Assembly: GCF_000799735.1 (NCBI RefSeq)
Contig: NZ_JUHH01000001.1
Location: forward strand, 1,984,001 to 2,048,000
DNA from: Methylotenera sp. G11
GTDB lineage: Bacteria; Pseudomonadota; Gammaproteobacteria; Burkholderiales; Methylophilaceae
Reading direction: 5' to 3'
Length of the DNA: 64,000 nt
A program made the position numbers and the translations under genes. The notes under the pieces are model-generated. The model did no database searches and had not been told where the DNA came from. It was given only the letters and a program-made list of their open reading frames with translations. Position 1 is the stretch's first letter. The number at the start of each line of letters is the position of its first letter. Below are positions 1 through 64,000 of the stretch, piece after piece.

Positions 1-3000
1 TGATTTAACCCTCAGCACCGGTAAACTTAACAACCAAGGCGACATTCAGGCCATACGCCATCTCACATTGAATGCCAGCGATACCATTACCAATAGCGGT
101 ACCATTTACGCCCAGTCCAACAACACGATTACGACCAATAGCAACCTGGGCAATCGCGGCCTGATTGCGGCACAGGGTAACATGACGGTCACCGCGGATG
201 GCACCGGCAGTAATATCAGCAACATAGCGACTGGCGTGATGGCTGCCGGTCTCAAGGTAGATGGCACATTCAGTGCGGCAGGCAACCTCAAGCTGACCGC
301 CACGCAATCGATCACCAGCACTGGCCAATACCTGTCTGCAGGTAATCAGGCGGTTATGGCACAATCTCTTGATTTGGCAGACAGCACAATTTACGGTAAG
401 AATCTCACCCTGAGCGCCGACAACGGCAACCTGAATGTTGCCAATGCCAGCGTCGCAGCCAGTGAAACACTGGCTGTAAGTGCCACCAAGACACTGACCA
501 CCGATGCAGCTACAGTTTCTGCCGACCAACTCTACCTGGCAGCACACGATCTATCTAACATTGGCGGTGAACTGGTACAGACCGGTGCCGGTGATACCGT
601 AATCAACCTGGCAGGTGACCTGAACAATACTCAAGGACGCATTGCCACTAACAGCAGCAACCTGAAGCTGGCAGCTAATACGATCACGAATACCAGCAGC
701 ACCGGTAAACAAGCCAGCATAGAACACGCCGGTACCGGCACGCTCACCATGACCGCCATTGCTTACAACGGCAATGCCGGGGCGGTGCAAAGCAACGGAA
801 ATCTTGAATTGACTGCGAAAACCGCCAGTTTGAACGATGGCAGCACCATTGCTGAGAAAGTCAGTATAGACACCACGACACTCAGCAATCAAAACGGCGA
901 GATCATCCAGACCGGTAGCGGAGCGGCCAGTATTAAAGCCACGACCCAACTGGACAATACCGGCGGTGACATCGCCAGTAATGGCAATACCGTTTTTACG
1001 GTAGGTGACTTAATTAACCGGGGTGGCCGGATACAAGGGGCAGGGTCATCGAACCTGACTTTGAATGCCACAGGTACAGTGGATAATCGGCTATTCAATG
1101 GCGTTGCGGGTCACTTGCAAGCCGGGGGTACGACTGTTGTCAATGCCGCTAGCGTAGACAACCATCAAGGTCAGATTCTGGCGGGAGATATGCTCCGGAT
1201 CAGCGCTACTGGCACCGTGAATGGTATTGATAACAGCCAGGGCAATATCGTCGCAGATAACGGCGTGTCGCTTGCTTCGGCTGCTAATATCAACAACACG
1301 CAAGCAGCCATTCAATCTGTCGCAGGTGCTGTCAATGTGACTGCTGCAGGTGCATTCAACAACACGTCCGGTCTCATTGCCGCCAGCAAGAACACTACCG
1401 TCAGTGCCGCTTCACTGAATAACATCAATGGTCAGATCGGCGGTCTGGATACCAGTATCACCACTTCCGGCACGCTTGATAACACCGGTACCGGGCTTAT
1501 CATTGCCCAGCGCGACCTTCACTTGACAACAAAAAATATTAACAACCAAAGTGATATACAAGCCACGCATGACCTGGCGCTGGATGCGAGCGATAATGTC
1601 GCGAACAGTGGCACTTTGTATGCCCAGGGTGATGCAAGCCTTGTAGCCCAAGGTGACCTTACTAATAGCGGCCTGATCGCAGCGCATGGCAACACCGGTA
1701 TCCATGCCAACGGCGCAAACAGCAAACTCAATAGCACCGCAACTGGGGTGATTGCCGCAGGGCTTAACGCCGATGGCAGCCTGGACAAGGTCGCTGCCAG
1801 CCTTGATCATGCGACCGGCAATCTGGCGATATCCGCAACACAATCAGTCACAGCCCTGGGTCAGAACCTGGCCGCAGGTGATCAAACCATCATTGCACAA
1901 TCCATGGATATATCCGGCAGCCAAACCGTTGCCCGTAACCTCAGCCTCACAGCGGGTAGCGGCAGCCTGAATGCTGCCAATGCCAGCATCGCAGCCAGTG
2001 AAACACTGGCTGCAAGTGCCACCAAGACATTGACCACCGATGCGGCTACAGTTTCTGCCGACCAGCTCAACCTGGCAGCACACGATCTATCTAACATTGG
2101 CGGCGCACTGGTACAGACAGGGACGGGTGATACCACGATCAGCCTTGCCGGCGACCTGAGCAATGAACAGGGACGCATTGCCACTAACAGCAACAACCTG
2201 ACGCTGGCAGCGCAGACCATTACCAACACCAGCAGCACCGGTAAACAAGCCAGCATAGAACACGCCGGGTCAGGTAAGCTCAAGATCACCAGCACCACGT
2301 TCAAGGGCAGTGCCGGGCAGATCCTGAGCAATGGCGATCTGGATTTCACCGCAACCACGGCAACACTGGACAATGCCAGCACCATTGCCAAACACATCAA
2401 CGCAGATACCGCAACACTCTCTAACCGGAGCGGAGAGATGATTCAGACAGGGTCGGATGCCGCCAGTATTCACGCCAGCATCAAGCTCGACAACACCGAT
2501 GGCATGATCGCCGGTAACGGGGCCGCCACCCTTGCCGTGGGTGATCTGATCAACCAGGGCGGTACCATTCAAACTTCCGGCCAAGTCTCAGGGCAAGCAG
2601 CAGGCACTTCGAATCTCATCATCAATGCCACAGGCACCATTGATAATACTTCATTCAACAACATTGCCGGCAACATAAAAGCGGGCGGTACGCTGACACT
2701 CAATGCAGACAGACTAAACAACACGCAAGGCCAGGTCACGGCGAGTAATAAGCTGGACGTCAAGACAAGCAATACCGGCAGCGGTATCAGTAACGGCCAG
2801 GGTCTTATCGCCGCCAATCAGGCGCTTACGCTCAGTACGTCCAGCCTTGATAACAGCAGCGGCACGATTGCCTCGGTACATGCCGGTGCCGATGTGGCAG
2901 CGACAGCAGGCAGTATCAATAATGCAGCAGGTCAAATCAGCGCTGCACAGCAACTGCATACCAATAGCCAAGGCCTCAATAACACAGACGGCAATTTGTT

Positions 3001-6000
3001 TGCCAACAGCGCCAATATTGACACGCAATCTCAATGGCTGGACAACACTGCTGGCACCATCATCACGACCGCTGGCCTTGATCTGCAAACCGGCACCCTC
3101 AGCAATGACGCCGGCCTGATCCAGTCCGGTGGCAATCTGGTCATCAACACCCATGGCCAGGCGCTGACCAACCGCAACAGCGGCAGCGCCCAGGGCATCC
3201 TGTCGCAAGGCAGCGCCACGTTCACCACTGGCGCACTTAATAACCAGGCCGGCTATATCGGTGCTGAAGGTGCGATCATTGCCAATAGTGCAGCCATCAG
3301 CAACCATGACGGCACCATGACCAGCGAGGCGACCATCGCACTCAATGGCACCAGCCTGGATAACCAGACGGGTCGCCTGGAGGCATTGGGTAATGTTAAC
3401 GTCAATGTCGGCAACAGCGCGGCAAACAGCATCAACAACCAAAGTGGATTGCTAAGGTCAGGCCAAACCCTGACACTGACCTCGGCCAGTGTCGATAATC
3501 GCAATACCCAAGACATAGCCAAGGGGATTGAAGGCCAGTCCGTTCTGGTCAGCGCTGACCAGATCAACAACAATACCGGCGCGATGCGTGCCGACAACAC
3601 CCTTGCCATCATCGGCAGCGGTGCGCTCAACAACAGCCAAGGCAGACTCTCCTCTGCCGACACCCTGAGTATTGCCGACAGGCTGGCAAATGCCAACAGC
3701 AATGCAGCCGGTAAAACACTGGCCGTCACCAACACCAATGGCACTATGATTGCTGGGGCTGGCCTCAACATCGACAGCAAAAGCCTGACCGGCGACGGCA
3801 AAGTGCTGAGTCAAGGCGATCTGATCACCAAGCTCACCACTGACTATACGCACACCGGCCAATGGCAGGCGGACGGCAATGCGACCTTGGTCACTACGGG
3901 CACCCTCACCAACCAGGCGCAGCTATTGGCAGGCGGCAACCTTGACCTAAGCGCAGCGAATATTGATAACCAGGCAGGTGCTGAAATCAGTGCGGCCAAT
4001 ACCGCCCTGCATGTAAGCAACACAACGACCAACCGTGGCCTGATCGATGGCAGCGATACCTTGATCGACACGGGCACCCTCAACAACACCGGCACCGGCC
4101 GCCTCTACGGAGACCATGTTGCCATCGCCGCAGCCACCCTCAACAACGCGGAAGAAACCGTGAGTGGCGTTACCAAATCAGCCGTGATTGCCGCACGTGA
4201 CCGTCTCGACATTGGCGCACAAACTATCACCAACCGCAATGACGCCCTGCTGTTCAGTGTCGGCGACATGGCCATCGGCGGCAGCCTGGATGCCAATCAT
4301 GAAGCGACCGTTATGCCTGGGCAAGCGCAAGCGAATACACTGATCAATAGCGGCGCCACCATCGAAGCGCTCGGCAACCTGCAACTCTCTGCTGCCGACC
4401 TGCAAAACCTGAATCCAGCCCTCGTCACGCAAGAAGTACAGATCGCGACCGGCAGCTTCCACTGGTTTACGCCCAAAGGCACCAGTGTTGTGCTGGATGC
4501 CGAGCACTATCCCGGCGCACAGATCGGCAACTTTAATATATCCTGGCGCACAGCGGATATTTACACCTTCAGGGAGTATTACCGCTTTACCGGCACGACG
4601 GCAACCACCGCAACACAGGTCGTAACCTCCCATCCCGGACGAATCCTGTCCGGCGGCAACATGACGGTCAGCGGCAACCTCACCAACAGCGACAGCCAGA
4701 TGATCGCCGGCGGCACACTGGATGTCACGGGTGCCAGCCTGCAAAACCTCAACAGCACCGGACAAACCGTAAAAAGTTACAGCGGCCGCACTTATTTCTA
4801 TGACTATGATGGCAATGAAAGCTGTAGCGACCCCGGTGACGGCTGTTATGACATCTCTTATTTCGGCCCATACAATCCTGCGACTGAAGTGACCAGCTTC
4901 AGCCTGAATGTCGGACGTATCGAGCAACTCACCGCGGTGCCCGGCACCGGAACCGGCATAGGCACGCTCACCACCGGCAATGCCACACCCCAAGCAGAAG
5001 GCGCCAATGCCGCCAATGCCGGCGTGAACACAGGCAGCACCCAAGGCAGCGGCCCCCAGGTTGGCACCGTGGCTAGCGTTGCAGGCAACACCGCACAAAC
5101 CGTCAGCACCACACCCAACAACATCCATGCAGGTCGCATTGGCGCAGCCAATGTGACGGATGCCAGGCAAACGGATAAAGTTGCCGCCATCAGTCACGGC
5201 ACGGTGCAGGGCATCAGCGCCCCCCCGCAAAACACCGGCACCGGCAATGTGGATAGCGCGCATGTTACCGATGCAACGCAAGCAGGGGCTGTGACCACAC
5301 CCACCCAAACCGGACCAGACACCCTGGTACGTACCGTCAGCCCGAATACCGTGCTGCCTAACAACAGCCTGTTCCACACCAAGCCAGATTCAACCGCAGC
5401 TTACTATGTAGAAACCGACCCCAGATTCGCCAACTATAAAACCTGGCTCAGCTCAGACTACATGCTCACCGCCCTGCGCTACGACCCTGCCACCCTCACC
5501 AAACGCCTGGGTGACGGCTTTTACGAACAGCGCCTGATCCGTGAGCAGATCAACCAACTCACCGGCAGACGTTTCCTCACCGGCTACAGCAACGACGAAA
5601 CCGAATATCAAGCGCTCATGACCAATGGCATCACCTTCGCCCAGCAATACCAGCTCATCCCTGGTGTGGCCTTAAGTGAAGCGCAGATCGCCCAACTCAC
5701 CAGTGACATCGTCTGGCTGGTCGAGAAGACCATCACCCTTGCCGATGGCACCACCGTGCAAGCCCTGGTACCGCAGGTATACGTCAGACTGCAACCGGGA
5801 GATATCGACGGTCAAGGCACCCTGCTGACAGGTAACAGCATCAATCTAAAATTAAACGGAGACCCTGCGACGGGCGCAGGCGGAACATTAGTCAACAGCG
5901 GCAGTATTGCCGGCCGCACCCTCACCAGCATCAGTGCCGACAACCTCCACAACCTCGGTGGCCGTATCAGCGGCAACATCACCAGCCTTGACGCCACCCA

Positions 6001-9000
6001 GGACATCAACAACCTGGGCGGACGCATTGAAGCCGAAGACACACTGATCCTGCAAGCTGGACGCGACATCAACATTGCCAGCACCACCCAAAGCAGCCAA
6101 AACACAGCCGGTGCCAGCAGTTTTACGCGCACCAACCTGGACCGTATCGCCGGCCTTTACATAACCAACCCCAACGGCATCCTGATTGCCAGTGCTGATC
6201 ACAATCTCAACCTGCAAGGTGCAATGATCAGTAATTCCGGTCAGAATGGCATGACAGTACTCAACGCCGGCAACAACCTGAACCTGACCACCCTCACCAC
6301 CGCCGAACAGAACAACACCATTAAGAACAGCAAGAACTACATCAAACACGGCAACACGCAAGAGATCGGCACCGTGATCCAGACCGAAGGCGACATCCTC
6401 CTCAACGCCGGCAACGACCTCACTGCCCGTGCCGCCACCGTCAGCAGCGACAACGGCAGCCTTAACGCCAACGCCGGCAACAACCTCACCATAGAATCAG
6501 GCGTTGCCACCAGCAACCTGGCCGCCGCCCGCACCACCAAAAAGAGCGGCACCTTCAGCAGCAAAAAAACCGAACGTCGCGACAGCTTCAACGACAGCGA
6601 AGTCATCAGCAGCACCTTCAGCGGCGACAGCGTAGACATGAATGCAGGGAATAATCTAACTATTAAAGGTAGCAATGTAGTCGGCACCAACAACGTTGAC
6701 CTCAATGCAGGCAACAATGTCACGATTGAATCAGCCCAAGCCACGCATGATGAAACGCACTACTACAAAGAAAAGAAAACCGGCTTCAGCGCATCATCCA
6801 CCAGCATCGGTTACGGCAGCAGTAAACTCACCACCACCAACGACACCCAGCAGGTCATTAACGTCGGCAGCATCGTAGGCAGTGTAGAAGGGGATGTGAA
6901 CATCACCAGCGGCAACCAATACACGCAGACGGCAAGTGACGTACTCACACCACAGGGCGACATCAACATCAGCGCACAAAAAGTTGACATCAATGCCGCT
7001 ACTGACACCTACGCTAACCAGCAGAGCATGAAGTACAAGCAAAGCGGGATTACTGTAGGTGTCAGTAGCAGTGCACTTAATCTAGCCCAGAATGTTGCAG
7101 GTACAACTGAGGCAACAGTTATCAGTGACAGCAATCGTAATAAAGTACTCAATGCACTGCAAACTTATGCAAATGTATCTACATTACAAGAACAAGGCAA
7201 GGCAATAACCAGTGCCGTTCAAGCTGGCAACGTTCAAGATGCAGCCAGTACGGCTGGTGTCAAACTCAGCGTTAGCATTGGGACATCCAGTGCCAAAAGC
7301 AGCAGTACTACCAATGTAGCTACTCAGCAGGGTAGCCTGATTAAAGCTGGCGGCGACGTAAATATTAAAGCCACGCAGGATAATCTTACCGTACAAGGCA
7401 GTACCATTGCAGCTGATCAAAACATCACACTGGAAGCTGCAAAAAACATCAACCTAATTGCCAGTACTGATACAGAATCCAACCAAAGCAAAAACAAATC
7501 CAGCAGCACCAGCATTGGTGTTTCTGTAGGCGTAGGAGCAAGCGGAGCCGGGTTAAGTGTAGATTTGGCAGCCAGCCGTGGTAAAGGCAGTGCCAACAGT
7601 GACAGCGCCACTTACAATAACACCCATGTTACGGCAGGAGAAACGCTCACACTTAACTCAGGTAATGATACCAATCTAATAGGTGCAAATGCAGAAGGTA
7701 AGCAAGTGACCGCCAATGCAAGTGACTTGAATATAGAAAGCCTGCAAGATACGTCAATCAGTAAAGCCAAACAAAGCAATACCGGCATTAGCATCAGCGT
7801 ACCTGTAGCATCGCCTACACTGGGCAACACCTTTGGCGCTGTGAGCCAGAGCAAACAAAATAGCAACAGCAACTACGCCAGTGTTTATGAGCAATCCGGC
7901 ATCAAAGCCGGAGAGCAAGGCTTTAACATTACCACCCAAGGCAATACAGACCTAAAAGGCGCAGTGATAGAAAGCGCTGCCCCCACAGAAAAGAACCAAT
8001 TCACCACCGGCACCCTCGCTGTAAGCAATATTCAAAACCACATGGACGCAGAAGCCAGCAGCAGTGGCACCACAATCAGCACCAATATGCTCAATAGTAA
8101 ATATGGCGCAATCAAAGGCATCGCTGGCAACCTGCAAAATCATGGGGAAGCAGATATCAGTGACAGCAGTACAACGCTGAGTGCAATTGCTCCTGCCACT
8201 ATCACGATTACAGATGAAGCTAAACAACAGCAACTCACCGGCAGAACCGCGGAAGAAACCGTTGCCGTACTAAACCGAGATACGACCAATACCAACCGTG
8301 TATTGGCAAAACCGGATGTGCAGGAATTGCAAGAGAAGGTGCAGCAGGAGCAGGCGGATAGGATGCTGGCGGTAACCGCTATTACTGCATTTACCGATGA
8401 AGCTTACCGCTCACGCTTGCAAGCCACACCTAAGGTATTCAAGGTGGAATGTCCGCAAGGTGCTGATTGCCAGGCCAACCCTAAATTACTGGTACGCACT
8501 GAAATTGACCCGAAAGAGGTTGCCAACGTGCCTGCCGGTTCGATTGTTGCAGTCAATGGTATCCTGAATGACGAAGAACGAGGGGCGGAATTGGCGTATC
8601 AGAATACGAAACCAATCATAAATGAGATAACAGGTAAGGAGGATAAGCCCACTGTTGTTTACCTGATGCACATTGCACCGGCAACCAATAAGGTTTCTGA
8701 ACTACTCGGTGTCGCCTACGAAAAAATAGTAACATCTTCCGACTATGGCCTGGCTAACTTCCTGGGTTATACCAATGGCCAAGAGTTGTATGCCGATTTA
8801 TTAAGAAGTCGAGAACAGCAAGCTACCGAATCGTTAGGACACAGCCGTGGTACATTAGTGCAAGAAGGTGCATTTACGATTCTTGCCAACCGCCCAGATG
8901 AAAACGGTAATACTTACACCAATCCTAACCTGATTGTTCGTGGTGTGGGTGGTGCAGCAGATGCGGTGGAATATACCGATAAGGCAGCAGCTGTTCAAGG

Positions 9001-9286
9001 ATCGTCAGGCAATAAAAAAGAAATTACTTATAACTACTTCAGTAATGATCCGGTTTCTACATCTAGCTTATCCGGTGGAAATATCGGCACTTGGACATTG
9101 AAAGACTTATGGCAGGTGTTCTCAACCAGTAACAGCATGCACAGTTGTTATGGTACGGGTGCGGCAGGTTGTACGCAGGTGGAAATACCTGTGCCAGGCG
9201 GCCCACAAGGTACGCTAGATGGAAATGCCAAACTGATTCAATATCAAGGTGGTGAGCGTATCGATAACAATACGGTAGGGAGATAA
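1..9286 (+). CDS. Two-partner-secretion filamentous exoprotein (FhaB/CdiA type), 5' end outside window
   Basis: The frame is open from base 2, so the signal peptide and TPS secretion domain lie upstream of the window. Up to about base 4400 the protein consists of FHA-type beta-helix repeats rich in N, T, G, S and A. A non-repetitive middle follows (about 4430-5800) containing a WLSSDYML...KRLGDGFYEQR block, comparable to the receptor-binding and Tyr/Pro region of CdiA proteins. A second FHA repeat block with recurrent NAGNNL motifs runs to about 8200. The last 350 residues are non-repetitive and hold GHSRG (8837-8851), NDPV (Asp at 9047-9049) and MHSCYG (His at 9140-9142), which fits an alpha/beta-hydrolase Ser-Asp-His triad. 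No VENN pretoxin motif is present. Base composition becomes more AT-rich after about 7050. Family: large secreted adhesins or contact-dependent toxins exported by an outer-membrane TpsB. The hydrolase role is inference. Confidence 0.9.
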   Translation, partial: DLTLSTGKLNNQGDIQAIRHLTLNASDTITNSGTIYAQSNNTITTNSNLGNRGLIAAQGNMTVTADGTGSNISNIATGVMAAGLKVDGTFSAAGNLKLTATQSITSTGQYLSAGNQAVMAQSLDLADSTIYGKNLTLSADNGNLNVANASVAASETLAVSATKTLTTDAATVSADQLYLAAHDLSNIGGELVQTGAGDTVINLAGDLNNTQGRIATNSSNLKLAANTITNTSSTGKQASIEHAGTGTLTMTAIAYNGNAGAVQSNGNLELTAKTASLNDGSTIAEKVSIDTTTLSNQNGEIIQTGSGAASIKATTQLDNTGGDIASNGNTVFTVGDLINRGGRIQGAGSSNLTLNATGTVDNRLFNGVAGHLQAGGTTVVNAASVDNHQGQILAGDMLRISATGTVNGIDNSQGNIVADNGVSLASAANINNTQAAIQSVAGAVNVTAAGAFNNTSGLIAASKNTTVSAASLNNINGQIGGLDTSITTSGTLDNTGTGLIIAQRDLHLTTKNINNQSDIQATHDLALDASDNVANSGTLYAQGDASLVAQGDLTNSGLIAAHGNTGIHANGANSKLNSTATGVIAAGLNADGSLDKVAASLDHATGNLAISATQSVTALGQNLAAGDQTIIAQSMDISGSQTVARNLSLTAGSGSLNAANASIAASETLAASATKTLTTDAATVSADQLNLAAHDLSNIGGALVQTGTGDTTISLAGDLSNEQGRIATNSNNLTLAAQTITNTSSTGKQASIEHAGSGKLKITSTTFKGSAGQILSNGDLDFTATTATLDNASTIAKHINADTATLSNRSGEMIQTGSDAASIHASIKLDNTDGMIAGNGAATLAVGDLINQGGTIQTSGQVSGQAAGTSNLIINATGTIDNTSFNNIAGNIKAGGTLTLNADRLNNTQGQVTASNKLDVKTSNTGSGISNGQGLIAANQALTLSTSSLDNSSGTIASVHAGADVAATAGSINNAAGQISAAQQLHTNSQGLNNTDGNLFANSANIDTQSQWLDNTAGTIITTAGLDLQTGTLSNDAGLIQSGGNLVINTHGQALTNRNSGSAQGILSQGSATFTTGALNNQAGYIGAEGAIIANSAAISNHDGTMTSEATIALNGTSLDNQTGRLEALGNVNVNVGNSAANSINNQSGLLRSGQTLTLTSASVDNRNTQDIAKGIEGQSVLVSADQINNNTGAMRADNTLAIIGSGALNNSQGRLSSADTLSIADRLANANSNAAGKTLAVTNTNGTMIAGAGLNIDSKSLTGDGKVLSQGDLITKLTTDYTHTGQWQADGNATLVTTGTLTNQAQLLAGGNLDLSAANIDNQAGAEISAANTALHVSNTTTNRGLIDGSDTLIDTGTLNNTGTGRLYGDHVAIAAATLNNAEETVSGVTKSAVIAARDRLDIGAQTITNRNDALLFSVGDMAIGGSLDANHEATVMPGQAQANTLINSGATIEALGNLQLSAADLQNLNPALVTQEVQIATGSFHWFTPKGTSVVLDAEHYPGAQIGNFNISWRTADIYTFREYYRFTGTTATTATQVVTSHPGRILSGGNMTVSGNLTNSDSQMIAGGTLDVTGASLQNLNSTGQTVKSYSGRTYFYDYDGNESCSDPGDGCYDISYFGPYNPATEVTSFSLNVGRIEQLTAVPGTGTGIGTLTTGNATPQAEGANAANAGVNTGSTQGSGPQVGTVASVAGNTAQTVSTTPNNIHAGRIGAANVTDARQTDKVAAISHGTVQGISAPPQNTGTGNVDSAHVTDATQAGAVTTPTQTGPDTLVRTVSPNTVLPNNSLFHTKPDSTAAYYVETDPRFANYKTWLSSDYMLTALRYDPATLTKRLGDGFYEQRLIREQINQLTGRRFLTGYSNDETEYQALMTNGITFAQQYQLIPGVALSEAQIAQLTSDIVWLVEKTITLADGTTVQALVPQVYVRLQPGDIDGQGTLLTGNSINLKLNGDPATGAGGTLVNSGSIAGRTLTSISADNLHNLGGRISGNITSLDATQDINNLGGRIEAEDTLILQAGRDINIASTTQSSQNTAGASSFTRTNLDRIAGLYITNPNGILIASADHNLNLQGAMISNSGQNGMTVLNAGNNLNLTTLTTAEQNNTIKNSKNYIKHGNTQEIGTVIQTEGDILLNAGNDLTARAATVSSDNGSLNANAGNNLTIESGVATSNLAAARTTKKSGTFSSKKTERRDSFNDSEVISSTFSGDSVDMNAGNNLTIKGSNVVGTNNVDLNAGNNVTIESAQATHDETHYYKEKKTGFSASSTSIGYGSSKLTTTNDTQQVINVGSIVGSVEGDVNITSGNQYTQTASDVLTPQGDINISAQKVDINAATDTYANQQSMKYKQSGITVGVSSSALNLAQNVAGTTEATVISDSNRNKVLNALQTYANVSTLQEQGKAITSAVQAGNVQDAASTAGVKLSVSIGTSSAKSSSTTNVATQQGSLIKAGGDVNIKATQDNLTVQGSTIAADQNITLEAAKNINLIASTDTESNQSKNKSSSTSIGVSVGVGASGAGLSVDLAASRGKGSANSDSATYNNTHVTAGETLTLNSGNDTNLIGANAEGKQVTANASDLNIESLQDTSISKAKQSNTGISISVPVASPTLGNTFGAVSQSKQNSNSNYASVYEQSGIKAGEQGFNITTQGNTDLKGAVIESAAPTEKNQFTTGTLAVSNIQNHMDAEASSSGTTISTNMLNSKYGAIKGIAGNLQNHGEADISDSSTTLSAIAPATITITDEAKQQQLTGRTAEETVAVLNRDTTNTNRVLAKPDVQELQEKVQQEQADRMLAVTAITAFTDEAYRSRLQATPKVFKVECPQGADCQANPKLLVRTEIDPKEVANVPAGSIVAVNGILNDEERGAELAYQNTKPIINEITGKEDKPTVVYLMHIAPATNKVSELLGVAYEKIVTSSDYGLANFLGYTNGQELYADLLRSREQQATESLGHSRGTLVQEGAFTILANRPDENGNTYTNPNLIVRGVGGAADAVEYTDKAAAVQGSSGNKKEITYNYFSNDPVSTSSLSGGNIGTWTLKDLWQVFSTSNSMHSCYGTGAAGCTQVEIPVPGGPQGTLDGNAKLIQYQGGERIDNNTVGR
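451..735 (+). repeat. Internal duplication in the exoprotein, partner at 1987-2271
   Basis: Positions 455-735 match 1991-2271 without gaps at an offset of exactly 1536 bases (512 codons), with only scattered substitutions. More diverged similarity continues to both sides. It is an in-frame duplication of a beta-helix block within the coding sequence, not a mobile element. Confidence 0.8.
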
Positions 9287-9288
9287 TC

Positions 9289-10308
9289 ATGCGGAATATG
9301 GTATTAGTGTTTTCCATGGTGTTATTGAGTGCCTGTGGATTTGTTGCCGGACAATTACAAGATAAGGCAAACGAGGATCGGCTCCTAAAGCCTGGCGCAC
9401 TGGATTTGCCTTTAACGGGCTTTTACTCTCATTATCAGTATAAATTGCTTGATAGGTATCAAATTACACACCAATGGATTAGGGAATCAAGCTGTGGATA
9501 TAGGGATGTTGAGTTAGGAAAATACGAAAGTAAAGACCGATTAACTAAGGACAGATTCTTTAATGTCAGGGATATTTTTGAAGAAGGCGGTAGCACCTGG
9601 CAACGATTTGATGCGAAAACAGGCAATTTTAATTTTGATCGATACGTCCGCCCAGAATACACCGTAAAAACGAAGAACGGTCTTAAAACAGAAAAAGGCT
9701 ATAACACCCTTTGCTATCAATCATGGTGGACGACCAGTCATTCAATCGCCTTATTTTTGCGCAAACAGCCACTGGACGACATGAAAGCAGGATTTACCCA
9801 ATGGTATCCAGAGGGCACATGGACTACCAAAACTGTCAACAACCTCACTTGGTATGTACAGGAAGTACCGGAAGATAAATTTCGCACTAGACCGCTCAAT
9901 GGAGTTGCAGGTCCTTTCCAATTATGGGCGCTACCGCTTGCCGACACTGGCTACAGCATGGCTATAAAGTTGGGGGCCAGCAAAGAATCCCTGCAATATC
10001 CGGATGCCCATGTAAGAATGCAAGCCATGTTCAAGCATTTAGTAGAGTCCGTTAAAATAGAACCCATTCCAGCAACTTCAACTAATACATCACCAGTGCC
10101 AGCTGAAACTGTTCAACCTGTTTCACCGACAAATCAAAACAACTCTGAACCAAAAAGTCAGCCCTCATCGCTGAACAACGGCAACACAAGCACCCTCATG
10201 CGAGAGTATCCTGACAAAACCCAGCAGCTCCAGCAAAATATGCAAAAGGATAGTAATCGGGATATTAAAAACCTACTGCGCAATACCGCCCCTAAAGTAG
10301 GACGTTAA
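9289..10308 (+). CDS. Predicted lipoprotein, candidate immunity partner of the upstream exoprotein
   Basis: A protein of 339 residues. The N-terminus is a short hydrophobic signal ending in the lipobox LLSAC, with the lipidated Cys at residue 16, so it should be membrane-anchored on the periplasmic side. The body is rich in aromatic residues, with no family that I recognise. The C-terminal 90 residues are low-complexity (P, T, S, N, Q) and look disordered. The ATG follows the exoprotein stop by 2 nt, implying co-transcription and probably translational coupling. Because the exoprotein ends in a lipase-like domain, and several antibacterial lipase effectors are neutralised by periplasmic lipoproteins (the Tle/Tli pairs of type VI secretion), an immunity role is reasonable. 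It is inferred from position only. Base composition is more AT-rich than the housekeeping genes. Confidence 0.75.
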   Translation: MRNMVLVFSMVLLSACGFVAGQLQDKANEDRLLKPGALDLPLTGFYSHYQYKLLDRYQITHQWIRESSCGYRDVELGKYESKDRLTKDRFFNVRDIFEEGGSTWQRFDAKTGNFNFDRYVRPEYTVKTKNGLKTEKGYNTLCYQSWWTTSHSIALFLRKQPLDDMKAGFTQWYPEGTWTTKTVNNLTWYVQEVPEDKFRTRPLNGVAGPFQLWALPLADTGYSMAIKLGASKESLQYPDAHVRMQAMFKHLVESVKIEPIPATSTNTSPVPAETVQPVSPTNQNNSEPKSQPSSLNNGNTSTLMREYPDKTQQLQQNMQKDSNRDIKNLLRNTAPKVGR

Positions 10309-10675
10309 ATACATGCTTAATGCCCTGCACTACGACCCTGCCGGTACCACCAAACGCCTGGGCGACGGCTTTTATGAACAGCGTCTCATCCGCGAACAGA
10401 TCAACCAGCTCACCGGCAGGAGATTTCTCACTGGCTACAGCAGCGACGAAACCGAATACCAAGCCCTCATGACCAACGGCATCACCGTTGCTGAGGAATA
10501 CCAGCTTATTCCCGGTGTTGCATTGACGGATGCCCAGATCGCCCAACTCACCACAGACATCGTCTGGCTGGTTGAACAAGAAGCCATCTTGCCGGATGGC
10601 AGCAAAGTGCAAGCATTAATCCCCAGGGTATATTTATCCGCGGCCAATATGCAATTAGCCCCCAACAGACAATAA
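10309..10675 (+). pseudogene. Orphan fragment of an FhaB/CdiA-type exoprotein middle region
   Basis: Right after the lipoprotein stop, an open frame (ATG at 10313, 120 residues) repeats the KRLGDGFYEQR...TGRRFLTGYS block found in the large exoprotein at about 5459-5790. The proteins are nearly identical across roughly 105 residues, but the DNA differs at many synonymous positions. It is therefore not a recent copy of the gene in this window; more likely it is the remainder of a second, displaced exoprotein. It has no signal peptide, no ribosome-binding site that I can see, and ends at a TAA inside the adjoining repeat. An orphan module of this sort is typical of recombination between exoprotein genes. 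Confidence 0.75.
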
Positions 10676-10705
10676 TAGGGGACCAATAATAGGGGACAGA
10701 CCACG
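10674..10705 (+). repeat. REP-type terminal repeat, one broken and one whole copy
   Basis: The 18-bp sequence AATAGGGGACAGACCACG occurs whole at 10688-10705 and in part at 10674-10683. It is the left end of the repeat family found at 11036-11109 and 13090-13163. Its inverse at 11532-11549 closes the segment that holds the transposase remnant. Confidence 0.8.
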
Positions 10706-10872
10706 ATTAACCATGATTTTCAACAAGACCAGCAGCCATAAATATAGCAAATGCCAAGACGCGCAAGAATAAGCATACCCAATGTGCCGCAGCACATTAT
10801 CCAAAGAGGTAATAACAGAGCCGGAGGTTTGGAGCGCTATATTTACTTTTATTAAAACTAAATAGGAAAATT

Positions 10873-10968
10873 ATGAATAAATTTAGAGTTATTTTGTTGA
10901 TGCTTTTAACTTTTATATTGCTCAATGCTTGTTCGTTTAGATGCTTCTATGAGAGTTGTAGTCATTAA
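10873..10968 (+). CDS. Very small predicted lipoprotein (31 residues)
   Basis: The ATG lies 7 nt after AGGA, and the frame runs 31 codons to a TAA. The N-terminal 20 residues form a clean lipoprotein signal (MNKF then a hydrophobic stretch, lipobox LLNAC with Cys20). The mature peptide would be only 12 residues, CSFRCFYESCSH, with three further-spaced cysteines besides or including the anchor. No family is recognised. It sits between the orphan exoprotein fragment and the transposase remnant, in AT-rich DNA. The signal sequence and ribosome-binding site support it being real; a leftover 5' end of a larger lipoprotein gene is the alternative. Confidence 0.5.
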   Translation: MNKFRVILLMLLTFILLNACSFRCFYESCSH

Positions 10969-11035
10969 TCAGTAGCGTCATTAACCGCGATATGCTTCAA
11001 AACTATGTTGTGGTCAAAGTGGGTGATCAACAAAT

Positions 11036-11109
11036 AATAGGGGACAGACCACGATTAATTATGGATATTCAACATGTTGATTTTAGAAAAACGTGGTCTG
11101 TCCCCTATT
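11036..11109. repeat. 74-bp REPIN/MITE-like element, copy 1
   Basis: The element is bounded by perfect 18-bp inverted repeats, AATAGGGGACAGACCACG at 11036-11053 and its inverse at 11092-11109, around a 38-bp AT-rich centre. Copy 2 at 13090-13163 appears identical, and the match extends a few bases outward on both sides (CAAAT on the left, GTTCC on the right). Such pairs of inverted REP sequences are moved in trans by RAYT transposases. Confidence 0.85.
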
Positions 11110-11113
11110 GTTC

Positions 11114-11527
11114 CCTACTTTGTGGGAAGGTCGATACAAATCTTGCCCCACGCAAGCTGAGAGCTATCTTCTGAGCTGTCAGCGCTATATTGAACTCAAC
11201 CCGGTAAGGGCTGGCATGGTAGAGCATCCGGCCGAGTATCAATGGAGCAGTTATCGCAGCAATGCACAAGGTGAATCTAGTGACCTGATAAAGCCACATA
11301 TTATTTATGAACAGCTAGGATTAAATCAAGAAGCCAGGCAGGCGACTTATCGTGAATTGTTTCGATATCAGTTAGACCCAAATCTGGTAGATGAGATAAG
11401 GCAATCAACAAATGGAAACTACGTGCTTGGTGACACAAGGTTTGCAGAACAGATAGCGGAAGCTTTAGGAAGACGAGTATTACGAGGAAAGGCGGGTAGA
11501 CCTAAAAATGAAGATCGTGCCATATGA
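11114..11527 (+). pseudogene. REP-associated tyrosine transposase (RAYT), N-terminus missing
   Basis: The frame encodes TLWEGRYKS, then RYIELNPVRAGMV and YQWSSY, the conserved C-terminal half of Y1/REP-associated transposases, and continues to a normal-looking end at the TGA at 11525-11527. The N-terminal half with the HUH metal-binding motif is absent. In its place, directly upstream, lies the 74-bp inverted-repeat element. A working enzyme cannot be made from this copy. The whole remnant lies between matching outward ends (10688-10705 and 11532-11549), as expected for a decayed RAYT unit. Confidence 0.85.
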
Positions 11528-12695
11528 AAATCGTGGTCTGTCCCCTATTACTGGTTAATTTGTCCTCACAGAGATTGGTGACGTAGTAGTCGGAAGAAAA
11601 TTTGTCTGAAAAACGGGATTGGATTTCCCCCACCAGCTTGCAGCCATCGGGAGATTGCGTGATGAAATTACCCTGAATCAGTTCATGTTCGGTTTGTAAA
11701 AAATCGTCATAGCGCACCTCACTGTAATGCACCAAGCCTAGCGTCGGCGGTTTGGGTTTGCGTTTGAAGCGCCATACCAACCCGCGCTTGGTATAGAGTA
11801 CGCCCTTGAATGTCGCGCTGTGCCCTCTGAGTTTAGAAAACAAGTGCACATTCGGCATGGAAAAGCGTTTAACACTGCCATCCGGATACAACAGGCGCAC
11901 AAACAGCGGGTATCTAGGCTGCCATCTTTTTGTTGAATCGCTCGAACCAAATTCCGGGGTTAGTAAGTAAGCGTTTTCAAAGGGGATATACTTTATCTCG
12001 TAACTGAAGTTGCGTTCACCCGGATTGGTAGGAATGTCGATTTCCTGACCATCGGGCTTGCGGAGATAAAGTCTATTGGGAATGTTGTCTTTATATATAT
12101 TATCTTGTCTATAAAAAGTATCATCTTCCGTAATTCTGCCATGCGCTTCTTTCAGATAAGTCGTGGAACCCTTCACCTTCTCTGAATCCACTAGCTGGCA
12201 ATCTATATTGAGTCGTTTACCTCTAGGCATCCCTTCCGGAAAGGTTTGCATGTCACCGCCCAGCGTCCCGACCATCATCGTGCGATCATTGAATGCGCCC
12301 TCAATCTTAGGGTGCACCACCGCCTGCCCATCGGCATAACAGGAAATATTGCCGCGAATGCCGGTGTCTTCGATTGCGCCGGTTCCAATGTTGACCTTGA
12401 TCCATTTTTGAATGTCGGTTTTGCTATCGTCATAACCATCGCCGGAACGCACACCAACCAGCAGATGCTCGTTGTCTATCCAATGCCCTATTACCAAACG
12501 GTAGTTTTTAAGAAACACGCGCTTGTTAAGGCGCTCTGCGCTATCTACGATGGTAAATTTCTGATCAAATGCCGGCTCTTCACGCAAATAGTCTTCAGCT
12601 TGCACGCTACCAGTAAACATTGAACCTAATAATGAAATGACGATTAAAGACAGTAGCGGCAGTTTTGCTGCTGTCCCGGATAAATTTTTGAACAT
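11502..12695 (-). CDS. Secreted protein of unknown function with a repeat-derived C-terminus
   Basis: A protein of 397 residues. GGAG is well placed before the ATG. An N-terminal signal peptide is clear (hydrophobic core about residues 12-28, probable cleavage after SVQA, residue 33), so the protein is periplasmic or secreted. No family is recognised. The body has alternating charged and aromatic segments, compatible with a beta-rich, propeller-like fold, but this is a guess. The last 17 or so residues (from SNRGQTT) are translated from the REP sequence and from DNA antisense to the transposase remnant, so the original 3' end has been replaced. Its place in a run of secreted proteins and toxin relics suggests a protection or effector role, without direct evidence. 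Confidence 0.75.
   Translation of the reverse strand: MFKNLSGTAAKLPLLSLIVISLLGSMFTGSVQAEDYLREEPAFDQKFTIVDSAERLNKRVFLKNYRLVIGHWIDNEHLLVGVRSGDGYDDSKTDIQKWIKVNIGTGAIEDTGIRGNISCYADGQAVVHPKIEGAFNDRTMMVGTLGGDMQTFPEGMPRGKRLNIDCQLVDSEKVKGSTTYLKEAHGRITEDDTFYRQDNIYKDNIPNRLYLRKPDGQEIDIPTNPGERNFSYEIKYIPFENAYLLTPEFGSSDSTKRWQPRYPLFVRLLYPDGSVKRFSMPNVHLFSKLRGHSATFKGVLYTKRGLVWRFKRKPKPPTLGLVHYSEVRYDDFLQTEHELIQGNFITQSPDGCKLVGEIQSRFSDKFSSDYYVTNLCEDKLTSNRGQTTIFIWHDLHF
11532..11549 (-). repeat. Right-hand REP end of the transposase unit
   Basis: Exact inverse of the 18-bp sequence at 10688-10705. It lies 4 nt after the transposase stop and inside the 3' end of the convergent secreted-protein gene, where it encodes residues NRGQTT of that protein. 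Confidence 0.85.
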
Positions 12696-13089
12696 AAAAA
12701 CTCCATTCTGACGATATTGGAATTAATGATGACTGTACCGATTTGTTTAGGATTGCAGTTCGTGCGTTGTTGAACTGATTGTTTCGCTTATCACATATCG
12801 TTGTTATCTATAACATAAATATAAAACATGCCTTCGAATCATTTCTGTGATTTTGCAGGCGCCCTCGTATATCTAATATCTAAATACCCATTACATTTGA
12901 TAGGTATTTGAGGTTGGTCTGGCTGCAATTACCAAAGAAAAATTGATAACAGACTTAAGTTTGTGTCGAAAATTGGTTTTAATTTGTACGGTCATGGCGA
13001 GTATCTCTAGTTTAATTTTTGGTTATTTTTCATTGCTGATTTGCTCGTAATTCATTGCGTGTTGCGGTGATGGTGGCGGGGCACCAAAT
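12696..13089. other. AT-rich gap without a recognisable gene
   Basis: About 390 bp between two minus-strand secreted-protein genes. It should hold the promoter of the gene ending at 11502, but I could not pick a convincing -35/-10 pair. At 13066-13082 is GGTGATGGTGGCGGGGC, shared exactly with 19557-19573; both copies lie beside REP-type palindromes. Confidence 0.5.
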
Positions 13090-13163
13090 AATAGGGGACA
13101 GACCACGATTAATTATGGATATTCAACATGTTGATTTTAGAAAAACGTGGTCTGTCCCCTATT
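13090..13163. repeat. 74-bp REPIN/MITE-like element, copy 2
   Basis: Same 74-bp sequence as at 11036-11109, with perfect 18-bp terminal inverted repeats (13090-13107 and 13146-13163). It overlaps the 3' end of the minus-strand gene 13137-14174 and supplies its stop codon. Confidence 0.85.
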
Positions 13164-14174
13164 GTTCCATATTTGTTGTAAATTCAAATTGTGAGTATTT
13201 CCACAATCACGGCGAGTGTTTTGATCAAATTTTCTGGCCTGTTCCCGACTTACTCCATACTTCCCATACTCATTTATTCTTACCAATCCGGCTCTTACCC
13301 CATAATAAAAAGCTTTCCATGTATTTCCCTTAGCTTTTTCTTGCTCGTAATAGCTTTTGTATAAAATGGGATTGTTATCAACACGAACGGTACCATTTGC
13401 ACTAATTTCAAAAAATTCAAATGGGTAAGCAGTGATTTGCATTTCTTGATTATTTTCGTTAAGTAAAGCACCTGGTTTGTAATAGGTTTTAACCTCGTAT
13501 AAAGAATCAGAATCCAGGTTTTTGATTTTTATTGTTTTATGTTGCGGATAACCTAGGTCGTAATGCCAATTTTCAACTTCCCCAGGTTCCCATAAAGCAG
13601 GAATGTTTGTGTCCATGCAGGATGAAACTTTAATGTCTGATGCTAGAATTTTTTTGCCGTTGGGAGTTAGTCTAATTACCATCCATTGGATATAAGGACT
13701 ACTGGCTGCTTGTGCTACACCTTGTAATACAAGTAGGCTTTTATAGTAGCCATAATTAAAGCCGGTTAAATGGTCATTCAACTCAACCTCGGATTCAGCA
13801 AGGTTTTGAGACACCCTCTCATAATCATTAGTAAATATAGGACGAATTACATATGTTCCCCCTTGAAGTTTTATTTCCAGACTGTGTTTAAGTTCAAAAC
13901 CATGTCCAGATTTTTTGTCACCCCCCCACCAATAACTACCTGCTTTTTCACCATGTAGAATTTCCGCATTGATTTCTGGAATCAGAATCGGATTAGGTTC
14001 ATCATTCACTTCTGATAGGTTTAGCACAGGTTCAGCTAGCAAAAGATTTGGTGTAAAAGAAACCACACTCAAAACAATAGAGAACAGCAATGGTTTTCTC
14101 ATTCTCATTTGCGTACCTCGCCTTGCTTGCTCAATTCGCCATGCCTCCCAGCGGTTAATCATTGCTTTGAACAT
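13137..14174 (-). CDS. Secreted protein of unknown function ending inside a repeat element
   Basis: A protein of 345 residues from the ATG at 14174, which has a strong AGGGAGA ribosome-binding site. An in-frame ATG at 14108 also has a good site (GAGGT) and would give a conventional signal peptide (MRMRKPLLF, hydrophobic core to LLLAEP), so either could be the true start; the longer form has an unusually long N-terminal region. The mature part is a lowercase-typical periplasmic protein without cysteine-rich or catalytic motifs that I recognise. The last residues, NNRGQTTFF, and the TAA come from the 74-bp element, so the native C-terminus is lost or extended. It could be an orphan immunity-type protein, but this is a guess. 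Confidence 0.7.
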   Translation of the reverse strand: MFKAMINRWEAWRIEQARRGTQMRMRKPLLFSIVLSVVSFTPNLLLAEPVLNLSEVNDEPNPILIPEINAEILHGEKAGSYWWGGDKKSGHGFELKHSLEIKLQGGTYVIRPIFTNDYERVSQNLAESEVELNDHLTGFNYGYYKSLLVLQGVAQAASSPYIQWMVIRLTPNGKKILASDIKVSSCMDTNIPALWEPGEVENWHYDLGYPQHKTIKIKNLDSDSLYEVKTYYKPGALLNENNQEMQITAYPFEFFEISANGTVRVDNNPILYKSYYEQEKAKGNTWKAFYYGVRAGLVRINEYGKYGVSREQARKFDQNTRRDCGNTHNLNLQQIWNNRGQTTFF

Positions 14175-14227
14175 CGGTTTCTCCCTGTAAATTTTATGCA
14201 TCCAGTGGTGTGTTTAATGTTGTTATT

Positions 14228-14305
14228 TATTTGCAAGTACCAATATTATCTGGGCAGTTGGCTGAAACAGGATTGCCAGTGCAAGCAGTTAATAGAAATA
14301 GTCAT
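14228..14305 (-). pseudogene. Possible frameshifted small-lipoprotein relic
   Basis: Read on the minus strand, one frame gives KLIIVITM and, after a one-base shift, LFLLTACTGNPVSANCPD followed by a few residues and a TAA at 14228-14230. Joined, they resemble a lipoprotein signal with lipobox LTAC and a short Cys-containing mature peptide, similar in layout to the intact gene at 10873-10968. There is no start codon in the second frame. Weak evidence. Confidence 0.25.
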
Positions 14306-14399
14306 TGTAATTACTATAATCAATTTACTTGAATGGAATATATTCCCATAATTTAACCAATATGAGAAGCTCAGTATTACTGGTATTCCTTGATTGAAA

Positions 14400-17300
14400 T
14401 CAGCGGAAACTTACTCTGCTCACATTCCCAGCAAGCGCCGCCGCCATCACAGCAGCATCCATCCTCGGGTGCTGCATCTTGAGATTAAAGGTTTCCAGGT
14501 CACCGGCACTGCCGTCACCGTTAAAGTCGTGCCATATCCGCAGCTGGTTATATACGGCATCGTTGGCATCAATTTTGTGGTCATTGTTGCTATCGTAATA
14601 AGCCAGGCTGGCCAGCCCTCTCTGGTCATAAGGGGTGTTGATGCCATTCAGCAACTCATTGGCTGAATCCAGCACGCCATTGCCATCGCGGTCTATGCCC
14701 AGAATGGCATCTGTTGGCCCTATCCATTGCGTGGCCTCGCGGTAGCCATCGTTATCCACATCAAAGCGGGCAACGCCATCATGCTGCAAACTGTAAAGGT
14801 CATGCTGGGTCATGCCCTGCGGCAGGGATTGCACGGCAACGCCTTTGTCACCCATATCCACGGTGATGAGTTTCACATGCTGGTAGGCGGTATTGCTCAT
14901 CAGGTCATGGATCGCATCACTGTCTTTCACCGGATCCAGCTGAGCTATCTGCGCCAGGGTTGCACTGTCTATGATATGGGCTGCCAGCTGCGCATCGAAC
15001 GGGTGCTGCTGCTCATAAACTGCCAGTGCATGCTCGGCTGCATCCAGTTTGGTCTGTGCCGCTGCAATCGCAGCGGCTTTGGCGGCGGCCAGTGCTTCTG
15101 CCGCGGCTTTGAGTGCACCGGATTTACCACTGGTGTCGGTGCTGTCTGTCACCGTGCCAAAGGTCTGGGTATCTATCTTCTGTGTGATGAGGCCGGTGCT
15201 GGTGAAGTCCGTACCAAGCCGGCTCTCCCTGGCATGGTCAAGCGCAGCCTGTGCTGCATCCTTGGCCTGTTGCAGCTGTTCACGCGTGGCCTCAATGCCG
15301 CTCTTGTCATTGAGCCACTGGCCTTCGGTCTGCCAGTGGGCCTGGTCATTGCCGAACTTATGCTGGAGGTGGTCGGCCTCCCACTGCTGGATCACCGCTT
15401 CCGGGTAGACCAGGGTGGTGACGTAATGCCTGAGCATGTCTTCATTGGCCATGCCCAGTACGTTCGATTCCCCGGTGCGCGGGTCAAGTTGCGTGAGCAC
15501 ATAAAAGTAATTGGTCTCGCCATTGCCCATGCCTTCAAACACCGGCCAGCTCTGTATGGTGATCTTGGGCATGCGGCTCGCCACCAGCACCAGATCCCGT
15601 GCATGGTCTGCCTTGCCTTGCGGATCCAGGTGCTGTACGTTGGCATCCGTAATCTGCTGCTTGATAGTTGCCAGCAGGCCGGGCTGCCCGTTCACGCCAT
15701 TGAGCAGGCTGGTGAGCATCTGTTTGCCCAGATAGAAATCCACCCCTTCATTGCCGGGGTAGGGGTTATTGATACTGTAATTGACCGTGATATGGCCGGC
15801 AGCATCCATGCCCGGTGTAAACACCACTTCACCCACCGGTGGCGGCAAGGGTTGTTCTTTCTCGTCCTCGCCAAAGATCTCATCCAGCACGATGGAAGCC
15901 ACGGCCACGATGAGCAGGGTTTGCGGCTGGAGCAAAGCGGCGCTGCCCAATCCACCTTCAAGCAATGCCGCGGCCTGATACGCCCCTGTCAAAGAAGACA
16001 GCACCGAACCCACCTGCCCATTGGCCAGCATGTCATCAAAGTTATCCAGGTTGCTCACAAAGTTCACCAGGCTGATGACGGCACCCACCTTGCTCAGGAT
16101 TTCGATGCTGAGCTTGTCTGTCACAAAGCCATTGGCAGTGCCTTGGGTAGCGGCATACAGGCTATTGCTGTTGTATACCAGGCCATACAGGCCATTGATC
16201 TGCGTCAGCGCATTGCTTGAGCCGAGCGAATCAATGCTGTGCAGAATGCCGGCAGCGGCACCCAGGCCGCCGGTGACTTGCACAAAGTCGCTATTCGGGC
16301 TGAGGTCAAAGCCTTGCCCGTTCATGACGGCAATGGTGTTGGCGAGCTTGATACCGTTCAGGATCTGGTCGAACTTGTCGCCATAGTGAATGGCGTTGAT
16401 CAACGAGGCCGCCTGGCCGTAGGCGATGTTGGTGAGGGTGTTGAGGGATTCTTGAGTGGCTGTTGCAGGGGCAGAGGCTAGTGTGAGCGTTTCGATATGA
16501 CCGCTTTGGTTGATGAGGGTAATGTCCTGTCCGCTTTGGAGGATAGTCGTGTCATCAAATGTCGCTATTTCAGGGGTTTTACCATCCAGAGCCTGGTCAA
16601 ACAATTCATCCACAACACTGAAAGCGTAATGGCGGTTTGGGTCAAAGCTGGCGCCGTAGTCATCAGCGGCTGCAAAGAATTCCGGAGTGAGTCCGCCAAA
16701 CTGGTTCAGGTTGTCTATGAGCGACTGCGTGTTGGCAAGGACGTGTCCGTTCAGTGCGGTGATGTCAACAACACTATAGCCCCCCATGTTGTCTGCTTGC
16801 AGAGTGATGTTGAGGGTTTTATTGCCGAATTCACCGCTAACATTGTAGAAAGCTTCGCCGGTGCTTGGTTTGGCAAAGCCGGTAATGGTGCTGTAAGGGT
16901 GACCGGTGTTAAGGTCGTAATATTCACTTCTGGCAATGGATACACCGTCTTGTATACCCCAGCTGACTTTTTGCAGAAGGGTGTTGCTGCCTTCGACACG
17001 TACCGTGTAGTTGTGCCCGTTGGTGCCAAAAATATCAAAGCCGCTGACTGCCCCAGCGCTATTCAATCCTACCGGGATGATGTCGCCCTGGTCAAAGGTG
17101 ATGTAGGTGCCGTCGCCTTGGGCGATCCCATTTGTGCCAAAATCTACTTCATTACCACCTGCTGCGAGCACCCATTTTCCGCTTGAATTCTGTTTAATTA
17201 TAGGTAAATTTGTTCCTTCATAATTACCAGAGCCAAAATGCCATTCTCCATTTGAAAATTGTCTGAAATTGGTGCCATCTTGATTAACAGTAAAAATTGT

Positions 17301-18224
17301 CCCGTCTTTATCAATTCCTATGATGGATTCTGTTCCATCTTGTAATCGATTAGGCAAACCTAATAGCATTGGTTTGCCTTGTTCCAAGTTGTCTAAAAAT
17401 TTAACCCCGCTACTCGGATCACGGAAAACTCGTTCTAACACCTGAAATCGCGCATCAAGTTTATAATCAGATTCTGTCATCGTAGACATATCCAATGTTT
17501 CTAAATCATGCAGCCATCCCGAAATCGGTGTATCAGAATTCTTTATTTTGTCGAACAGATTGGCTCCTTCCATAACATGGTCAAAGCCGCTATCTATATA
17601 GTCAGGACGACTGTTTATTTCTGCCTTTATTTGCGCCCAAGACATAATGCTATTATTCATATGCGTTAATAGATTGTTGGCATATGATTCGGCTTGGTTG
17701 AATAACTTCATTGCGGCACTCAAGACATACTGTTGGTCAGCACCATCAAATGACTGGAAAGTTTGCGATTGCATAATCCTTTCGGCAAAAGGAACTAATT
17801 TCTCATCAATCTGTTTCAGATCCATTTCCCAGACTGCATTTCGACCATCCATACTTTGAAGAAATGTGTTGAATTTCCCGATGTCCACATCAGACAGTAG
17901 CAGGGAGCGAGTTGCATCTAATGTTATTCCATTGGATTTAAATGTTTCGAGCAGATTAACACCACTGCTCATTAGGCGATTGGGGTCATTTCCTGCCCAT
18001 GTGTTAAACGCAGTAACGAGCCCCGGAACTAATTCTGGACGTTGCCCAAGATCGCTTTGTAATGAACCGAGCGAATATCCGCTATTACCGATAGGTTGCA
18101 ATATATCATTGCTATCTTTTTGCCATGCCAGTGAGAGTGTATAGCTCGACATATACCTAACTTCGGATGAATAACCTACATTTAGTAAGGCTAAGGCGCG
18201 TATTTGATCAGCAGTGAAAGACAT
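14400..18224 (-). CDS. Large calcium-binding-type toxin-like protein with lysozyme-like N-terminus
   Basis: A protein of 1274 residues; AGGAG precedes the ATG. There is no signal peptide. Residues about 45-75 contain GYSLGSLQSDLGQRP followed by a helical AFNTWA segment, resembling the substrate-cleft motif of lysozyme-like domains in some large toxins. The middle is mixed, with one strongly hydrophobic stretch (LLIVAVASIVL) before an acidic EDEKEQ and proline-rich linker. An Ala-rich coiled-coil-like region follows. The C-terminus has Asp-rich loops (DVDNDGY, GIDRDGNGVLD, DSNNDHKID, DFNGDGSAGDLE) like those near the end of RTX-type proteins, which bind calcium and are often exported by type I systems. 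The end after DLETF does not look like the usual family ending, so the gene may be 3'-truncated. The LprI-like gene directly upstream could protect against a peptidoglycan-cutting activity. Function is inferred. Confidence 0.75.
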   Translation of the reverse strand: MSFTADQIRALALLNVGYSSEVRYMSSYTLSLAWQKDSNDILQPIGNSGYSLGSLQSDLGQRPELVPGLVTAFNTWAGNDPNRLMSSGVNLLETFKSNGITLDATRSLLLSDVDIGKFNTFLQSMDGRNAVWEMDLKQIDEKLVPFAERIMQSQTFQSFDGADQQYVLSAAMKLFNQAESYANNLLTHMNNSIMSWAQIKAEINSRPDYIDSGFDHVMEGANLFDKIKNSDTPISGWLHDLETLDMSTMTESDYKLDARFQVLERVFRDPSSGVKFLDNLEQGKPMLLGLPNRLQDGTESIIGIDKDGTIFTVNQDGTNFRQFSNGEWHFGSGNYEGTNLPIIKQNSSGKWVLAAGGNEVDFGTNGIAQGDGTYITFDQGDIIPVGLNSAGAVSGFDIFGTNGHNYTVRVEGSNTLLQKVSWGIQDGVSIARSEYYDLNTGHPYSTITGFAKPSTGEAFYNVSGEFGNKTLNITLQADNMGGYSVVDITALNGHVLANTQSLIDNLNQFGGLTPEFFAAADDYGASFDPNRHYAFSVVDELFDQALDGKTPEIATFDDTTILQSGQDITLINQSGHIETLTLASAPATATQESLNTLTNIAYGQAASLINAIHYGDKFDQILNGIKLANTIAVMNGQGFDLSPNSDFVQVTGGLGAAAGILHSIDSLGSSNALTQINGLYGLVYNSNSLYAATQGTANGFVTDKLSIEILSKVGAVISLVNFVSNLDNFDDMLANGQVGSVLSSLTGAYQAAALLEGGLGSAALLQPQTLLIVAVASIVLDEIFGEDEKEQPLPPPVGEVVFTPGMDAAGHITVNYSINNPYPGNEGVDFYLGKQMLTSLLNGVNGQPGLLATIKQQITDANVQHLDPQGKADHARDLVLVASRMPKITIQSWPVFEGMGNGETNYFYVLTQLDPRTGESNVLGMANEDMLRHYVTTLVYPEAVIQQWEADHLQHKFGNDQAHWQTEGQWLNDKSGIEATREQLQQAKDAAQAALDHARESRLGTDFTSTGLITQKIDTQTFGTVTDSTDTSGKSGALKAAAEALAAAKAAAIAAAQTKLDAAEHALAVYEQQHPFDAQLAAHIIDSATLAQIAQLDPVKDSDAIHDLMSNTAYQHVKLITVDMGDKGVAVQSLPQGMTQHDLYSLQHDGVARFDVDNDGYREATQWIGPTDAILGIDRDGNGVLDSANELLNGINTPYDQRGLASLAYYDSNNDHKIDANDAVYNQLRIWHDFNGDGSAGDLETFNLKMQHPRMDAAVMAAALAGNVSRVSFR

Positions 18225-18314
18225 TTTTACTCCTAATATTTAGATATCGACAAATGAAGAATCAGTGATTTGTATTGAGAGAAGACTTGTTCTCCCACCA
18301 CTCATATAAAGCCG

Positions 18315-18767
18315 TTAGTGCTCGTAGTTGCCAATAAGAATCTGTTTCAATTGATAATTCCTTATTTCGTATTGAGCAACAAGGCAAGATGGCATGACAT
18401 CACCAGATGAGTTGCCCTTGCCAAAGGCAGCTTGGGCTGCGTCACAGTGGCTCCGCACATAACGTTCCCAATGGCGTTGTGAGTCCAGAACGTATTTTTC
18501 TACCAAGTTGGTATCTACGCCCTCGTCTGATTTACCTCTTAATTCGGATTTTAAATTTTTTAGGAGTAGTAATTGTTGGCGCTTCAAATTCTCAAGATAT
18601 CGATTAGTACAGATTCTCCATCCTATAGAACCTGTAAGTTCCGGGGCTGAATCTTGGCAATGCTCTACCGATGCTTTTCGTTCTTCCGCATTTACCACGT
18701 CTTGCGCAATGCTTGGTTTTGGCATCCATAACTCAACCGCTAACAAAAATGTAAGAATTAGCCTCAT
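18315..18767 (-). CDS. Periplasmic DUF1311/LprI-like protein, candidate lysozyme inhibitor
   Basis: A protein of 150 residues. AGGAGA precedes the ATG. A signal peptide (cleavage near SIAQ, residue 22) is followed by a Cys-containing domain with the spacing of DUF1311: an early Cys, a second Cys before a long helix pair (YLENLKRQQLLLLKNLKSEL), then SQRHWERYVRSHCD and a late Cys. DUF1311 includes LprI, a lysozyme inhibitor. The gene stands just upstream of the large toxin-like gene on the same strand (90 nt gap), which suggests a toxin-immunity pair with the immunity gene first. The domain match is from memory of the pattern; the pairing is inference. Confidence 0.7.
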   Translation of the reverse strand: MRLILTFLLAVELWMPKPSIAQDVVNAEERKASVEHCQDSAPELTGSIGWRICTNRYLENLKRQQLLLLKNLKSELRGKSDEGVDTNLVEKYVLDSQRHWERYVRSHCDAAQAAFGKGNSSGDVMPSCLVAQYEIRNYQLKQILIGNYEH

Positions 18768-18871
18768 GCGCTATCTCCTTTCCTGACTGTAAGCTGGAGC
18801 GTGTAGCTGGATTTACATATTACTTTGAGCAATAATGGGTGGAGCATGATTCTTCCTTTTAGCAGTTAGGA

Positions 18872-18900
18872 CAATCAATAGGGTCAGACTCCATTGATTG
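18872..18900. repeat. REP-like palindrome, left copy
   Basis: A 29-bp near-palindrome with CAATCAAT and ATTGATTG at its ends and the core GGGTCAGACTCC (14-bp arms, two mismatches). It shares arms and core with the palindrome at 19520-19544. Together they bracket the lipoprotein gene 18934-19488. Confidence 0.65.
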
Positions 18901-18933
18901 CTTAGGGCCAAACATGGGGTTCAACGATTCCAT

Positions 18934-19488
18934 TTAAGGAGTTACCTTACCTGCCTCAGCAAGGGCTTTCTCTTGTGCGGCCTTTTCTTCTGCTAATTTT
19001 GCAGTCTCAATCTTTTTTAAATCTTCAGGGGACGCCTTTTGCCCTAACATTACTTCATTATCCTTATTATTTTTTCTATCAAATACCAGGCTTTCACCCA
19101 ATATAATTCGAATCCAATCGGGATAACTGTATGCAGTGCCTTTATTGTGGTCAATAATTGCCCCAATCCCACCGCCTAGTAAGATATTCCCAAACATGCC
19201 TCCATTAGCACGAGAAATCACCGTTGCATTTCCGGTCTCCTCACCTGCTTTGTCGCAAGTTACCAACAAGTTCTGCCCCGATCTATGAACATTCACTATA
19301 CCCGTTGACGTTGTGAACCATTCCCCACGCTCATTTTTTGCGACACATTTAGCTCCAGTTACAAGCTGGTTGTTTTTTGAATATGTTTCAATTTGAACAG
19401 GCTGATTTGCGTCTTTTGTGATAGAGGCACACCCACTTAACATCCCTGTGAGAACTACGAAAGAAACGTACCAATGTTTAGTTTTCAT
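18934..19488 (-). CDS. Lipoprotein with glycine-zipper-like segment, unknown function
   Basis: A protein of 184 residues from the ATG at 19488, chosen because AAGGAAA precedes it and it gives a standard lipoprotein signal; an upstream in-frame ATG at 19524 lacks this. The lipobox is LSGC (Cys20). After a beta-rich region with two cysteines comes GGMFGNILLGGGIGAIID, a Gly-rich membrane-inserting-like stretch, then YPDWIRI and a charged Ala/Lys/Glu-rich helical tail. The layout (SGCASIT, NQPVQIET, GAKC, Gly-rich stretch, YP) matches a widespread family of uncharacterised proteobacterial lipoproteins. The gene lies exactly between two related palindromes, suggesting it travels as a cassette. Confidence 0.75.
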   Translation of the reverse strand: MKTKHWYVSFVVLTGMLSGCASITKDANQPVQIETYSKNNQLVTGAKCVAKNERGEWFTTSTGIVNVHRSGQNLLVTCDKAGEETGNATVISRANGGMFGNILLGGGIGAIIDHNKGTAYSYPDWIRIILGESLVFDRKNNKDNEVMLGQKASPEDLKKIETAKLAEEKAAQEKALAEAGKVTP

Positions 19489-19519
19489 TATTATTTCCTT
19501 TTGAAATTTAAAAAGAATG

Positions 19520-19544
19520 ATCAATGAGGTCTGACCTCATTGAT
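19520..19544. repeat. REP-like palindrome, right copy
   Basis: 11-bp arms (ATCAATGAGGT and its inverse) around CTG, same arms and GGTC/GACC core as at 18872-18900. It is just upstream of the lipoprotein start and may overlap its promoter. Confidence 0.65.
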
Positions 19545-19675
19545 TGCACAGGCTGTGGTGATGGTGGCGGGGCGGGGTGAAGCTGGGTATAGCGATGCGC
19601 TTCGTAGATTCTTATTTTGCCGAGAACGGGTCTGTAAGGGCTTTCTCTTGGTTCCCATTCGCATGGTTTGCTATC

Positions 19676-20020
19676 TCAGCGGCGATCAATCAGGAATACA
19701 TGCAGCTGTGAACCGCGCATGATGAAATGCAGATATAGTTCTTTCAATTCTTTGGGTAGGCTGGTACTTAAATCTACGCGTTCTTCGCATATTTCACCGC
19801 TAGCCAGGATGCGCCATTTGAAGTAGAGAAATTCCATCTGAGGAATTGTGATGGTGACGTTATCTTGCTTGAACGTTTCGCCCAGGCTCGCCATTTCTCT
19901 GTTGGCAATGGTTCCGGAATGGCCGCTGGCGCCATATCGGTAATCAATGACTTCTACATCCGGGTGTTTTCCATCTGCACTGTCGCTGATGGTGTTGAAA
20001 CTTAGGTGGTATTCAATCAT
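19676..20020 (-). CDS. Hypothetical protein, probably a lipoprotein with a decayed signal
   Basis: 114 residues from the ATG at 20020 (MIEYHLSF), with AAGAGA upstream. The frame stays open further upstream and reads NFFGLSACTTRES just before this Met. That is a textbook lipobox (LSAC), but there is no ATG or proper hydrophobic stretch before it; only a TTG at 20065 could start there. I read this as a lipoprotein gene whose 5' end has been damaged, or one using a non-standard start. The body (HPDVEVIDYRYG, FKWRILASGEICEERVDLS) resembles small proteins that accompany secreted toxins in other betaproteobacteria, from memory and not verified. No function is assigned. Confidence 0.5.
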   Translation of the reverse strand: MIEYHLSFNTISDSADGKHPDVEVIDYRYGASGHSGTIANREMASLGETFKQDNVTITIPQMEFLYFKWRILASGEICEERVDLSTSLPKELKELYLHFIMRGSQLHVFLIDRR

Positions 20021-20065
20021 GAGAGATTCTCTTGTAGTGCAGGCGCTCAAACCGAAAAAATTCAA

Positions 20066-20778
20066 AGTGGCTGCCTGAACAGTTTTGTTTTGTGTTGTTT
20101 AATAAGTAATTTTGCAGCGTAAATGAAACGGTTAATGCGAGTTTATGTGGGAAAAAAACCCATATAAAAAGAGTCTAATTGATAAGCCCTGATGCTGGCA
20201 AGGGAATTTTTTGCGGGGGTAAAATCAGCTGGGTTGCGCTCGCTTTTCTATTTTCTGTATTCATTAATCTTTTTATCAGTACGGCTGGCTGGCGGGTGCG
20301 GATTAGATTTCAAGCGTGAATATCAGGCAGCCAAGTTTGGAAATGCGCCAGGATGAGGCTCGGCAAGCCAGTTATTTGATTGCTGCTGCAGAGGAAATTT
20401 CTGCTGTTTTGGGCAGGATTTCATGAACTCTTGACGTGAGTTTTTGCCCCGCCGTAACAGCGAAAAAAAACCAAAGCAAGATGAGGATCAACAACAGAAG
20501 TCTTCTCATTTTTCAATCATCCGGTTGTGTGATTGATTCCGTAATCCGGGTTTTATTACGCGCTATCTGCTGCATGCTGCAATATGCCGAGATCAGGCGG
20601 GTGAGCAGGTTTTTGCATAATTTATGGGAAATATTCCCATAAATTAACTATAGAGATAAAGGCTGCGATGTGCAAGAGGAATTTATTTCAAATGGAAATA
20701 AATTCGTTAGGGATTGGTGTTGTGGCTGAGGGCAGCCCGGCTTTGCGAGGTGAGGTGTAAAGCCGGGTGAATGGGCGG
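20066..20778. other. Gene-free stretch with three hairpins, island boundary
   Basis: About 710 bp with no supported gene. Three inverted repeats stand out: 20619-20645 (12-bp arms AATTTATGGGAA and inverse, 3-nt loop), 20679-20705 (11-bp arms GAATTTATTTC, 5-nt loop) and 20736-20767 (9-bp arms CCCGGCTTT and inverse). The last two lie just past the 3' end of the cupin gene on the minus strand. None has a clear U-tract. This stretch marks the change from accessory to housekeeping DNA. Confidence 0.6.
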
Positions 20779-21108
20779 TTATTTCAGTTTTAAAGCCAGT
20801 TTGATGCGGCGCCAGATCTGGCAGAGTTTGGAGCCTTCCAGGTGATAGTGTTTGTGCAGCGGTTTTTTTACTTCCCAGCTTGCGGTCATGCCGGCGGGGA
20901 ATGTCACGAGGTCGCCTTTGCCGAAGCTTACCGGTGTGCCGCCGGTTGGGGTGATCACGCATTCACCTTCCAGGATATAGGCGATTTCCTGCTCTGGGAA
21001 TGTCCACGGGAATACGGAAACTTCTTTTTGCCAGGTTGGCCATTTACTGACGTTCAGTGCGTCTAAGCGCTGCTGGGCTGGGTTTTTTTCTACGGTGATC
21101 TGCGACAT
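20779..21108 (-). CDS. Cupin-domain protein (Cupin_3/DUF861 type)
   Basis: 109 residues from the ATG at 21108, preceded by AGGA. The sequence follows the small cupin pattern: W-x-K...FPWTFPEQEIAYILEG, VITPTGG, FGKGDLVTFPAG and WEVKKPLHKHYHL. This is a single beta-barrel domain related to EutQ and (S)-ureidoglycine aminohydrolase cupins. Members of this small stand-alone class have no agreed substrate. The residues usually binding metal are only partly present (Glu in PEQE, His near the end). It is transcribed away from tsaC, so the two genes share the upstream region 21109-21226. Confidence 0.8.
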   Translation of the reverse strand: MSQITVEKNPAQQRLDALNVSKWPTWQKEVSVFPWTFPEQEIAYILEGECVITPTGGTPVSFGKGDLVTFPAGMTASWEVKKPLHKHYHLEGSKLCQIWRRIKLALKLK

Positions 21109-21226
21109 GTATGTTCCTTTTTGAAAAGTGCATTCTATCTCATGGCATTGCAAAGCTGAAATATGATCGCTATTTTCAGTTTGCGTAAAGTAGTAAAATG
21201 ATGTTTTCAGTCATTAGCAAAAAATC

Positions 21227-22201
21227 ATGCGTGTAAGTTTAGAGCAAGCAATAGCCGAACTCAAAAAAGGTGAAGTTGTCGCGATCCCGACCGAAACGGT
21301 TTACGGTTTGGCCGCTGATGCGACCAACGACGCCGCGCTTAGGAAGATATTTGCTACCAAGCGGCGCCCGGCGGACCATCCGCTGATCGTGCATATCAGC
21401 GATATTCACCAGGTCGATGCATGGGTGACGGACTTCCCCGAGGTGGCTGTCAGGCTGGCCGAGGCATTCTGGCCGGGTGCGCTGACATTGGTGCTGCCGG
21501 CCAGGGCGCATGTTTCGCGTGTGGTGCGTGGCGATGAGCCTACGGTGGCATTGCGTGTGCCTGACCATCCGGTCGCGCTGGCACTGCTCAAGCAAAGCGG
21601 GCTAAGCGTGGCTGCGCCTTCTGCCAATTTGTTCACGCAGCTTAGCCCGACCACTGCGGCGCATGTAGAAGCCGGCCTGGGTGAGGCTATTCCGGTGCTG
21701 GACGGCGGAGCCTGCACGGTTGGGATTGAATCCACGATCGTAAGCGTGGCACCTGACGGCCAATGGCAGCTGCTGCGCCCTGGCATGATAAGCGAGGCGG
21801 ACATCGCAGCAGTGGCCGGTATGCCGCAGCGCGTAAAACACGCTTTACATGAACACGAGGAAATACAGGCAAGCCCTAAAGTGCCTGGGCAGCATGCGCT
21901 GCATTATTCGCCGCGTACGCCGCTTACGTTATATCAGGACAGAGCGGACTTGTTCGCCGCTTGCCATGCTTTGCAGAACGCAGGTAAGAGCTGTGCGGCA
22001 TTGCTGATCGGCGAAGGTGATGCGCCTGCCTGCACGGTGGTTGCATTGCCCGGCCAGCCGGATAAGGTCGCGGAGCGCTTATATAGCGCGCTTCATGCGC
22101 TGGATGCGCTAAAAGTGGACCGGCTGCTGGTTGAGCTGCCGCCTGCCGATGCTGCGTGGATAGCCGTGCTGGATCGCCTGACCAGGGCGGGGCATCAGTA
22201 A
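21227..22201 (+). CDS. tsaC: L-threonylcarbamoyladenylate synthase, long (Sua5) form
   Basis: 324 residues. It makes threonylcarbamoyl-AMP from threonine, bicarbonate and ATP for the t6A37 modification of ANN-reading tRNAs, in the cytoplasm. The YrdC domain covers about residues 1-200 (PTETVYGLAADA, KRRPADHPLIVHI, FWPGALTLVL, PSAN, GGACTVGIESTIV). The HALHYSPRTPL segment begins the C-terminal Sua5 domain (to residue 324), which single-domain TsaC proteins lack. The start follows directly from the strong N-terminal match; no convincing ribosome-binding site is visible. Confidence 0.93.
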   Translation: MRVSLEQAIAELKKGEVVAIPTETVYGLAADATNDAALRKIFATKRRPADHPLIVHISDIHQVDAWVTDFPEVAVRLAEAFWPGALTLVLPARAHVSRVVRGDEPTVALRVPDHPVALALLKQSGLSVAAPSANLFTQLSPTTAAHVEAGLGEAIPVLDGGACTVGIESTIVSVAPDGQWQLLRPGMISEADIAAVAGMPQRVKHALHEHEEIQASPKVPGQHALHYSPRTPLTLYQDRADLFAACHALQNAGKSCAALLIGEGDAPACTVVALPGQPDKVAERLYSALHALDALKVDRLLVELPPADAAWIAVLDRLTRAGHQ

Positions 22202-22297
22202 GTGAGATTGAAAAACTGCCATGTTTTTAATATACATGGCAAAATGCAGCCATAACCGTTAACCATATCATTCAAACATATCAGGCCTTTTATACCT

Positions 22298-22660
22298 ATG
22301 TTCACCAAACAGCATCCATTTATACTCTTGTCAGGCCTGTTAGCTTTGCTGCCGGCATGCAGTTCCATCAGTTTGAATCCATTTGGGTCTGACGCTGCCG
22401 ACCAGTCGAAAGGTCCCTACAATGCGACTGAGTATGTCTGTGAGGGCAAAGGCCGTTTTTACGTACGCATGCTGAATAATGGCAATGATGCCTGGCTGAT
22501 CTATCCTGACCACGAAGTCAACCTGCCTAGATCCGGCGGTGATAACCGTTATGGCAGCGGTGCAATCACGCTCGTGATCAATGGTGCCGAAACTACGCTG
22601 AATGACGGTGAAAAAATCGCGTATAGCAACTGCAAGCCGCAAGAGAAAATCAAGCAGTAA
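22298..22660 (+). CDS. MliC-like lipoprotein, putative C-type lysozyme inhibitor
   Basis: 120 residues with a lipoprotein signal (lipobox LPAC, Cys about residue 21). The mature domain begins YVCEGKGRFYVRML and contains SGGDNRYGSGAITLVINGAE and a final Cys (YSNC), the arrangement of MliC/PliC lysozyme inhibitors: two cysteines framing a small beta-barrel with an SG-x-x-Y loop. Such lipoproteins protect peptidoglycan from host or competitor lysozyme at the outer membrane. It stands alone between tsaC and the GGDEF-EAL gene. The family assignment rests on pattern resemblance. Confidence 0.75.
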   Translation: MFTKQHPFILLSGLLALLPACSSISLNPFGSDAADQSKGPYNATEYVCEGKGRFYVRMLNNGNDAWLIYPDHEVNLPRSGGDNRYGSGAITLVINGAETTLNDGEKIAYSNCKPQEKIKQ

Positions 22661-22769
22661 CCCGTCTTTAAATGCTCCTGCTGCTGTTTATAGGCTAGGG
22701 AGCAAGAATCATGTCCGGTGGGTGTCGTGTCATATCAGGGTATAGTCAAACATAAATGGCCGCCGCCAT

Positions 22770-25577
22770 ATGCAAACTAACATTTCTACAATCAAGCGTT
22801 TTCTGCTGCCGTTATTGCTGCTAATGGCGGCCGCACCTTTTGTGCTGACCAGCCAGCAGACTGCGCAGCAGCTGGCGAACACGCACGCGGTAGCCAAGGA
22901 GCAGTCACAGGCCTTGATCGGCCTGCTGAAGGTCACGGATGAGCTGGTTGGCAATCAGGCCGATAATGCCATGCACTTGCTCAAGGCACATGCTGCCGGC
23001 CTGGGCTCCCCCGCCGTTTCCGGATATGTGAGGATGGCAGGGAATACGGTGCCCAACCTGCTGATGGGCTCGATTCCCGTTACGAATAATTATGAGCTAG
23101 TGGACGGTGTGACCGCCATCAGCGGCGGTACTGCAACCATATTCGTGAAATCCGGCAACAATTTCGTTCGCATCGCTACCAATGTCAAGCGTGAGAGTGG
23201 CCTGCGTGCTATCGGCACTGTGCTGGACCCGAATGGCAAGGTGATTGAGGCTTTGCGCCAGGGGCGTGCATTCAGCGGGGTGGTCGAGATTCTTGGAGAG
23301 CCTTACCTGACACGCTATGAACCTATGTTGAATCAGGCTGGCGTGATTATTGGCGCCTACTATGTCGGGTTCAAGGTTGATATGAAAGTGGTGCGCGAGA
23401 GCGTGCGGAATATCAGGCTATTGGAAACCGGCTTTGCAGCCATCGTGGATGGCAGCAATAAGATACGTTTCCTATCTTCCCATATCAGCCCGCAGAAAGC
23501 CGCAATACTGTTGAAATCGCAGCCGGAAAGCTGGATGTTCATACAGGAGCAGATCCCGAACTGGGGTTTCAAGCTGGTGATTGCGTATTCTGTTCATGAG
23601 GCCCGGATCGCCGGGTTATCCAAGTCGTGGGCTTTTATTCTGCTGGGTACAACCTTGGGCGCTTTGCTGATCGGCATTATCTTCTGGCAATTGCGCAGGC
23701 TTATCTTTATGCCGCTGGGGGCTGACCCTGCCGTGGCGATCGAGGTGGTGAAACGTATTGCAGCCGGCAATCTGCAGGCTGACAACATGGTTGCCAAACC
23801 AGGCACGTTGATGGCCAATGTGCTGGAAATGCGCAAAAAGCTGCGCGAAAGCATGGGCACGCTGCGCGATAATGCCGAGCGTATGCGTTTATCCGCCAGT
23901 GTTTTTGATCATGCACACGATGGTATTTTTATCACCGATGCCGAGATGCGTATCCTGGAAGTCAATATCGCATTCACGGAGATTACCGGTTATTCCCGCG
24001 AGGCGGCATTAGGCCATACCCCGCAGCAATTGGGCTTTGCGATTTATGAGCCGGATTTCTTCGATGCGCGCATACGGCTGTCGCAGGATGAGGATGCCGG
24101 CGAGTGGCGTGGTGAGGCCTGGAACAGGCGCGCCACGGATGATATTTACCCGGTATGGCTTGATATCTTTACGGTACGCAATGATGCACAGCAACTGATC
24201 AATTATGTGGGCTTGTTCTCAGACATCACTGAAGCCAAACAGCATCAGCAGAACCTGGAGCGCATGGCTTACCATGATCCATTAACCCAGCTGCCTAACC
24301 GTACGCTATTGTCAGACCGCCTGCATCAGGCTTTTTCACGCGCCGAGCGCACCGGCGAGCTGCTGGCGGTGTGCTGCCTTGACCTGGATGGCTTTAAACC
24401 GGTGAATGATTCTTTAGGTCACGAGGCGGGAGACCAGCTGCTGGTGCAGCTGGCCGAACGCATGAATAAATGCCTGCGTGAGAGTGATACCGTGGCGCGC
24501 ACCGGCGGCGATGAGTTTGCCTTGCTGCTGAACGGCATGGTGAATGTGGATGAATGCAGGCTGGCACTGGAGCGCTTGCTGAGTGACATCAGGGCGCCCT
24601 ATATGGTTGCCGGCGAATCTGTCACTGTATCCTCAAGCATCGGGTATACCATATTCCCGCTGGACGGCAGCGAGCCGGATACCCTGCTGCGCCATGCAGA
24701 CCAGGCCATGTATCAGGCCAAGCTGAACGGCGGTAGCTGTGTGCAGCAGTTCGATGCCGAGTATGACCGTGAGTTCCGGGATCTGCGACAGGACATGGAA
24801 AGAATCGAATCCGCACTGGCAAATGATGAGCTGTGCCTGTATTACCAGCCCAAAGTCGATATGCAGATTGGAAAGGTCATCGGCATGGAGGCGCTTATCC
24901 GCTGGCAGCACCCGGATCTTGGTTTGCAGGTGCCGGTATCGTTCCTGCCGCTCATTGAAAACACTGATTTCTCGATCACCTTGGGCGAGTGGGTGATTCG
25001 CAAGGCGATCATCCAGCTGGAAATATGGCAGGCAGAAGGCCTTGACTTGCAGGTCAGCGTCAATATTGCGGCCAGGCATATGGTGCATGAAGACTTTACT
25101 GCCAGGCTGGAGCAGATATTGGGTGAATTTCCCCAGGTTAACCCCGCTAAGCTGGAATTCGAGATCACGGAAACGGCAGCGATTGAAGATGTGTCGGGCG
25201 TGGTGCGCACGATGAACGGCTGCAAGTTGCTGGGCGTGAGTTTTGCGCTGGATGACTTTGGCGTGGGATATTCGTCACTCACTTACCTGCGCCGCCTGCC
25301 GGTTGCCGTGATCAAGGTTGACCGTTCGTTCGTCCACGATATGCTGCAGGATAGCAATGACCTGGCCATGGTCGCCGGCATTATCAGCCTGGGCCGTGAC
25401 TTCAGGTGCAAGATCGTGGCAGAAGGGGTTGAAACCGCTGAACATGGCTTGCAGCTGCTGCGGATGGGCTGCACGATCGCGCAGGGTTTTGGCATCGCCA
25501 TGCCGATGCCGGCGGATCAGGTAAGCGATTGGGTCAGGTCTTATCGCCCTAATGAGAAATGGGCGCAGGCCAGTTGA
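22770..25577 (+). CDS. Membrane sensor with Cache, PAS, GGDEF and EAL domains
   Basis: 935 residues. Order: transmembrane helix about 8-27; periplasmic Cache-type sensor about 30-280; second helix about 285-308; HAMP-like linker to about 365; PAS about 375-490 (ASVFDHAHDGIFITDAEMRI, EITGYSREAALG); GGDEF domain with intact GGDEF at 579-583 (diguanylate cyclase) and a SLGHEAGDQLL motif; EAL domain with intact EAL at 707-709 and DDFGVGYSSLTYL, the loop-6 motif of active phosphodiesterases. Both catalytic signatures look complete, so it may make and degrade cyclic di-GMP in response to a periplasmic ligand. Such receptors control the sessile/motile switch and pili. The start is the first in-frame ATG; its ribosome-binding site is weak. 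Confidence 0.93.
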   Translation: MQTNISTIKRFLLPLLLLMAAAPFVLTSQQTAQQLANTHAVAKEQSQALIGLLKVTDELVGNQADNAMHLLKAHAAGLGSPAVSGYVRMAGNTVPNLLMGSIPVTNNYELVDGVTAISGGTATIFVKSGNNFVRIATNVKRESGLRAIGTVLDPNGKVIEALRQGRAFSGVVEILGEPYLTRYEPMLNQAGVIIGAYYVGFKVDMKVVRESVRNIRLLETGFAAIVDGSNKIRFLSSHISPQKAAILLKSQPESWMFIQEQIPNWGFKLVIAYSVHEARIAGLSKSWAFILLGTTLGALLIGIIFWQLRRLIFMPLGADPAVAIEVVKRIAAGNLQADNMVAKPGTLMANVLEMRKKLRESMGTLRDNAERMRLSASVFDHAHDGIFITDAEMRILEVNIAFTEITGYSREAALGHTPQQLGFAIYEPDFFDARIRLSQDEDAGEWRGEAWNRRATDDIYPVWLDIFTVRNDAQQLINYVGLFSDITEAKQHQQNLERMAYHDPLTQLPNRTLLSDRLHQAFSRAERTGELLAVCCLDLDGFKPVNDSLGHEAGDQLLVQLAERMNKCLRESDTVARTGGDEFALLLNGMVNVDECRLALERLLSDIRAPYMVAGESVTVSSSIGYTIFPLDGSEPDTLLRHADQAMYQAKLNGGSCVQQFDAEYDREFRDLRQDMERIESALANDELCLYYQPKVDMQIGKVIGMEALIRWQHPDLGLQVPVSFLPLIENTDFSITLGEWVIRKAIIQLEIWQAEGLDLQVSVNIAARHMVHEDFTARLEQILGEFPQVNPAKLEFEITETAAIEDVSGVVRTMNGCKLLGVSFALDDFGVGYSSLTYLRRLPVAVIKVDRSFVHDMLQDSNDLAMVAGIISLGRDFRCKIVAEGVETAEHGLQLLRMGCTIAQGFGIAMPMPADQVSDWVRSYRPNEKWAQAS

Positions 25578-25683
25578 TTTCCTGCGTGTGCGGTTATGGT
25601 TTTAAGTTTGTAAAATACTTGCCCGACTTGTAAAAAGAGCGTAACTTAAACGCTGCAAGACTGGTATTGATATGGAGTGAGCC

Positions 25684-25905
25684 ATGGATAACAAATACGG
25701 GTTAGGCAGTGCCAAAGTCGCTACGGAACATCATGCGCAACATCATAAAACAGTGCATACGACCTATCCGGTACACTGTAAATTCTGTGGCAGTCCGCAT
25801 CTGGTTTTAAGCCCAAGCATGCATGATCACTCATGCGCCGATTGCGGTGAATGGCAGAATGATGTGCCGCAAGGATATTCCAGCGGACGCAGCAGCGATT
25901 ACTGA
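25684..25905 (+). CDS. Small zinc-ribbon protein
   Basis: 73 residues; GGAG precedes the ATG. The core has CKFCGS and, 18 residues on, CADCGEW, a four-Cys zinc ribbon. The first half is His-rich. No catalytic domain is present and no partner can be named. A possible promoter lies upstream (TTGCCC about 25620, TAACTT about 25643, 17-nt spacer). It is a single-gene unit between the signalling gene and gnd. Confidence 0.75.
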   Translation: MDNKYGLGSAKVATEHHAQHHKTVHTTYPVHCKFCGSPHLVLSPSMHDHSCADCGEWQNDVPQGYSSGRSSDY

Positions 25906-25933
25906 TTTTCTGCATAGGATTTAAACGCTCAAT

Positions 25934-25954
25934 CCCCTGGTTAAAAAGGGGTTT
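25934..25954 (+). terminator. Weak hairpin after the zinc-ribbon gene
   Basis: CCCCT and AGGGG pair over an 8-nt loop, followed by TTT. The stem is short and the U-tract poor. Confidence 0.35.
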
Positions 25955-26061
25955 CTGTATGCCGATATTTGCAAATTAAACGGCTTTTGGCCAAAAGTTG
26001 TGAAATTCTGTAAATATTTGGTGCAAAACTAAAATAATTCACTTTCTACTCAAAATTTAGC

Positions 26062-26089
26062 GGATTAGTACGCCAAAAAGCACTATAAT
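26062..26089 (+). promoter_or_regulatory. Probable promoter of gnd
   Basis: A perfect -10 TATAAT lies at 26084-26089, about 50 nt upstream of the gnd start. The -35 is poor (GGATTA at 26062-26067, 16-nt spacer). Confidence 0.45.
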
Positions 26090-26140
26090 CTTGCGTACAA
26101 AAAATCCCTTTCCATTAAACAACTCCAAAAGAGAAGATAA

Positions 26141-27652
26141 ATGACTACGAAAAATGCTGACATTGGCCTGGTTGGGCTAGCTGTTATGGGTCAGAACCTG
26201 GCCCTGAATATTGCCGATCATGGCTACACCATTGCGGTTTATAACCGTGACCCGAAAAAAATGGTGAATTTCATTGAAGAATGTCAAAAGAATGAGCCAT
26301 CACATGCCAATGTGGTTGGTCATGCGGACTTGGCTTCATTTGTACTGAGTATCAAACGTCCACGTAAAATCATCCTGCTGGTTAAAGCAGGCAGCGCAAC
26401 AGACGTCACTATCAATGCATTGCTGCCATTCCTGGAGCAAGGCGACATCATTATCGACGGCGGCAACGCATTGTGGACAGACACAATCCGTCGTGAAAAA
26501 GAATTATCGGCTAAAGGGATCGAATTCATCGGCTCAGGCGTATCTGGCGGTGAAACCGGTGCCCGTTTCGGCCCAAGCCTGATGCCTTCAGGCACACGTA
26601 AAGCATGGGCAAGCCTGGAGCCGATCTGGCGCGATATCGCAGCTAAAGTAGATCCAGTTACCGGCGCGCCTTTAGAAGGCGGCGCACCTGGCAAGCCAGT
26701 ACAAGGCGGTTTCGCATGTGCTGAGTACATTGGTCCTGACGGTGCCGGCCATTACGTTAAAATGGTACACAACGGTATCGAATACATCGATATGCAATTG
26801 ATCTGTGAAGCTTACTGGCTGATGAGAAACCTGCTGGGCATGGAAGCAGATGAAATCGGTAAAGTATTCGCCGAGTGGAACAAGGGTGAGTTATCAAGCT
26901 TCCTGATCGAAATCACTGCAGATATCCTGCAACAGAAAGACCCAATGGGCCCTGGCTTCCTCGTGGACAAAATCCTGGATACAGCCGGCCAAAAAGGTAC
27001 TGGTCAATGGACAGCTGCCAACGCGCTTGAATTGGGCGCGCCGGCTAACGCGATTGCTGCTGCCGTTTATGCACGTGCACTTTCAAGCCTGAAAGAAGAA
27101 CGCGTAGAAGCCAGCAAAATCCTGAAAGGCCCGGTCATCAAACAGGAAACAGATAAAAAAGCAGTGATCGAAGCGATCAAGAACGCACTGTACTGTTCAA
27201 AAATCTGTGCATACGCACAAGGCTTCCAGTTGATCGACAAAGCACAAGTGGCTTACAACTGGAAACTGAACTTCGGTGAGATCGCTCAGATCTGGCGCGG
27301 TGGTTGTATCATCCGTGCACGCTTCCTGCAAAAAATCACTGACGCTTATGCATTGAACTCACGCCTGAAAAACCTGATGTTGGATCCATACTTCACTAAC
27401 GCGATGAATGATGGCCAAGCCGGCTGGCGTAAAGTGATCGCTTTGGCGGTGACTAACGGTATTCCTGCGCAAGGCTTTGCTGCTGCATTGGCTTACTACG
27501 ATGGTTACCGCAGTGAGCGTTTGCCTGCAAACCTGCTGCAAGGCCAACGTGACTACTTCGGTGCGCACACTTACGAGCGTGTTGACCAGCCACGTGGTCA
27601 GTTCTTCCACCTGGATTGGCCAGAAGCAGGCCGTCCGCAACTTGAAGTTTAA
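26141..27652 (+). CDS. gnd: 6-phosphogluconate dehydrogenase, decarboxylating
   Basis: 503 residues, the long form rather than the short bacterial form. It converts 6-phosphogluconate to ribulose 5-phosphate and CO2 with reduction of NAD(P). The N-terminal Rossmann motif [12 protein letters not shown] and NRDPKK are followed by the substrate motif [21 protein letters not shown], catalytic [12 protein letters not shown], and the helical C-terminal domain with [19 protein letters not shown]. In obligate methylotrophs using the ribulose monophosphate cycle, this enzyme closes the dissimilatory loop that oxidises formaldehyde. AGAAG is placed before the ATG, and a strong terminator follows, so it is a single-gene unit. 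Highly regular codon use suggests strong expression. Confidence 0.95.
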
Positions 27653-27680
27653 GCAGCAGCTTGAATAACAAGTGGTAAGT

Positions 27681-27707
27681 AAAAAGGGCAGAATTTCTGC
27701 CCTTTTT
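27681..27707 (+). terminator. Terminator of gnd
   Basis: Left arm AAAAAGGGCAGA and right arm TCTGCCCTTTTT, tight loop, followed by T-rich sequence. It is symmetrical enough to work in both directions. Confidence 0.85.
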
Positions 27708-27806
27708 GCTTTTTATAGTTATTTTCTCAAGTAATCCGATGATGTAGCAATTCCGCTTATTCGCACCCCAGGGCACCTTCTCTTGCCACAAGGTGGCAAT
27801 TCACCT

Positions 27807-27918
27807 TGTCATACCAGCGAAGGCTGGTATCCAGACCGCGTTAATACTAGCTTTGTCTTGATAAAACGCCATTCGTGACTGCCATTTTGACTAGATTCCC
27901 GCCTGCGCGGGAATGACG
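27807..27918. repeat. Inverted REP pair (REPIN/BIME-like)
   Basis: A 28-bp unit at 27807-27834 (TGTCATACCAGCGAAGG...) and the related unit in opposite orientation at 27891-27918 frame 56 bp. The second holds ATTCCC-N8-GGGAAT at 27895-27914, the layout of dRS3-type repeats. A related single unit lies at 53835-53854. Confidence 0.65.
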
Positions 27919-28049
27919 GGTTATTTAGTAGATTAGCTATAATTACCTGCGTTGCCAGATTATGTCGTGCACTTTAAATCACTACTGTTGATGTGAGTTT
28001 TGTAGTGGCAGTGTAAAATTCAGCCGGCTTATTTTCTTAGGGCAACAGC

Positions 28050-28448
28050 ATGACGTTTCATATACAAACATTACTGACTCACTGGGCTGTCATGGTGCTC
28101 GCTTTGTGGCTCACAAGCCGCGCGCTCAAGGGCATGTCGTTTTCCGGCATATTGCCGCTGCTGGCATCAGCATTGCTGTTATGTGCCGCCAACATTATCG
28201 TGCGTCCTGCGCTGGCGCTGATACCGCTATCTACCGCATCCTGGGTGCTGGGCATTGTGCTGCTGGTGATTAATGCCTTGCTGGTCATGCTGATTGCATC
28301 GCTGGTTAAGGGGTTTAATCTCTCGGGGGTATGGGCGGCACTGCTTGCCGCTTTGATTATTGCAGTGATTGGAATGCTGCTGGAGATGGTGTTGCCGGGG
28401 AGCAACCCTTCGCTGTTTCATATTCAGCAGTTGATTAACTTTAAGTAG
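28050..28448 (+). CDS. YvlD/Mycobact_4TM-type membrane protein (phage-holin-family fold)
   Basis: 132 residues with four transmembrane segments (about 10-27, 32-55, 60-85, 92-112) and little else. The spacing and motifs (LTSRALKGMSFSG, ANIIVRPAL, NALLVMLIASLVKGF) match the PF04020 family, small inner-membrane proteins of unknown role often annotated as phage holin family. No phage genes are nearby, so a role in lysis is unlikely. Confidence 0.8.
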   Translation: MTFHIQTLLTHWAVMVLALWLTSRALKGMSFSGILPLLASALLLCAANIIVRPALALIPLSTASWVLGIVLLVINALLVMLIASLVKGFNLSGVWAALLAALIIAVIGMLLEMVLPGSNPSLFHIQQLINFK

Positions 28449-28468
28449 ATTATCGGTTTCGCCTGAAT

Positions 28469-28633
28469 GGCGAGTTTCTTTCTTTTGCTTAGCCGTACCC
28501 GTAAAGGGCATGTCCGCCAAGGGCCCGCTCTTTCATCGCGATCTTGGCGCCAAAAGAAACCAAAGAAAAGGCTACCCCGCGCCCGCTTAATTCCTGCGTT
28601 GCTCACCTTCATGGGCGGCAATCGAAACTCGCC
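28469..28633. repeat. Repeat-like non-coding element with 10-bp terminal inverted repeats
   Basis: GGCGAGTTTC (28469-28478) and its exact inverse (28624-28633) enclose 145 bp containing a further internal CTTTTG/CAAAAG pairing. Next to it, 28637-28661 forms a 9-bp hairpin (ACAAGCCAC/GTGGCTTGT). The rest of the 28449-28783 gap has no supported gene. The text resembles a repeat common between genes in proteobacteria. Confidence 0.5.
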
Positions 28634-28783
28634 CTGACAAGCCACATAAAACGTGGCTTGTTGCGGAGCTCAAACAGCCGATTGCCGAATACTCCCATAA
28701 AGCTTGCGCTACTCGGCGCGGCTGAAGGGGCAAGTGGGTAAGTCTCCGTTGCCCTGCAAGATAGGTGTAGCTTACTATATAAA

Positions 28784-28818
28784 AAACCCGGATAAGAATT
28801 TAATCTTTATCCGGGTTT
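28784..28818 (-). terminator. Terminator of the dienelactone hydrolase gene
   Basis: Perfect 12-bp arms AAACCCGGATAA and inverse with an 11-nt loop. On the minus strand the hairpin is followed by TTTATATAG, and it lies about 20 nt past the hydrolase stop. Confidence 0.85.
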
Positions 28819-28839
28819 GTGTTTAATTCACTAACTTAA

Positions 28840-29580
28840 TTACTGGTGCAGCGTTCTGCTGAACAGGTTTAGCGCCAGTTGGTAACCGATCATGGCGGTC
28901 TGCGGGTCGTAGCGTTCGCCTTCGTCGCGCATGAATGCGTGTTGTGCGTTGAATTCATGCCATGTGAATACCATGTTGGCATCGCTGAGTTTTTTGTACA
29001 CTTCTGCGCGGCCTGGTGCCGGGATGTGCGGATCCTGTTTGCCCCAGATCATGAGCAGTTCGCCTGAAATGTCTTGCAGGCGTTCCATGCTGTGCTGGCC
29101 TGGTTTGTTCGGGATGACTTGTGTGTGCAGGTCGGTTGCATAGAAGCAGGCGGTGCCTTTGATTTCCGGTTGCAGTGCGGCGCGGAAAGCCAGGTGGCCG
29201 CCGATACAGAAGCCCATGGCGCCGATGTTGCCGTTATACCATGGCTGTGTTTTTGCAAATGCGATCATGGCGGCATTGTCTGTGTCGTAACCTTGTACGT
29301 CTTTGGCGGCTTTGTCGGCATTGCCTTTGTCGCGGCCTGCATCGTCGTAGCCTAAAACCGTGCCGATCGGGTTCAGTTCGTGGAATACTTCAGGTACCAG
29401 CACTGCGTAACCGTGGCTTGCCATGATTTTGGCTGCACGTTCAATCGGGCCGGTTTGCTGGAAAATCTCAGAGTAAAACAGAATGGTCGGGTATTTGCCG
29501 TTACCAACCGGGCGGTGGATAAAGGTGCGCATCACACCGGTAGGGGTGTTGAGGTCTGCAATGTGGCTTTGAATGTTCAT
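28840..29580 (-). CDS. Dienelactone hydrolase family protein
   Basis: 246 residues from the ATG at 29580; upstream in-frame codons do not match the family. Alpha/beta hydrolase with the cysteine-type triad of dienelactone hydrolases: Cys125 in GFCIGG, Asp183 in GKQDPHIP and His214 in NAQHAF. The family hydrolyses dienelactones in chloroaromatic degradation, but many members act on other carboxylic esters or thioesters, and no aromatic-pathway genes are nearby. It is cytoplasmic, with no signal peptide, in a single-gene unit with a strong terminator. Confidence 0.9.
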   Translation of the reverse strand: MNIQSHIADLNTPTGVMRTFIHRPVGNGKYPTILFYSEIFQQTGPIERAAKIMASHGYAVLVPEVFHELNPIGTVLGYDDAGRDKGNADKAAKDVQGYDTDNAAMIAFAKTQPWYNGNIGAMGFCIGGHLAFRAALQPEIKGTACFYATDLHTQVIPNKPGQHSMERLQDISGELLMIWGKQDPHIPAPGRAEVYKKLSDANMVFTWHEFNAQHAFMRDEGERYDPQTAMIGYQLALNLFSRTLHQ

Positions 29581-29611
29581 GATCAGGTTTCCGGATTGTG
29601 TTTCAAATAAA

Positions 29612-29754
29612 GGAAATACGGAATAAGTGCCTACGCGAGCAAATTGCTGCGTTGCGCGGTACTCGCAACCTCGCTGTATACCACATACTACCTCGGTTAC
29701 TGCGTGCCGTGCACCTTGCACTTTATCTCGTTCGGCGACTTATTCCGTGTTTCC
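29612..29754. repeat. 143-bp element with imperfect terminal inverted repeats
   Basis: GGAAATACGGAATAAGT at 29612-29628 pairs with ACTTATTCCGTGTTTCC at 29738-29754 (one mismatch). The interior (CTCGCAACCTCGCTGTA and similar text) is open in one frame and so mimics a coding sequence. A comparable but shorter element lies at 53678-53757. The rest of 29755-29970 shows nothing recognisable and no thiamine riboswitch. Confidence 0.55.
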
Positions 29755-29970
29755 TAAACAAAATTTTCGATATTGTACAACGAGGTACGTGCTTTTTGGC
29801 TGATATGCGGCGGTGCGCTCAAATAATCTATATAAGGTTTGCTAAGACCCATGTTAATTTCGTAAAATGTTGTTTTGAAATCTGTTTCTATGTCATTGCG
29901 CTTTCACATCGCTGCATTATGGTTTGAAGTCGCATTGCATATACTCTTGGCTTAATTCAGTACATACATC

Positions 29971-30174
29971 ATGCTAATCACGATCAATGGTAAACCCCGC
30001 AGTTTTGATGCTGCCAGTCTCTCTGTAGCCGGGCTCGTTCAGCAGCTGGAGCTGGTCGGCAAACGCCTGGCGATAGAGCGCAACGGCGAAATCGTGCCAC
30101 GCAGCCAGTTTGAAGCCACACAGCTGGCGGAGGGCGATAAATTGGAAATCGTTGGCGCGGTCGGCGGCGGCTAA
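29971..30174 (+). CDS. thiS: Sulfur carrier protein ThiS
   Basis: 67 residues with a ubiquitin-like fold. It ends in VGAVGGG; the family needs a terminal Gly-Gly, which ThiF adenylates and converts to a thiocarboxylate that supplies sulfur for the thiazole of thiamine. The N-terminal MLITINGKPRSF and the GDKLEIVGAVGGG ending are typical. It is followed 45 nt later by thiG, its direct partner. Confidence 0.93.
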   Translation: MLITINGKPRSFDAASLSVAGLVQQLELVGKRLAIERNGEIVPRSQFEATQLAEGDKLEIVGAVGGG

Positions 30175-30219
30175 ATAGATCCCAGTATTCATTACAGTTG
30201 CAAAGCAAAGGAATCACAA

Positions 30220-31002
30220 TTGTCAGATTTATTAAAAATCGCAGATAAAACCTACAAGTCACGTTTGCTGGTGGGTACCGGTAAATATAAGGACTTTAAC
30301 GAAACGCGCGCGGCCATCGATGCCAGTGGCGCGGAAATCATCACGGTAGCTATCCGCCGCACGAATATCGGCCAGAACGCCGGTGAACCGTCCCTGCTGG
30401 ACTTTTTGCCGCCGGAGGAATTCACCTACCTGCCTAATACTGCGGGCTGTTACTCAGCCGATGATGCAGTGCGCACTTTGCGCCTGGCACGTGAGCTGCT
30501 GGATGGGCATAAACTGGTTAAACTGGAAGTGCTGGGTGATCCGAACACCTTGTACCCGAATATGACCGAAACGCTTGCTGCCGCCAGAACATTGGTGAAA
30601 GATGGTTTTGATGTCATGGTGTATTGTTCCGATGACCCGATCATTGCCAAGCAGCTGGAAGAAATCGGCTGTGTTGCCGTCATGCCTTTGGCTTCCCTGA
30701 TCGGCTCCGGCATGGGTATCCTGAATCCATGGAATTTACAGATCATCATCGAGAATGCCAAAGTGCCGGTGCTGGTAGATGCCGGTGTCGGTACGGCATC
30801 AGATGCGGCGATCGCGATGGAGCTGGGCTGCCAGGGCATACTGATGAATACGGCAATTGCAGCGGCAGGCAACCCTGTGCTGATGGCCGGTGCGATGAAG
30901 AAAGCGGTTGAGGCTGGTCGTGAGGCCTACCTGGCCGGACGCATGCCTAAAAAACTGTATTCTGCGAGCCCAAGCTCGCCGACAACAGGCATGATCGGCT
31001 AG
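30220..31002 (+). CDS. thiG: Thiazole synthase ThiG, TTG start
   Basis: 260 residues. It condenses deoxyxylulose 5-phosphate, dehydroglycine and the ThiS thiocarboxylate to the thiamine thiazole. It is a TIM barrel with the Schiff-base lysine at about 101 (KLEVLGD) and [18 protein letters not shown] and NTAIA motifs. The family N-terminus (SDLLKIADK...[10 protein letters not shown]) begins at a TTG preceded by AAAGGAA, and there is no nearby ATG, so I accept the TTG start. thiS-thiG-apaG-mltA are on one strand with short gaps and may be one operon. Confidence 0.93.
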
Positions 31003-31015
31003 TGGCGGTTCAGGG

Positions 31016-31399
31016 ATGAGTCACATGAACAATTACGAGTGTATGGTCAAAGTCGAGGTTTCCTTTTTGCCGGAGCAGTCCGATATTGAGCATAACCGCT
31101 ACGCGTTCGCATACCATGTGACGATTACCAACACGGGTAATGTCGCTGCACAGTTGATCAGCCGGCACTGGATCATCGCCGAGGCAAGCGGTGAACAGCA
31201 GGAGGTCAGGGGGTTGGGTGTCGTAGGCGCACAGCCGCTGCTTAACCCGGGCGAGAGCTATGCGTACTCCAGCGGCACTGTGATCAAGACACCGATGGGT
31301 GAAATGTACGGTACCTACCAGATGGTGGCTGAAGATGGCACCAAGTTCGATGCCGTTATCCCGACTTTTCAATTGAATATGCCCAGGGTGCTGCATTAG
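31016..31399 (+). CDS. apaG: ApaG domain protein
   Basis: 127 residues. ApaG proteins have a fibronectin-like beta-sandwich; they are linked to Co/Mg resistance and diadenosine tetraphosphate turnover, with no firm biochemical role. The conserved stretches are YAFAYHVTITNTGN, AQLISRHWII, EVRGLGVVGAQPLLNPGESYAYSSG and TPMGEMYGTYQMV. The ATG at 31025 is an alternative start: GGGATGA would be its ribosome-binding site. Only 14 nt separate it from thiG. Confidence 0.92.
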   Translation: MSHMNNYECMVKVEVSFLPEQSDIEHNRYAFAYHVTITNTGNVAAQLISRHWIIAEASGEQQEVRGLGVVGAQPLLNPGESYAYSSGTVIKTPMGEMYGTYQMVAEDGTKFDAVIPTFQLNMPRVLH

Positions 31400-31428
31400 G
31401 TTCAGTTGCTGGAAAAGCGAATAAAAAT

Positions 31429-32724
31429 ATGAAAAAAATTACGCATGGCGCCATATTGATATTATTAAGCCTGCTGGCCGCAGGCTGCGCCGGCAAGGTG
31501 GTAAAGCCGGTAACGCCGCCTGCCCCACCAAAAGCGCAGTGTGAATGTCCGGTCGAAAAACCGCCGGTGCAGATCCCGGAAGCCAGCAAACCCGTCGAAA
31601 TCAAACCGCCTGAAGCCAAAGTAGCTGAATATAGCCTGCTGAAGACGGCGCAATGGGATGACATTGATGGTTTGCAGCTTGATAACCTGAGCCAGGCGTG
31701 GCCAGCCTGGATGCAAAGCTGCTCTACGCTGATCAATAAACCTGCCTGGAAGAATGTGTGTACCGCAGCGAATCAGCTTAATGAGCAGACGGGCAGAAAG
31801 CCGTCATCCGATGCAATACAGGCTTATTTCAAAGAGTATTTTTCCGTTTATAAAACGACTAATGTGGATGGCAGCGATAGCGGGATGATTACCGGTTATT
31901 ACCAGCCCATACTGAAAGGCAGCCGTACCAAGTCCGCGCAATATCCCAACCCGTTGTATGCGGCACCTGGTGACCTGATCACGGTCGAGCTTGATAGCTT
32001 GTTCCCGGAGTTGAAATTCAAGCGCGTGCGCGGCAGGCTGGTTGGCAATAAGCTGGTGCCTTATTACAACCGTGCAGAAATCGAGACCGATGCTTCGCCG
32101 TTGAAAGGGCGCGAGTTTCTCTATATTGATGACATCATAGATGTGTTCTTTCTGCAGATACAAGGCTCAGGCCTGGTGCAGCTGGATAATGGCGAACAGG
32201 TGCATGTCGGCTATGCGGACCAGAATGGGCATCAGTATAATTCGATAGGCCGTCTGCTGGTTGAGCGTGGTGAGATGACCCTGGCGCAGGCTTCGATGCA
32301 GGGCATCAAGAACTGGGCGCGCAATAACCTGGCAAAACTGAGGGAACTGCTCAATAATAATCCTAGCTATGTATTTTTCAGGGAGTTGCCTGCCGGGCTG
32401 CCTGGGCCGCTGGGCGCACTGGGCGTGCCGATTATGGGTGAGCGCAGCGTTGCCGTAGACCCTAAATTCGTACCGCTGGGTGCGCCGGTGTTCTTATCTA
32501 CCACTGAACCCAATAGCAGCAAACCGCTTAAACGCATGATGATGGCGCAGGATACCGGCGGTGCAATCAAGGGCGGCGTTCGTGCGGATTTCTTCTGGGG
32601 AGCCGGGCCCGATGCCGGCGCCAAAGCCGGTGCCATGAAGCAGTCGGGCAAGATCTGGGTATTGTTGCCTAAGGACTTCATCATTAACGGAGCTAATGGC
32701 CTGCAAAACCAGGTTAGGAAGTAA
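31429..32724 (+). CDS. mltA: Membrane-bound lytic murein transglycosylase A
   Basis: 431 residues. An outer-membrane lipoprotein (lipobox AAGC) that cleaves peptidoglycan glycan strands, leaving 1,6-anhydro-muramic ends. A Pro/Lys/Glu-rich linker to about residue 65 is followed by the MltA domain (about 90-310; TGYYQP, YPNPLYA, FFLQIQGSGLV) and the 3D domain (about 325-420), with the active-site Asp in MAQDTGGAIKG. It is the last gene of the thiS-thiG-apaG-mltA run and ends at a strong hairpin shared with pqqA. Confidence 0.93.
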   Translation: MKKITHGAILILLSLLAAGCAGKVVKPVTPPAPPKAQCECPVEKPPVQIPEASKPVEIKPPEAKVAEYSLLKTAQWDDIDGLQLDNLSQAWPAWMQSCSTLINKPAWKNVCTAANQLNEQTGRKPSSDAIQAYFKEYFSVYKTTNVDGSDSGMITGYYQPILKGSRTKSAQYPNPLYAAPGDLITVELDSLFPELKFKRVRGRLVGNKLVPYYNRAEIETDASPLKGREFLYIDDIIDVFFLQIQGSGLVQLDNGEQVHVGYADQNGHQYNSIGRLLVERGEMTLAQASMQGIKNWARNNLAKLRELLNNNPSYVFFRELPAGLPGPLGALGVPIMGERSVAVDPKFVPLGAPVFLSTTEPNSSKPLKRMMMAQDTGGAIKGGVRADFFWGAGPDAGAKAGAMKQSGKIWVLLPKDFIINGANGLQNQVRK

Positions 32725-32764
32725 ACCCGGTTAGATTCAGCAACGCCTTCAATACAGGCAATAA

Positions 32765-32788
32765 AAAAGGGTGCCTGGGCACCCTTTT
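32765..32788. terminator. Bidirectional terminator between mltA and pqqA
   Basis: AAAAGGGTGCC and GGCACCCTTTT pair over a 2-nt loop with A/T tracts on both sides. It serves mltA on the plus strand and pqqA on the minus strand. Confidence 0.85.
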
Positions 32789-32808
32789 ACATGACACGCA
32801 GGAACAAA

Positions 32809-32880
32809 TTACTTGTTCATTACGTACATTGTAACTTCGAAACCGAAACGCATTTCAGTAGCAGCTGGTTTTGTCCACAT
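32809..32880 (-). CDS. pqqA: PqqA, precursor peptide of pyrroloquinoline quinone
   Basis: A 23-residue peptide, [10 protein letters not shown] followed by [13 protein letters not shown]. It has the defining Glu15-x3-Tyr19 pair, whose side chains are cross-linked by PqqE to become PQQ, and the FEVTMY core shared by methylotroph PqqA peptides. AGGAG precedes the ATG. PQQ is the cofactor of methanol dehydrogenase in the periplasm. Only pqqA is here: the downstream terminator ends the transcript about 20-45 nt later, so pqqBCDE must be elsewhere. A solitary or extra pqqA copy would allow much more precursor than enzyme to be made. Confidence 0.95.
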
Positions 32881-33125
32881 AGTAATTTCTCCTTTTTGAT
32901 AAATTCGTAGCGCTAGCGCTTAACAGCATTTGCCTTACGTGAGACACATCATAAGCCTTGCCATAAAATGCAACATGACATGAGTCATTAAAACGCCCTA
33001 ATGATAATCATGAGAACCGCCTGTGCTTGATTTCCAGCCTTTACTTTACCCGCGGTTTCCTGTCGGGGCTTGCATTCCCGGCATGATCGGACAAAAGCGG
33101 CATTGCTTGGTTGAATGGGTCTGGA

Positions 33126-35414
33126 TCAGTCAGCATTCCTGATGCGTTTGATCAGTTTTTTGATGCCTTTGCGGCCGTATTTGCGTTTGAATGCCACTTT
33201 GAAATCGTATAGATAAAAAGCCAGCCTGATCCTAAAGCTGATTTTCCTGCTCATATTCGCCAGGTACAGACCCAGGAAGCGTTCGCGGCCAGCCCAATGC
33301 AGTTTGTTGCAGATGCGGGTCAGGTCGGAGACGCGCTGGCTGAGCGGGGTCGAGTATGAGTAGAAGCGTGCACGTGCCGTGTCTATCAGTGAGAAATGCA
33401 GCTGTTTGCCTGCGTCTGCCCGAACCAGGATGTTGCCGCCGGATAGATCCCTGAAAAACGTGCCGCGATGATGCATCTTGAATAGATATTGCGCAAGCTG
33501 GGCATATGTTTCCTCTGCGCTCACAGTGATGTTTTTGGCCGCGATATGGAAGTCTTTATTGCCTTTGGCAAAATGTATGAACATTTCGCCCACGGAGCAG
33601 TCTGCGGTCACGTAATCACAGATGTAGAAGTTCTGCTTGAGTGTGGCGTCCTGCTCTTTTTCAAAGAAAGCGACCGGCTGTGCCGAATCTATGCCGCGTC
33701 TTAACAGTTCTACAGCGCCGTTCCAGCTGCGTTTTGCTTTGCTGGGTTTGAAGCGGTCGAAAAACTGCTTGTGCGGGTACATTTTTACCGGTTGCTTGAC
33801 CGTGATTTTCCGCGTGGTTTCCTGTGCCGGGTTTTCCGTTGCGGTACGCGGGTCCGGCAATGCCCAGATGGCATTGCGCGCATGGCGCAAGGCATCGTTC
33901 TTGTGCGGGCTGCTCAAGTGTTGCGGGTTGAGCTCCTTAGCCAGCAACGCCGCTTCTTCTGCATCTTTTGCCAGTATCATGCCGAACCAGCCGTCCTGGT
34001 GATACGGGTAGTAACGCAAGCCGGGAATGTAAGCGTGGATTGCCAGGTTTCCGGCAAGGCGGCTGCCTGGTTTGGCGGTCATGGTGTGGCTGATTGGCCA
34101 GCGCAGGTAGATCGGGCTTTCATTGATAATGTGCGGGGCGTCGGCAAGCAGCTCGCCGTCACGACTGATGATTTCGGCCTGCCGCAGGTCGCTTGCATGG
34201 TAGATGTCGTCCAGTAAAGCGACTTTGCCATTGATGGTCCATGCGGCGTGAATATGATGCTGTGCCGTCTGGAAGTGGTGAATCTCAAGGCCACAGGCAG
34301 TCGCGATGGCGGCTTTGTAATTTGCACCCTGCACGATGCCTGCAACGGTCTGCATGGCATAAAAACTGGGATGGCGCCTGAACTGGCTTCTATCGCCATC
34401 TACACTTGCATAATGCGTGACGCGTTCCAGCGCCGGGTATTCTGCATCGCTTAAGCCATCATTGATCAGACCTTCGCGGTGGCAGATCATCGCCCCCCAG
34501 AACACCTGGTCAAGTGCGCCGGAAGCAGCGTTCAGCACCATGTAGCGTGCAAGGTAGTCGGCCTGTTTCTGTTCACCATCTGGCAGCAGGCGCTCTATGC
34601 GGTAAATTGCCCAGAATGCTACTGGAGATATAAAGCGTGCAATGCCAAAATCAGTACTGATCTTTCTAAGCAGCCGTGCTTTTTTAACCAGGTTGAATTT
34701 CAGTCTGGTTGCCCAGCGGTATTTGAAAATACGATGATCAAAACGCTCAGGCTCAGAAACGCGCTCGCTGAACAAATTATTGGTATGGATATCCGGTAAT
34801 TGGTTTCTGGCTTTGAGCATGCTCAGTATGCCGATATTGTAGATCGGTTCGAAGTCTGTCACGTTGGGGCCGGCCAGCGTGATGCCGCGTTGCCTGATTT
34901 CCTGATAGGCAATATCCCAAGCCTGCATAAAGCCATCTACGCTGTAACCCGCCCAGCGCTTTCTGTTGATGGTCGCGCCGATCTCAACACGCAGGATCCG
35001 GCTGCCGAAACGCTCAAGCACTGCATGCACGAATGTGCGCCAGAGTGCCTGTTCAGCGGCATCCCCCATGTTTCTGGCATTGCTGAAAGGCTGCACCAGA
35101 TGCAGCGTGACCTGGAATCTGTCATCCAGCAGGCGCTGCAGAAAGCGCGCATTAAAGCTCTGCAGGTCGCCATAGCTGAAGTCCAGGCGCACCTGATGAA
35201 TGCCTAGCTGCTGCAATTGGCTGATCACGTAGTCATCCATGGCGGCATCTTCGGCAGAGGCTATGCATATGCCTATGAAATCGGCAGGTACCGGATGTTC
35301 AGGCGGCGGCAGGTGGCCGCGCCTGACATAAAGCCTGCCGCACATGATATACGCAAGACCTTTGCGTATGATGGGCCAGCTCAGCATGCTTGGTTGCTTT
35401 TTATTCATGTGCAT
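33126..35414 (-). CDS. Fusion of glycosidase-like domain and lipopolysaccharide-kinase-like domain
   Basis: 762 residues from the ATG at 35414; ATG 35408 and TTG 35417 are alternatives. Residues about 45-400 look like a TIM-barrel glycosidase of the GH39-like kind (VEIGATINRKRWAGYS, LAGPNVTDFEP, LPDIHTNNLFSERVSEPERFD). Residues about 540-760 resemble the WaaP/InaA LPS kinase family: HHRGTFFRDLSGGNILV with the catalytic Asp near 656, then SLIDTARARFY as the metal-binding loop. The tail is strongly basic. There is no signal peptide, so at least the kinase works in the cytoplasm, probably at the membrane on lipid A core or another glycan. It begins within 3 nt of the stop of the LTA-synthase-like gene, so the two are coupled. 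The pairing of domains is read from the sequence; the substrate is unknown. Confidence 0.8.
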   Translation of the reverse strand: MHMNKKQPSMLSWPIIRKGLAYIMCGRLYVRRGHLPPPEHPVPADFIGICIASAEDAAMDDYVISQLQQLGIHQVRLDFSYGDLQSFNARFLQRLLDDRFQVTLHLVQPFSNARNMGDAAEQALWRTFVHAVLERFGSRILRVEIGATINRKRWAGYSVDGFMQAWDIAYQEIRQRGITLAGPNVTDFEPIYNIGILSMLKARNQLPDIHTNNLFSERVSEPERFDHRIFKYRWATRLKFNLVKKARLLRKISTDFGIARFISPVAFWAIYRIERLLPDGEQKQADYLARYMVLNAASGALDQVFWGAMICHREGLINDGLSDAEYPALERVTHYASVDGDRSQFRRHPSFYAMQTVAGIVQGANYKAAIATACGLEIHHFQTAQHHIHAAWTINGKVALLDDIYHASDLRQAEIISRDGELLADAPHIINESPIYLRWPISHTMTAKPGSRLAGNLAIHAYIPGLRYYPYHQDGWFGMILAKDAEEAALLAKELNPQHLSSPHKNDALRHARNAIWALPDPRTATENPAQETTRKITVKQPVKMYPHKQFFDRFKPSKAKRSWNGAVELLRRGIDSAQPVAFFEKEQDATLKQNFYICDYVTADCSVGEMFIHFAKGNKDFHIAAKNITVSAEETYAQLAQYLFKMHHRGTFFRDLSGGNILVRADAGKQLHFSLIDTARARFYSYSTPLSQRVSDLTRICNKLHWAGRERFLGLYLANMSRKISFRIRLAFYLYDFKVAFKRKYGRKGIKKLIKRIRNAD

Positions 35415-35417
35415 CAA

Positions 35418-37385
35418 TTATTGCGGCAGGCGGAAACGCTGTTCGTTGTAAAGCAGATCAGGCAGCAGCACATTGGCGAGCGCGCGCTGCTCCAGCTCTT
35501 TTGCGTTGGCAGGCGGGCTGGTTTCATTCAGCTGCTTTGTTTTTGTGTCATAAACAGCATAAGCCGGTGCTTTGTCTGAGCGCAATACAACGACCTGGTT
35601 GCCGATCTGCGTTTGCTCCATCCAGCCGAAGTTGGCGTTATATTGCATCATTGCACGGCCAGGGCTGTCGGGTGCAACGCTGGATAAATCGCGCCCTATC
35701 ATCGGGTGCTGCGCTTCAATGCCCATCAGTGACAGCAGTGTCACCGGCAGATCAATCTGGCTGGCCATGCCCGTGTAGCGCAGGGGTTTGATGTCGGCGC
35801 CCAGGATCAGGCCGGGGATATGGAAACGTTCGACCGGCACCAGTGATACGCCGCGCACGCGGATGTCATGGTCAGCGACGATCAGAAATACCGTATCCTT
35901 CCAGTACTCACTTTGCTGGGCTTTCTTAAAGAACTCGCCGATCGCGTAATCTGCATATTTCACTGCATTGTTATCGGTGTTTTTCGGCTGTTCGTAGAGC
36001 TCGATACGGCCATCGGGAAACTCAAACGGCGCATGGTTGGATGACGAGAATGCCAGCGTGAAGAATGGCTTGCCTGTCTTGTGGTGAGCCAGCAGCTGCT
36101 CATGGGTTTTGTTCAGCAGGTCTTCATCAGACACGCCCCAGCTGCTGATGAATACCGGGTTCTTATAATCTTTCTGCTCCACGATGTTGTTGAAGCCATT
36201 GCCGGTAAAAAAGCTGCGCATGTTGTCAAAATGCGATTCGCCACCGTAGATGAATTCGGTGTTGTAACCGCGTTTTTCCAGCAATGCCGCCAGTGTGAAA
36301 AAGTTTTTCTGTGATTTCGAGAGCTTCACCGTGCTATCGGCCGGTGTAGGCGCAAAACCCGCAGTCACGGCTTCAATGCCGCGCACGGAGCGTGTGCCGG
36401 TCGCATACAGCTGCTCGAACCAGATGCCCTGCTCCTTGAGTTTCTCCAGGTTGGGCGTAACCGGCGTGCCGCCTAAGGATTCCACAAAAGTTGCGCCCAG
36501 GCTTTCTTGCAGGATGATGACAAGGTTGAGCGGTTTTTCGCGTTTGTGGCTGGGGTGCAGTGTGGTCAGCGTCGGGATATCGGTATCTTTTGCACCGGTT
36601 AGCCTCATTATTTCTTCGCGCGGCATCTTGCCGTAAATATCACTGGATTTTGTTTCCTTAAGCAGGTTGTAGCTTGCATATACCACCGAGTAACCGGAGT
36701 TCAGCACCAGGCTATTCACCATGCTGTCTGCCGTGATCGCAAACAGGGCAGGATTGGCCGGGCGGTGACCCAGCGATGAACGGATGCCGAACGCGGCCAG
36801 GATGAAAACCAGCGGCCAGACTACCCAGGTTCTTTTATTCGACCAGCTTGGCTGCATGCCAAGCCATGGCTTCATGTAGCGATGCGCAAGCCATGCTGTC
36901 AGGCTTGCCGATATAAGCACTGCAAAAATATCCACCTTGAAGCCGCGCCAGAGCATGCTGAAAACTTCATTCGGATATTTGAGGTATTCAACAAAGATGC
37001 GGTTGGGACGTACATCATATTCGTTGATGAATCCAGGCGTTGCTACTTCCAGAAACACCAGCAGCACAATCGCCGCGACTACCCAGCCATAAGTGAACTT
37101 CTGCCAGACCTTGAATAAGCGCTGAGTTGCGAGAACCGGTGCCAGCAATAGCGGAATCAGGGCCAGCAGGCAGAGCTGGATAATGTCGACACGCACACCC
37201 TGCAACAGGATTTCGGCTAACTTGCCGGTATTAGCCACACGGTCAAATTTCCAGATGACGAGGCCGAAGCGTGAGGCTGAAAGCAAAATCACGCCAATGA
37301 CGAACATGGCAAGAAATGGAGCGAACGGGCCCAGCCTGGATGACAGCTGCCAGATGGATTGATGCAGTTTTTTAATCAAAGACAT
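35418..37385 (-). CDS. LTA-synthase-family sulfatase (alkaline-phosphatase superfamily) in the inner membrane
   Basis: 655 residues. Five transmembrane segments in the first 210 residues precede a periplasmic sulfatase-type domain (about 285-600). Metal and active-site pattern: Glu294 in ILQESLG, Thr331 in YATGTRSVRG (nucleophile position in LtaS-like enzymes), and VADHD near the end of the domain. Family members transfer phosphoglycerol or phosphoethanolamine from phospholipids to glycans such as lipid A, osmoregulated glucans or teichoic acids. In a Gram-negative, the acceptor is probably a periplasmic or cell-surface glycan. The neighbouring kinase fusion and the lysophospholipid genes aas and lplT suggest linked envelope work: using phospholipid headgroups would leave lipid by-products to recycle. 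Confidence 0.88.
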   Translation of the reverse strand: MSLIKKLHQSIWQLSSRLGPFAPFLAMFVIGVILLSASRFGLVIWKFDRVANTGKLAEILLQGVRVDIIQLCLLALIPLLLAPVLATQRLFKVWQKFTYGWVVAAIVLLVFLEVATPGFINEYDVRPNRIFVEYLKYPNEVFSMLWRGFKVDIFAVLISASLTAWLAHRYMKPWLGMQPSWSNKRTWVVWPLVFILAAFGIRSSLGHRPANPALFAITADSMVNSLVLNSGYSVVYASYNLLKETKSSDIYGKMPREEIMRLTGAKDTDIPTLTTLHPSHKREKPLNLVIILQESLGATFVESLGGTPVTPNLEKLKEQGIWFEQLYATGTRSVRGIEAVTAGFAPTPADSTVKLSKSQKNFFTLAALLEKRGYNTEFIYGGESHFDNMRSFFTGNGFNNIVEQKDYKNPVFISSWGVSDEDLLNKTHEQLLAHHKTGKPFFTLAFSSSNHAPFEFPDGRIELYEQPKNTDNNAVKYADYAIGEFFKKAQQSEYWKDTVFLIVADHDIRVRGVSLVPVERFHIPGLILGADIKPLRYTGMASQIDLPVTLLSLMGIEAQHPMIGRDLSSVAPDSPGRAMMQYNANFGWMEQTQIGNQVVVLRSDKAPAYAVYDTKTKQLNETSPPANAKELEQRALANVLLPDLLYNEQRFRLPQ

Positions 37386-37456
37386 ATGTGGATAGCGTAT
37401 TGAAATAGATCGTCATTATAAGGTTAAAGCAAGGGTTCGTATGCAGTTTAGTGGTG

Positions 37457-38806
37457 TCAATGTTTTAACCGGATCCAGTTCATAAACGATTTATAGTACA
37501 GCGGCTGGCGTGCGCACAGGTAGATCATGACGATGATATTGAGCAGTGCCGTGGTTAAAAACAGTTCCGGTATATTCAGGCCCTGATGGAAAATCCATAG
37601 CGAAAAGCCGGCTGAAACCACCATGAATAGCGCATTGAGGATATTGGTGGCGGCAATGACGCGTGACTGGTGGCTTTTTTCGGCGCGCGTTTGTATGAAC
37701 GCATACAACGGCACGATATAGAAGCCGCCAAACAGCCCGACCAGCATGATGTCCAGTATCAGGCGCCAATGGCTGAAAATGACATTGCCATGCATATCAA
37801 GCTGTTTGCCGATGAATGTCATGTAATCAGAAAGTGTTTGATTATTCCAGTGCCCGTGGATGTGTGTGCTGGAATAGTACAGATCGATGCTGAACAAGGT
37901 GAGGCCGATTGCGCCGAATAACACCAGGCCAAGCTCCACCCTGCCTCTGGATAGCCGCTCGCATAGCAGGGAGCCGACACCGATACCTAGCGAGAAAGTG
38001 GTCAGCAGCAGGATAAACACGCTCTCGTCGCCATGCAGGATGTTTTTGGCAAAACTCGGAAATTGCGCCAGCAGGGTTGCGCCGTAAAACCAGAACCAGG
38101 AAATTGCAATGATGGCGAGCCATACCGCCTGGTGCCGCCAGATGAAGCGGATGCTGCGGCAGGTTTCGGTGAGCGGGTTCCAGTTGATCTCCAGTTGCGG
38201 CTCCTGTGCAGGCGAATCAGGAACGCCGCGGCTATGCCAGTAACCGAGTACCGCGATGATTAAAATGGCGACGCTGGTGATGAGTTCGTGCGGGTGCTGG
38301 ATTGCAAGCCAGGCACCCAGCACCTGCCCGAGCAGGATGGCGACAAAAGTGCCCATTTCTACCATGCCATTGCCGCCCATCAGCTCATGTTCACCAAGGT
38401 GCTGGGGCAGATAAGCGTACTTGACCGGGCCAAACAGCGTGGAGTGCATGCCCATCATGAACAAAGCGATTGCCAGCAGCCAGATGTTATGCAGAAAAAA
38501 ACCTGCGCTGGCAAACAGCATGATACCGATTTCAAATTTCTTTACGAGGCGGATGATTCTCGATTTTTCAAACTTGTCTGCCAGCTGGCCTGCGGTGGCC
38601 GAAAACAGGAAATACGGCAGGATGAATATGCCAGGCAGAATGGTGACCAGCATGGCTGAATCAAGGCTGGTCAGGCTGGCAGCATGAAATGCAACCAGCG
38701 TGATGAGTGCGGTCTTGAACATGTTGTCATTAAACGCGCCCCAGAATTGCGTCATGAAGAATGGCCTGAAACGCTTTTCTGTCATCAGTTTAAATTGGTT
38801 GCTCAT
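37457..38806 (-). CDS. lplT: MFS lysophospholipid transporter LplT
   Basis: 449 residues with about 12 transmembrane segments. The N-terminal FRPFFMTQFWGAFNDNMFKTAL motif is characteristic of LplT. LplT flips lysophospholipids from the outer to the inner leaflet of the cytoplasmic membrane so Aas can re-acylate them. Slightly longer than the enterobacterial protein (about 400). It lies 121 nt downstream of aas on the same strand; in many proteobacteria the two are neighbours or fused. Confidence 0.9.
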   Translation of the reverse strand: MSNQFKLMTEKRFRPFFMTQFWGAFNDNMFKTALITLVAFHAASLTSLDSAMLVTILPGIFILPYFLFSATAGQLADKFEKSRIIRLVKKFEIGIMLFASAGFFLHNIWLLAIALFMMGMHSTLFGPVKYAYLPQHLGEHELMGGNGMVEMGTFVAILLGQVLGAWLAIQHPHELITSVAILIIAVLGYWHSRGVPDSPAQEPQLEINWNPLTETCRSIRFIWRHQAVWLAIIAISWFWFYGATLLAQFPSFAKNILHGDESVFILLLTTFSLGIGVGSLLCERLSRGRVELGLVLFGAIGLTLFSIDLYYSSTHIHGHWNNQTLSDYMTFIGKQLDMHGNVIFSHWRLILDIMLVGLFGGFYIVPLYAFIQTRAEKSHQSRVIAATNILNALFMVVSAGFSLWIFHQGLNIPELFLTTALLNIIVMIYLCARQPLYYKSFMNWIRLKH

Positions 38807-38927
38807 GTGGTTCTTTCGGTGCTTATTGAGTAGGCATGAGTGCCTGTGGCTTGTGTAATGCGACTGATTGTTTATAGATTATATAGCGCGGCCAACAGTA
38901 ATCAGGTGATTTTAGCGGCCTCATGGA

Positions 38928-41048
38928 TTACGCCTGCTCCGCCATGTTCTTCAGCGTGACATAATCCGTTTTTCCGGTACCCAGCAGCGGCAGTTCTTCT
39001 ACCACAATCAACTTTCTCGCGACAGCAAGTTCCGGGTTGCCTAACTCCTTAGCGCTGCTGCTCAGTTGATCGCGGGTTAGATTGCTGTCGGTGGTGAACA
39101 GCAGGATGCTTTCGCCGCGCTGCGCATCCATCTGGGTGGTGGCCGCGTGCTGGTGCTGCGGCGAGGCATGGCTGGCGATGGTTTCCACGGTTTCCAGCGA
39201 CACCATTTCACCGGCGACTTTGGCAAAGCGTTTAACGCGGCCTTTGATAAATAAAAAGCCATCTTCATCGATCTTTACAATATCGCCGGTGCTGTGCCAG
39301 CCTTCATCGCTTGCCTGGATCACGCCCGGGTTGTCATACAGGTAATACCCCAGCATCACATTGGGGCCACGTACCGATAGCAGGGCGCCATCTTCTATGC
39401 CGGGAACCGACTCAAGCTTTGATTCCAGCCCCGGTATCAGTGTGCCTACGGAGCCCGGTTTGCTGGCCATCGGTGTATTCACGGCCAGTACCGGCGCGCA
39501 TTCAGTCGCGCCGTAACCTTCGAGGATGCGGATGCCGAATTTATCCACCCAGGTCTTGCGCACTTCTTCATTGAGTTTTTCGGCCCCGGCGACGACGTAG
39601 CGTAATTTATAAAAGTCGTAAGGGTTGGCAAACTTGGCATAGTTGCCCAAAAATGTACTGGTACCGAATAATACAGTGCAGCCGCGGTCATAAATCACTT
39701 CCGGAATCACGCGGTAGTGCAATGGTGATGGATAGACGAACATGCGGCTGCCGGCCACCAGCGGCAGGATGGCGCCGCAGGTAAACCCAAACGCATGGAA
39801 CAGCGGCAGCACCATCATGAATTTGTCCTGCATGGAGAAATCAATGATGGATTTGATCTGTGCGACATTGGCAAGGATGGTGCGGTGAGAATGTACCACG
39901 CCCTTGGGTTTACCCTCAGAGCCCGATGTAAACAAGACAACGGCAGGGTCATTGGGGTTGCTCTTTGCCACCACCAGCCGTGGGAACCATAATGCAAAAC
40001 CCATCAGCCACAGTTTATCCAGCCAGCTGAATTTTGGCCTTAAGTCTTCCAGGTAAATAATATCGATGCCTTGCAGCCCGGCAATGGTTTCTTCCAGTGC
40101 GGCAGCTTTGATAAATTCGCGCGAGCTGATCACTGTTTTGACGCAGGCTGCGGTACATGCATTCTGGATACCGGCGCTACCCGCCGTGTAGTTGAGCATG
40201 GCGGGGATGCGCCCGAATGCGCTCAAGCCAAAGATCAGGCAGATCGTGTTGGTCACATTGGGCATCATGACCCCCACATTTTCATTCTGCTGAGTGACTT
40301 TGCCGGCCAGCCGGCCTAATGCCAGGCTTTTTTTCAGCAGTTCGCCGTAGGTTTCTTCAACCTGGCGCATATCTTCCACCAGAACGGTGCTGCGGCCATA
40401 AGTTGAGATTGCATCAAGAAAGGACTGGAACAGCGTATTGATCTGTGTGGAGCTGAATAGCATGTCCTGCATTTCGCGGCGCATGGCATCGCCGGCCAGT
40501 TTGCGCCTGGCTTTTGCAGTAGGCGCCTCCGGCATTGCAATGTGGCGTGTGGGCAGGATGGTGATGTTGACTTTGGGCAGCAGCTTTTTGGCGTGCGGTT
40601 GGGATAGGCGGCTAAAGTAGGAATGTGAAGCACCTTCAATGCGCACCGGCAAAATCATGGCGCCGGTTTTGGCAGCCACAAAGCCGGGGCCGTCATATAC
40701 CTTCATCAGCGACCCGGTCAGCGTGATGCGCCCTTCCGGGAAGATGACGACCGGCTGTCCGGATTCCAGCAGTTTAATGACTTTTTTCATGGCCAGCGGT
40801 GAAGATGGATCAACCGCCAGGTAAGGGGTCAAACGCAGTATCTGCCTGAAGAACCAGTGGTTGAGTACGCTGGTATGTACAACAAATGTGGCACGTATGG
40901 GCAGGAACAGACCCAGCAGCAGGCCATCGAGGAATGATTCGTGGTTGGCAATCACGAGCAGCTTCCCTTGTTTGGGAAGATTGGCAATGCCATTGACATT
41001 GACTCTGAAAATAATTCGGCAAATCAGTTTTAGAAATTTTGCAATCAT
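38928..41048 (-). CDS. aas: Bifunctional acyltransferase/acyl-ACP synthetase Aas
   Basis: 706 residues. Residues about 15-190 are a PlsC-type acyltransferase (His36-x4-Asp41 in NHESFLD, FPEGR at 103-107). Residues about 210-700 are an AMP-binding acyl-acyl-carrier-protein synthetase (FTSGSEGKPKGVVHSH, EGYGATECAPV, STGDIVKIDEDGFLFIKGR). The protein activates fatty acids and re-acylates 2-acyl-lysophospholipids at the inner face of the inner membrane. Downstream of the ArsR-type gene by 24 nt, so probably co-transcribed and controlled by it. Confidence 0.92.
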   Translation of the reverse strand: MIAKFLKLICRIIFRVNVNGIANLPKQGKLLVIANHESFLDGLLLGLFLPIRATFVVHTSVLNHWFFRQILRLTPYLAVDPSSPLAMKKVIKLLESGQPVVIFPEGRITLTGSLMKVYDGPGFVAAKTGAMILPVRIEGASHSYFSRLSQPHAKKLLPKVNITILPTRHIAMPEAPTAKARRKLAGDAMRREMQDMLFSSTQINTLFQSFLDAISTYGRSTVLVEDMRQVEETYGELLKKSLALGRLAGKVTQQNENVGVMMPNVTNTICLIFGLSAFGRIPAMLNYTAGSAGIQNACTAACVKTVISSREFIKAAALEETIAGLQGIDIIYLEDLRPKFSWLDKLWLMGFALWFPRLVVAKSNPNDPAVVLFTSGSEGKPKGVVHSHRTILANVAQIKSIIDFSMQDKFMMVLPLFHAFGFTCGAILPLVAGSRMFVYPSPLHYRVIPEVIYDRGCTVLFGTSTFLGNYAKFANPYDFYKLRYVVAGAEKLNEEVRKTWVDKFGIRILEGYGATECAPVLAVNTPMASKPGSVGTLIPGLESKLESVPGIEDGALLSVRGPNVMLGYYLYDNPGVIQASDEGWHSTGDIVKIDEDGFLFIKGRVKRFAKVAGEMVSLETVETIASHASPQHQHAATTQMDAQRGESILLFTTDSNLTRDQLSSSAKELGNPELAVARKLIVVEELPLLGTGKTDYVTLKNMAEQA

Positions 41049-41072
41049 GGGTTTTCCCTCTTTTTGGATGCT

Positions 41073-41378
41073 TCAGGTTTCGTTCTTGATATAGTCAAGT
41101 ACGCGCTGTAATGCTTCGGTAACCACTTCTTTATTGATCCAGAAGTAAACTTCTTTACCCACTTTTTCTGAACTTAAGACGCCGGACTGGTGCAGGACTT
41201 TTAAATGATGCGTAACCGCCGTGCGGCTAAGTATGGTGGTAGACACGATCTGCAGGATGTTGAGTTTCTCGCCTTTTTCAAATGCAAGCAGAATGCGCTG
41301 CCTGTGTTCATCCCCTAGCGCCACAAAAATGGCGGCAGTGTTTTTAAAGTCAGCCGGTATGTCGGTAATGGATTTCAT
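41073..41378 (-). CDS. ArsR-type HTH repressor heading the aas-lplT cluster
   Basis: 101 residues, a winged helix-turn-helix: ALGDEHRQRILLAF (helix 1-2), SRTAVTHHLKVLHQSGVL (recognition helix), KVGKEVYFWIN (wing). It has no cysteine clusters, so it is not a classical metal sensor; a lipid-related or other signal is possible. The start ATG touches a palindrome and has no ribosome-binding site, consistent with a leaderless message (see 41379-41413). The gene leads the operon of aas, lplT, LTA-synthase-like and kinase-fusion genes, which suggests it senses the state of envelope lipids; that is inference. Confidence 0.9.
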   Translation of the reverse strand: MKSITDIPADFKNTAAIFVALGDEHRQRILLAFEKGEKLNILQIVSTTILSRTAVTHHLKVLHQSGVLSSEKVGKEVYFWINKEVVTEALQRVLDYIKNET

Positions 41379-41413
41379 AACTAAATATTTAGTTATTTAG
41401 TTATTTGTGTCAA
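41379..41413 (-). promoter_or_regulatory. Promoter and operator of the ArsR-type gene, probably leaderless
   Basis: On the minus strand: -35 TTGACA (41408-41413), 16-nt spacer, -10 TAAATA (41386-41391). A perfect 16-bp palindrome AACTAAATATTTAGTT (41379-41394) covers the -10 and directly abuts the ATG, and a further AACTAAAT direct copy lies just upstream. A transcript starting about 7 nt after the -10 would begin at or within a few bases of the start codon. Confidence 0.65.
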
Positions 41414-41443
41414 GTGATTTTAAGATGGAGTAATTGCAATAAA

Positions 41444-41467
41444 AAAGGGACGCTTGCGCGTCCCTTT
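41444..41467. terminator. Terminator of amtB, probably bidirectional
   Basis: AAAGGGACGC and GCGTCCCTTT pair over a TTGC loop; an A-run on the left becomes a U-tract on the minus strand. It lies about 35 nt past the amtB stop. Confidence 0.85.
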
Positions 41468-41501
41468 GATTTACTGCTGGATATATATTTAGATCTGTTG
41501 C

Positions 41502-43019
41502 TTAGCTGTGGTAAGCACGTTCGCCGTGTGCGCTGGTATCTAAACCTTCGCGTTCGGATTCTTCGCTTACACGCAGGCCAACCAGCATGTCTACGATTTT
41601 GAATGCGATTACTGAAACAACAGCTGACAGTACGACTGCAGTGACTACAGCAGTGATCTGGGCAGTCATTTGTGCACCAAAGTCGTAAGCAGCTACGCCG
41701 TTGGTTACATAATCAACTACACCTGCGCCGCCCAGAGCCGGGTTTACGAACACACCGGTTGCCAGCGCACCGAAGATACCGCCGACAGCGTGGATGCCGA
41801 ATACGTCTAAAGCATCGTCGTAACCTAACCAGTATTTCACTTTAGCTACGAAGAAGTAGCAGATCGGTGAAACCAGCAAGCCGATCACGATTGCACCCAT
41901 TGGGCCTACGAAACCGCAAGCTGGGGTAATTGCAACCAGGCCTGCTACCGCACCGGAAGCTGCACCCAACATTGATGGTTTGCCTCTTAATGACCATTCT
42001 GTGAATGACCAGGCCAAAGTTGCTGCTGCCGCTGCGATTGTGGTGTTAACGAAAGCCAGTGCTGCATAACCGTTAGCTTCAAGGTTAGAACCGGCATTGA
42101 AACCATACCAGCCCACCCACAGTAAAGCTGCACCTACCATAGTTAAAGTCAGGCTGTGTGGCGTTAATGCTTCTTTGCCATAGCCGATACGTTTACCGAC
42201 CATGATTGCACCAACCAAACCGGCAACACCTGCGTTGATGTGAACTACTGTACCGCCTGCAAAGTCGAGTGCGCCTTTAGCCCATAACCAGCCGGCATTG
42301 GCAACGACAGTTTCCAGTGAAGCAGCTGTTGTGATCGCATCAGGACCATCCCAGTACCAAACCATGTGTGCCAGTGGCAAGTATGCGAATGTGAACCAGA
42401 TCACCATGAATATCAGGATTGCAGAGAATTTCATGCGCTCAGCAAAAGCACCTACGATCAATGCCGGGGTTATCGCTGCGAAAGTCAGTTGGAAGCCAAC
42501 AAAGGTCAGTTCCGGGATGTAAACGCCTTTGCTGAAAGTCGCACCCAGTGATTCAGGAGTAACGCCAGCCAGGAACGCTTTACTCAAGCCGCCAAAGAAA
42601 GGACTGCCGCCGGTAAACGCAACGCTGTAGCCATAGATCGCCCACAAGACTGACATCAGTGAGAAAATCATGAATACTTGCATGAGTAATGACAGCATGT
42701 TCTTTTGGCGCACAAGGCCGCCGTAGAACAGCGCCAGGCCAGGAATCGCCATCAGGGTGACCAGCACGGTTGCTACCAGCATCCATGTGGTGTCGCCTTT
42801 GTTAGGCACCGGGGCAGGTGCGGCAGCTGCTTCGGCCGGGGCGGCTTCTGCAGGTGCGGCAACAGGTGCTGCATCTGCTACCGGAGCCGCGTCAGCCGCA
42901 GGTGCTACTTCTGCTGCAACTGCGTTGGCAGCAGGTGCGGCATCTTCAGCAAACGTAGCGCTTGTTGCGCCAAGGCCCAGCATCATGACCAAGGCAAACA
43001 TCGAGAGTATTTTTTTCAT
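41502..43019 (-). CDS. amtB: Ammonium transporter AmtB
   Basis: 505 residues from the ATG at 43019, which has AAGGAG in place and begins a signal peptide (MKKILSMFALVMMLGLGAT...FAED); upstream codons reading into glnK are not used. A long Ala/Glu/Pro-rich segment of about 55 residues follows the signal, unusual in length, before 11 transmembrane helices. The twin-His channel residues are in VVHINAG and FGIHAVGG. The C-terminal tail (EESEREGLDTSAHGERAY) is the GlnK-binding segment. It conducts ammonium/ammonia across the inner membrane under nitrogen limitation. Confidence 0.95.
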   Translation of the reverse strand: MKKILSMFALVMMLGLGATSATFAEDAAPAANAVAAEVAPAADAAPVADAAPVAAPAEAAPAEAAAAPAPVPNKGDTTWMLVATVLVTLMAIPGLALFYGGLVRQKNMLSLLMQVFMIFSLMSVLWAIYGYSVAFTGGSPFFGGLSKAFLAGVTPESLGATFSKGVYIPELTFVGFQLTFAAITPALIVGAFAERMKFSAILIFMVIWFTFAYLPLAHMVWYWDGPDAITTAASLETVVANAGWLWAKGALDFAGGTVVHINAGVAGLVGAIMVGKRIGYGKEALTPHSLTLTMVGAALLWVGWYGFNAGSNLEANGYAALAFVNTTIAAAAATLAWSFTEWSLRGKPSMLGAASGAVAGLVAITPACGFVGPMGAIVIGLLVSPICYFFVAKVKYWLGYDDALDVFGIHAVGGIFGALATGVFVNPALGGAGVVDYVTNGVAAYDFGAQMTAQITAVVTAVVLSAVVSVIAFKIVDMLVGLRVSEESEREGLDTSAHGERAYHS

Positions 43020-43029
43020 GTTTATCTCC

Positions 43030-43425
<396 letters not shown>

Positions 43426-43450
43426 GGCTCTTGCTATACAAATGAAGCTA

Positions 43451-44239
43451 TTAGAATGTCTTTTGTACAAATACCGTGAATTGGTCTTTGCCCAGGTGCT
43501 GGCCTGAGGCGTCGGTGAACACTGATTTCTTGGCATCCGTGTCAGTGTAATAACCACCTACGTTCACGCCGTTGGCAAACGCCTTGGTCAAGCCGATTTT
43601 CCAGTCTGCATAATCGTACCTGCTGTTGCTGACTGAACCAGTTTTACCTGTAAAGTCCTGGTAGCCATAATGTGCAATCGCAGTATAACCTGTGCCGAAT
43701 GGAACATTCAGGTTAAGTTCTGAGTAGGTAGTGCCGTCGGCATTATCGTAACCAAAAGCGCCATCCGAAACCACTGCTGAAACTTTACCGCTTAGCCAGC
43801 CGTAAGTCAGGCTGCCGTAAACCTCGGTTGTTTCAGCTTTCTTCACGCCTGGGTTTTTCCTGCCTGGGTAAATGTATTGCAGCAAACCGACGTTGTAGCT
43901 AATGCCGGTATCACCGATGGTATTGGCATAACCGCCATATACGTCCAATTCCAGGCTTGAGCTTTTGTAATAGTCGCCATCGCTTAACCAGCTGATGTTT
44001 GAGCCCCATGCACCGGCATAAAAACCGCTGGCATGTGTGTAATCCACACCGCCTTGCAATGCTGGGTCTTCACGGGTTTGTGTCAAACCACGGAAAATGT
44101 ATTGGCTGTACAGGCCCACATTGTAAGCAACTGTATGTGGTGAAGCTGGTGCGGCTGCCGGGGCAGCTTCTTCGGCCATGGTGATGCCAGGCACTGAAAG
44201 TGCGCTTAATACGGCAAGTGATAATAATGATTTACGCAT
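43451..44239 (-). CDS. TorF-family putative outer-membrane porin
   Basis: 262 residues with a signal peptide (cleavage about residue 22, ITMAEE). The mature protein has alternating aromatic beta strands and the family motif YNVGLYSQYIFRGLTQT near its N-terminus; it ends in Phe, as outer-membrane beta-barrels do. This family commonly stands directly upstream of glnK-amtB in betaproteobacteria, so a role in nitrogen-compound passage under starvation is likely. The sigma-54 promoter upstream fits. Confidence 0.88.
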   Translation of the reverse strand: MRKSLLSLAVLSALSVPGITMAEEAAPAAAPASPHTVAYNVGLYSQYIFRGLTQTREDPALQGGVDYTHASGFYAGAWGSNISWLSDGDYYKSSSLELDVYGGYANTIGDTGISYNVGLLQYIYPGRKNPGVKKAETTEVYGSLTYGWLSGKVSAVVSDGAFGYDNADGTTYSELNLNVPFGTGYTAIAHYGYQDFTGKTGSVSNSRYDYADWKIGLTKAFANGVNVGGYYTDTDAKKSVFTDASGQHLGKDQFTVFVQKTF

Positions 44240-44296
44240 ATTGCTGACTCCTGAATAAAAATAAGGTGATTAATAAAAACACACACAGGATGTTAA

Positions 44297-44311
44297 GCAA
44301 GGCGTATGCCA
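44297..44311 (-). promoter_or_regulatory. Sigma-54 promoter of the porin-glnK-amtB operon
   Basis: Minus strand TGGCAT-N5-TTGC (TGGCAT at 44306-44311, TTGC at 44297-44300), with the invariant GG and GC exactly spaced, differing from TGGCAC-N5-TTGC in one place. It lies about 60 nt upstream of the porin ATG. Together with the genes it controls, it indicates NtrC-type activation. No convincing NtrC site was picked out upstream. Confidence 0.75.
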
Positions 44312-44420
44312 ACAATTTTTTTGTTAATAATCAGTAAGATAGATAAATATATTATTCTATTTCGAATGTAAATTTTTTTAATAATCTGATAAACTGGCTC
44401 AAATCATTAAGGAATTTAAT

Positions 44421-44675
44421 ATGCTTGACTCCCAGAAGATAAATGAAATATCTAATAAAATCAAGGATGTAGTAAGTTCTTCCCCTTTGGGTGATGTCGA
44501 AAAAAACTTAAATGCACTATTAAGGGGCGTGTTCACCAAAATGGAGCTTGTGACCCGCGAGGAGTTTGAAGTGCAGGCAGAGGTGCTGCGGAATACGCGG
44601 CAGAAACTTGCGCTGCTGGAGGCCAGGCTGGCAGAGCTGGAGGCTGCCGGGTCAGGGGCGCAGCAAGAATCATGA
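44421..44675 (+). CDS. ubiK: UbiK ubiquinone-biosynthesis accessory factor (BMFP family)
   Basis: 84 residues: an amphipathic helix (about 5-45) and a C-terminal coiled coil (REEFEVQAEVLRNTRQKLALLEARLAELE) typical of YqiC/BMFP proteins. UbiK trimerises, binds lipids, and helps UbiJ support the late ubiquinone hydroxylation steps at the membrane. It is divergent from the porin gene and 10 nt before comM. Confidence 0.88.
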   Translation: MLDSQKINEISNKIKDVVSSSPLGDVEKNLNALLRGVFTKMELVTREEFEVQAEVLRNTRQKLALLEARLAELEAAGSGAQQES

Positions 44676-44685
44676 GTCCATGTAG

Positions 44686-46176
44686 ATGAGCCTCGCGGTT
44701 CTTTATAGCCGGGCATTAACTGGCATGGATGCGCCGGAAGTGGTGGTTGAAGTGCATCTGGCCAATGGCCTTCCCAGCTTTACGATCGTTGGCCTGCCTG
44801 AAGCCGAGGTTAAGGAAAGCAAAGACCGGGTGCGCGCTGCGCTGCAGACCGCCAAGTTTGAATTTCCGGCGCGGCGCATCACGGTTAACCTTGCCCCGGC
44901 GGACCTGCCGAAAGAAAGCGGGCGCTATGATTTACCCATCGCCTTAGGCATTCTGGCAGCCAGTGGCCAAATCCCATCAGATGCTTTATCAAGATACGAA
45001 TTTGCCGGTGAGCTGGCGCTCACAGGCGAGTTACGCCCGATTCGCGGCGCCTTGGCCATGACTTATAAATCCTGCAGGAGTGGCCGTGCTTTTGTGCTGC
45101 CGGCAGATAGTGCGGCAGAAGCCGCCTTGGTGAATGACGCAGTGGTTTTTCCTGCGCAGTCATTGCTGGAGGTTTGTTCACATTTGTGCGGGCGCACTGC
45201 ATTAGTGCAACTGGCCGCCGCCAGTAACTGTGCGAAAATCCCTTATGCCGATTTTGATGAAGTCAAGGGGCAGGCAGGGCCCAAGCGGGCGCTGGAAATC
45301 GCCGCCGCCGGTGGCCACAGTGTCATCATGAGCGGGCCGCCCGGCGCCGGCAAGAGCATGCTCGCCCATCGATTTGCCGGTATTTTGCCCGGCATGACTG
45401 AAGCGGAGGCTCTGGAATCGGCCGCGCTGCAATCGCTGAATGCCAATTACAAGCCGGAAAACTGGAAACGCAGGCCATTCCGGGCGCCGCATCATACTGC
45501 ATCTGGCGTTGCGCTGGTAGGCGGTGGCGGGATACCGCGCCCCGGTGAAATCTCGCTGGCACATCATGGGGTTTTATTTCTGGATGAGCTGCCTGAGTTT
45601 GACCGTAAAGTGCTGGAGGTTTTACGCGAGCCGCTTGAGAGCGGCCAGATCACGATTTCACGCGCTGCCCGCCAGGCGGATTTTCCGGCGCGGTTTCAGC
45701 TGATTGCGGCAATGAATCCCTGTCCATGCGGCTACCTGGGGCATTACAACAATAAGTGCCGTTGCACGCCGGATCAGGTGGCACGTTATAAAGCCAGGAT
45801 TTCAGGCCCCTTGCTTGACCGCATTGACCTGCATATTGAAGTATCTGCCTTGAAAGAGGACGAGCTGACCAATGTCAGCGCTGCAGAAAGCAGTGATGTG
45901 ATTCGCGCCAGGGTGGAACATGCGCGCGAAATCCAGCTGCGGCGGCAAGGTAAGCCAAATTTCATGCTCGGCACACCGGAAATCGACCGGTTCTGCCAGC
46001 CTGATGATGCCGGGCTTACTTTGCTGAAAGCGGCTATCTCGAAGCTTAACCTGTCTGCGCGCGCTTATCATCGCATTCTGAAGGTGGCGCGTACGGTGGC
46101 TGATCTGGCAGGTGATGTGCACATCAAGCCCGTGCACATTGCAGAAGCCGTGCAATACCGGCGTGGCGATATTTAG
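44686..46176 (+). CDS. comM: YifB/ComM-type Mg-chelatase-like AAA+ ATPase
   Basis: 496 residues. The N-terminal ChlI-like domain (about 20-145; VEVHLANGLPSFTIVGLPEAEVKESKDRVRAAL) is followed by the AAA+ core with Walker A GPPGAGKSMLAHR and GVLFLDELPEF as Walker B, then MNPCPCGYLGH with its zinc-type cysteines, and a C-terminal helical domain (ARAYHRILKVARTVADL). ComM drives branch migration during natural transformation. The type IV minor pilin operon at the end of the window would fit DNA uptake, but this link is inference. Confidence 0.92.
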   Translation: MSLAVLYSRALTGMDAPEVVVEVHLANGLPSFTIVGLPEAEVKESKDRVRAALQTAKFEFPARRITVNLAPADLPKESGRYDLPIALGILAASGQIPSDALSRYEFAGELALTGELRPIRGALAMTYKSCRSGRAFVLPADSAAEAALVNDAVVFPAQSLLEVCSHLCGRTALVQLAAASNCAKIPYADFDEVKGQAGPKRALEIAAAGGHSVIMSGPPGAGKSMLAHRFAGILPGMTEAEALESAALQSLNANYKPENWKRRPFRAPHHTASGVALVGGGGIPRPGEISLAHHGVLFLDELPEFDRKVLEVLREPLESGQITISRAARQADFPARFQLIAAMNPCPCGYLGHYNNKCRCTPDQVARYKARISGPLLDRIDLHIEVSALKEDELTNVSAAESSDVIRARVEHAREIQLRRQGKPNFMLGTPEIDRFCQPDDAGLTLLKAAISKLNLSARAYHRILKVARTVADLAGDVHIKPVHIAEAVQYRRGDI

Positions 46177-46315
46177 CGCAAAGTGCAGGCTGGCCTGTGG
46201 GCGTCGCTGTACTTTGCTGGTTTACGGTTATTGCACAGGCAACACTTTTGCAAGTGCGTTAATTAAACATTCGCTTGCATGGTAAAATCACGCAATATTT
46301 AAAGATGCATTTTTA

Positions 46316-49300
46316 ATGAGCCAGCCTAACTTATCCCCTACAGAAGCCAAATTACGCGCGCTGTTAAAGCAGCGCATCCTCATCCTGGATGGCGCAATGG
46401 GCACCATGATTCAGCAATATAAGCTGAGCGAAGCGGATTACCGCGGCGCGAAGCCAAATGGAGAAAATGGTCGCTTTGCCGGTTTCAAGGCGCCGGCTGG
46501 CGAGCGTGAGCTGTTTGTCAAAGGTAATAACGAACTGCTCACATTGACGCAGCCGCATATCATTCAGGAAATCCACGAGAAATACCTGGCTGGCGGTGCC
46601 GATATTATTGAAACTAACACCTTTGGTGCAACCAGCGTCGCGCAGGATGATTACCACATGGCACATCTCGTGTATGAGATGAACGTGGAATCGGCTAAGC
46701 TCGCCAAGGCTGCCTGCCTCAAATACAGCACGCCTGATAAACCACGTTTCGTGGCTGGTGCCCTGGGCCCTACGCCTAAAACGGCTTCCATCTCACCAGA
46801 TGTGAATAACCCGGCGGCACGCAATGTGAGTTTCGACCAATTGGTTGCTGCTTACCTTGAGCAGACGCGCGCACTGGTTGAGGGCGGTGCCGACATTCTG
46901 ATGGTGGAAACCATTTTTGATACGCTCAACTGTAAAGCCGCCTTGTTTGCGATTGACAGCTTTTTCGAGGAGTATGGCAGCACCCTGCCTATCATGATTT
47001 CCGGCACGGTGACCGATGCTTCCGGACGTATTCTGTCAGGCCAGACCGTCACTGCATTCTGGCATTCCGTACGCCACGCAAAGCCGCTGACTATAGGCCT
47101 GAACTGCGCCTTGGGGGCGACGCTGATGCGGCCTTATGCGGAAGAACTGTCGAAGATCGCCGATACTTTTGTGTGCATCTATCCGAATGCGGGCTTGCCC
47201 AACCCGATGAGCGACACCGGTTTTGATGAAACGCCGGATGTGACCTCCAGCCTGGTGAAAGAGTTTGCCGATAGCGGTTTTGTGAATATTGCGGGCGGCT
47301 GCTGCGGCACCACGCCAGCGCATATCAACGCGATCTATGAGGCGATTAAAGACCTGCCGCCAAGGCAGGTACCGGATATCCCGCCTGACACCAGGCTTTC
47401 CGGCCTTGAGCCATTCATCATTGATGACAATTCACTGTTCGTGAACGTGGGTGAGCGCACCAATGTCACCGGCAGCAAAGCGTTTGCACGCATGATCATC
47501 AACGAGCAGTACGAAGAAGCCCTGAGCGTTGCGCGCCAGCAGGTGGAGAATGGCGCACAGGTCATCGACATCAACATGGATGAAGGCATGCTGGACGCGG
47601 TGAAAGCCATGACGCATTTCCTGAACCTGATTGCTTCCGAGCCTGATATCGCACGGGTGCCGATCATGATCGACTCATCCAAATGGTCGGTGATTGAGGC
47701 AGGCCTCAAGTGTGTGCAGGGCAAGTCCATCGTCAACTCCATTTCGATGAAAGAAGGCGAAGCAGAATTCCTGCGCCAGGCGAAACTATGCCATCGTTAT
47801 GGTGCTGCGGTCATCGTGATGGCGTTCGATGAAAAAGGCCAGGCCGATACTTATGAGCGCAAGATCGAGATCTGCAAACGCGCTTATGATCTGCTGGTGG
47901 CGACAGGGTTCCCGGCCGAGGACATCATATTCGACCCGAACATTTTTGCGATTGCTACCGGTATTGATGAGCATAACAACTATGCCGTTGATTTTATCAA
48001 CGCGACGCGCTGGATCAAACAGAACCTGCCGCACGCCAAAATTTCCGGCGGTGTTTCCAACGTGAGTTTCAGTTTCCGTGGCAATGACCCCGCCCGCGAG
48101 GCGATTCATACCGTCTTTCTGTACCATGCCATCAAGGCGGGCATGACCATGGGCATCGTCAATGCCGGCATGATGGGTGTTTACGATGACCTGGAGCCGG
48201 AGTTGAAAGAACGCGTGGAGGATGTGGTGCTGAACCGCAGGCCGGATGCCACCGAACGTATGATCGAAATTGCCGGTACCCTGAAAGCGGGCGGTAAAAA
48301 AGAAGAAGCGACGCTGGAGTGGCGCGGCACGCCGGAAAGCCCTGTCAGCGTGCAGAAGCGGCTGGCGCATGCTATGGTGCATGGCATTACCGAATTTATC
48401 GTGGAAGATACCGAAGAAGCAAGGCTGGAAGTCATGAACAATGGCGGCCGTCCGATTCATGTGATTGAAGGCCCGCTCATGGATGGCATGAACGTGGTGG
48501 GCGACCTGTTCGGTCAGGGCAAGATGTTCCTGCCGCAGGTGGTGAAATCGGCACGTGTCATGAAGCAGGCCGTAGCCCACCTGATCCCGTTCATCGAAGA
48601 AGAAAAAGCGCTAGAAGAACAACGCACCGGTATTGTGGCCAAGCCCAAGGGTAAAGTCGTGATTGCAACCGTGAAGGGCGATGTGCATGACATCGGCAAG
48701 AACATCGTTTCAGTCGTGCTGCAATGCAATAACTTTGAAGTGGTGAACATGGGCGTGATGGTGCCTGCGGCAGAGATCCTGGCCATGGCCAAGGCCGAGA
48801 ATGCCGACATCATCGGCCTATCCGGCCTGATTACGCCATCGCTGGAAGAAATGGCTTATGTTGCCAAAGAGATGCAGCGTGACCCGCATTTCAGCGGTTT
48901 GAAAACGCCGCTGCTGATTGGCGGCGCAACGACTTCACGCGCGCACACCGCGGTCAAAATCGCGCCGCACTATGATGGTCCGGTGATTTATGTGCCGGAC
49001 GCGTCGCGCTCTGTCGCCGTGATGCAGTCATTGCTCACGCCGGAGAGCCGTGATGAGTATATCCAGGAAGTGCAGGCCGATTACGAGAAGGCCCGTACCC
49101 AGCATGCCAATAAAAAAGGCACGCCGCTGCTCACCATTGCAGAAGCGCGCGCCAATAAAGCTAAACTTTCATTCAGCGCTGATGCGGCACCGGTTAAACC
49201 TAAATTCATCGGGCGCCGTGTATTCAAGAATATCGACCTGGCGCTGATCGCGCAGTATATCGACTGGTCTCCGTTTTTCCAGACCTGGGATCTGGCCGGC

Positions 49301-50107
49301 CCTTATCCCGCCATCCTCACTGACAAAGTCGTGGGCGAGGCGGCAAGCAAAGTATTTGCAGAAGCACAGGCCATGCTCAAGAAAATCATCGATGGCCGCT
49401 GGTTAAGCGCCAGCGGTGTCATTGCGCTGATGCCGGCCAATACGGTGCATGACGATGATATTGAGATCTATACCGATGAAACCCGCAATGAAGTGGCATT
49501 CATTTATTACGGCATGCGCCAGCAGACGGTAAAACCGGTAATCGACGGAGTGGCAAGGCCTAATCAGTGTCTGAGTGATTTTATCGCACCTAAGGGTACA
49601 GATGACTACATTGGCCTGTTTGCCGTGAGCGCCGGCATGGGCATGGAAAAGCGCCTGGCCCAGTTTGAAGCTGCGCACGATGACTACAGCGCAATCATGT
49701 TCAAATCCCTTGCTGACCGCTTGGCAGAAGCGTTTGCCGAATACATGCATGAGCGTGTGCGTACTGATTTCTGGGGTTATGCGGCTCATGAGCACCTGGA
49801 TGCCGATGCGTTGATCAAAGAGCAATACCAGGGCATACGTCCTGCACCCGGTTACCCGGCCTGCCCGGACCATACCGTGAAAACGGACATGTTCAGGCTG
49901 CTGCAATGCGAGGAGGTCGGCATGGCGCTGACTGATTCTTTTGCCATGCAGCCGGCGGCAGCGGTATCAGGTTTTTATTTTGCGCATAAAGATGCGAAAT
50001 ATTTCAGTGTCGACAAGATTGGCGAAGACCAGCTGCTGGATATGGCAAAACGCAGAAACCTGCCTAAAGAATATTTAGAACGCTGGCTGGCGCCGAATCT
50101 GGGCTAA
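46316..50107 (+). CDS. metH: Cobalamin-dependent methionine synthase
   Basis: 1263 residues, full length. It transfers the methyl group of 5-methyltetrahydrofolate to homocysteine through methylcobalamin. Domains: homocysteine-binding barrel (about 15-345, zinc Cys in GLNCALG and GGCCGTTP), pterin-binding barrel (about 375-640, [13 protein letters not shown]), cobalamin cap and B12-binding domain (about 660-910, with Asp789-x-His791 of DVHDIGKN ligating cobalt), and AdoMet-binding reactivation domain (about 930-1263, with [12 protein letters not shown]). No cobalamin or SAH riboswitch is recognisable in the 139 nt upstream. Confidence 0.97.
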
Positions 50108-50120
50108 AAAATATAAAAGT

Positions 50121-50186
50121 TATACATATAGAAATAACATGTATAGAAAATAAACTTTTTTATACAAATAACGTGATATATGTATA
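50121..50186. promoter_or_regulatory. Two operator-like inverted repeats before the Fic gene
   Basis: TATACA-N13-TGTATA at 50121-50145 and TATACA-N14-TGTATA at 50161-50186, in a very AT-rich gap (50108-50197). The second covers the most upstream candidate start codon (50180). The pair looks like binding sites for a dimeric repressor, possibly the Fic protein itself. Confidence 0.5.
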
Positions 50187-50197
50187 GAATGTGCTTG

Positions 50198-51289
50198 ATG
50201 AATATACAAGCCAAACAATTTGCTTCTATGCTTGAATTGTCCAGATTAAACGAAGGGCTTTTTGAAACTCTTGCTGTGATGAAAAAACTGGCAAGTGCTA
50301 ATCGAGCGCTTGCTGAATTAAAAGGTTTGGTTGCAACCATTCCTAATCAAGGCATATTGATTGATACGCTTTCAATTCAAGAGGCAAAGGATAGCTCGGA
50401 AATTGAAAGCATTGTCACTACGCATGATGAGCTTTTTCAGCAGAACATATTTCCGGATAGGCAAAATCCTGCGGCAAAAGAGGTTAAAAGGTATGTGGCG
50501 GCCCTGCATTTAGGGTATGAATTGTTAGTCGATACAGGCTTGCTGACTTCTAATAACATTAAACAAATCCAGGCTGAGCTGGAAGAAAATGATGCGGGTT
50601 TTCGTACGCAATCCGGCACCACTTTAAAAAATAACTTTGGAGAAGTCGTTTACACGCCACCACAAAGCATCCATGAAATTGAACAGCTAATGCAGGATTT
50701 GGAGGTGTTTATCAATGATCCGGTCACCAGCAGTCTGGATCCCCTGATAAAAATGGCGATTATTCATCATCGGTTCGAAACGATTCACCCTTTCTATGAT
50801 GGCAATGGGCGTACTGGTAGAATTATCAATGTGCTCTATTTGGTACAGCAGAATTTGCTGACAATCCCTGTCTTGTATTTAAGTGCATATATCAATCGTA
50901 ATAAACAAGAATATTATCGCCTGCTGCAGTCTGTGCGGGATGACGGGAATTGGGAACCTTGGATTCTGTATATATTGGATGCTGTTGAAAACACTGCAAG
51001 TATTACCATACGCAAGGTCATGGCGATCAGGGATGCAATGATGCAGTATAAACACCATATCAGGCAGCGTTATAACTTCTATAGCCAGGACTTAATTAAT
51101 CATCTCTTTAAGTTCCCATATACAAAGATTTCTTTTCTGGAGCGTGATATTGGGGTTTCCAGAATTACTGCAACCAAATACCTCAAAGAATTATCTGCGG
51201 ATGAAAAGAATCTTCTGCAATTAACAAAAAAAGGGCGCGATATTTATTTCATTAATACAGCGCTTTATAACATACTGGTAGAAAATTAA
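50198..51289 (+). CDS. Fic-domain protein (predicted AMPylase), horizontally acquired
   Basis: 363 residues from the ATG at 50198; ATGs at 50180 and 50189 are alternatives, but the first lies inside an inverted repeat. The Fic motif HPFYDGNGRTGR (His197) is intact. An N-terminal segment SSEIES (Ser66, Glu70) sits where class II Fic proteins carry the inhibitory S-x-x-x-E-G/N helix, here ending in Ser instead of Gly/Asn. The C-terminus has a winged-helix-like segment (FLERDIGVSRITATKYLKEL), so DNA binding and self-control through the upstream repeats are possible. The gene is clearly more AT-rich than metH and mpl, and its TAA overlaps the mpl ATG by one base, so it was inserted yet remains coupled to a cell-wall gene. 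Target unknown. Confidence 0.88.
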   Translation: MNIQAKQFASMLELSRLNEGLFETLAVMKKLASANRALAELKGLVATIPNQGILIDTLSIQEAKDSSEIESIVTTHDELFQQNIFPDRQNPAAKEVKRYVAALHLGYELLVDTGLLTSNNIKQIQAELEENDAGFRTQSGTTLKNNFGEVVYTPPQSIHEIEQLMQDLEVFINDPVTSSLDPLIKMAIIHHRFETIHPFYDGNGRTGRIINVLYLVQQNLLTIPVLYLSAYINRNKQEYYRLLQSVRDDGNWEPWILYILDAVENTASITIRKVMAIRDAMMQYKHHIRQRYNFYSQDLINHLFKFPYTKISFLERDIGVSRITATKYLKELSADEKNLLQLTKKGRDIYFINTALYNILVEN

Positions 51290-52668
51290 TGCATATCCAT
51301 ATCTTAGGTATCTGCGGCACATTCATGGGCGGCATTGCGGTTCTGGCCAAGCAGGCCGGACATAAAGTGACCGGCTGCGATGCCAATGTGTATCCACCGA
51401 TGAGTACACAGCTCGAAGCGCAAGGCATCGCGCTGATTGAAGGTTTTTCACCCGAACAGGTTCAACTCAACCCCGATATTTATGTGATCGGCAATGTGGT
51501 CTCGCGCGGCAATCCGCTCATGGAAGAAATCCTGAACCGCGGCCTGCCTTATATTTCAGGCCCGCAATGGCTGGCCGAGAACGTGTTGCAGGGTAAATGG
51601 GTACTGGCGGTCGCCGGCACGCATGGCAAAACCACTACCAGCTCCATGCTGGCATGGATACTGGAATACGCCGGCCTTGCTCCAGGCTTTCTGATTGGCG
51701 GCGTGCCGGAGAATTTCAGTGTGTCGGCACGTCTGCCGCAAACGCCGGTGCAGGATGCCAACAGCACTTCCCCTTTCTTCGTTATAGAGGCGGATGAGTA
51801 CGACACAGCGTTCTTCGATAAACGCTCCAAGTTTGTGCACTACCGTCCACGCACAGCCGTGCTGAATAATCTGGAGTTTGACCATGCCGATATCTTTGAA
51901 GATTTGGCCGCGATTGAAAAGCAGTTTCATCATTTAGTGCGCACGGTGCCGCAGCAGGGTTTGGTTGTCGCTAATGGCAAAGAGGCCAGCCTGCAGCGCG
52001 TGATCGATAAAGGCTGCTGGACGCCGGTGGAAAAATTCGGCACCGATGCCGACTGGCAAGCGGCCAATGCGCATGGTGACGGTAGTTTTGATGTGGTATA
52101 CCAGGGTAAATCGCAAGGTCGTGTGGCGTGGGGTTTGCTGGGCGAGCATAACCGCATGAATGCGCTTGCCAGCATTGCCGCGGCACGCCACGCAGGTGTG
52201 GCGGTGGATGTGAGCATTGCCGCGCTGACAGCGTTCAAAAATGTGAAGCGCCGCATGGAGCTGCGCGGCGTGGTGAACGGGATCAGTGTCTATGATGACT
52301 TCGCGCATCACCCGACCGCGATTGAAACCACAGTGACAGGTTTACGCGGCAAAGTAGGCGCAGCAAGGATCCTGGCGGTGCTGGAGCCACGTTCCAACAC
52401 CATGAAGCTGGGGATCATGAAGAGCGCATTGCCTGCAAGCCTGAAAGAGGCTGACCAGGTTTTCTGCTATCAGGCAAACCTGGGTTGGGATGCGAAAGAG
52501 GCTCTGGCACCGATCAGTGCGAAAACCCAGGTATACGATGATTTGAACCAGTTGGTCAGCGCAATCACACAGCAAGCGCAAGCGGGCGACCACGTGCTGG
52601 TGATGAGCAATGGCGGTTTTGGCGGAATACATCAAAAGCTGCTCGACGCATTAAAAACTGTTGTGTAG
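51289..52668 (+). CDS. mpl: UDP-N-acetylmuramate:L-Ala-gamma-D-Glu-meso-DAP ligase
   Basis: 459 residues. It re-attaches the tripeptide from recycled murein to UDP-MurNAc. Mur-ligase family: N-terminal MHIHILGICGTFMGGIAVLA, ATP-binding GTHGKTTTSSMLAW (about 107-120), EADEYDTAFFD, GEHNRMNALASIAAA, and YDDFAHHPTAIETT in the C-terminal domain. The ATG overlaps the Fic stop (TAATG), which implies coupled translation. It joins mltA in this window as a peptidoglycan turnover gene. Confidence 0.95.
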   Translation: MHIHILGICGTFMGGIAVLAKQAGHKVTGCDANVYPPMSTQLEAQGIALIEGFSPEQVQLNPDIYVIGNVVSRGNPLMEEILNRGLPYISGPQWLAENVLQGKWVLAVAGTHGKTTTSSMLAWILEYAGLAPGFLIGGVPENFSVSARLPQTPVQDANSTSPFFVIEADEYDTAFFDKRSKFVHYRPRTAVLNNLEFDHADIFEDLAAIEKQFHHLVRTVPQQGLVVANGKEASLQRVIDKGCWTPVEKFGTDADWQAANAHGDGSFDVVYQGKSQGRVAWGLLGEHNRMNALASIAAARHAGVAVDVSIAALTAFKNVKRRMELRGVVNGISVYDDFAHHPTAIETTVTGLRGKVGAARILAVLEPRSNTMKLGIMKSALPASLKEADQVFCYQANLGWDAKEALAPISAKTQVYDDLNQLVSAITQQAQAGDHVLVMSNGGFGGIHQKLLDALKTVV

Positions 52669-52715
52669 AGTGTGAAAGTTTGACGACAGTGCGTACCAAA
52701 CCCAGGTTGAATAAC

Positions 52716-53669
52716 ATGAACCCACTCATATCCAAGCTTAAATCCATGAGCGGTATGAGCATTGCGTTATGGTTTTCCGGCTTGTTTCATGTGGTTCTGC
52801 TGAGCATCCACTTCGAGCCGCAGCTTAATAAATTCAAAGACAACCTCGCGATACTGGAAGTCGTGCTGGTCAATGCGAAAACACAATCCAAACCCGACAA
52901 TACCGAGGTTTATGCACAGGCTAATCTGGATCGTGGCGGCAATACCGAGCAAGACCGCAAGTTGAAGACAGCCCTGCCGGTATTAAAGGCGCAGAAGTCT
53001 GAGCAGACCCCCAAGCCGGTTGCAACCAGTAAACAGGCAGCGCAGGCAACCCTGCAGGCTGCCAGTGAGGTGCGTGAACAGAAGCGTGTTGCCGAGCTGG
53101 AAAAGCAGGCTCAGGAATTAATGACGCAGATTAATGCCAAAAAAGCCGTAGAGTCTCCACCAGTGCAGAAAGCGGCCGCTAAAGAAGCGCAAACGGAAAA
53201 TCAGGCAACCCCGAATAAAAAACTGGATATGGATGCTATCGCAGCCGCGGCGCTGGAGATGGAAAAACTGGAAGCGATTATTTCCAAACAGCAGGATGAA
53301 TACCAGAAACGTCCAAAACGTAAATTCGTAGGCGGACGTACCAAAGAGTATAAATATGCGCTCTATGTTGAATCCTGGCGCCAGAAAGTTGAAAAAATCG
53401 GTAACCTGAATTACCCCGAAGCTGCCCGTGACCTGAAGTTATACGGTCAACTGCAGATGACCGTATCAATCAAGCCGGATGGCAGTGTCGATTCGATAGA
53501 GATCAACCGCAGCTCCGGACATAAGGTGCTCGATGCAGCAGCAAAACATATCGTGGAACTGGGCGCGCCTTATGCGCAGTTTCCGGAAGATATACGTAAA
53601 GAAGTTGATATCCTGAGCATTACCAGGACTTGGACATTCACCAAAGAAGACAGCCTTGCCACCGAATAG
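52716..53669 (+). CDS. TonB-family energy transducer protein
   Basis: 317 residues from the ATG at 52716, which has AGGTTGA upstream; a TTG at 52680 is an unlikely alternative. A short cytoplasmic N-terminus and one transmembrane helix (about 13-30, IALWFSGLFHVVLLSIHF) are followed by a long charged Ala/Gln/Lys-rich periplasmic linker and a TonB C-terminal domain (about 220-310; YVESWRQKVEKIGNLNYPEAAR, GQLQMTVSIKPDGSV, LDAAAKHIVELGAPYAQFP). No exbB/exbD lie next to it. It probably energises an outer-membrane receptor, or works as a TonB-like structural protein. Confidence 0.85.
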   Translation: MNPLISKLKSMSGMSIALWFSGLFHVVLLSIHFEPQLNKFKDNLAILEVVLVNAKTQSKPDNTEVYAQANLDRGGNTEQDRKLKTALPVLKAQKSEQTPKPVATSKQAAQATLQAASEVREQKRVAELEKQAQELMTQINAKKAVESPPVQKAAAKEAQTENQATPNKKLDMDAIAAAALEMEKLEAIISKQQDEYQKRPKRKFVGGRTKEYKYALYVESWRQKVEKIGNLNYPEAARDLKLYGQLQMTVSIKPDGSVDSIEINRSSGHKVLDAAAKHIVELGAPYAQFPEDIRKEVDILSITRTWTFTKEDSLATE

Positions 53670-53677
53670 CCATTATC

Positions 53678-53757
53678 TTTTGCATTTCTACGTTGTTATT
53701 CTCGCTTGCCGTACTGTTCGTACTGCCTGCGCTCGAATGCCTAGTAGAAATACAAAA
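53678..53757. repeat. 80-bp element with 14-bp terminal inverted repeats
   Basis: TTTTGCATTTCTAC (53678-53691) and GTAGAAATACAAAA (53744-53757) pair with one mismatch; the interior is CTCGCTTGCCGTACTG-like. It begins 8 nt past the TonB-gene stop and could fold into a long hairpin that serves as its terminator. Style and interior text recall the element at 29612-29754. Confidence 0.55.
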
Positions 53758-53834
53758 TCTTAATGGCTAAATGATTTTCTGAAAATCAAAATATCCTGCG
53801 TTGGCTGCGGTTCGCCGTACTATGATCATCCGTC

Positions 53835-53854
53835 ATTCCCGCGTAGGCGGAAAT
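53835..53854. repeat. Single dRS3-like REP unit
   Basis: ATTCCC-N8-GGAAAT, one base off the ATTCCC-N8-GGGAAT pattern seen at 27895-27914, with the same flanks (CGTC on the left, CCAG on the right). The remainder of the 53758-54019 gap shows no gene. Confidence 0.5.
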
Positions 53855-54019
53855 CCAGGCAATGTGGTAGTAAAGAGTGGTTGCTGCATCACTGGATTAT
53901 TTAAGAGAATGGCGATGGCATAAGTGCCAAATCTTAATGGATTGAATAATTTCTGAGCCGGACGGAGTGAGCAGGTAAACTTAATAAATGACGTTAATAA
54001 AGATTATTGCGAGAACCCA

Positions 54020-54334
54020 ATGACAAACTATTATGAACATCACGTGTTTTTCTGCCTGAACCAGCGTGAAGACGGCGCTGCCTGCTGCATGGACAAAGGT
54101 GCCGGCGCGGCTTTTGACCATATGAAAGCACAGGTGAAAAAATTGAACCTGAACGGCAAAGGCAAGGTACGCGTGAATCGTGCCGGCTGTTTTGACCGCT
54201 GCGGGGAGGGGCCGCTGCTGGTCGTTTATCCGCAGGCAGTCTGGTATACGTTTGTGGATAATGAAGATATAGACGAAATCATCGAGAGCCATCTGAAAAA
54301 CGGCAAGATCGTCGAGCGCCTGGTGGTTGCCTAG
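54020..54334 (+). CDS. Thioredoxin-like [2Fe-2S] ferredoxin
   Basis: 104 residues. Cysteine pattern FFCLN-x7-CC and GCFDRCGEGP, the iron-sulfur ligands of small thioredoxin-fold ferredoxins (COG3411). It ends after a helix typical of the family (DNEDIDEIIESHLKNGKIVERLVV). An electron carrier whose partner is not apparent from the neighbourhood. It stands alone between two repeat-containing gaps and the convergent HIT gene. Confidence 0.88.
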   Translation: MTNYYEHHVFFCLNQREDGAACCMDKGAGAAFDHMKAQVKKLNLNGKGKVRVNRAGCFDRCGEGPLLVVYPQAVWYTFVDNEDIDEIIESHLKNGKIVERLVVA

Positions 54335-54358
54335 CACCTTCCTGTTTTAGGCTTAAGG

Positions 54359-54787
54359 TCAGTCAGTGTTGAGCGCGCATGTGATATGCGCGTTCATTTT
54401 TTGTTTCAGCAGGTCAATGGCTGCGGTATCAAGCGCCGTTGGCCGGCTCTCACGCACGGTTTCACCCCAATGTGAATTAGGAAAATGCCTGTCGTTTTCG
54501 AAGCGCGGAATCACATGCCAGTGCAGGTGCGGGGTTTTGTTGCCCAGGCTAGCCAGGTTGATTTTATCCGGGTTAAACATTTCCCGTAATGCGAGCTCAA
54601 CTGCAAACACAGTTTTCATCATGCGTGCGCGTTCCGTTGGCACCAGGTCAGTCATTTCCTTGATGTGTGCCAGCAGTTCCACCCGGCAGTAGGCCGGGTA
54701 ATCTGCATCATTTAATAGTACGACACGACAGAACTGATCCTGCCACAGTATCGGGTGCGGGCATGGCTGGCAAAGCGCGCATGCCAT
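54359..54787 (-). CDS. HIT-family hydrolase
   Basis: 142 residues from the ATG at 54787. The histidine triad appears as HLHWHVIPRF with the catalytic His in HWHV. Family members hydrolyse nucleotide phosphoramidates or dinucleoside polyphosphates. A CALC-x2-C segment near the N-terminus is common in this bacterial subgroup. The ATG lies 1 nt after the nadA stop, so it is coupled to nadA. Confidence 0.88.
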   Translation of the reverse strand: MACALCQPCPHPILWQDQFCRVVLLNDADYPAYCRVELLAHIKEMTDLVPTERARMMKTVFAVELALREMFNPDKINLASLGNKTPHLHWHVIPRFENDRHFPNSHWGETVRESRPTALDTAAIDLLKQKMNAHITCALNTD

Positions 54788-54788
54788 G

Positions 54789-55886
54789 CTATGACGCTTC
54801 CAGCATGCGGTCAAGCGTAAGCTTGGCCAGTTTGGCTTCATGTGCTGGCACTTTGATCTGGTTAACCACATTGCCTTCGGCCAGGTTTTCCAATACCCAT
54901 GCCAGGTGCTGCGGGTCAATGCGCGCCATGGTGGAGCATTCGCATACCACGTGGCTCATGAACTGCACCAGTTTCCCTTGCGGTTTCATCTGTTCAGCCA
55001 GGCGGCTAACCAGGTTCAGTTCGGTGCCGACCAGCCATTTGGTATCCGGCGCAGCCTCGCTGACGGTTTTCAGGATAAACTCGGTCGAACCTACATAGTC
55101 GGAATGCTGGCATACCTCGAATGGTGATTCAGGGTGGGAAATGACGATGCCATCCGGATGCTGCTGGCGGAATTGGGTGATGTTCTGCAAACGGAACATC
55201 TGGTGTACCGCACAATGCCCTTTCCATAACAGGATCCTGGCATTCTTGATTTGCTCAACCGTAAGGCCGCCCATCGGCAGGTCAGGATCCCACACCGGCA
55301 TCTGCTCCAGGGGAATCCCCATTTTATAACCGCTCCAGCGGCCAAGGTTCTGATCCGGGAAGAACAGCACCTTTTCACGCCGTGCGAAGCCCCATTCCAG
55401 GATTTTAGGCGCGTTGGTGCTGGTGCAGACAATACCGCCATGCTCGCCGCAGAAGGCTTTCAAATCAGCAGCGGAGTTGATGTAGGTGATCGGAGTGATG
55501 GTTTCATCAAAGTTGAGTACTTTATTCAGTTCGCGGTAGCTGCGTTCAACCTTGGCCAGGTTAGCCATGTCAGCCATCGAGCAGCCGGCAGCGAGGTCGG
55601 GAAGAATCGCGATCTGATCGGGGCGGCTCAGGATATCGGCGACCTCTGCCATGAAGTGAACGCCCAGGAATACGATGTATTCCGCATCGACCTCGGATGC
55701 GTAGCGCGACAGCTTGAGTGAATCGCCGGTATAGTCAGAATGGCGATAGACGCTTTCGTGCTGATAGTGGTGGCCCAGGATTACCAGGCGCTTACCCAGC
55801 TTCTGCCTGGCCGCAATGATACGGCGCTGACAGTCCGCATCTTCCACGGACTGGAATTTCTCAAATTTAATCGGTGATACTTGCAT
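54789..55886 (-). CDS. nadA: Quinolinate synthase NadA
   Basis: 365 residues. It condenses iminoaspartate with dihydroxyacetone phosphate to quinolinate, the first committed NAD precursor, using a [4Fe-4S] cluster. The three cluster cysteines lie in AAGCSMADMA, GIVCTSTNAP and VCECSTMARI. Conserved GHHYQHESVYRHSDYTGDS and FPDQNLGRWSGYKMG are present. First of the nadA-HIT pair and downstream of nudB on the same strand. Confidence 0.95.
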   Translation of the reverse strand: MQVSPIKFEKFQSVEDADCQRRIIAARQKLGKRLVILGHHYQHESVYRHSDYTGDSLKLSRYASEVDAEYIVFLGVHFMAEVADILSRPDQIAILPDLAAGCSMADMANLAKVERSYRELNKVLNFDETITPITYINSAADLKAFCGEHGGIVCTSTNAPKILEWGFARREKVLFFPDQNLGRWSGYKMGIPLEQMPVWDPDLPMGGLTVEQIKNARILLWKGHCAVHQMFRLQNITQFRQQHPDGIVISHPESPFEVCQHSDYVGSTEFILKTVSEAAPDTKWLVGTELNLVSRLAEQMKPQGKLVQFMSHVVCECSTMARIDPQHLAWVLENLAEGNVVNQIKVPAHEAKLAKLTLDRMLEAS

Positions 55887-55963
55887 ATAAAACCTTTGTA
55901 CAATTAATTCTTGAATAACAAAACATGCTGCTGTGCAATTTGCGCGAACCAGTCGCCGGCATT

Positions 55964-56416
55964 TTACATTTTAAGGCCATGGCGTTCACCTAATCTTTTC
56001 AGGGCATCAATATTGGTCCATGAAAAAACCCGTTTTGCCGCCTCACGCCAGTCCACCCATTCGTAGCGGACGTGTTCGCCAGGCGCCAGTGTAACCGGCA
56101 AGGCAGCCGGTAATGCCAGGGCAAACAGGTGCTCGCGGTTTTCTGTTACGCCAGGCGCGTAGCGATGACGCCAGTGCGGGTAAATTTCATATACATTCGA
56201 CACCTGCCAGTCCTGCAGTTCATATTGCGCGGCATCCAGGCCTGTTTCTTCACGCACTTCCCTGACTGCGGCCTGCCATGGCGTTTCGTCGTTTTCCAGG
56301 CTGCCGGTCACTGATTGCCAGAAACCGGCTTTATCGGCGCGTTCCATGATCAGCACCTGCAGATCAGGCGTGTGAATCAATACCAGCGCCGAAATCGGGG
56401 TTTTATACGTTTTCAA
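55964..56416 (-). CDS. nudB: Dihydroneopterin triphosphate diphosphatase (Nudix)
   Basis: 150 residues. The Nudix box is complete (G-x5-E-x7-REVREETGL). The N-terminal YKTPISALVLIHTPDLQVLIMER and the final EWVDWREAAKRVFSW...RLG match NudB, which removes pyrophosphate from dihydroneopterin triphosphate in folate synthesis. It begins 18 nt after ispH. Confidence 0.88.
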   Translation of the reverse strand: MKTYKTPISALVLIHTPDLQVLIMERADKAGFWQSVTGSLENDETPWQAAVREVREETGLDAAQYELQDWQVSNVYEIYPHWRHRYAPGVTENREHLFALALPAALPVTLAPGEHVRYEWVDWREAAKRVFSWTNIDALKRLGERHGLKM

Positions 56417-56434
56417 GTATCGTCAGTGCTTCAG

Positions 56435-57424
56435 TTATTTAGAGGGTGATTTACCGGGTGCGTTCGTTAAATTCCTGGGCAGCTGGAAAACCACGTTCTC
56501 GACGACGCCCTGTAATTCTTCTACCTGGTCAGCGCCAAGCTGCTGCAATTTAGCAATGACTTCCTGCACCAGTATTTCAGGGGCGGAAGCACCGGCTGAA
56601 ACGCCGATCTTTTGTTTATTGAGCAGCCACTCTGGTTTGAGAAAGCTCGCGTTGTCCACCATGTAGGCTTCGATCCCCTGGTTCTGCGCAACTTCACGCA
56701 GGCGGTTGGAGTTGGAACTGTTAGGTGAGCCGACAATAATGACCAGGTCACAGTCCTTGGCCATGATTTTGACGGCATCCTGACGGTTTTGCGTCGCATA
56801 GCAAATACTGTCGCTTCTGGGTGCCTTGATCTTGGGGAAGCGTTTCTGCAATGCATCGACCACACGGGCGGCATCATCCAGCGATAGCGTGGTTTGTGTG
56901 ACATAAGCCAGTTTATCGGCGTTCTGCACTTGCAGGCTGGCCACATCTTCCGGCGTTTCCACCAGATACATGCCGGTGGTATCTTCCTGTTCGTCAACCT
57001 GACCCGGTTCAATTTGGCCCATAGTACCTTCAACTTCAGGGTGTCCCTTGTGACCGATCATGATGATTTCCAGGCCGTCCTTGCGCATCTTGGCAACTTC
57101 AATATGCACTTTTGTCACCAGTGGGCAAGTGGCGTCAAATGCCGACAAGCCACGCCGTTCTGCTTCAGCGCGCACTGCTTTTGAAACGCCGTGTGCGCTG
57201 AATATGACGGTGCTGCCGGCCGGGATTTCATCGAGCTCTTCAATAAAAATCGCCCCTTTGGCACGTAGCTGGTCTACAACGAATTTATTATGCACGACTT
57301 CATGACGCACATAAATCGGGGCGCCGAACTTTTCCAGCGCCTGCTCCACGATGATGATGGCGCGGTCTACCCCGGCACAAAAGCCGCGTGGGTTGGCAAG
57401 CAGGATGTTCGTCTCTTTGTTCAT
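56435..57424 (-). CDS. ispH: 4-hydroxy-3-methylbut-2-enyl diphosphate reductase
   Basis: 329 residues. Last step of the non-mevalonate isoprenoid pathway, giving IPP and DMAPP; [4Fe-4S] enzyme. Cluster cysteines are Cys16 (GFCAGV), the one in [11 protein letters not shown] and the one in [10 protein letters not shown]. The proton-donor Glu motif [11 protein letters not shown] and the substrate motif NSSNSNRL are intact. First of the apparent ispH-nudB-nadA-HIT run on the minus strand. Confidence 0.96.
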
Positions 57425-57493
57425 TTGTTCTGTATCTTTAGTTCAATTAAGCAAGGTTTGAAAGTGTAATCGCGCATATTCAAACCAACTGAT

Positions 57494-57523
57494 TTTTCAG
57501 GTGACAGGTGCATCGGGTATAAT
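57494..57523 (+). promoter_or_regulatory. Probable promoter of purU
   Basis: Perfect -10 TATAAT at 57518-57523 and a weak -35 TTTTCA at 57494-57499 (18-nt spacer), about 50 nt upstream of the start, in the gap divergent from ispH. Confidence 0.5.
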
Positions 57524-57575
57524 TGTTCCAAATTTTAATTCACAAGTTTTAATTAATGATTAATAAAGCCTCGCT

Positions 57576-58430
57576 ATGAAAAACACCGCAACCTTACTGA
57601 TTACCTGTCCGGATGCCAAAGGCATTGTGGCGGCAATTGCTGATTTTTTACTCCAGCACAATGCCAACATTTTACACGCAGACCAGCATCAGGATGCAGA
57701 AAATAATTTATTCCTGATGCGCGTGGAATGGGATCTTGCCGGATTCAACCTGGATGAAGCCCAATTCAATCAGGCATTTGCAGTTATCGCCGATAAATTC
57801 AGCATGCAGTGGCAATTAAAGTTATCGCAGCACAAAGCGCGTGTTGCCATCATGGTGTCGCAGTATGACCATTGCCTGGCGGATTTGTTGCATCGGCATA
57901 AAAGCGGTGAACTGGCCTGTGAAATTCCGCTCGTGATCAGTAATCACCGCGATACCGAGAAACTGGTGCAGTTCTACGGCGTAGACTTCCATTACATTGC
58001 CGTGACCAAAGACAACAAGGCGGAAGCCGAAGCTGCCCAGTTTAAACTGTTCGATCAATACAACATTGATTTGATCGTGCTGGCGCGTTACATGCAGATA
58101 TTGTCACCCGATTTCGTGTCACGCTACCCGCAGCGCATCATTAATATCCATCACTCATTCCTGCCGGCATTTATCGGCGCCCGCCCTTATCACCGTGCGT
58201 TTGAACGCGGCGTGAAGCTGATTGGTGCGACCGGTCACTATGTGACGGAAGTGCTGGATGAAGGCCCGATCATTGAGCAAGGTATCGAGCGTATCTCGCA
58301 TCGTGACCAGGTGGAAGACCTGATCCAGAAGGGACGTGACCTGGAGCGTGTGGTGCTGTCGAAAGCCGTGCGCTGGCATATTGAAAACCGTATTTTGCTG
58401 TACGCGAACAAAACCGTGATTTTTGATTGA
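57576..58430 (+). CDS. purU: Formyltetrahydrofolate deformylase
   Basis: 284 residues. It hydrolyses 10-formyltetrahydrofolate to formate and tetrahydrofolate. An N-terminal ACT domain (about 1-80, CPDAKGIVAAIADFLLQHNANI) precedes the formyltransferase-type catalytic domain (IINIHHSFLPAF, GATGHYVTEVLDEGPIIEQ). In E. coli it supplies formate for PurT; in a methylotroph it also links the folate C1 pool to formate oxidation. Confidence 0.94.
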   Translation: MKNTATLLITCPDAKGIVAAIADFLLQHNANILHADQHQDAENNLFLMRVEWDLAGFNLDEAQFNQAFAVIADKFSMQWQLKLSQHKARVAIMVSQYDHCLADLLHRHKSGELACEIPLVISNHRDTEKLVQFYGVDFHYIAVTKDNKAEAEAAQFKLFDQYNIDLIVLARYMQILSPDFVSRYPQRIINIHHSFLPAFIGARPYHRAFERGVKLIGATGHYVTEVLDEGPIIEQGIERISHRDQVEDLIQKGRDLERVVLSKAVRWHIENRILLYANKTVIFD

Positions 58431-58481
58431 TTTCAAATTCGATTCATCGCTGACACGGCGTTACCTGGTTCGATTGTGAAC

Positions 58482-58517
58482 AATAAAAAAGCGAAGATTA
58501 ATCTTCGCTTTTTTATT
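58482..58517. terminator. Bidirectional terminator between purU and lysA
   Basis: A near-perfect palindrome, AATAAAAAAGCGAAGATTAA and its inverse, with A/T tracts at both ends. It terminates the convergent purU and lysA genes. Confidence 0.9.
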
Positions 58518-58532
58518 GCTTAAATTTAGCAG

Positions 58533-59777
58533 CTATTCAATGACGGTTTCCAGTGCGAATAGATCCTGCACTTTTTCCCGCTGGCGAATCACGATCGTCC
58601 GGTCGCCATCCACCATCACTTCTGCGGCACGCGGACGCGTGTTGTAATTGCTGGACATGCTCATGCCGTAAGCGCCGGCAGACATGATCGCCAGCAAGTC
58701 ACCCTCGGCTAATGCCAGTTCCCGGTCGTGGCCAAGAAAGTCGCCGCTCTCGCACACCGGGCCCACGATTTCGTAATTATGCGTATTCGCCACACGCGGT
58801 TTAACGGCTTCAATCGCATGGTAAGCATCATAAAGCGCCGGGCGCATCAGGTCATTCATGGCGGCATCCACGATAGCAAAGTTCTTGGTTTCGGTATGTT
58901 TCAGGTATTCCACCTTGGTCAGCAGCACGCCTGCATTACCCACCAGTGCGCGCCCCGGCTCGAACACCAGCTTGATATCGCGTTTGCCCAGCTTGGCCAG
59001 CATCGCTTGTGCGTAGTCGCCGAATTCCGGCGGGGTTTCATCGCTGTAACAGATGCCGATGCCACCGCCGAGGTCGATATGCTGGATATGGATCTTGTTC
59101 TTGGCCAGCGCATCCACCAGTGCCAGCACGCGGTCGAAAGCATCCATGAATGGTGACAGTTCTGTAATTTGCGAGCCGATATGGCAATCTACACCGTGGA
59201 TTGCAATGTTGGGCATGGCGGCTGCCTGCAGGTAAATATCGAGTGCATCTTCATAAGCGACGCCGAATTTATTGTTTTTCAGGCCGGTAGAAATGTAAGG
59301 GTGTGTCTTTGCATCTACGTTCGGATTCACGCGCAGCGAAACCGGAGCCACTTTACCCATGTAACCTGCGATGTCGTTCAGGCGCACCAGCTCGCTGGCA
59401 GATTCCACGTTAAAGCAGAAAATGCCGGCTTCAAGCGCAGCGCGCATTTCGTCTGCGGTTTTGCCCACACCGGAAAATACCACTTTGGATGGGTCGCCGC
59501 CGGCAGCAAGCACCCTGGCGAGTTCGCCGCCCGATACGATGTCAAACCCGGCACCCAGCTTGGCGAACAGGTTCAGGATGGCCAGGCTGGGGTTGGATTT
59601 AACGGCAAAGCATACCAGGTGATTGGTGCCTTTGAATCCTGCATCAAAGCGCTCAAAAGCCTGGGTAAGCGCGGATCTGGAATACACGTAGCAAGGCGTG
59701 CCATGATTTTCCGCGATCTGGTTAAGGGCTACATGCTCGGCATGCAGTGTGTTGTCTTTGAAATTAAATGCGTTCAC
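58533..59777 (-). CDS. lysA: Diaminopimelate decarboxylase
   Basis: 414 residues. Last step of lysine synthesis, PLP-dependent. An alanine-racemase-type barrel with the PLP lysine in FAVKSNPSLAIL, HIGSQITEL, the EPGRALVGNAGVL phosphate loop, and CESGDFLG plus AGAYGMSMSSNYN in the C-terminal domain. The start (MNAFNFKDNTLHAEH) agrees with the family. Downstream of the small lipoprotein gene lptM, the usual order in proteobacteria. Confidence 0.95.
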   Translation of the reverse strand: MNAFNFKDNTLHAEHVALNQIAENHGTPCYVYSRSALTQAFERFDAGFKGTNHLVCFAVKSNPSLAILNLFAKLGAGFDIVSGGELARVLAAGGDPSKVVFSGVGKTADEMRAALEAGIFCFNVESASELVRLNDIAGYMGKVAPVSLRVNPNVDAKTHPYISTGLKNNKFGVAYEDALDIYLQAAAMPNIAIHGVDCHIGSQITELSPFMDAFDRVLALVDALAKNKIHIQHIDLGGGIGICYSDETPPEFGDYAQAMLAKLGKRDIKLVFEPGRALVGNAGVLLTKVEYLKHTETKNFAIVDAAMNDLMRPALYDAYHAIEAVKPRVANTHNYEIVGPVCESGDFLGHDRELALAEGDLLAIMSAGAYGMSMSSNYNTRPRAAEVMVDGDRTIVIRQREKVQDLFALETVIE

Positions 59778-59813
59778 GGTGGTGGTTTGTCGATATATTA
59801 GGGTTAGGCTGGA

Positions 59814-59942
59814 TTATTTGCCGGACTGGGTCGGCTGCGGATACTGCTGTTCCGGAATGTAGAGCGGGCCCTTGGTGCCGCAGGCGTTCAGTGCAAGGCA
59901 GGCGGCCAGCAGAAGCATGATTTTTTTAGTCAGTTTTTGCAT
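59814..59942 (-). CDS. lptM: LptM (YifL) small lipoprotein
   Basis: 42 residues. A lipoprotein signal ends in the lipobox LNAC (Cys21) and is followed at once by GTKGPLYIP, the conserved CGxKGPLYxP signature, then a short Pro/Gln-rich tail. LptM mimics LPS at the LptDE translocon and helps its oxidative assembly. It lies 36 nt upstream of lysA, as in many proteobacteria, which supports the call. Confidence 0.9.
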   Translation of the reverse strand: MQKLTKKIMLLLAACLALNACGTKGPLYIPEQQYPQPTQSGK

Positions 59943-60202
59943 AATCAGCGATACGGTAAATTTTGTTTAAAATTTTTTAATAAACTGTCAGCTATGCTGA
60001 AAGCAGCTCGGCTATTCTATCATTTTTTATAACGATCTACTTTCTGTATCCATGCCGGATTGCGATTGAAGGTGTTTGCAACCGCCTGATTCGCGGAGAT
60101 GTAACCGCTTATTGTGTAAAATTTACCGATTGTCAGGTGTTAATAGACAATGGAAATAGCAAGGTGCATGATGCACAGTAGTAAATAAGGTAAAAAAATA
60201 AT

Positions 60203-60622
60203 ATGACCAGCCTATTAAAATATAAACGTCGTCTTCAGGCCAGGCATGGCGGTTTTACTATGGTGGAACTGCTTGTAGCCGTAGCGATCATCGGCTTATT
60301 GGCTTCTATTGCTTTTCCCAGTTACCTGGAATACGTAAAAAAGGGGCGGCGTGCGGCGGCGCAGTCGCATTTGATGGATGTGGCACAGCATCAGCAGCAG
60401 TATCTGCTCGATACCCGCACTTATGCGGCAGACCTTGCGACACTGAACCTGACGACGCCTTCGGATGTTTCCAGTTATTACACGATTTCGATTACGGTCG
60501 GTGACGGCGCCCCGCCTGCGTTTACGGTTACCGCAACCCCGGCTGCGGGGTCGGCGCAGGCGTCGGACGTTACATTGACACTGACCAATACAGGCGCTAA
60601 AACGCCCGCGGATAAATGGTAG
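60203..60622 (+). CDS. pilE: Type IV (minor) pilin PilE
   Basis: 139 residues. Prepilin cleavage G-FTMVELLVAVAIIGLLASIA after 17 residues, with Glu5 of the mature protein present. The globular part (QQQYLLDTRTYAADLATL, ending TGAKTPADKW) matches PilE-type minor pilins, but it has no cysteine at all, so it lacks the C-terminal disulfide loop usual in the family. First of a compact operon; the 260 nt upstream (59943-60202) shows no clear promoter. Confidence 0.9.
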   Translation: MTSLLKYKRRLQARHGGFTMVELLVAVAIIGLLASIAFPSYLEYVKKGRRAAAQSHLMDVAQHQQQYLLDTRTYAADLATLNLTTPSDVSSYYTISITVGDGAPPAFTVTATPAAGSAQASDVTLTLTNTGAKTPADKW

Positions 60623-61122
60623 CGATTGCTGCATTGCAAAAGTTGAATGCCAGGGCTGGCATTCCTGCCCGTCCGAGTGCAGGGTTTACCTTGGTCGAAC
60701 TGGTGATTACGATTGCAGTCGTCGGTATTCTGGCAGCGATAGCCACGCCTTCATTTTCCGGGATGATTGCCAATAACAAGGCAAGAGGGGTGGCTGCAGA
60801 TTTGTATTTTGATTTAGCCAGGGCTCGCAGCGAAGCGGTCAAGCGCAATATGGAAGTGACTTTGTCACCCAGTGATGACGGCTGGAAAAAAGGCTGGAAA
60901 GTTTATCCATCAAATAGCGCGGATAATCTTCTGGAAGATCATAGCGTCAGTGGGGACAATGTCAGTGTGAGCGGGCCTGGAAGCGTCAAGTATAACAGTT
61001 CAGGCCGTGTCGGCGGCTCAGTGTCTTTCGCCATTGAAGCTACGGTAGGGGCTGCTACGGCCAATGCCTGTGTAACGGTGAGCCTGAGCGGGCTGCCAAA
61101 AGTGAAAAATAGCACATGTTAA
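60616..61122 (+). CDS. fimT: GspH/FimT-type minor pseudopilin
   Basis: 168 residues. Prepilin motif G-FTLVELVITIAVVGILAAIA after 23 residues with Glu5. The FSGMIANNKARGVAADLYFDLARARSEAVKRN helix is typical of FimT/FimU. These proteins take part in pilus-tip priming; FimT-type proteins bind DNA in some naturally competent bacteria. The ATG overlaps the pilE stop (ATGGTAG). Confidence 0.9.
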   Translation: MVAIAALQKLNARAGIPARPSAGFTLVELVITIAVVGILAAIATPSFSGMIANNKARGVAADLYFDLARARSEAVKRNMEVTLSPSDDGWKKGWKVYPSNSADNLLEDHSVSGDNVSVSGPGSVKYNSSGRVGGSVSFAIEATVGAATANACVTVSLSGLPKVKNSTC

Positions 61123-61697
61123 AACAGCAATCACCACATCGGAAACATCAGGCGGGCACCACCTTGCTGGAGGTGATGGTCACTATTGTGATCCTGGCAT
61201 TCGGCCTGCTTGGCCTTGCCGGGCTACAGATGAAAACCCGCACCGTTGAGCTTGAGTCATACCAGAGAAGCCAGGCCATGGTCATCCTGAATGATATGGT
61301 GAGCCGGTTCCATATGAGCCGGGCAAATGCGGCGGGTTATGTCAGCGGCCAGGTCAGCGGAGAGGGCGACGTTGAGCAGTGTACCGGCAAGACCGGAGCG
61401 GCGCTGGATTTATGCGAATGGGGCAATGCGCTGCGCGGTGCCGGTGAGTCTCTGGGCGGCACCAATGTTGGCGCCATGATAGGGGCAAGAGGCTGCATTA
61501 CCCAGATACAGGCGCCGGATCCGACTGCCGGCACATGTGTGCCTGGCGTTTACGAGATTACGGTGACCTGGCAGGGTATGTTCAAGACAGCTGCCCCTAA
61601 TAATACCTGCGCCCAGGATCTGAACATGTACGGCGGCGATGACCTGCGCCGCGCCATTTCACTGCGCGTGTCATCCGGTACGGGGAATTGCATATGA
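61116..61697 (+). CDS. pilV: Type IV pilus minor pilin PilV
   Basis: 193 residues. Prepilin motif G-TTLLEVMVTIVILAFGLLGLAGLQ with Glu5, and GLQMKTRTVELESYQRSQA, as in PilV. Four or more cysteines in the globular part could form disulfides. The ATG overlaps the fimT stop (ATGTTAA). Confidence 0.92.
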   Translation: MLKQQSPHRKHQAGTTLLEVMVTIVILAFGLLGLAGLQMKTRTVELESYQRSQAMVILNDMVSRFHMSRANAAGYVSGQVSGEGDVEQCTGKTGAALDLCEWGNALRGAGESLGGTNVGAMIGARGCITQIQAPDPTAGTCVPGVYEITVTWQGMFKTAAPNNTCAQDLNMYGGDDLRRAISLRVSSGTGNCI

Positions 61698-62719
61698 TGC
61701 ACGCATCCCGTTTACGCAGCAGGCAGGCCGGGCTTTCCCTGGTTGAGTTGATGGTTGCCGTGACCATCAGCCTGCTGGTGCTGACAGCGTTATCGGCGAT
61801 CTTTATCAGCAGTAGCCGTTCCCGGAATGAAATGCAGAAATCGACCCAGCAGCAGGAGAGCGGGCGTTATGCTGCTGAATTGCTTGCCGATAATCTGAAA
61901 ATGGCAGGCTACCTGGCAGAGTTTGATGCTACCCCGCTGACAACCCCCGCTACGCTTCCTGACCCATGTGTCACGTCGATCGCCAATTTGCTGACGGCAA
62001 TGCCGCTCCATGTGCAGGGTGTCAATGATGCAACCGGCATTCCATCATGTCTGTCGGATGTGAAGGATGGCACGGATATCGTGGTGGTGCGGCGCGCGTC
62101 CACTTGTGTTGCCGGTGTTGCGGGCTGCCCTGCGTTTGTCGATGGCGAGCCGTATTTCCAGGCCTCTTTATGTACGCCGACTGATGGCAGCGGTGCCGAA
62201 CTTGCTCACGCGATCAGCACCGATGCCGATTATGCGGCATACCATTTTGCCTTGAGCACTTCGGCCGGTGACTTTACCCGCCGTAAAACCAGTTGTGTCG
62301 CGACTGATTTTTCGGCCATCCAGCGTTATTTCGTGCATATCTATTTTATTGCCAACAATAATGAGTCCGGCGACGGCATCCCTACGCTGAAACGGGCGGA
62401 ACTGGGTGCCGGGGCGTTCAATATCGTGCCGCTGGTGGATGGGATCGAGGATATGCAGATTCAATATGGAATTGATACCGATGGCGACGGCGTGCCTAAC
62501 AGTTACACATCGGCTCCGGCGGATACCACAGCCTGGCGCAATGCCATGTCCGCGAGCGTTCATCTGCTCGCACGCAATACAACAAGTACCCAGGGCTATA
62601 CCGATAGCCGTGTCTACACCCTGGGCGATAAGGAAGTATCCGCGCCGAATGACGGATACAAGCGTCATGTTTACAGTACCACTGCACAGTTTGTTAATCC
62701 ATCATGGAGACGGCAATGA
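61694..62719 (+). CDS. pilW: Type IV pilus minor pilin PilW
   Basis: 341 residues from the ATG at 61694, which overlaps the pilV stop (ATGA); a TTG at 61688 and the ATG at 61697 are alternatives. Prepilin motif G-LSLVELMVAVTISLLVLTAL with Glu5. The large globular domain has VPLVDGIEDMQIQYGIDTDGDG, a PilW hallmark, and six or more cysteines. Part of the pilus-tip priming complex with PilV, PilX and FimU. Confidence 0.92.
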   Translation: MMHASRLRSRQAGLSLVELMVAVTISLLVLTALSAIFISSSRSRNEMQKSTQQQESGRYAAELLADNLKMAGYLAEFDATPLTTPATLPDPCVTSIANLLTAMPLHVQGVNDATGIPSCLSDVKDGTDIVVVRRASTCVAGVAGCPAFVDGEPYFQASLCTPTDGSGAELAHAISTDADYAAYHFALSTSAGDFTRRKTSCVATDFSAIQRYFVHIYFIANNNESGDGIPTLKRAELGAGAFNIVPLVDGIEDMQIQYGIDTDGDGVPNSYTSAPADTTAWRNAMSASVHLLARNTTSTQGYTDSRVYTLGDKEVSAPNDGYKRHVYSTTAQFVNPSWRRQ

Positions 62720-63282
62720 GACAGTTCTCCATACCTGACAGGCAGCGCGGTGTAGTGCTGCCGATAGCACTGATCATGCTGGTGATGATGCTGCTGGTCG
62801 CGATCGTCAGTTTTAACATGGGACGCCAGAATACGATTATTGCCGGCAACATGCAGCATAAGGCTGAAGTGGTGAATTCTGCCAACCAGGCGGTTGAGGA
62901 AGTGATTTCTAAAACGGCTTTTATCACCAATCCCAGTGCGGCGCTGCCTGGTAATAAAGCCAGCTACGATGTCAACGGTGACGGTAAGAATGATATTACC
63001 GTGACGCTTAGCCCAGCGCCCTGTGTGAAAAAAGCGCAAATCATCAAGAATGCGGAGTTGAGCGTCAGCAATACGAATGATGCTGCATGTATCGTGGGCG
63101 CGGGCCAGAACTTAGGTGTAGAAGGCGCCGTCACTGGCGACTCCCTGTGTGCCAACAGCGTTTGGGAAATCAATGCTGTGGCTGTTGATGACGTTACCGG
63201 CGCCGGGGCAACGGTGACGTCCGGCGTCGGTGTGCGTGTGGCCGCTGACGATGCAAAAAATCCGTCAAGTACATGCCCTTAA
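62716..63282 (+). CDS. pilX: Type IV pilus minor pilin PilX
   Basis: 188 residues from the ATG at 62716 (GGAG 7 nt upstream, ATGA overlap with the pilW stop); the ATG at 62704 is an alternative. The prepilin motif is G-VVLPIALIMLVMMLLV without Glu5, usual for PilX. A helix with GNMQHKAEVVNSANQAVEEV follows, and the tail has several cysteines. Connects pilW to pilY1. Confidence 0.9.
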   Translation: MRQFSIPDRQRGVVLPIALIMLVMMLLVAIVSFNMGRQNTIIAGNMQHKAEVVNSANQAVEEVISKTAFITNPSAALPGNKASYDVNGDGKNDITVTLSPAPCVKKAQIIKNAELSVSNTNDAACIVGAGQNLGVEGAVTGDSLCANSVWEINAVAVDDVTGAGATVTSGVGVRVAADDAKNPSSTCP

Positions 63283-63296
63283 TTGAGAAATCTGCC

Positions 63297-64000
63297 ATGA
63301 ATAATACCTACAAGAAAATTCTATCCGCGCTGATGGCATTAAGCTTTGCGCTGAACCCTCTCGGAACGGTGGCGGAAGACATTGATATCTTTACCGGGGA
63401 TTCCGCCGGCGTCTCCGAGCGCCCGAATGTGCTGATTGTGCTGGACAACACTTCAAACTGGGCAAGGCAGAGCCAGCAATGGCCGGGAGGGCTGACCCAG
63501 GGGCAGGCCGAAGTGCGTTCGATCAAGAATGTGCTGGATTCAGTTGGCAGTGACATCAATGTAGGCGTGATGGAGTTCGTGACCAACGGCAATGCCAATA
63601 ATATCGGTGGTTTCCTGCGCTTTCCTATCCTGCCTATGGACGCTACCAACAAAGCCGCGCTGAAAGCCGAGATGGATGAAATATTCGGTGATATCAACGG
63701 CACGAACGAGAAGCGCAACTCCAACACGCCATACGGCAACCTGGCGTATGACATGTATAACTACTTTGCCGGCGCTAATGTAGGCAGTAATAGCAGCAGC
63801 CTGAACCCGCCTAGCGCCAGGGTGGATGACCGCGCCTACGATACCTTGTACAGCAACTTCAAGACGCCGCTTTCCAGTGCTACCAGCTGCGCCAAGAATT
63901 ATATTATTTTTATCAGTAATCCAACTTCAAGTGGTCCTTCCAGTGACACTGCGGCAAATAAAGCGGAGTTAAGCGCATTAGGTTGTAGTACTGCTAATAT
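63297..64000 (+). CDS. pilY1: PilY1-type pilus-tip adhesin, 3' end outside window
   Basis: The first 234 codons are present and the frame is open to the last base. A signal peptide (cleavage about residue 26, GTVAED) precedes a von Willebrand A-like domain: PNVLIVLDNTSNWARQS with a MIDAS-like D-x-T-S, and later CAKNYIIFISN. PilY1 sits at the pilus tip, takes part in adhesion and surface sensing, and is stabilised by the minor pilins encoded directly upstream. The start has only a weak GAGA ribosome-binding site 10 nt upstream. Confidence 0.9.
   Translation, partial: MNNTYKKILSALMALSFALNPLGTVAEDIDIFTGDSAGVSERPNVLIVLDNTSNWARQSQQWPGGLTQGQAEVRSIKNVLDSVGSDINVGVMEFVTNGNANNIGGFLRFPILPMDATNKAALKAEMDEIFGDINGTNEKRNSNTPYGNLAYDMYNYFAGANVGSNSSSLNPPSARVDDRAYDTLYSNFKTPLSSATSCAKNYIIFISNPTSSGPSSDTAANKAELSALGCSTAN

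Follow-up and report, generated by a model that had tools for sequence, protein, structure and literature searches.

Phosphates of the lipopolysaccharide (LPS) inner core, together with their substituents, set the charge and stability of the outer membrane. WaaP is a cytoplasmic LPS-core kinase whose catalytic motifs have been described (excerpt of PMC6147952), and CptA joins phosphoethanolamine to phosphorylated heptose I (excerpt of PMC4013655), with one review assigning CptA to KdoII rather than to heptose I (excerpt of PMC3526765). Phosphoglycerol is also found in LPS, being carried by the lipid A and core of Colwellia 34H (excerpt of PMC8914368) and by the O-chains of several genera (excerpt of PMC3210612). 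A fusion of a glycosidase-like barrel to a kinase was not described in the literature searched, subscription journals being mostly outside its scope, and neither was the gene pair analyzed here. In the portion of PMC1262709 covered by a search for kinase-glycosidase fusions, the terms "glycosyl hydrolase" and "glycosidase" are absent, and in the literature listings searched on Methylotenera or Methylophilus with LPS, no LPS structure from the family came up.

Here we analyze a window of 64,000 nucleotides from Methylotenera sp. G11 in which a gene for a barrel-kinase fusion (GHK) directly follows one for a lipoteichoic acid synthase-like enzyme (LTAS). By analogy with WaaP followed by CptA, we propose at a probability of roughly 60% that the two enzymes form a two-step module for decorating the LPS inner core.

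Layout and conservation of the gene pair

The genes and subregions referred to below are as follows.

33126..35414, minus strand: GHK gene; 762 aa from the ATG at 35414, 763 aa from the TTG at 35417
33252..33887, minus strand: GHK kinase subregion (residues 510-721); WaaP/Kdo-type, invariant catalytic set
34320..35306, minus strand: GHK barrel subregion (residues 37-365); strands from the AlphaFold2 model
35412..35420, minus strand: GHK-LTAS gene junction; LTAS stop codon TAA (35420-35418), then TTG ATG CAT ATG
35418..37385, minus strand: LTAS-like gene; 655 aa, predicted membrane-anchored transferase of the sulfatase superfamily
37457..38806, minus strand: lplT-like MFS gene; non-obligatory neighbor
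38928..41048, minus strand: aas-like acyl-ACP ligase/acyltransferase gene; neighbor, without association to the GHK-LTAS pair across the genus

Both open reading frames lie where the first-pass annotation had placed them, on the minus strand, and full-length open homologues at 56-81% identity in 14 relatives argue that the pair has not arisen by chance. The annotation had also put the start of the fusion within 3 nt of the LTAS stop; the first GHK ATG indeed lies 3 nt 3' of that stop, with the TTG directly abutting it, and in the 14 relatives the first ATG falls between -4 and +32 nt relative to the stop. This junction layout suggests translational coupling of the two genes. Farther upstream, between lplT and LTAS, a promoter scan listed no promoter-like site on the minus strand, a result that carries little information.

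The two genes form a conserved pair: of the 37 genus genomes, 16 have both and 21 have neither, each genome being tallied singly without correction for phylogeny. They are adjacent in all 15 genus relatives that carry both, one of which has its fusion truncated where the contig ends. Of the 45 named loci, 43 likewise show them side by side, and in the other two an LTAS homologue (63% identity) is located elsewhere. The adjacent pair is present in two cultivable species, Methylotenera mobilis 13 (L035) and Methylophilus methylotrophus (L066). Three genomes (G062, G397, and G126) encode a GHK homologue and no LTAS homologue at E <= 1e-30, which indicates that the kinase and transferase steps are not inseparable.

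The pair does lie downstream of aas-lplT in the window, from which it had been suggested that the enzymes draw on phospholipids, and the order amt-arsR-aas-lplT-LTAS-GHK is seen both in the window and in locus L015. Across the genus, aas is present in 11 of the 16 pair carriers (in one of them, G036, with an internal stop) and in 11 of the 21 non-carriers (Fisher p 0.50). Where 7.5 kb or more of upstream sequence is available (39 named loci), 24 loci have lplT (at least 50% identity), 22 have aas, and 10 have neither; lplT sits directly upstream of the pair in 13 of the 45 named loci, these counts excluding MFS genes with only 25-26% identity to lplT in L041, L043, and L048. An LTA-synthase-type reaction would leave diacylglycerol and not the lysophospholipid that is handled by LplT and Aas. 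Because aas does not track the pair and lplT or aas is missing or displaced in many loci, we reject the feeding of the pair by Aas and LplT.

Barrel and kinase domains of GHK

GHK consists of a barrel (residues ~37-360), a beta-sandwich (~365-482), a WaaP/Kdo-type kinase (~510-720), and basic C-terminal helices, with a net charge of +13 over its last 43 residues. The AlphaFold2 model (mean pLDDT 90.1, pTM 0.90) predicts for the N-terminal part a (beta/alpha)8 barrel with a beta-sandwich, nearest to GH39 enzymes, and the fold matches from VIA include 5jvk (Z 30.2) and PslG (4zn2, Z 28.4) at an rmsd of 3.1-3.2 over ~352 residues. The VIA alignments mostly spanned residues 37-441, and the kinase was therefore judged by Foldseek and HMMER. 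Together with the Pfam Kdo score given below, the model and the structure matches uphold the earlier view of a single protein that joins a GH39-like barrel to a WaaP-type kinase. That view had also described the protein as cytoplasmic-looking, and no membrane span is predicted in GHK, for which Kyte-Doolittle hydropathy over 19-residue windows peaks at a mean of 1.2.

The barrel is recognizable mainly by its fold. No Pfam family scored over its cut-off in the N-terminal part of GHK, and phmmer returned nothing beyond chance matches for the whole of GHK against PDB sequences and one chance match for a stand-alone barrel (L100). With the Pfam GH39 model (PF01229), none of 56 class genomes, the organism's own included, gave a score at the cut-off, while two control genomes were positive, and a survey of the phylum found the barrel in 3 of 397 genomes, again counting the window's own.

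GHK has the GH39 fold and lacks, at the presumed positions, both the nucleophile and the acid/base glutamate. We aligned 38 sequences, namely the GHK of the window itself, those of 33 named loci out of 45, and L096 to L099, leaving out L065 (no closed ORF) and 11 loci to limit redundancy; all 45 named loci were afterwards read by tblastn. The presumed nucleophile position, 265 at the end of strand 7, aligns with the TE of stand-alone barrels and weakly with the STE of PslG, and is occupied by V (29), A (4), Y (2), C (2), or N (1). The presumed acid/base position, 148 at the end of strand 4, was assigned through strand 142-145 and the stand-alone homologues rather than by residue-level superposition, and is T in 38/38. 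The window's own protein has T148 and V265, and an acidic residue occurs at neither presumed position in any of the 38 aligned homologues or the 45 named loci. By its sequence, then, the barrel is a pseudo-glycosidase, and we reject the active glycosidase for which the catalytic-residue check had been proposed. The first-pass annotation had combined such an enzyme, active in the cytoplasm together with the kinase, with an LTA synthase-like partner supplied by Aas/LplT recycling; the gene order shared by the window and L015 speaks for this pathway, but with no acids at the presumed glycosidase positions and aas about equally common without the pair, we consider it highly improbable.

Eleven polar barrel residues (E144, T148, N150, R151, N184, D187, E189, N213, E217, R218, and R313) are invariant in 38/38 homologues and 45/45 named loci, and invariant residues are more common in the beta-to-alpha loops (26/132) than in the helices and far-side loops (16/148; Fisher p 0.044, with loop limits of our own choosing). 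Such a pattern could reflect catalysis other than glycoside hydrolysis, for example a transferase or lyase acting on a core sugar through the invariant polar set, which would make GHK truly bifunctional. We think this quite unlikely: a binding site would be conserved on the same grounds, the enrichment is modest, and the residue set matched no known reaction.

The kinase domain passes the Pfam Kdo/WaaP cut-off (PF06293, 27.3 versus 21.3 bits), with the homologues L096, L097, and L098 scoring 42-56 bits. The best PDB match of the GHK profile is WaaP (6dfl, E 3.5e-07), which the kinase lobe of the model also resembles in structure (Foldseek E 5.2e-08; TM-score normalized by target 0.62), and the HRD and DFG-type aspartates of 6dfl align with D656 and D678 of GHK. 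The catalytic-residue check favors the kinase: K540, assigned as the catalytic lysine by its strand position in the AlphaFold2 model, the HRD-type D656, N661, and the DFG-type D678 are invariant in 38/38 homologues and 45/45 named loci, and the presumed alpha-C glutamate, E569, is kept in 36/38. GHK nevertheless falls below the equivalog cut-offs of both WaaP/RfaP (NF011703, 22.7 versus 170 bits) and the Kdo kinase KdkA (NF002475, 19.4 versus 142 bits).

The LTAS-like enzyme and the LPS-core context

The LTAS-like protein carries six hydrophobic windows within residues 18-206 (two of them overlapping), as expected of a membrane anchor, followed by a sulfatase domain (PF00884, E 4.7e-47), and its earlier description as periplasmic and phosphoglycerol-transferase-like is borne out by this combination. 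Its nearest solved relative is VP1736 (3lxq; E 5.8e-143 over 440 residues), which the PDB labels uncharacterized and which is named in the literature searched under neither designation. More distant matches are to LtaP (4uop, E 7.4e-18) and to the models for phosphoglycerol transferase I (E 3.5e-22, 78.8 bits versus a cut-off of 572), OpgB (69.9 versus 574 bits), and LtaS (55.9 versus 970 bits). Across 61 tblastn alignments, E294, H451, D505, and H506 are kept in all and T331 in 59; by analogy with LtaS, we take E294, T331, D505, and H506 to be the Glu/Thr/Asp/His metal site. Because neither protein reaches an equivalog cut-off, be it that of WaaP, KdkA, OpgB, or LtaS, orthology does not set the exact reaction of either enzyme. 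Phosphatidylglycerol is the putative donor.

The enzyme might instead transfer phosphoethanolamine or another head group, with the module otherwise unchanged. The sulfatase superfamily includes phosphoethanolamine transferases, and the CptA homologue of the organism suggests that its core is decorated in this way; the matches of LTAS to MCR-type models are weak, however, at E 4e-03 or worse, and the closest characterized models and structures are phosphoglycerol enzymes, so we regard this alternative as unlikely.

Genomes with GHK differ from the others of the genus in their complement of LPS kinases: PF06293 matches at E <= 1e-20 occur in 15/16 carriers versus 4/21 non-carriers (Fisher 6.7e-06). 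When the comparison is limited to genomes with completeness of 90% or more and contamination of 5% or less, the counts are 13/13 versus 1/11 (Fisher 5.6e-06), again without correction for phylogeny. The LPS core cluster of the organism encodes heptosyltransferase I, WaaP (326.3 bits), an InaA-like kinase, CptA, and a double kinase (L144:13227-14825) whose C-terminal domain is the strongest single-domain match in that cluster to the GHK kinase profile (38.1 bits). From its position in the cluster, rather than from comparison with PA5006 itself, we infer that the double kinase is a counterpart of PA5006. The distant full-length GHK of L098 and L099 lie near hldE, heptosyltransferase I, a gmhA-like gene that scores below its cut-offs, and a gene for a protein with three kinase stretches. 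Of 18 loci with an LTAS homologue, 6 have an LPS-core-type gene; KdkA-like kinase and heptosyltransferase-like genes are found at L116, L119, and L120, and a Kdo transferase at L116 and L119, which belong to one genus. No LPS-core-type gene was found within ~5 kb in the other 12, of which L118, L127, and L129 are shortened by contig ends.

The GHK-LTAS locus itself lies outside the core cluster of its own genome, ~0.43 Mb away, and the pair could in principle place phosphate and phosphoglycerol on another envelope glycan (capsule, exopolysaccharide, or periplasmic glucan) bound by the barrel. Exopolysaccharide is the substrate of GH39 relatives like PslG, itself one of the best matches by fold, and the LTAS-like protein matches OpgB-type models, though far below cut-off. 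Against this, OpgG/MdoG is absent from all 37 genus genomes and from G062, G126, and G397 (the E. coli control was positive), which makes OpgB-type glucans, and thus osmoregulated-glucan decoration, unlikely in the genus; the distant GHK carrier G210 does have MdoG (two matches). As LPS core is indicated by the kinase domain and by the gene neighborhoods of some distant homologues, and GHK has no transmembrane segment, we judge decoration of another glycan to be improbable. The likely target is the LPS inner core, where the first-pass annotation had touched on LPS only in its term "LPS-kinase."

A candidate two-step module and its known counterparts

We hypothesize that in the LPS inner-core module GHK would act first, in the cytoplasm at the inner leaflet, using ATP to phosphorylate a core sugar, either heptose or Kdo, on nascent lipid A-core. 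The barrel, which would derive from a GH39-type glycosidase, may recognize and position the core oligosaccharide while the basic C-terminal helices hold the kinase at the membrane. After flipping, the LTAS-like enzyme would move phosphoglycerol from phosphatidylglycerol onto the core in the periplasm; its acceptor could be the phosphate placed by GHK, as with CptA and its addition of phosphoethanolamine to phosphorylated heptose I, or a nearby hydroxyl. A more specific version, which we put forward tentatively as a minority possibility, has the barrel as an acceptor-reading domain that chooses the core sugar to be phosphorylated and the new phosphate as the landing site for phosphoglycerol, which would give a substituent of the phosphoglycerol-pyrophosphate type. 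To our knowledge, no such core substituent has been described, and we know of no enzyme for the phosphoglycerol on the lipid A and core of Colwellia 34H. The module would thus be a candidate enzyme pair for LPS phosphoglycerol in cultivable methylotrophs. It also gives a context to the structure of VP1736, solved yet uncharacterized, and GHK provides an example of a glycosidase fold retained inside a kinase without its catalytic acids.

The idea of an unrecognized glycan decoration pathway survives in part: the pair is conserved and has the make-up of a decoration module, but core decoration by a kinase and then a phosphodiester transferase is already known, and "unrecognized" is fair only for this gene pairing and domain fusion. 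With the LPS heptose I kinase WaaP (RfaP, 6dfl), GHK shares the kinase fold and motifs; unlike WaaP, it has an N-terminal pseudo-GH39 module of ~480 residues, and its genome encodes a separate WaaP. The PA5006-type kinase of the Pseudomonas LPS core cluster (named in an excerpt of PMC8005017) has two kinase domains and, unlike GHK, no barrel. GH39 glycosidases including PslG (4zn2, 5bx9, and 5jvk) resemble GHK in barrel and beta-sandwich over ~350 residues (Z 28-30), but GHK differs from these enzymes in its non-acidic residues at the presumed acid/base and nucleophile positions and in having no transmembrane segment. Of the group formed by VP1736 of Vibrio parahaemolyticus, LtaS, LtaP, and OpgB, LTAS aligns with VP1736 and LtaP; its presumed metal-site residues are kept, and its scores fall well short of the equivalog cut-offs for OpgB-type enzymes and LtaS. 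The nearest counterpart to the pair as a whole is WaaP followed by CptA on heptose I, homologues of both of which are encoded in the same genome: the order, a kinase and then a phosphodiester transferase of the sulfatase superfamily, would be the same, whereas GHK-LTAS combines a phosphoglycerol-type transferase with a kinase that bears a pseudo-glycosidase.

Gene layout and conservation of the pair

The two reading frames at the center of this analysis lie at exactly the coordinates that the first-pass annotation had reported, in a genome consisting of one contig of 2,545,099 bp:

Window 35418-37385, minus strand: LTAS, 655 aa, a membrane-anchored LTA-synthase-like protein of the sulfatase superfamily
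Window 33126-35414, minus strand: GHK, 762 aa, a fusion of a GH39-like barrel, a beta-sandwich, and a WaaP/Kdo-type kinase, with its ATG at 35414

The LTAS stop codon runs without a gap into TTG ATG at the junction with GHK, and in 14 relatives the distance from the LTAS stop to the first GHK ATG ranges from -4 to +32 nt, indicating that tight coupling is conserved. Among 37 genomes of the genus (this one and 36 others), 16 encode both GHK and an LTAS orthologue (at least 72% identity) and 21 encode neither; the genes are adjacent in all 15 genus relatives with both, with one GHK gene truncated by a contig end. GHK adjoins LTAS in 43 of 45 named loci; in the exceptions (L052 and L054) an LTAS homologue of 63% identity is encoded at another site of the genome. 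The named relatives comprise Methylotenera, Methylophilus, and further Methylophilaceae, the rest being placed only as Pseudomonadota, Betaproteobacteria, Burkholderiales, or Methylophilales. The full-length fusion occurs in 5 of 370 genomes of the class and the barrel profile in 3 of 397 genomes of the phylum, our genome included in both counts. Of the four other full-length homologues in the class, only that of genome G210 is accompanied by a close LTAS homologue (53%), on a separate contig, and the tie is looser outside the family. The pair is real, conserved, and largely confined to one lineage.

The proposal that aas and lplT feed this pair did not survive: aas is found in 11/16 genus genomes carrying the pair versus 11/21 noncarriers (p = 0.50), and lplT (at least 50% identity) immediately precedes the pair, or GHK by itself at loci lacking an adjacent LTAS, in 13 of the 45 named loci. 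We therefore rejected both as parts of the module. Several other genes were observed in these neighborhoods:

Window 32809-32880, minus strand: PqqA-like 23-residue ORF between GHK and mltA, identified by eye and expected in a methylotroph
L057:5633-7194 (Methylophilus aquaticus): VapC-like toxin and transposase-like ORFs, identified by eye, separating lplT and LTAS
L026:4055-5701: 549-aa protein with a GACQNC motif and no Pfam match, its gene lying downstream of aas and forming a pair with an amidohydrolase-like gene; in L022 and L025, similar genes separate aas from lplT

Fold and conserved residues

The kinase (Kdo family, 27.3 versus 21.3 bits) is the only Pfam domain over its cut-off in GHK. 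An AlphaFold2 model built from 38 homologues (mean pLDDT 90.1, pTM 0.90) predicts that residues ∼37 to 440 resemble GH39 enzymes (5jvk, Z 30.2, rmsd 3.1 over 352; PslG 4zn2, Z 28.4), and WaaP (6dfl) matches the kinase part (Foldseek E 5.2e-08; profile E 3.5e-07). These matches bear out the domain assignment made by eye.

According to PMC11912335, the nucleophile of PslG is Glu276 and the acid/base is Glu165. The PslG strand-7 motif STEWGW aligns weakly (6.2 bits) with SPVAFW in the GHK profile, and stand-alone barrels from two other genomes have TEFNW in those columns. Position 265, the presumed nucleophile, is acidic in 0 of 38 sequences (V29, A4, Y2, C2, N1), and position 148, read as the acid/base from strand position and from the stand-alone barrels, themselves alanine there, is threonine in all 38. 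A tblastn reading of the 45 named loci gave T in 45 at position 148 and V39, A3, C2, I1 at 265. Judged from these alignments, the barrel is a predicted pseudo-glycosidase, which argues against an active glycosidase. Residues E144, N150, R151, N184, D187, E189, N213, E217, R218, and R313 are invariant (38/38), and catalytic-face loops carry a somewhat larger share of invariant residues (26/132) than helices and far-side loops do (16/148; p = 0.044). The simplest reading of the conservation is a glycan-binding site that selection would have kept after catalysis was lost; less probably, the barrel may run a chemistry other than that of a glycosidase. Relatives of the barrel, 348 to 358 aa long and lacking the kinase, were seen beside trmB- and thiG-like genes (by eye), with a TE motif retained at the nucleophile position:

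L100:9197-10243, minus strand: stand-alone barrel, no Pfam match
L101:1156-2232, minus strand: stand-alone barrel

The kinase is intact, with K540, D656, N661, and D678 retained in 38/38 homologues and E569 in 36; the key WaaP residues, according to PMC6147952, are K51, E78, an HRD motif with D163, and D188. LTAS is a near relative of Vibrio parahaemolyticus VP1736 (3lxq, E 5.8e-143) and a remote one of LtaP and LtaS, scoring far under the OpgB and LtaS equivalog cut-offs. Its E294, H451, D505, H506, R332, and R335 are present in 61/61 tblastn alignments and T331 in 59/61, and six hydrophobic windows, two overlapping, precede the catalytic domain. A close relative's genome holds a second LTAS copy of 84% identity (G011:C1:402-2354).

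Probable association with the LPS core

Counting PF06293 matches at E ≤ 1e-20 as true LPS kinases, we found one in 15/16 carriers versus 4/21 noncarriers (Fisher 6.7e-06, kinship ignored); a weaker match (1.7e-10) comes from the remaining carrier, G009, whose genome is 82% complete. Restricting the count to genomes with completeness of at least 90% and contamination of at most 5% gave 13/13 versus 1/11 (Fisher 5.6e-06). Heptosyltransferase I is present in 15/16 carriers and also in 13/21 noncarriers, so GHK tracks core phosphorylation and not heptose itself. The core cluster of our genome (L144), ∼0.43 Mb from the pair, encodes heptosyltransferase I, a glycosyltransferase, WaaP (326.3 bits, cut-off 170), an InaA-like kinase under the cut-off, a double kinase, a NodU-like protein, and the following:

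L144:11447-13297: CptA-type phosphoethanolamine transferase within the WaaP-kinase cluster (843.8 bits, cut-off 404)

The NodU-like protein, below cut-off, may be the carbamoyltransferase known from Pseudomonas core clusters. In this cluster the GHK kinase profile matches best the C-terminal domain of the 532-aa double kinase (38.1 bits), then the 209-aa InaA-like kinase (30.5 bits), and last WaaP (22.0 bits).

Close to the distant GHK homologues in G397 and G062 are genes for heptosyltransferase I and for a protein with three kinase stretches, along with hldE and a gmhA-like gene; in locus L098 hldE scores above and gmhA below the equivalog cut-off, and genes of L099 were mostly identified by similarity. 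The multikinase proteins (741 to 745 aa) carry three Kdo/WaaP-type stretches in a single chain, and their genes adjoin the gmhA-like gene in the heptose locus:

L098:12851-15085: triple-kinase-stretch protein
L099:12902-15127: triple-kinase-stretch protein

Among 18 loci of LTAS homologues, three (L116, L119, and L120, the first two from one genus) carry a gene for a KdkA-like kinase along with heptosyltransferase-like genes; an HMM confirmed these assignments in L116, and phmmer did so in L119 and L120. CDP-glycerol glycerophosphotransferase-like genes are present in L126 (one, together with an HldE-like gene) and in L121 (two), and L131 has a single heptosyltransferase-like ORF; a scan with 11 query proteins matched no LPS-core-type gene in the other 12, three of which (L118, L127, and L129) are truncated by contig ends. 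Osmoregulated glucans would be another conceivable target, and MdoG is present in G210, a distant GHK carrier, but they are unlikely within the genus because MdoG is missing from 37/37 genomes. The LPS core is the likely target of the pair.

Comparison with known core decoration

We propose that GHK would phosphorylate a core sugar, which its pseudo-glycosidase barrel may read for the kinase, and that phosphoglycerol transfer would come after this phosphorylation. Phosphoglycerol is borne by lipid A and core in Colwellia 34H, according to PMC8914368. CptA joins phosphoethanolamine to phosphorylated heptose I in the account given by PMC4013655, and a review places its action on KdoII instead (PMC3526765). 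We favor reading the pair as a module that decorates the LPS core, includes an unusual domain, and would act by a predicted reaction at a predicted site. Like core decoration by a kinase and CptA, it combines a cytoplasmic sugar kinase with a subsequent periplasmic transferase of the sulfatase superfamily, and it would be a variant of this already known kind of LPS-core decoration.
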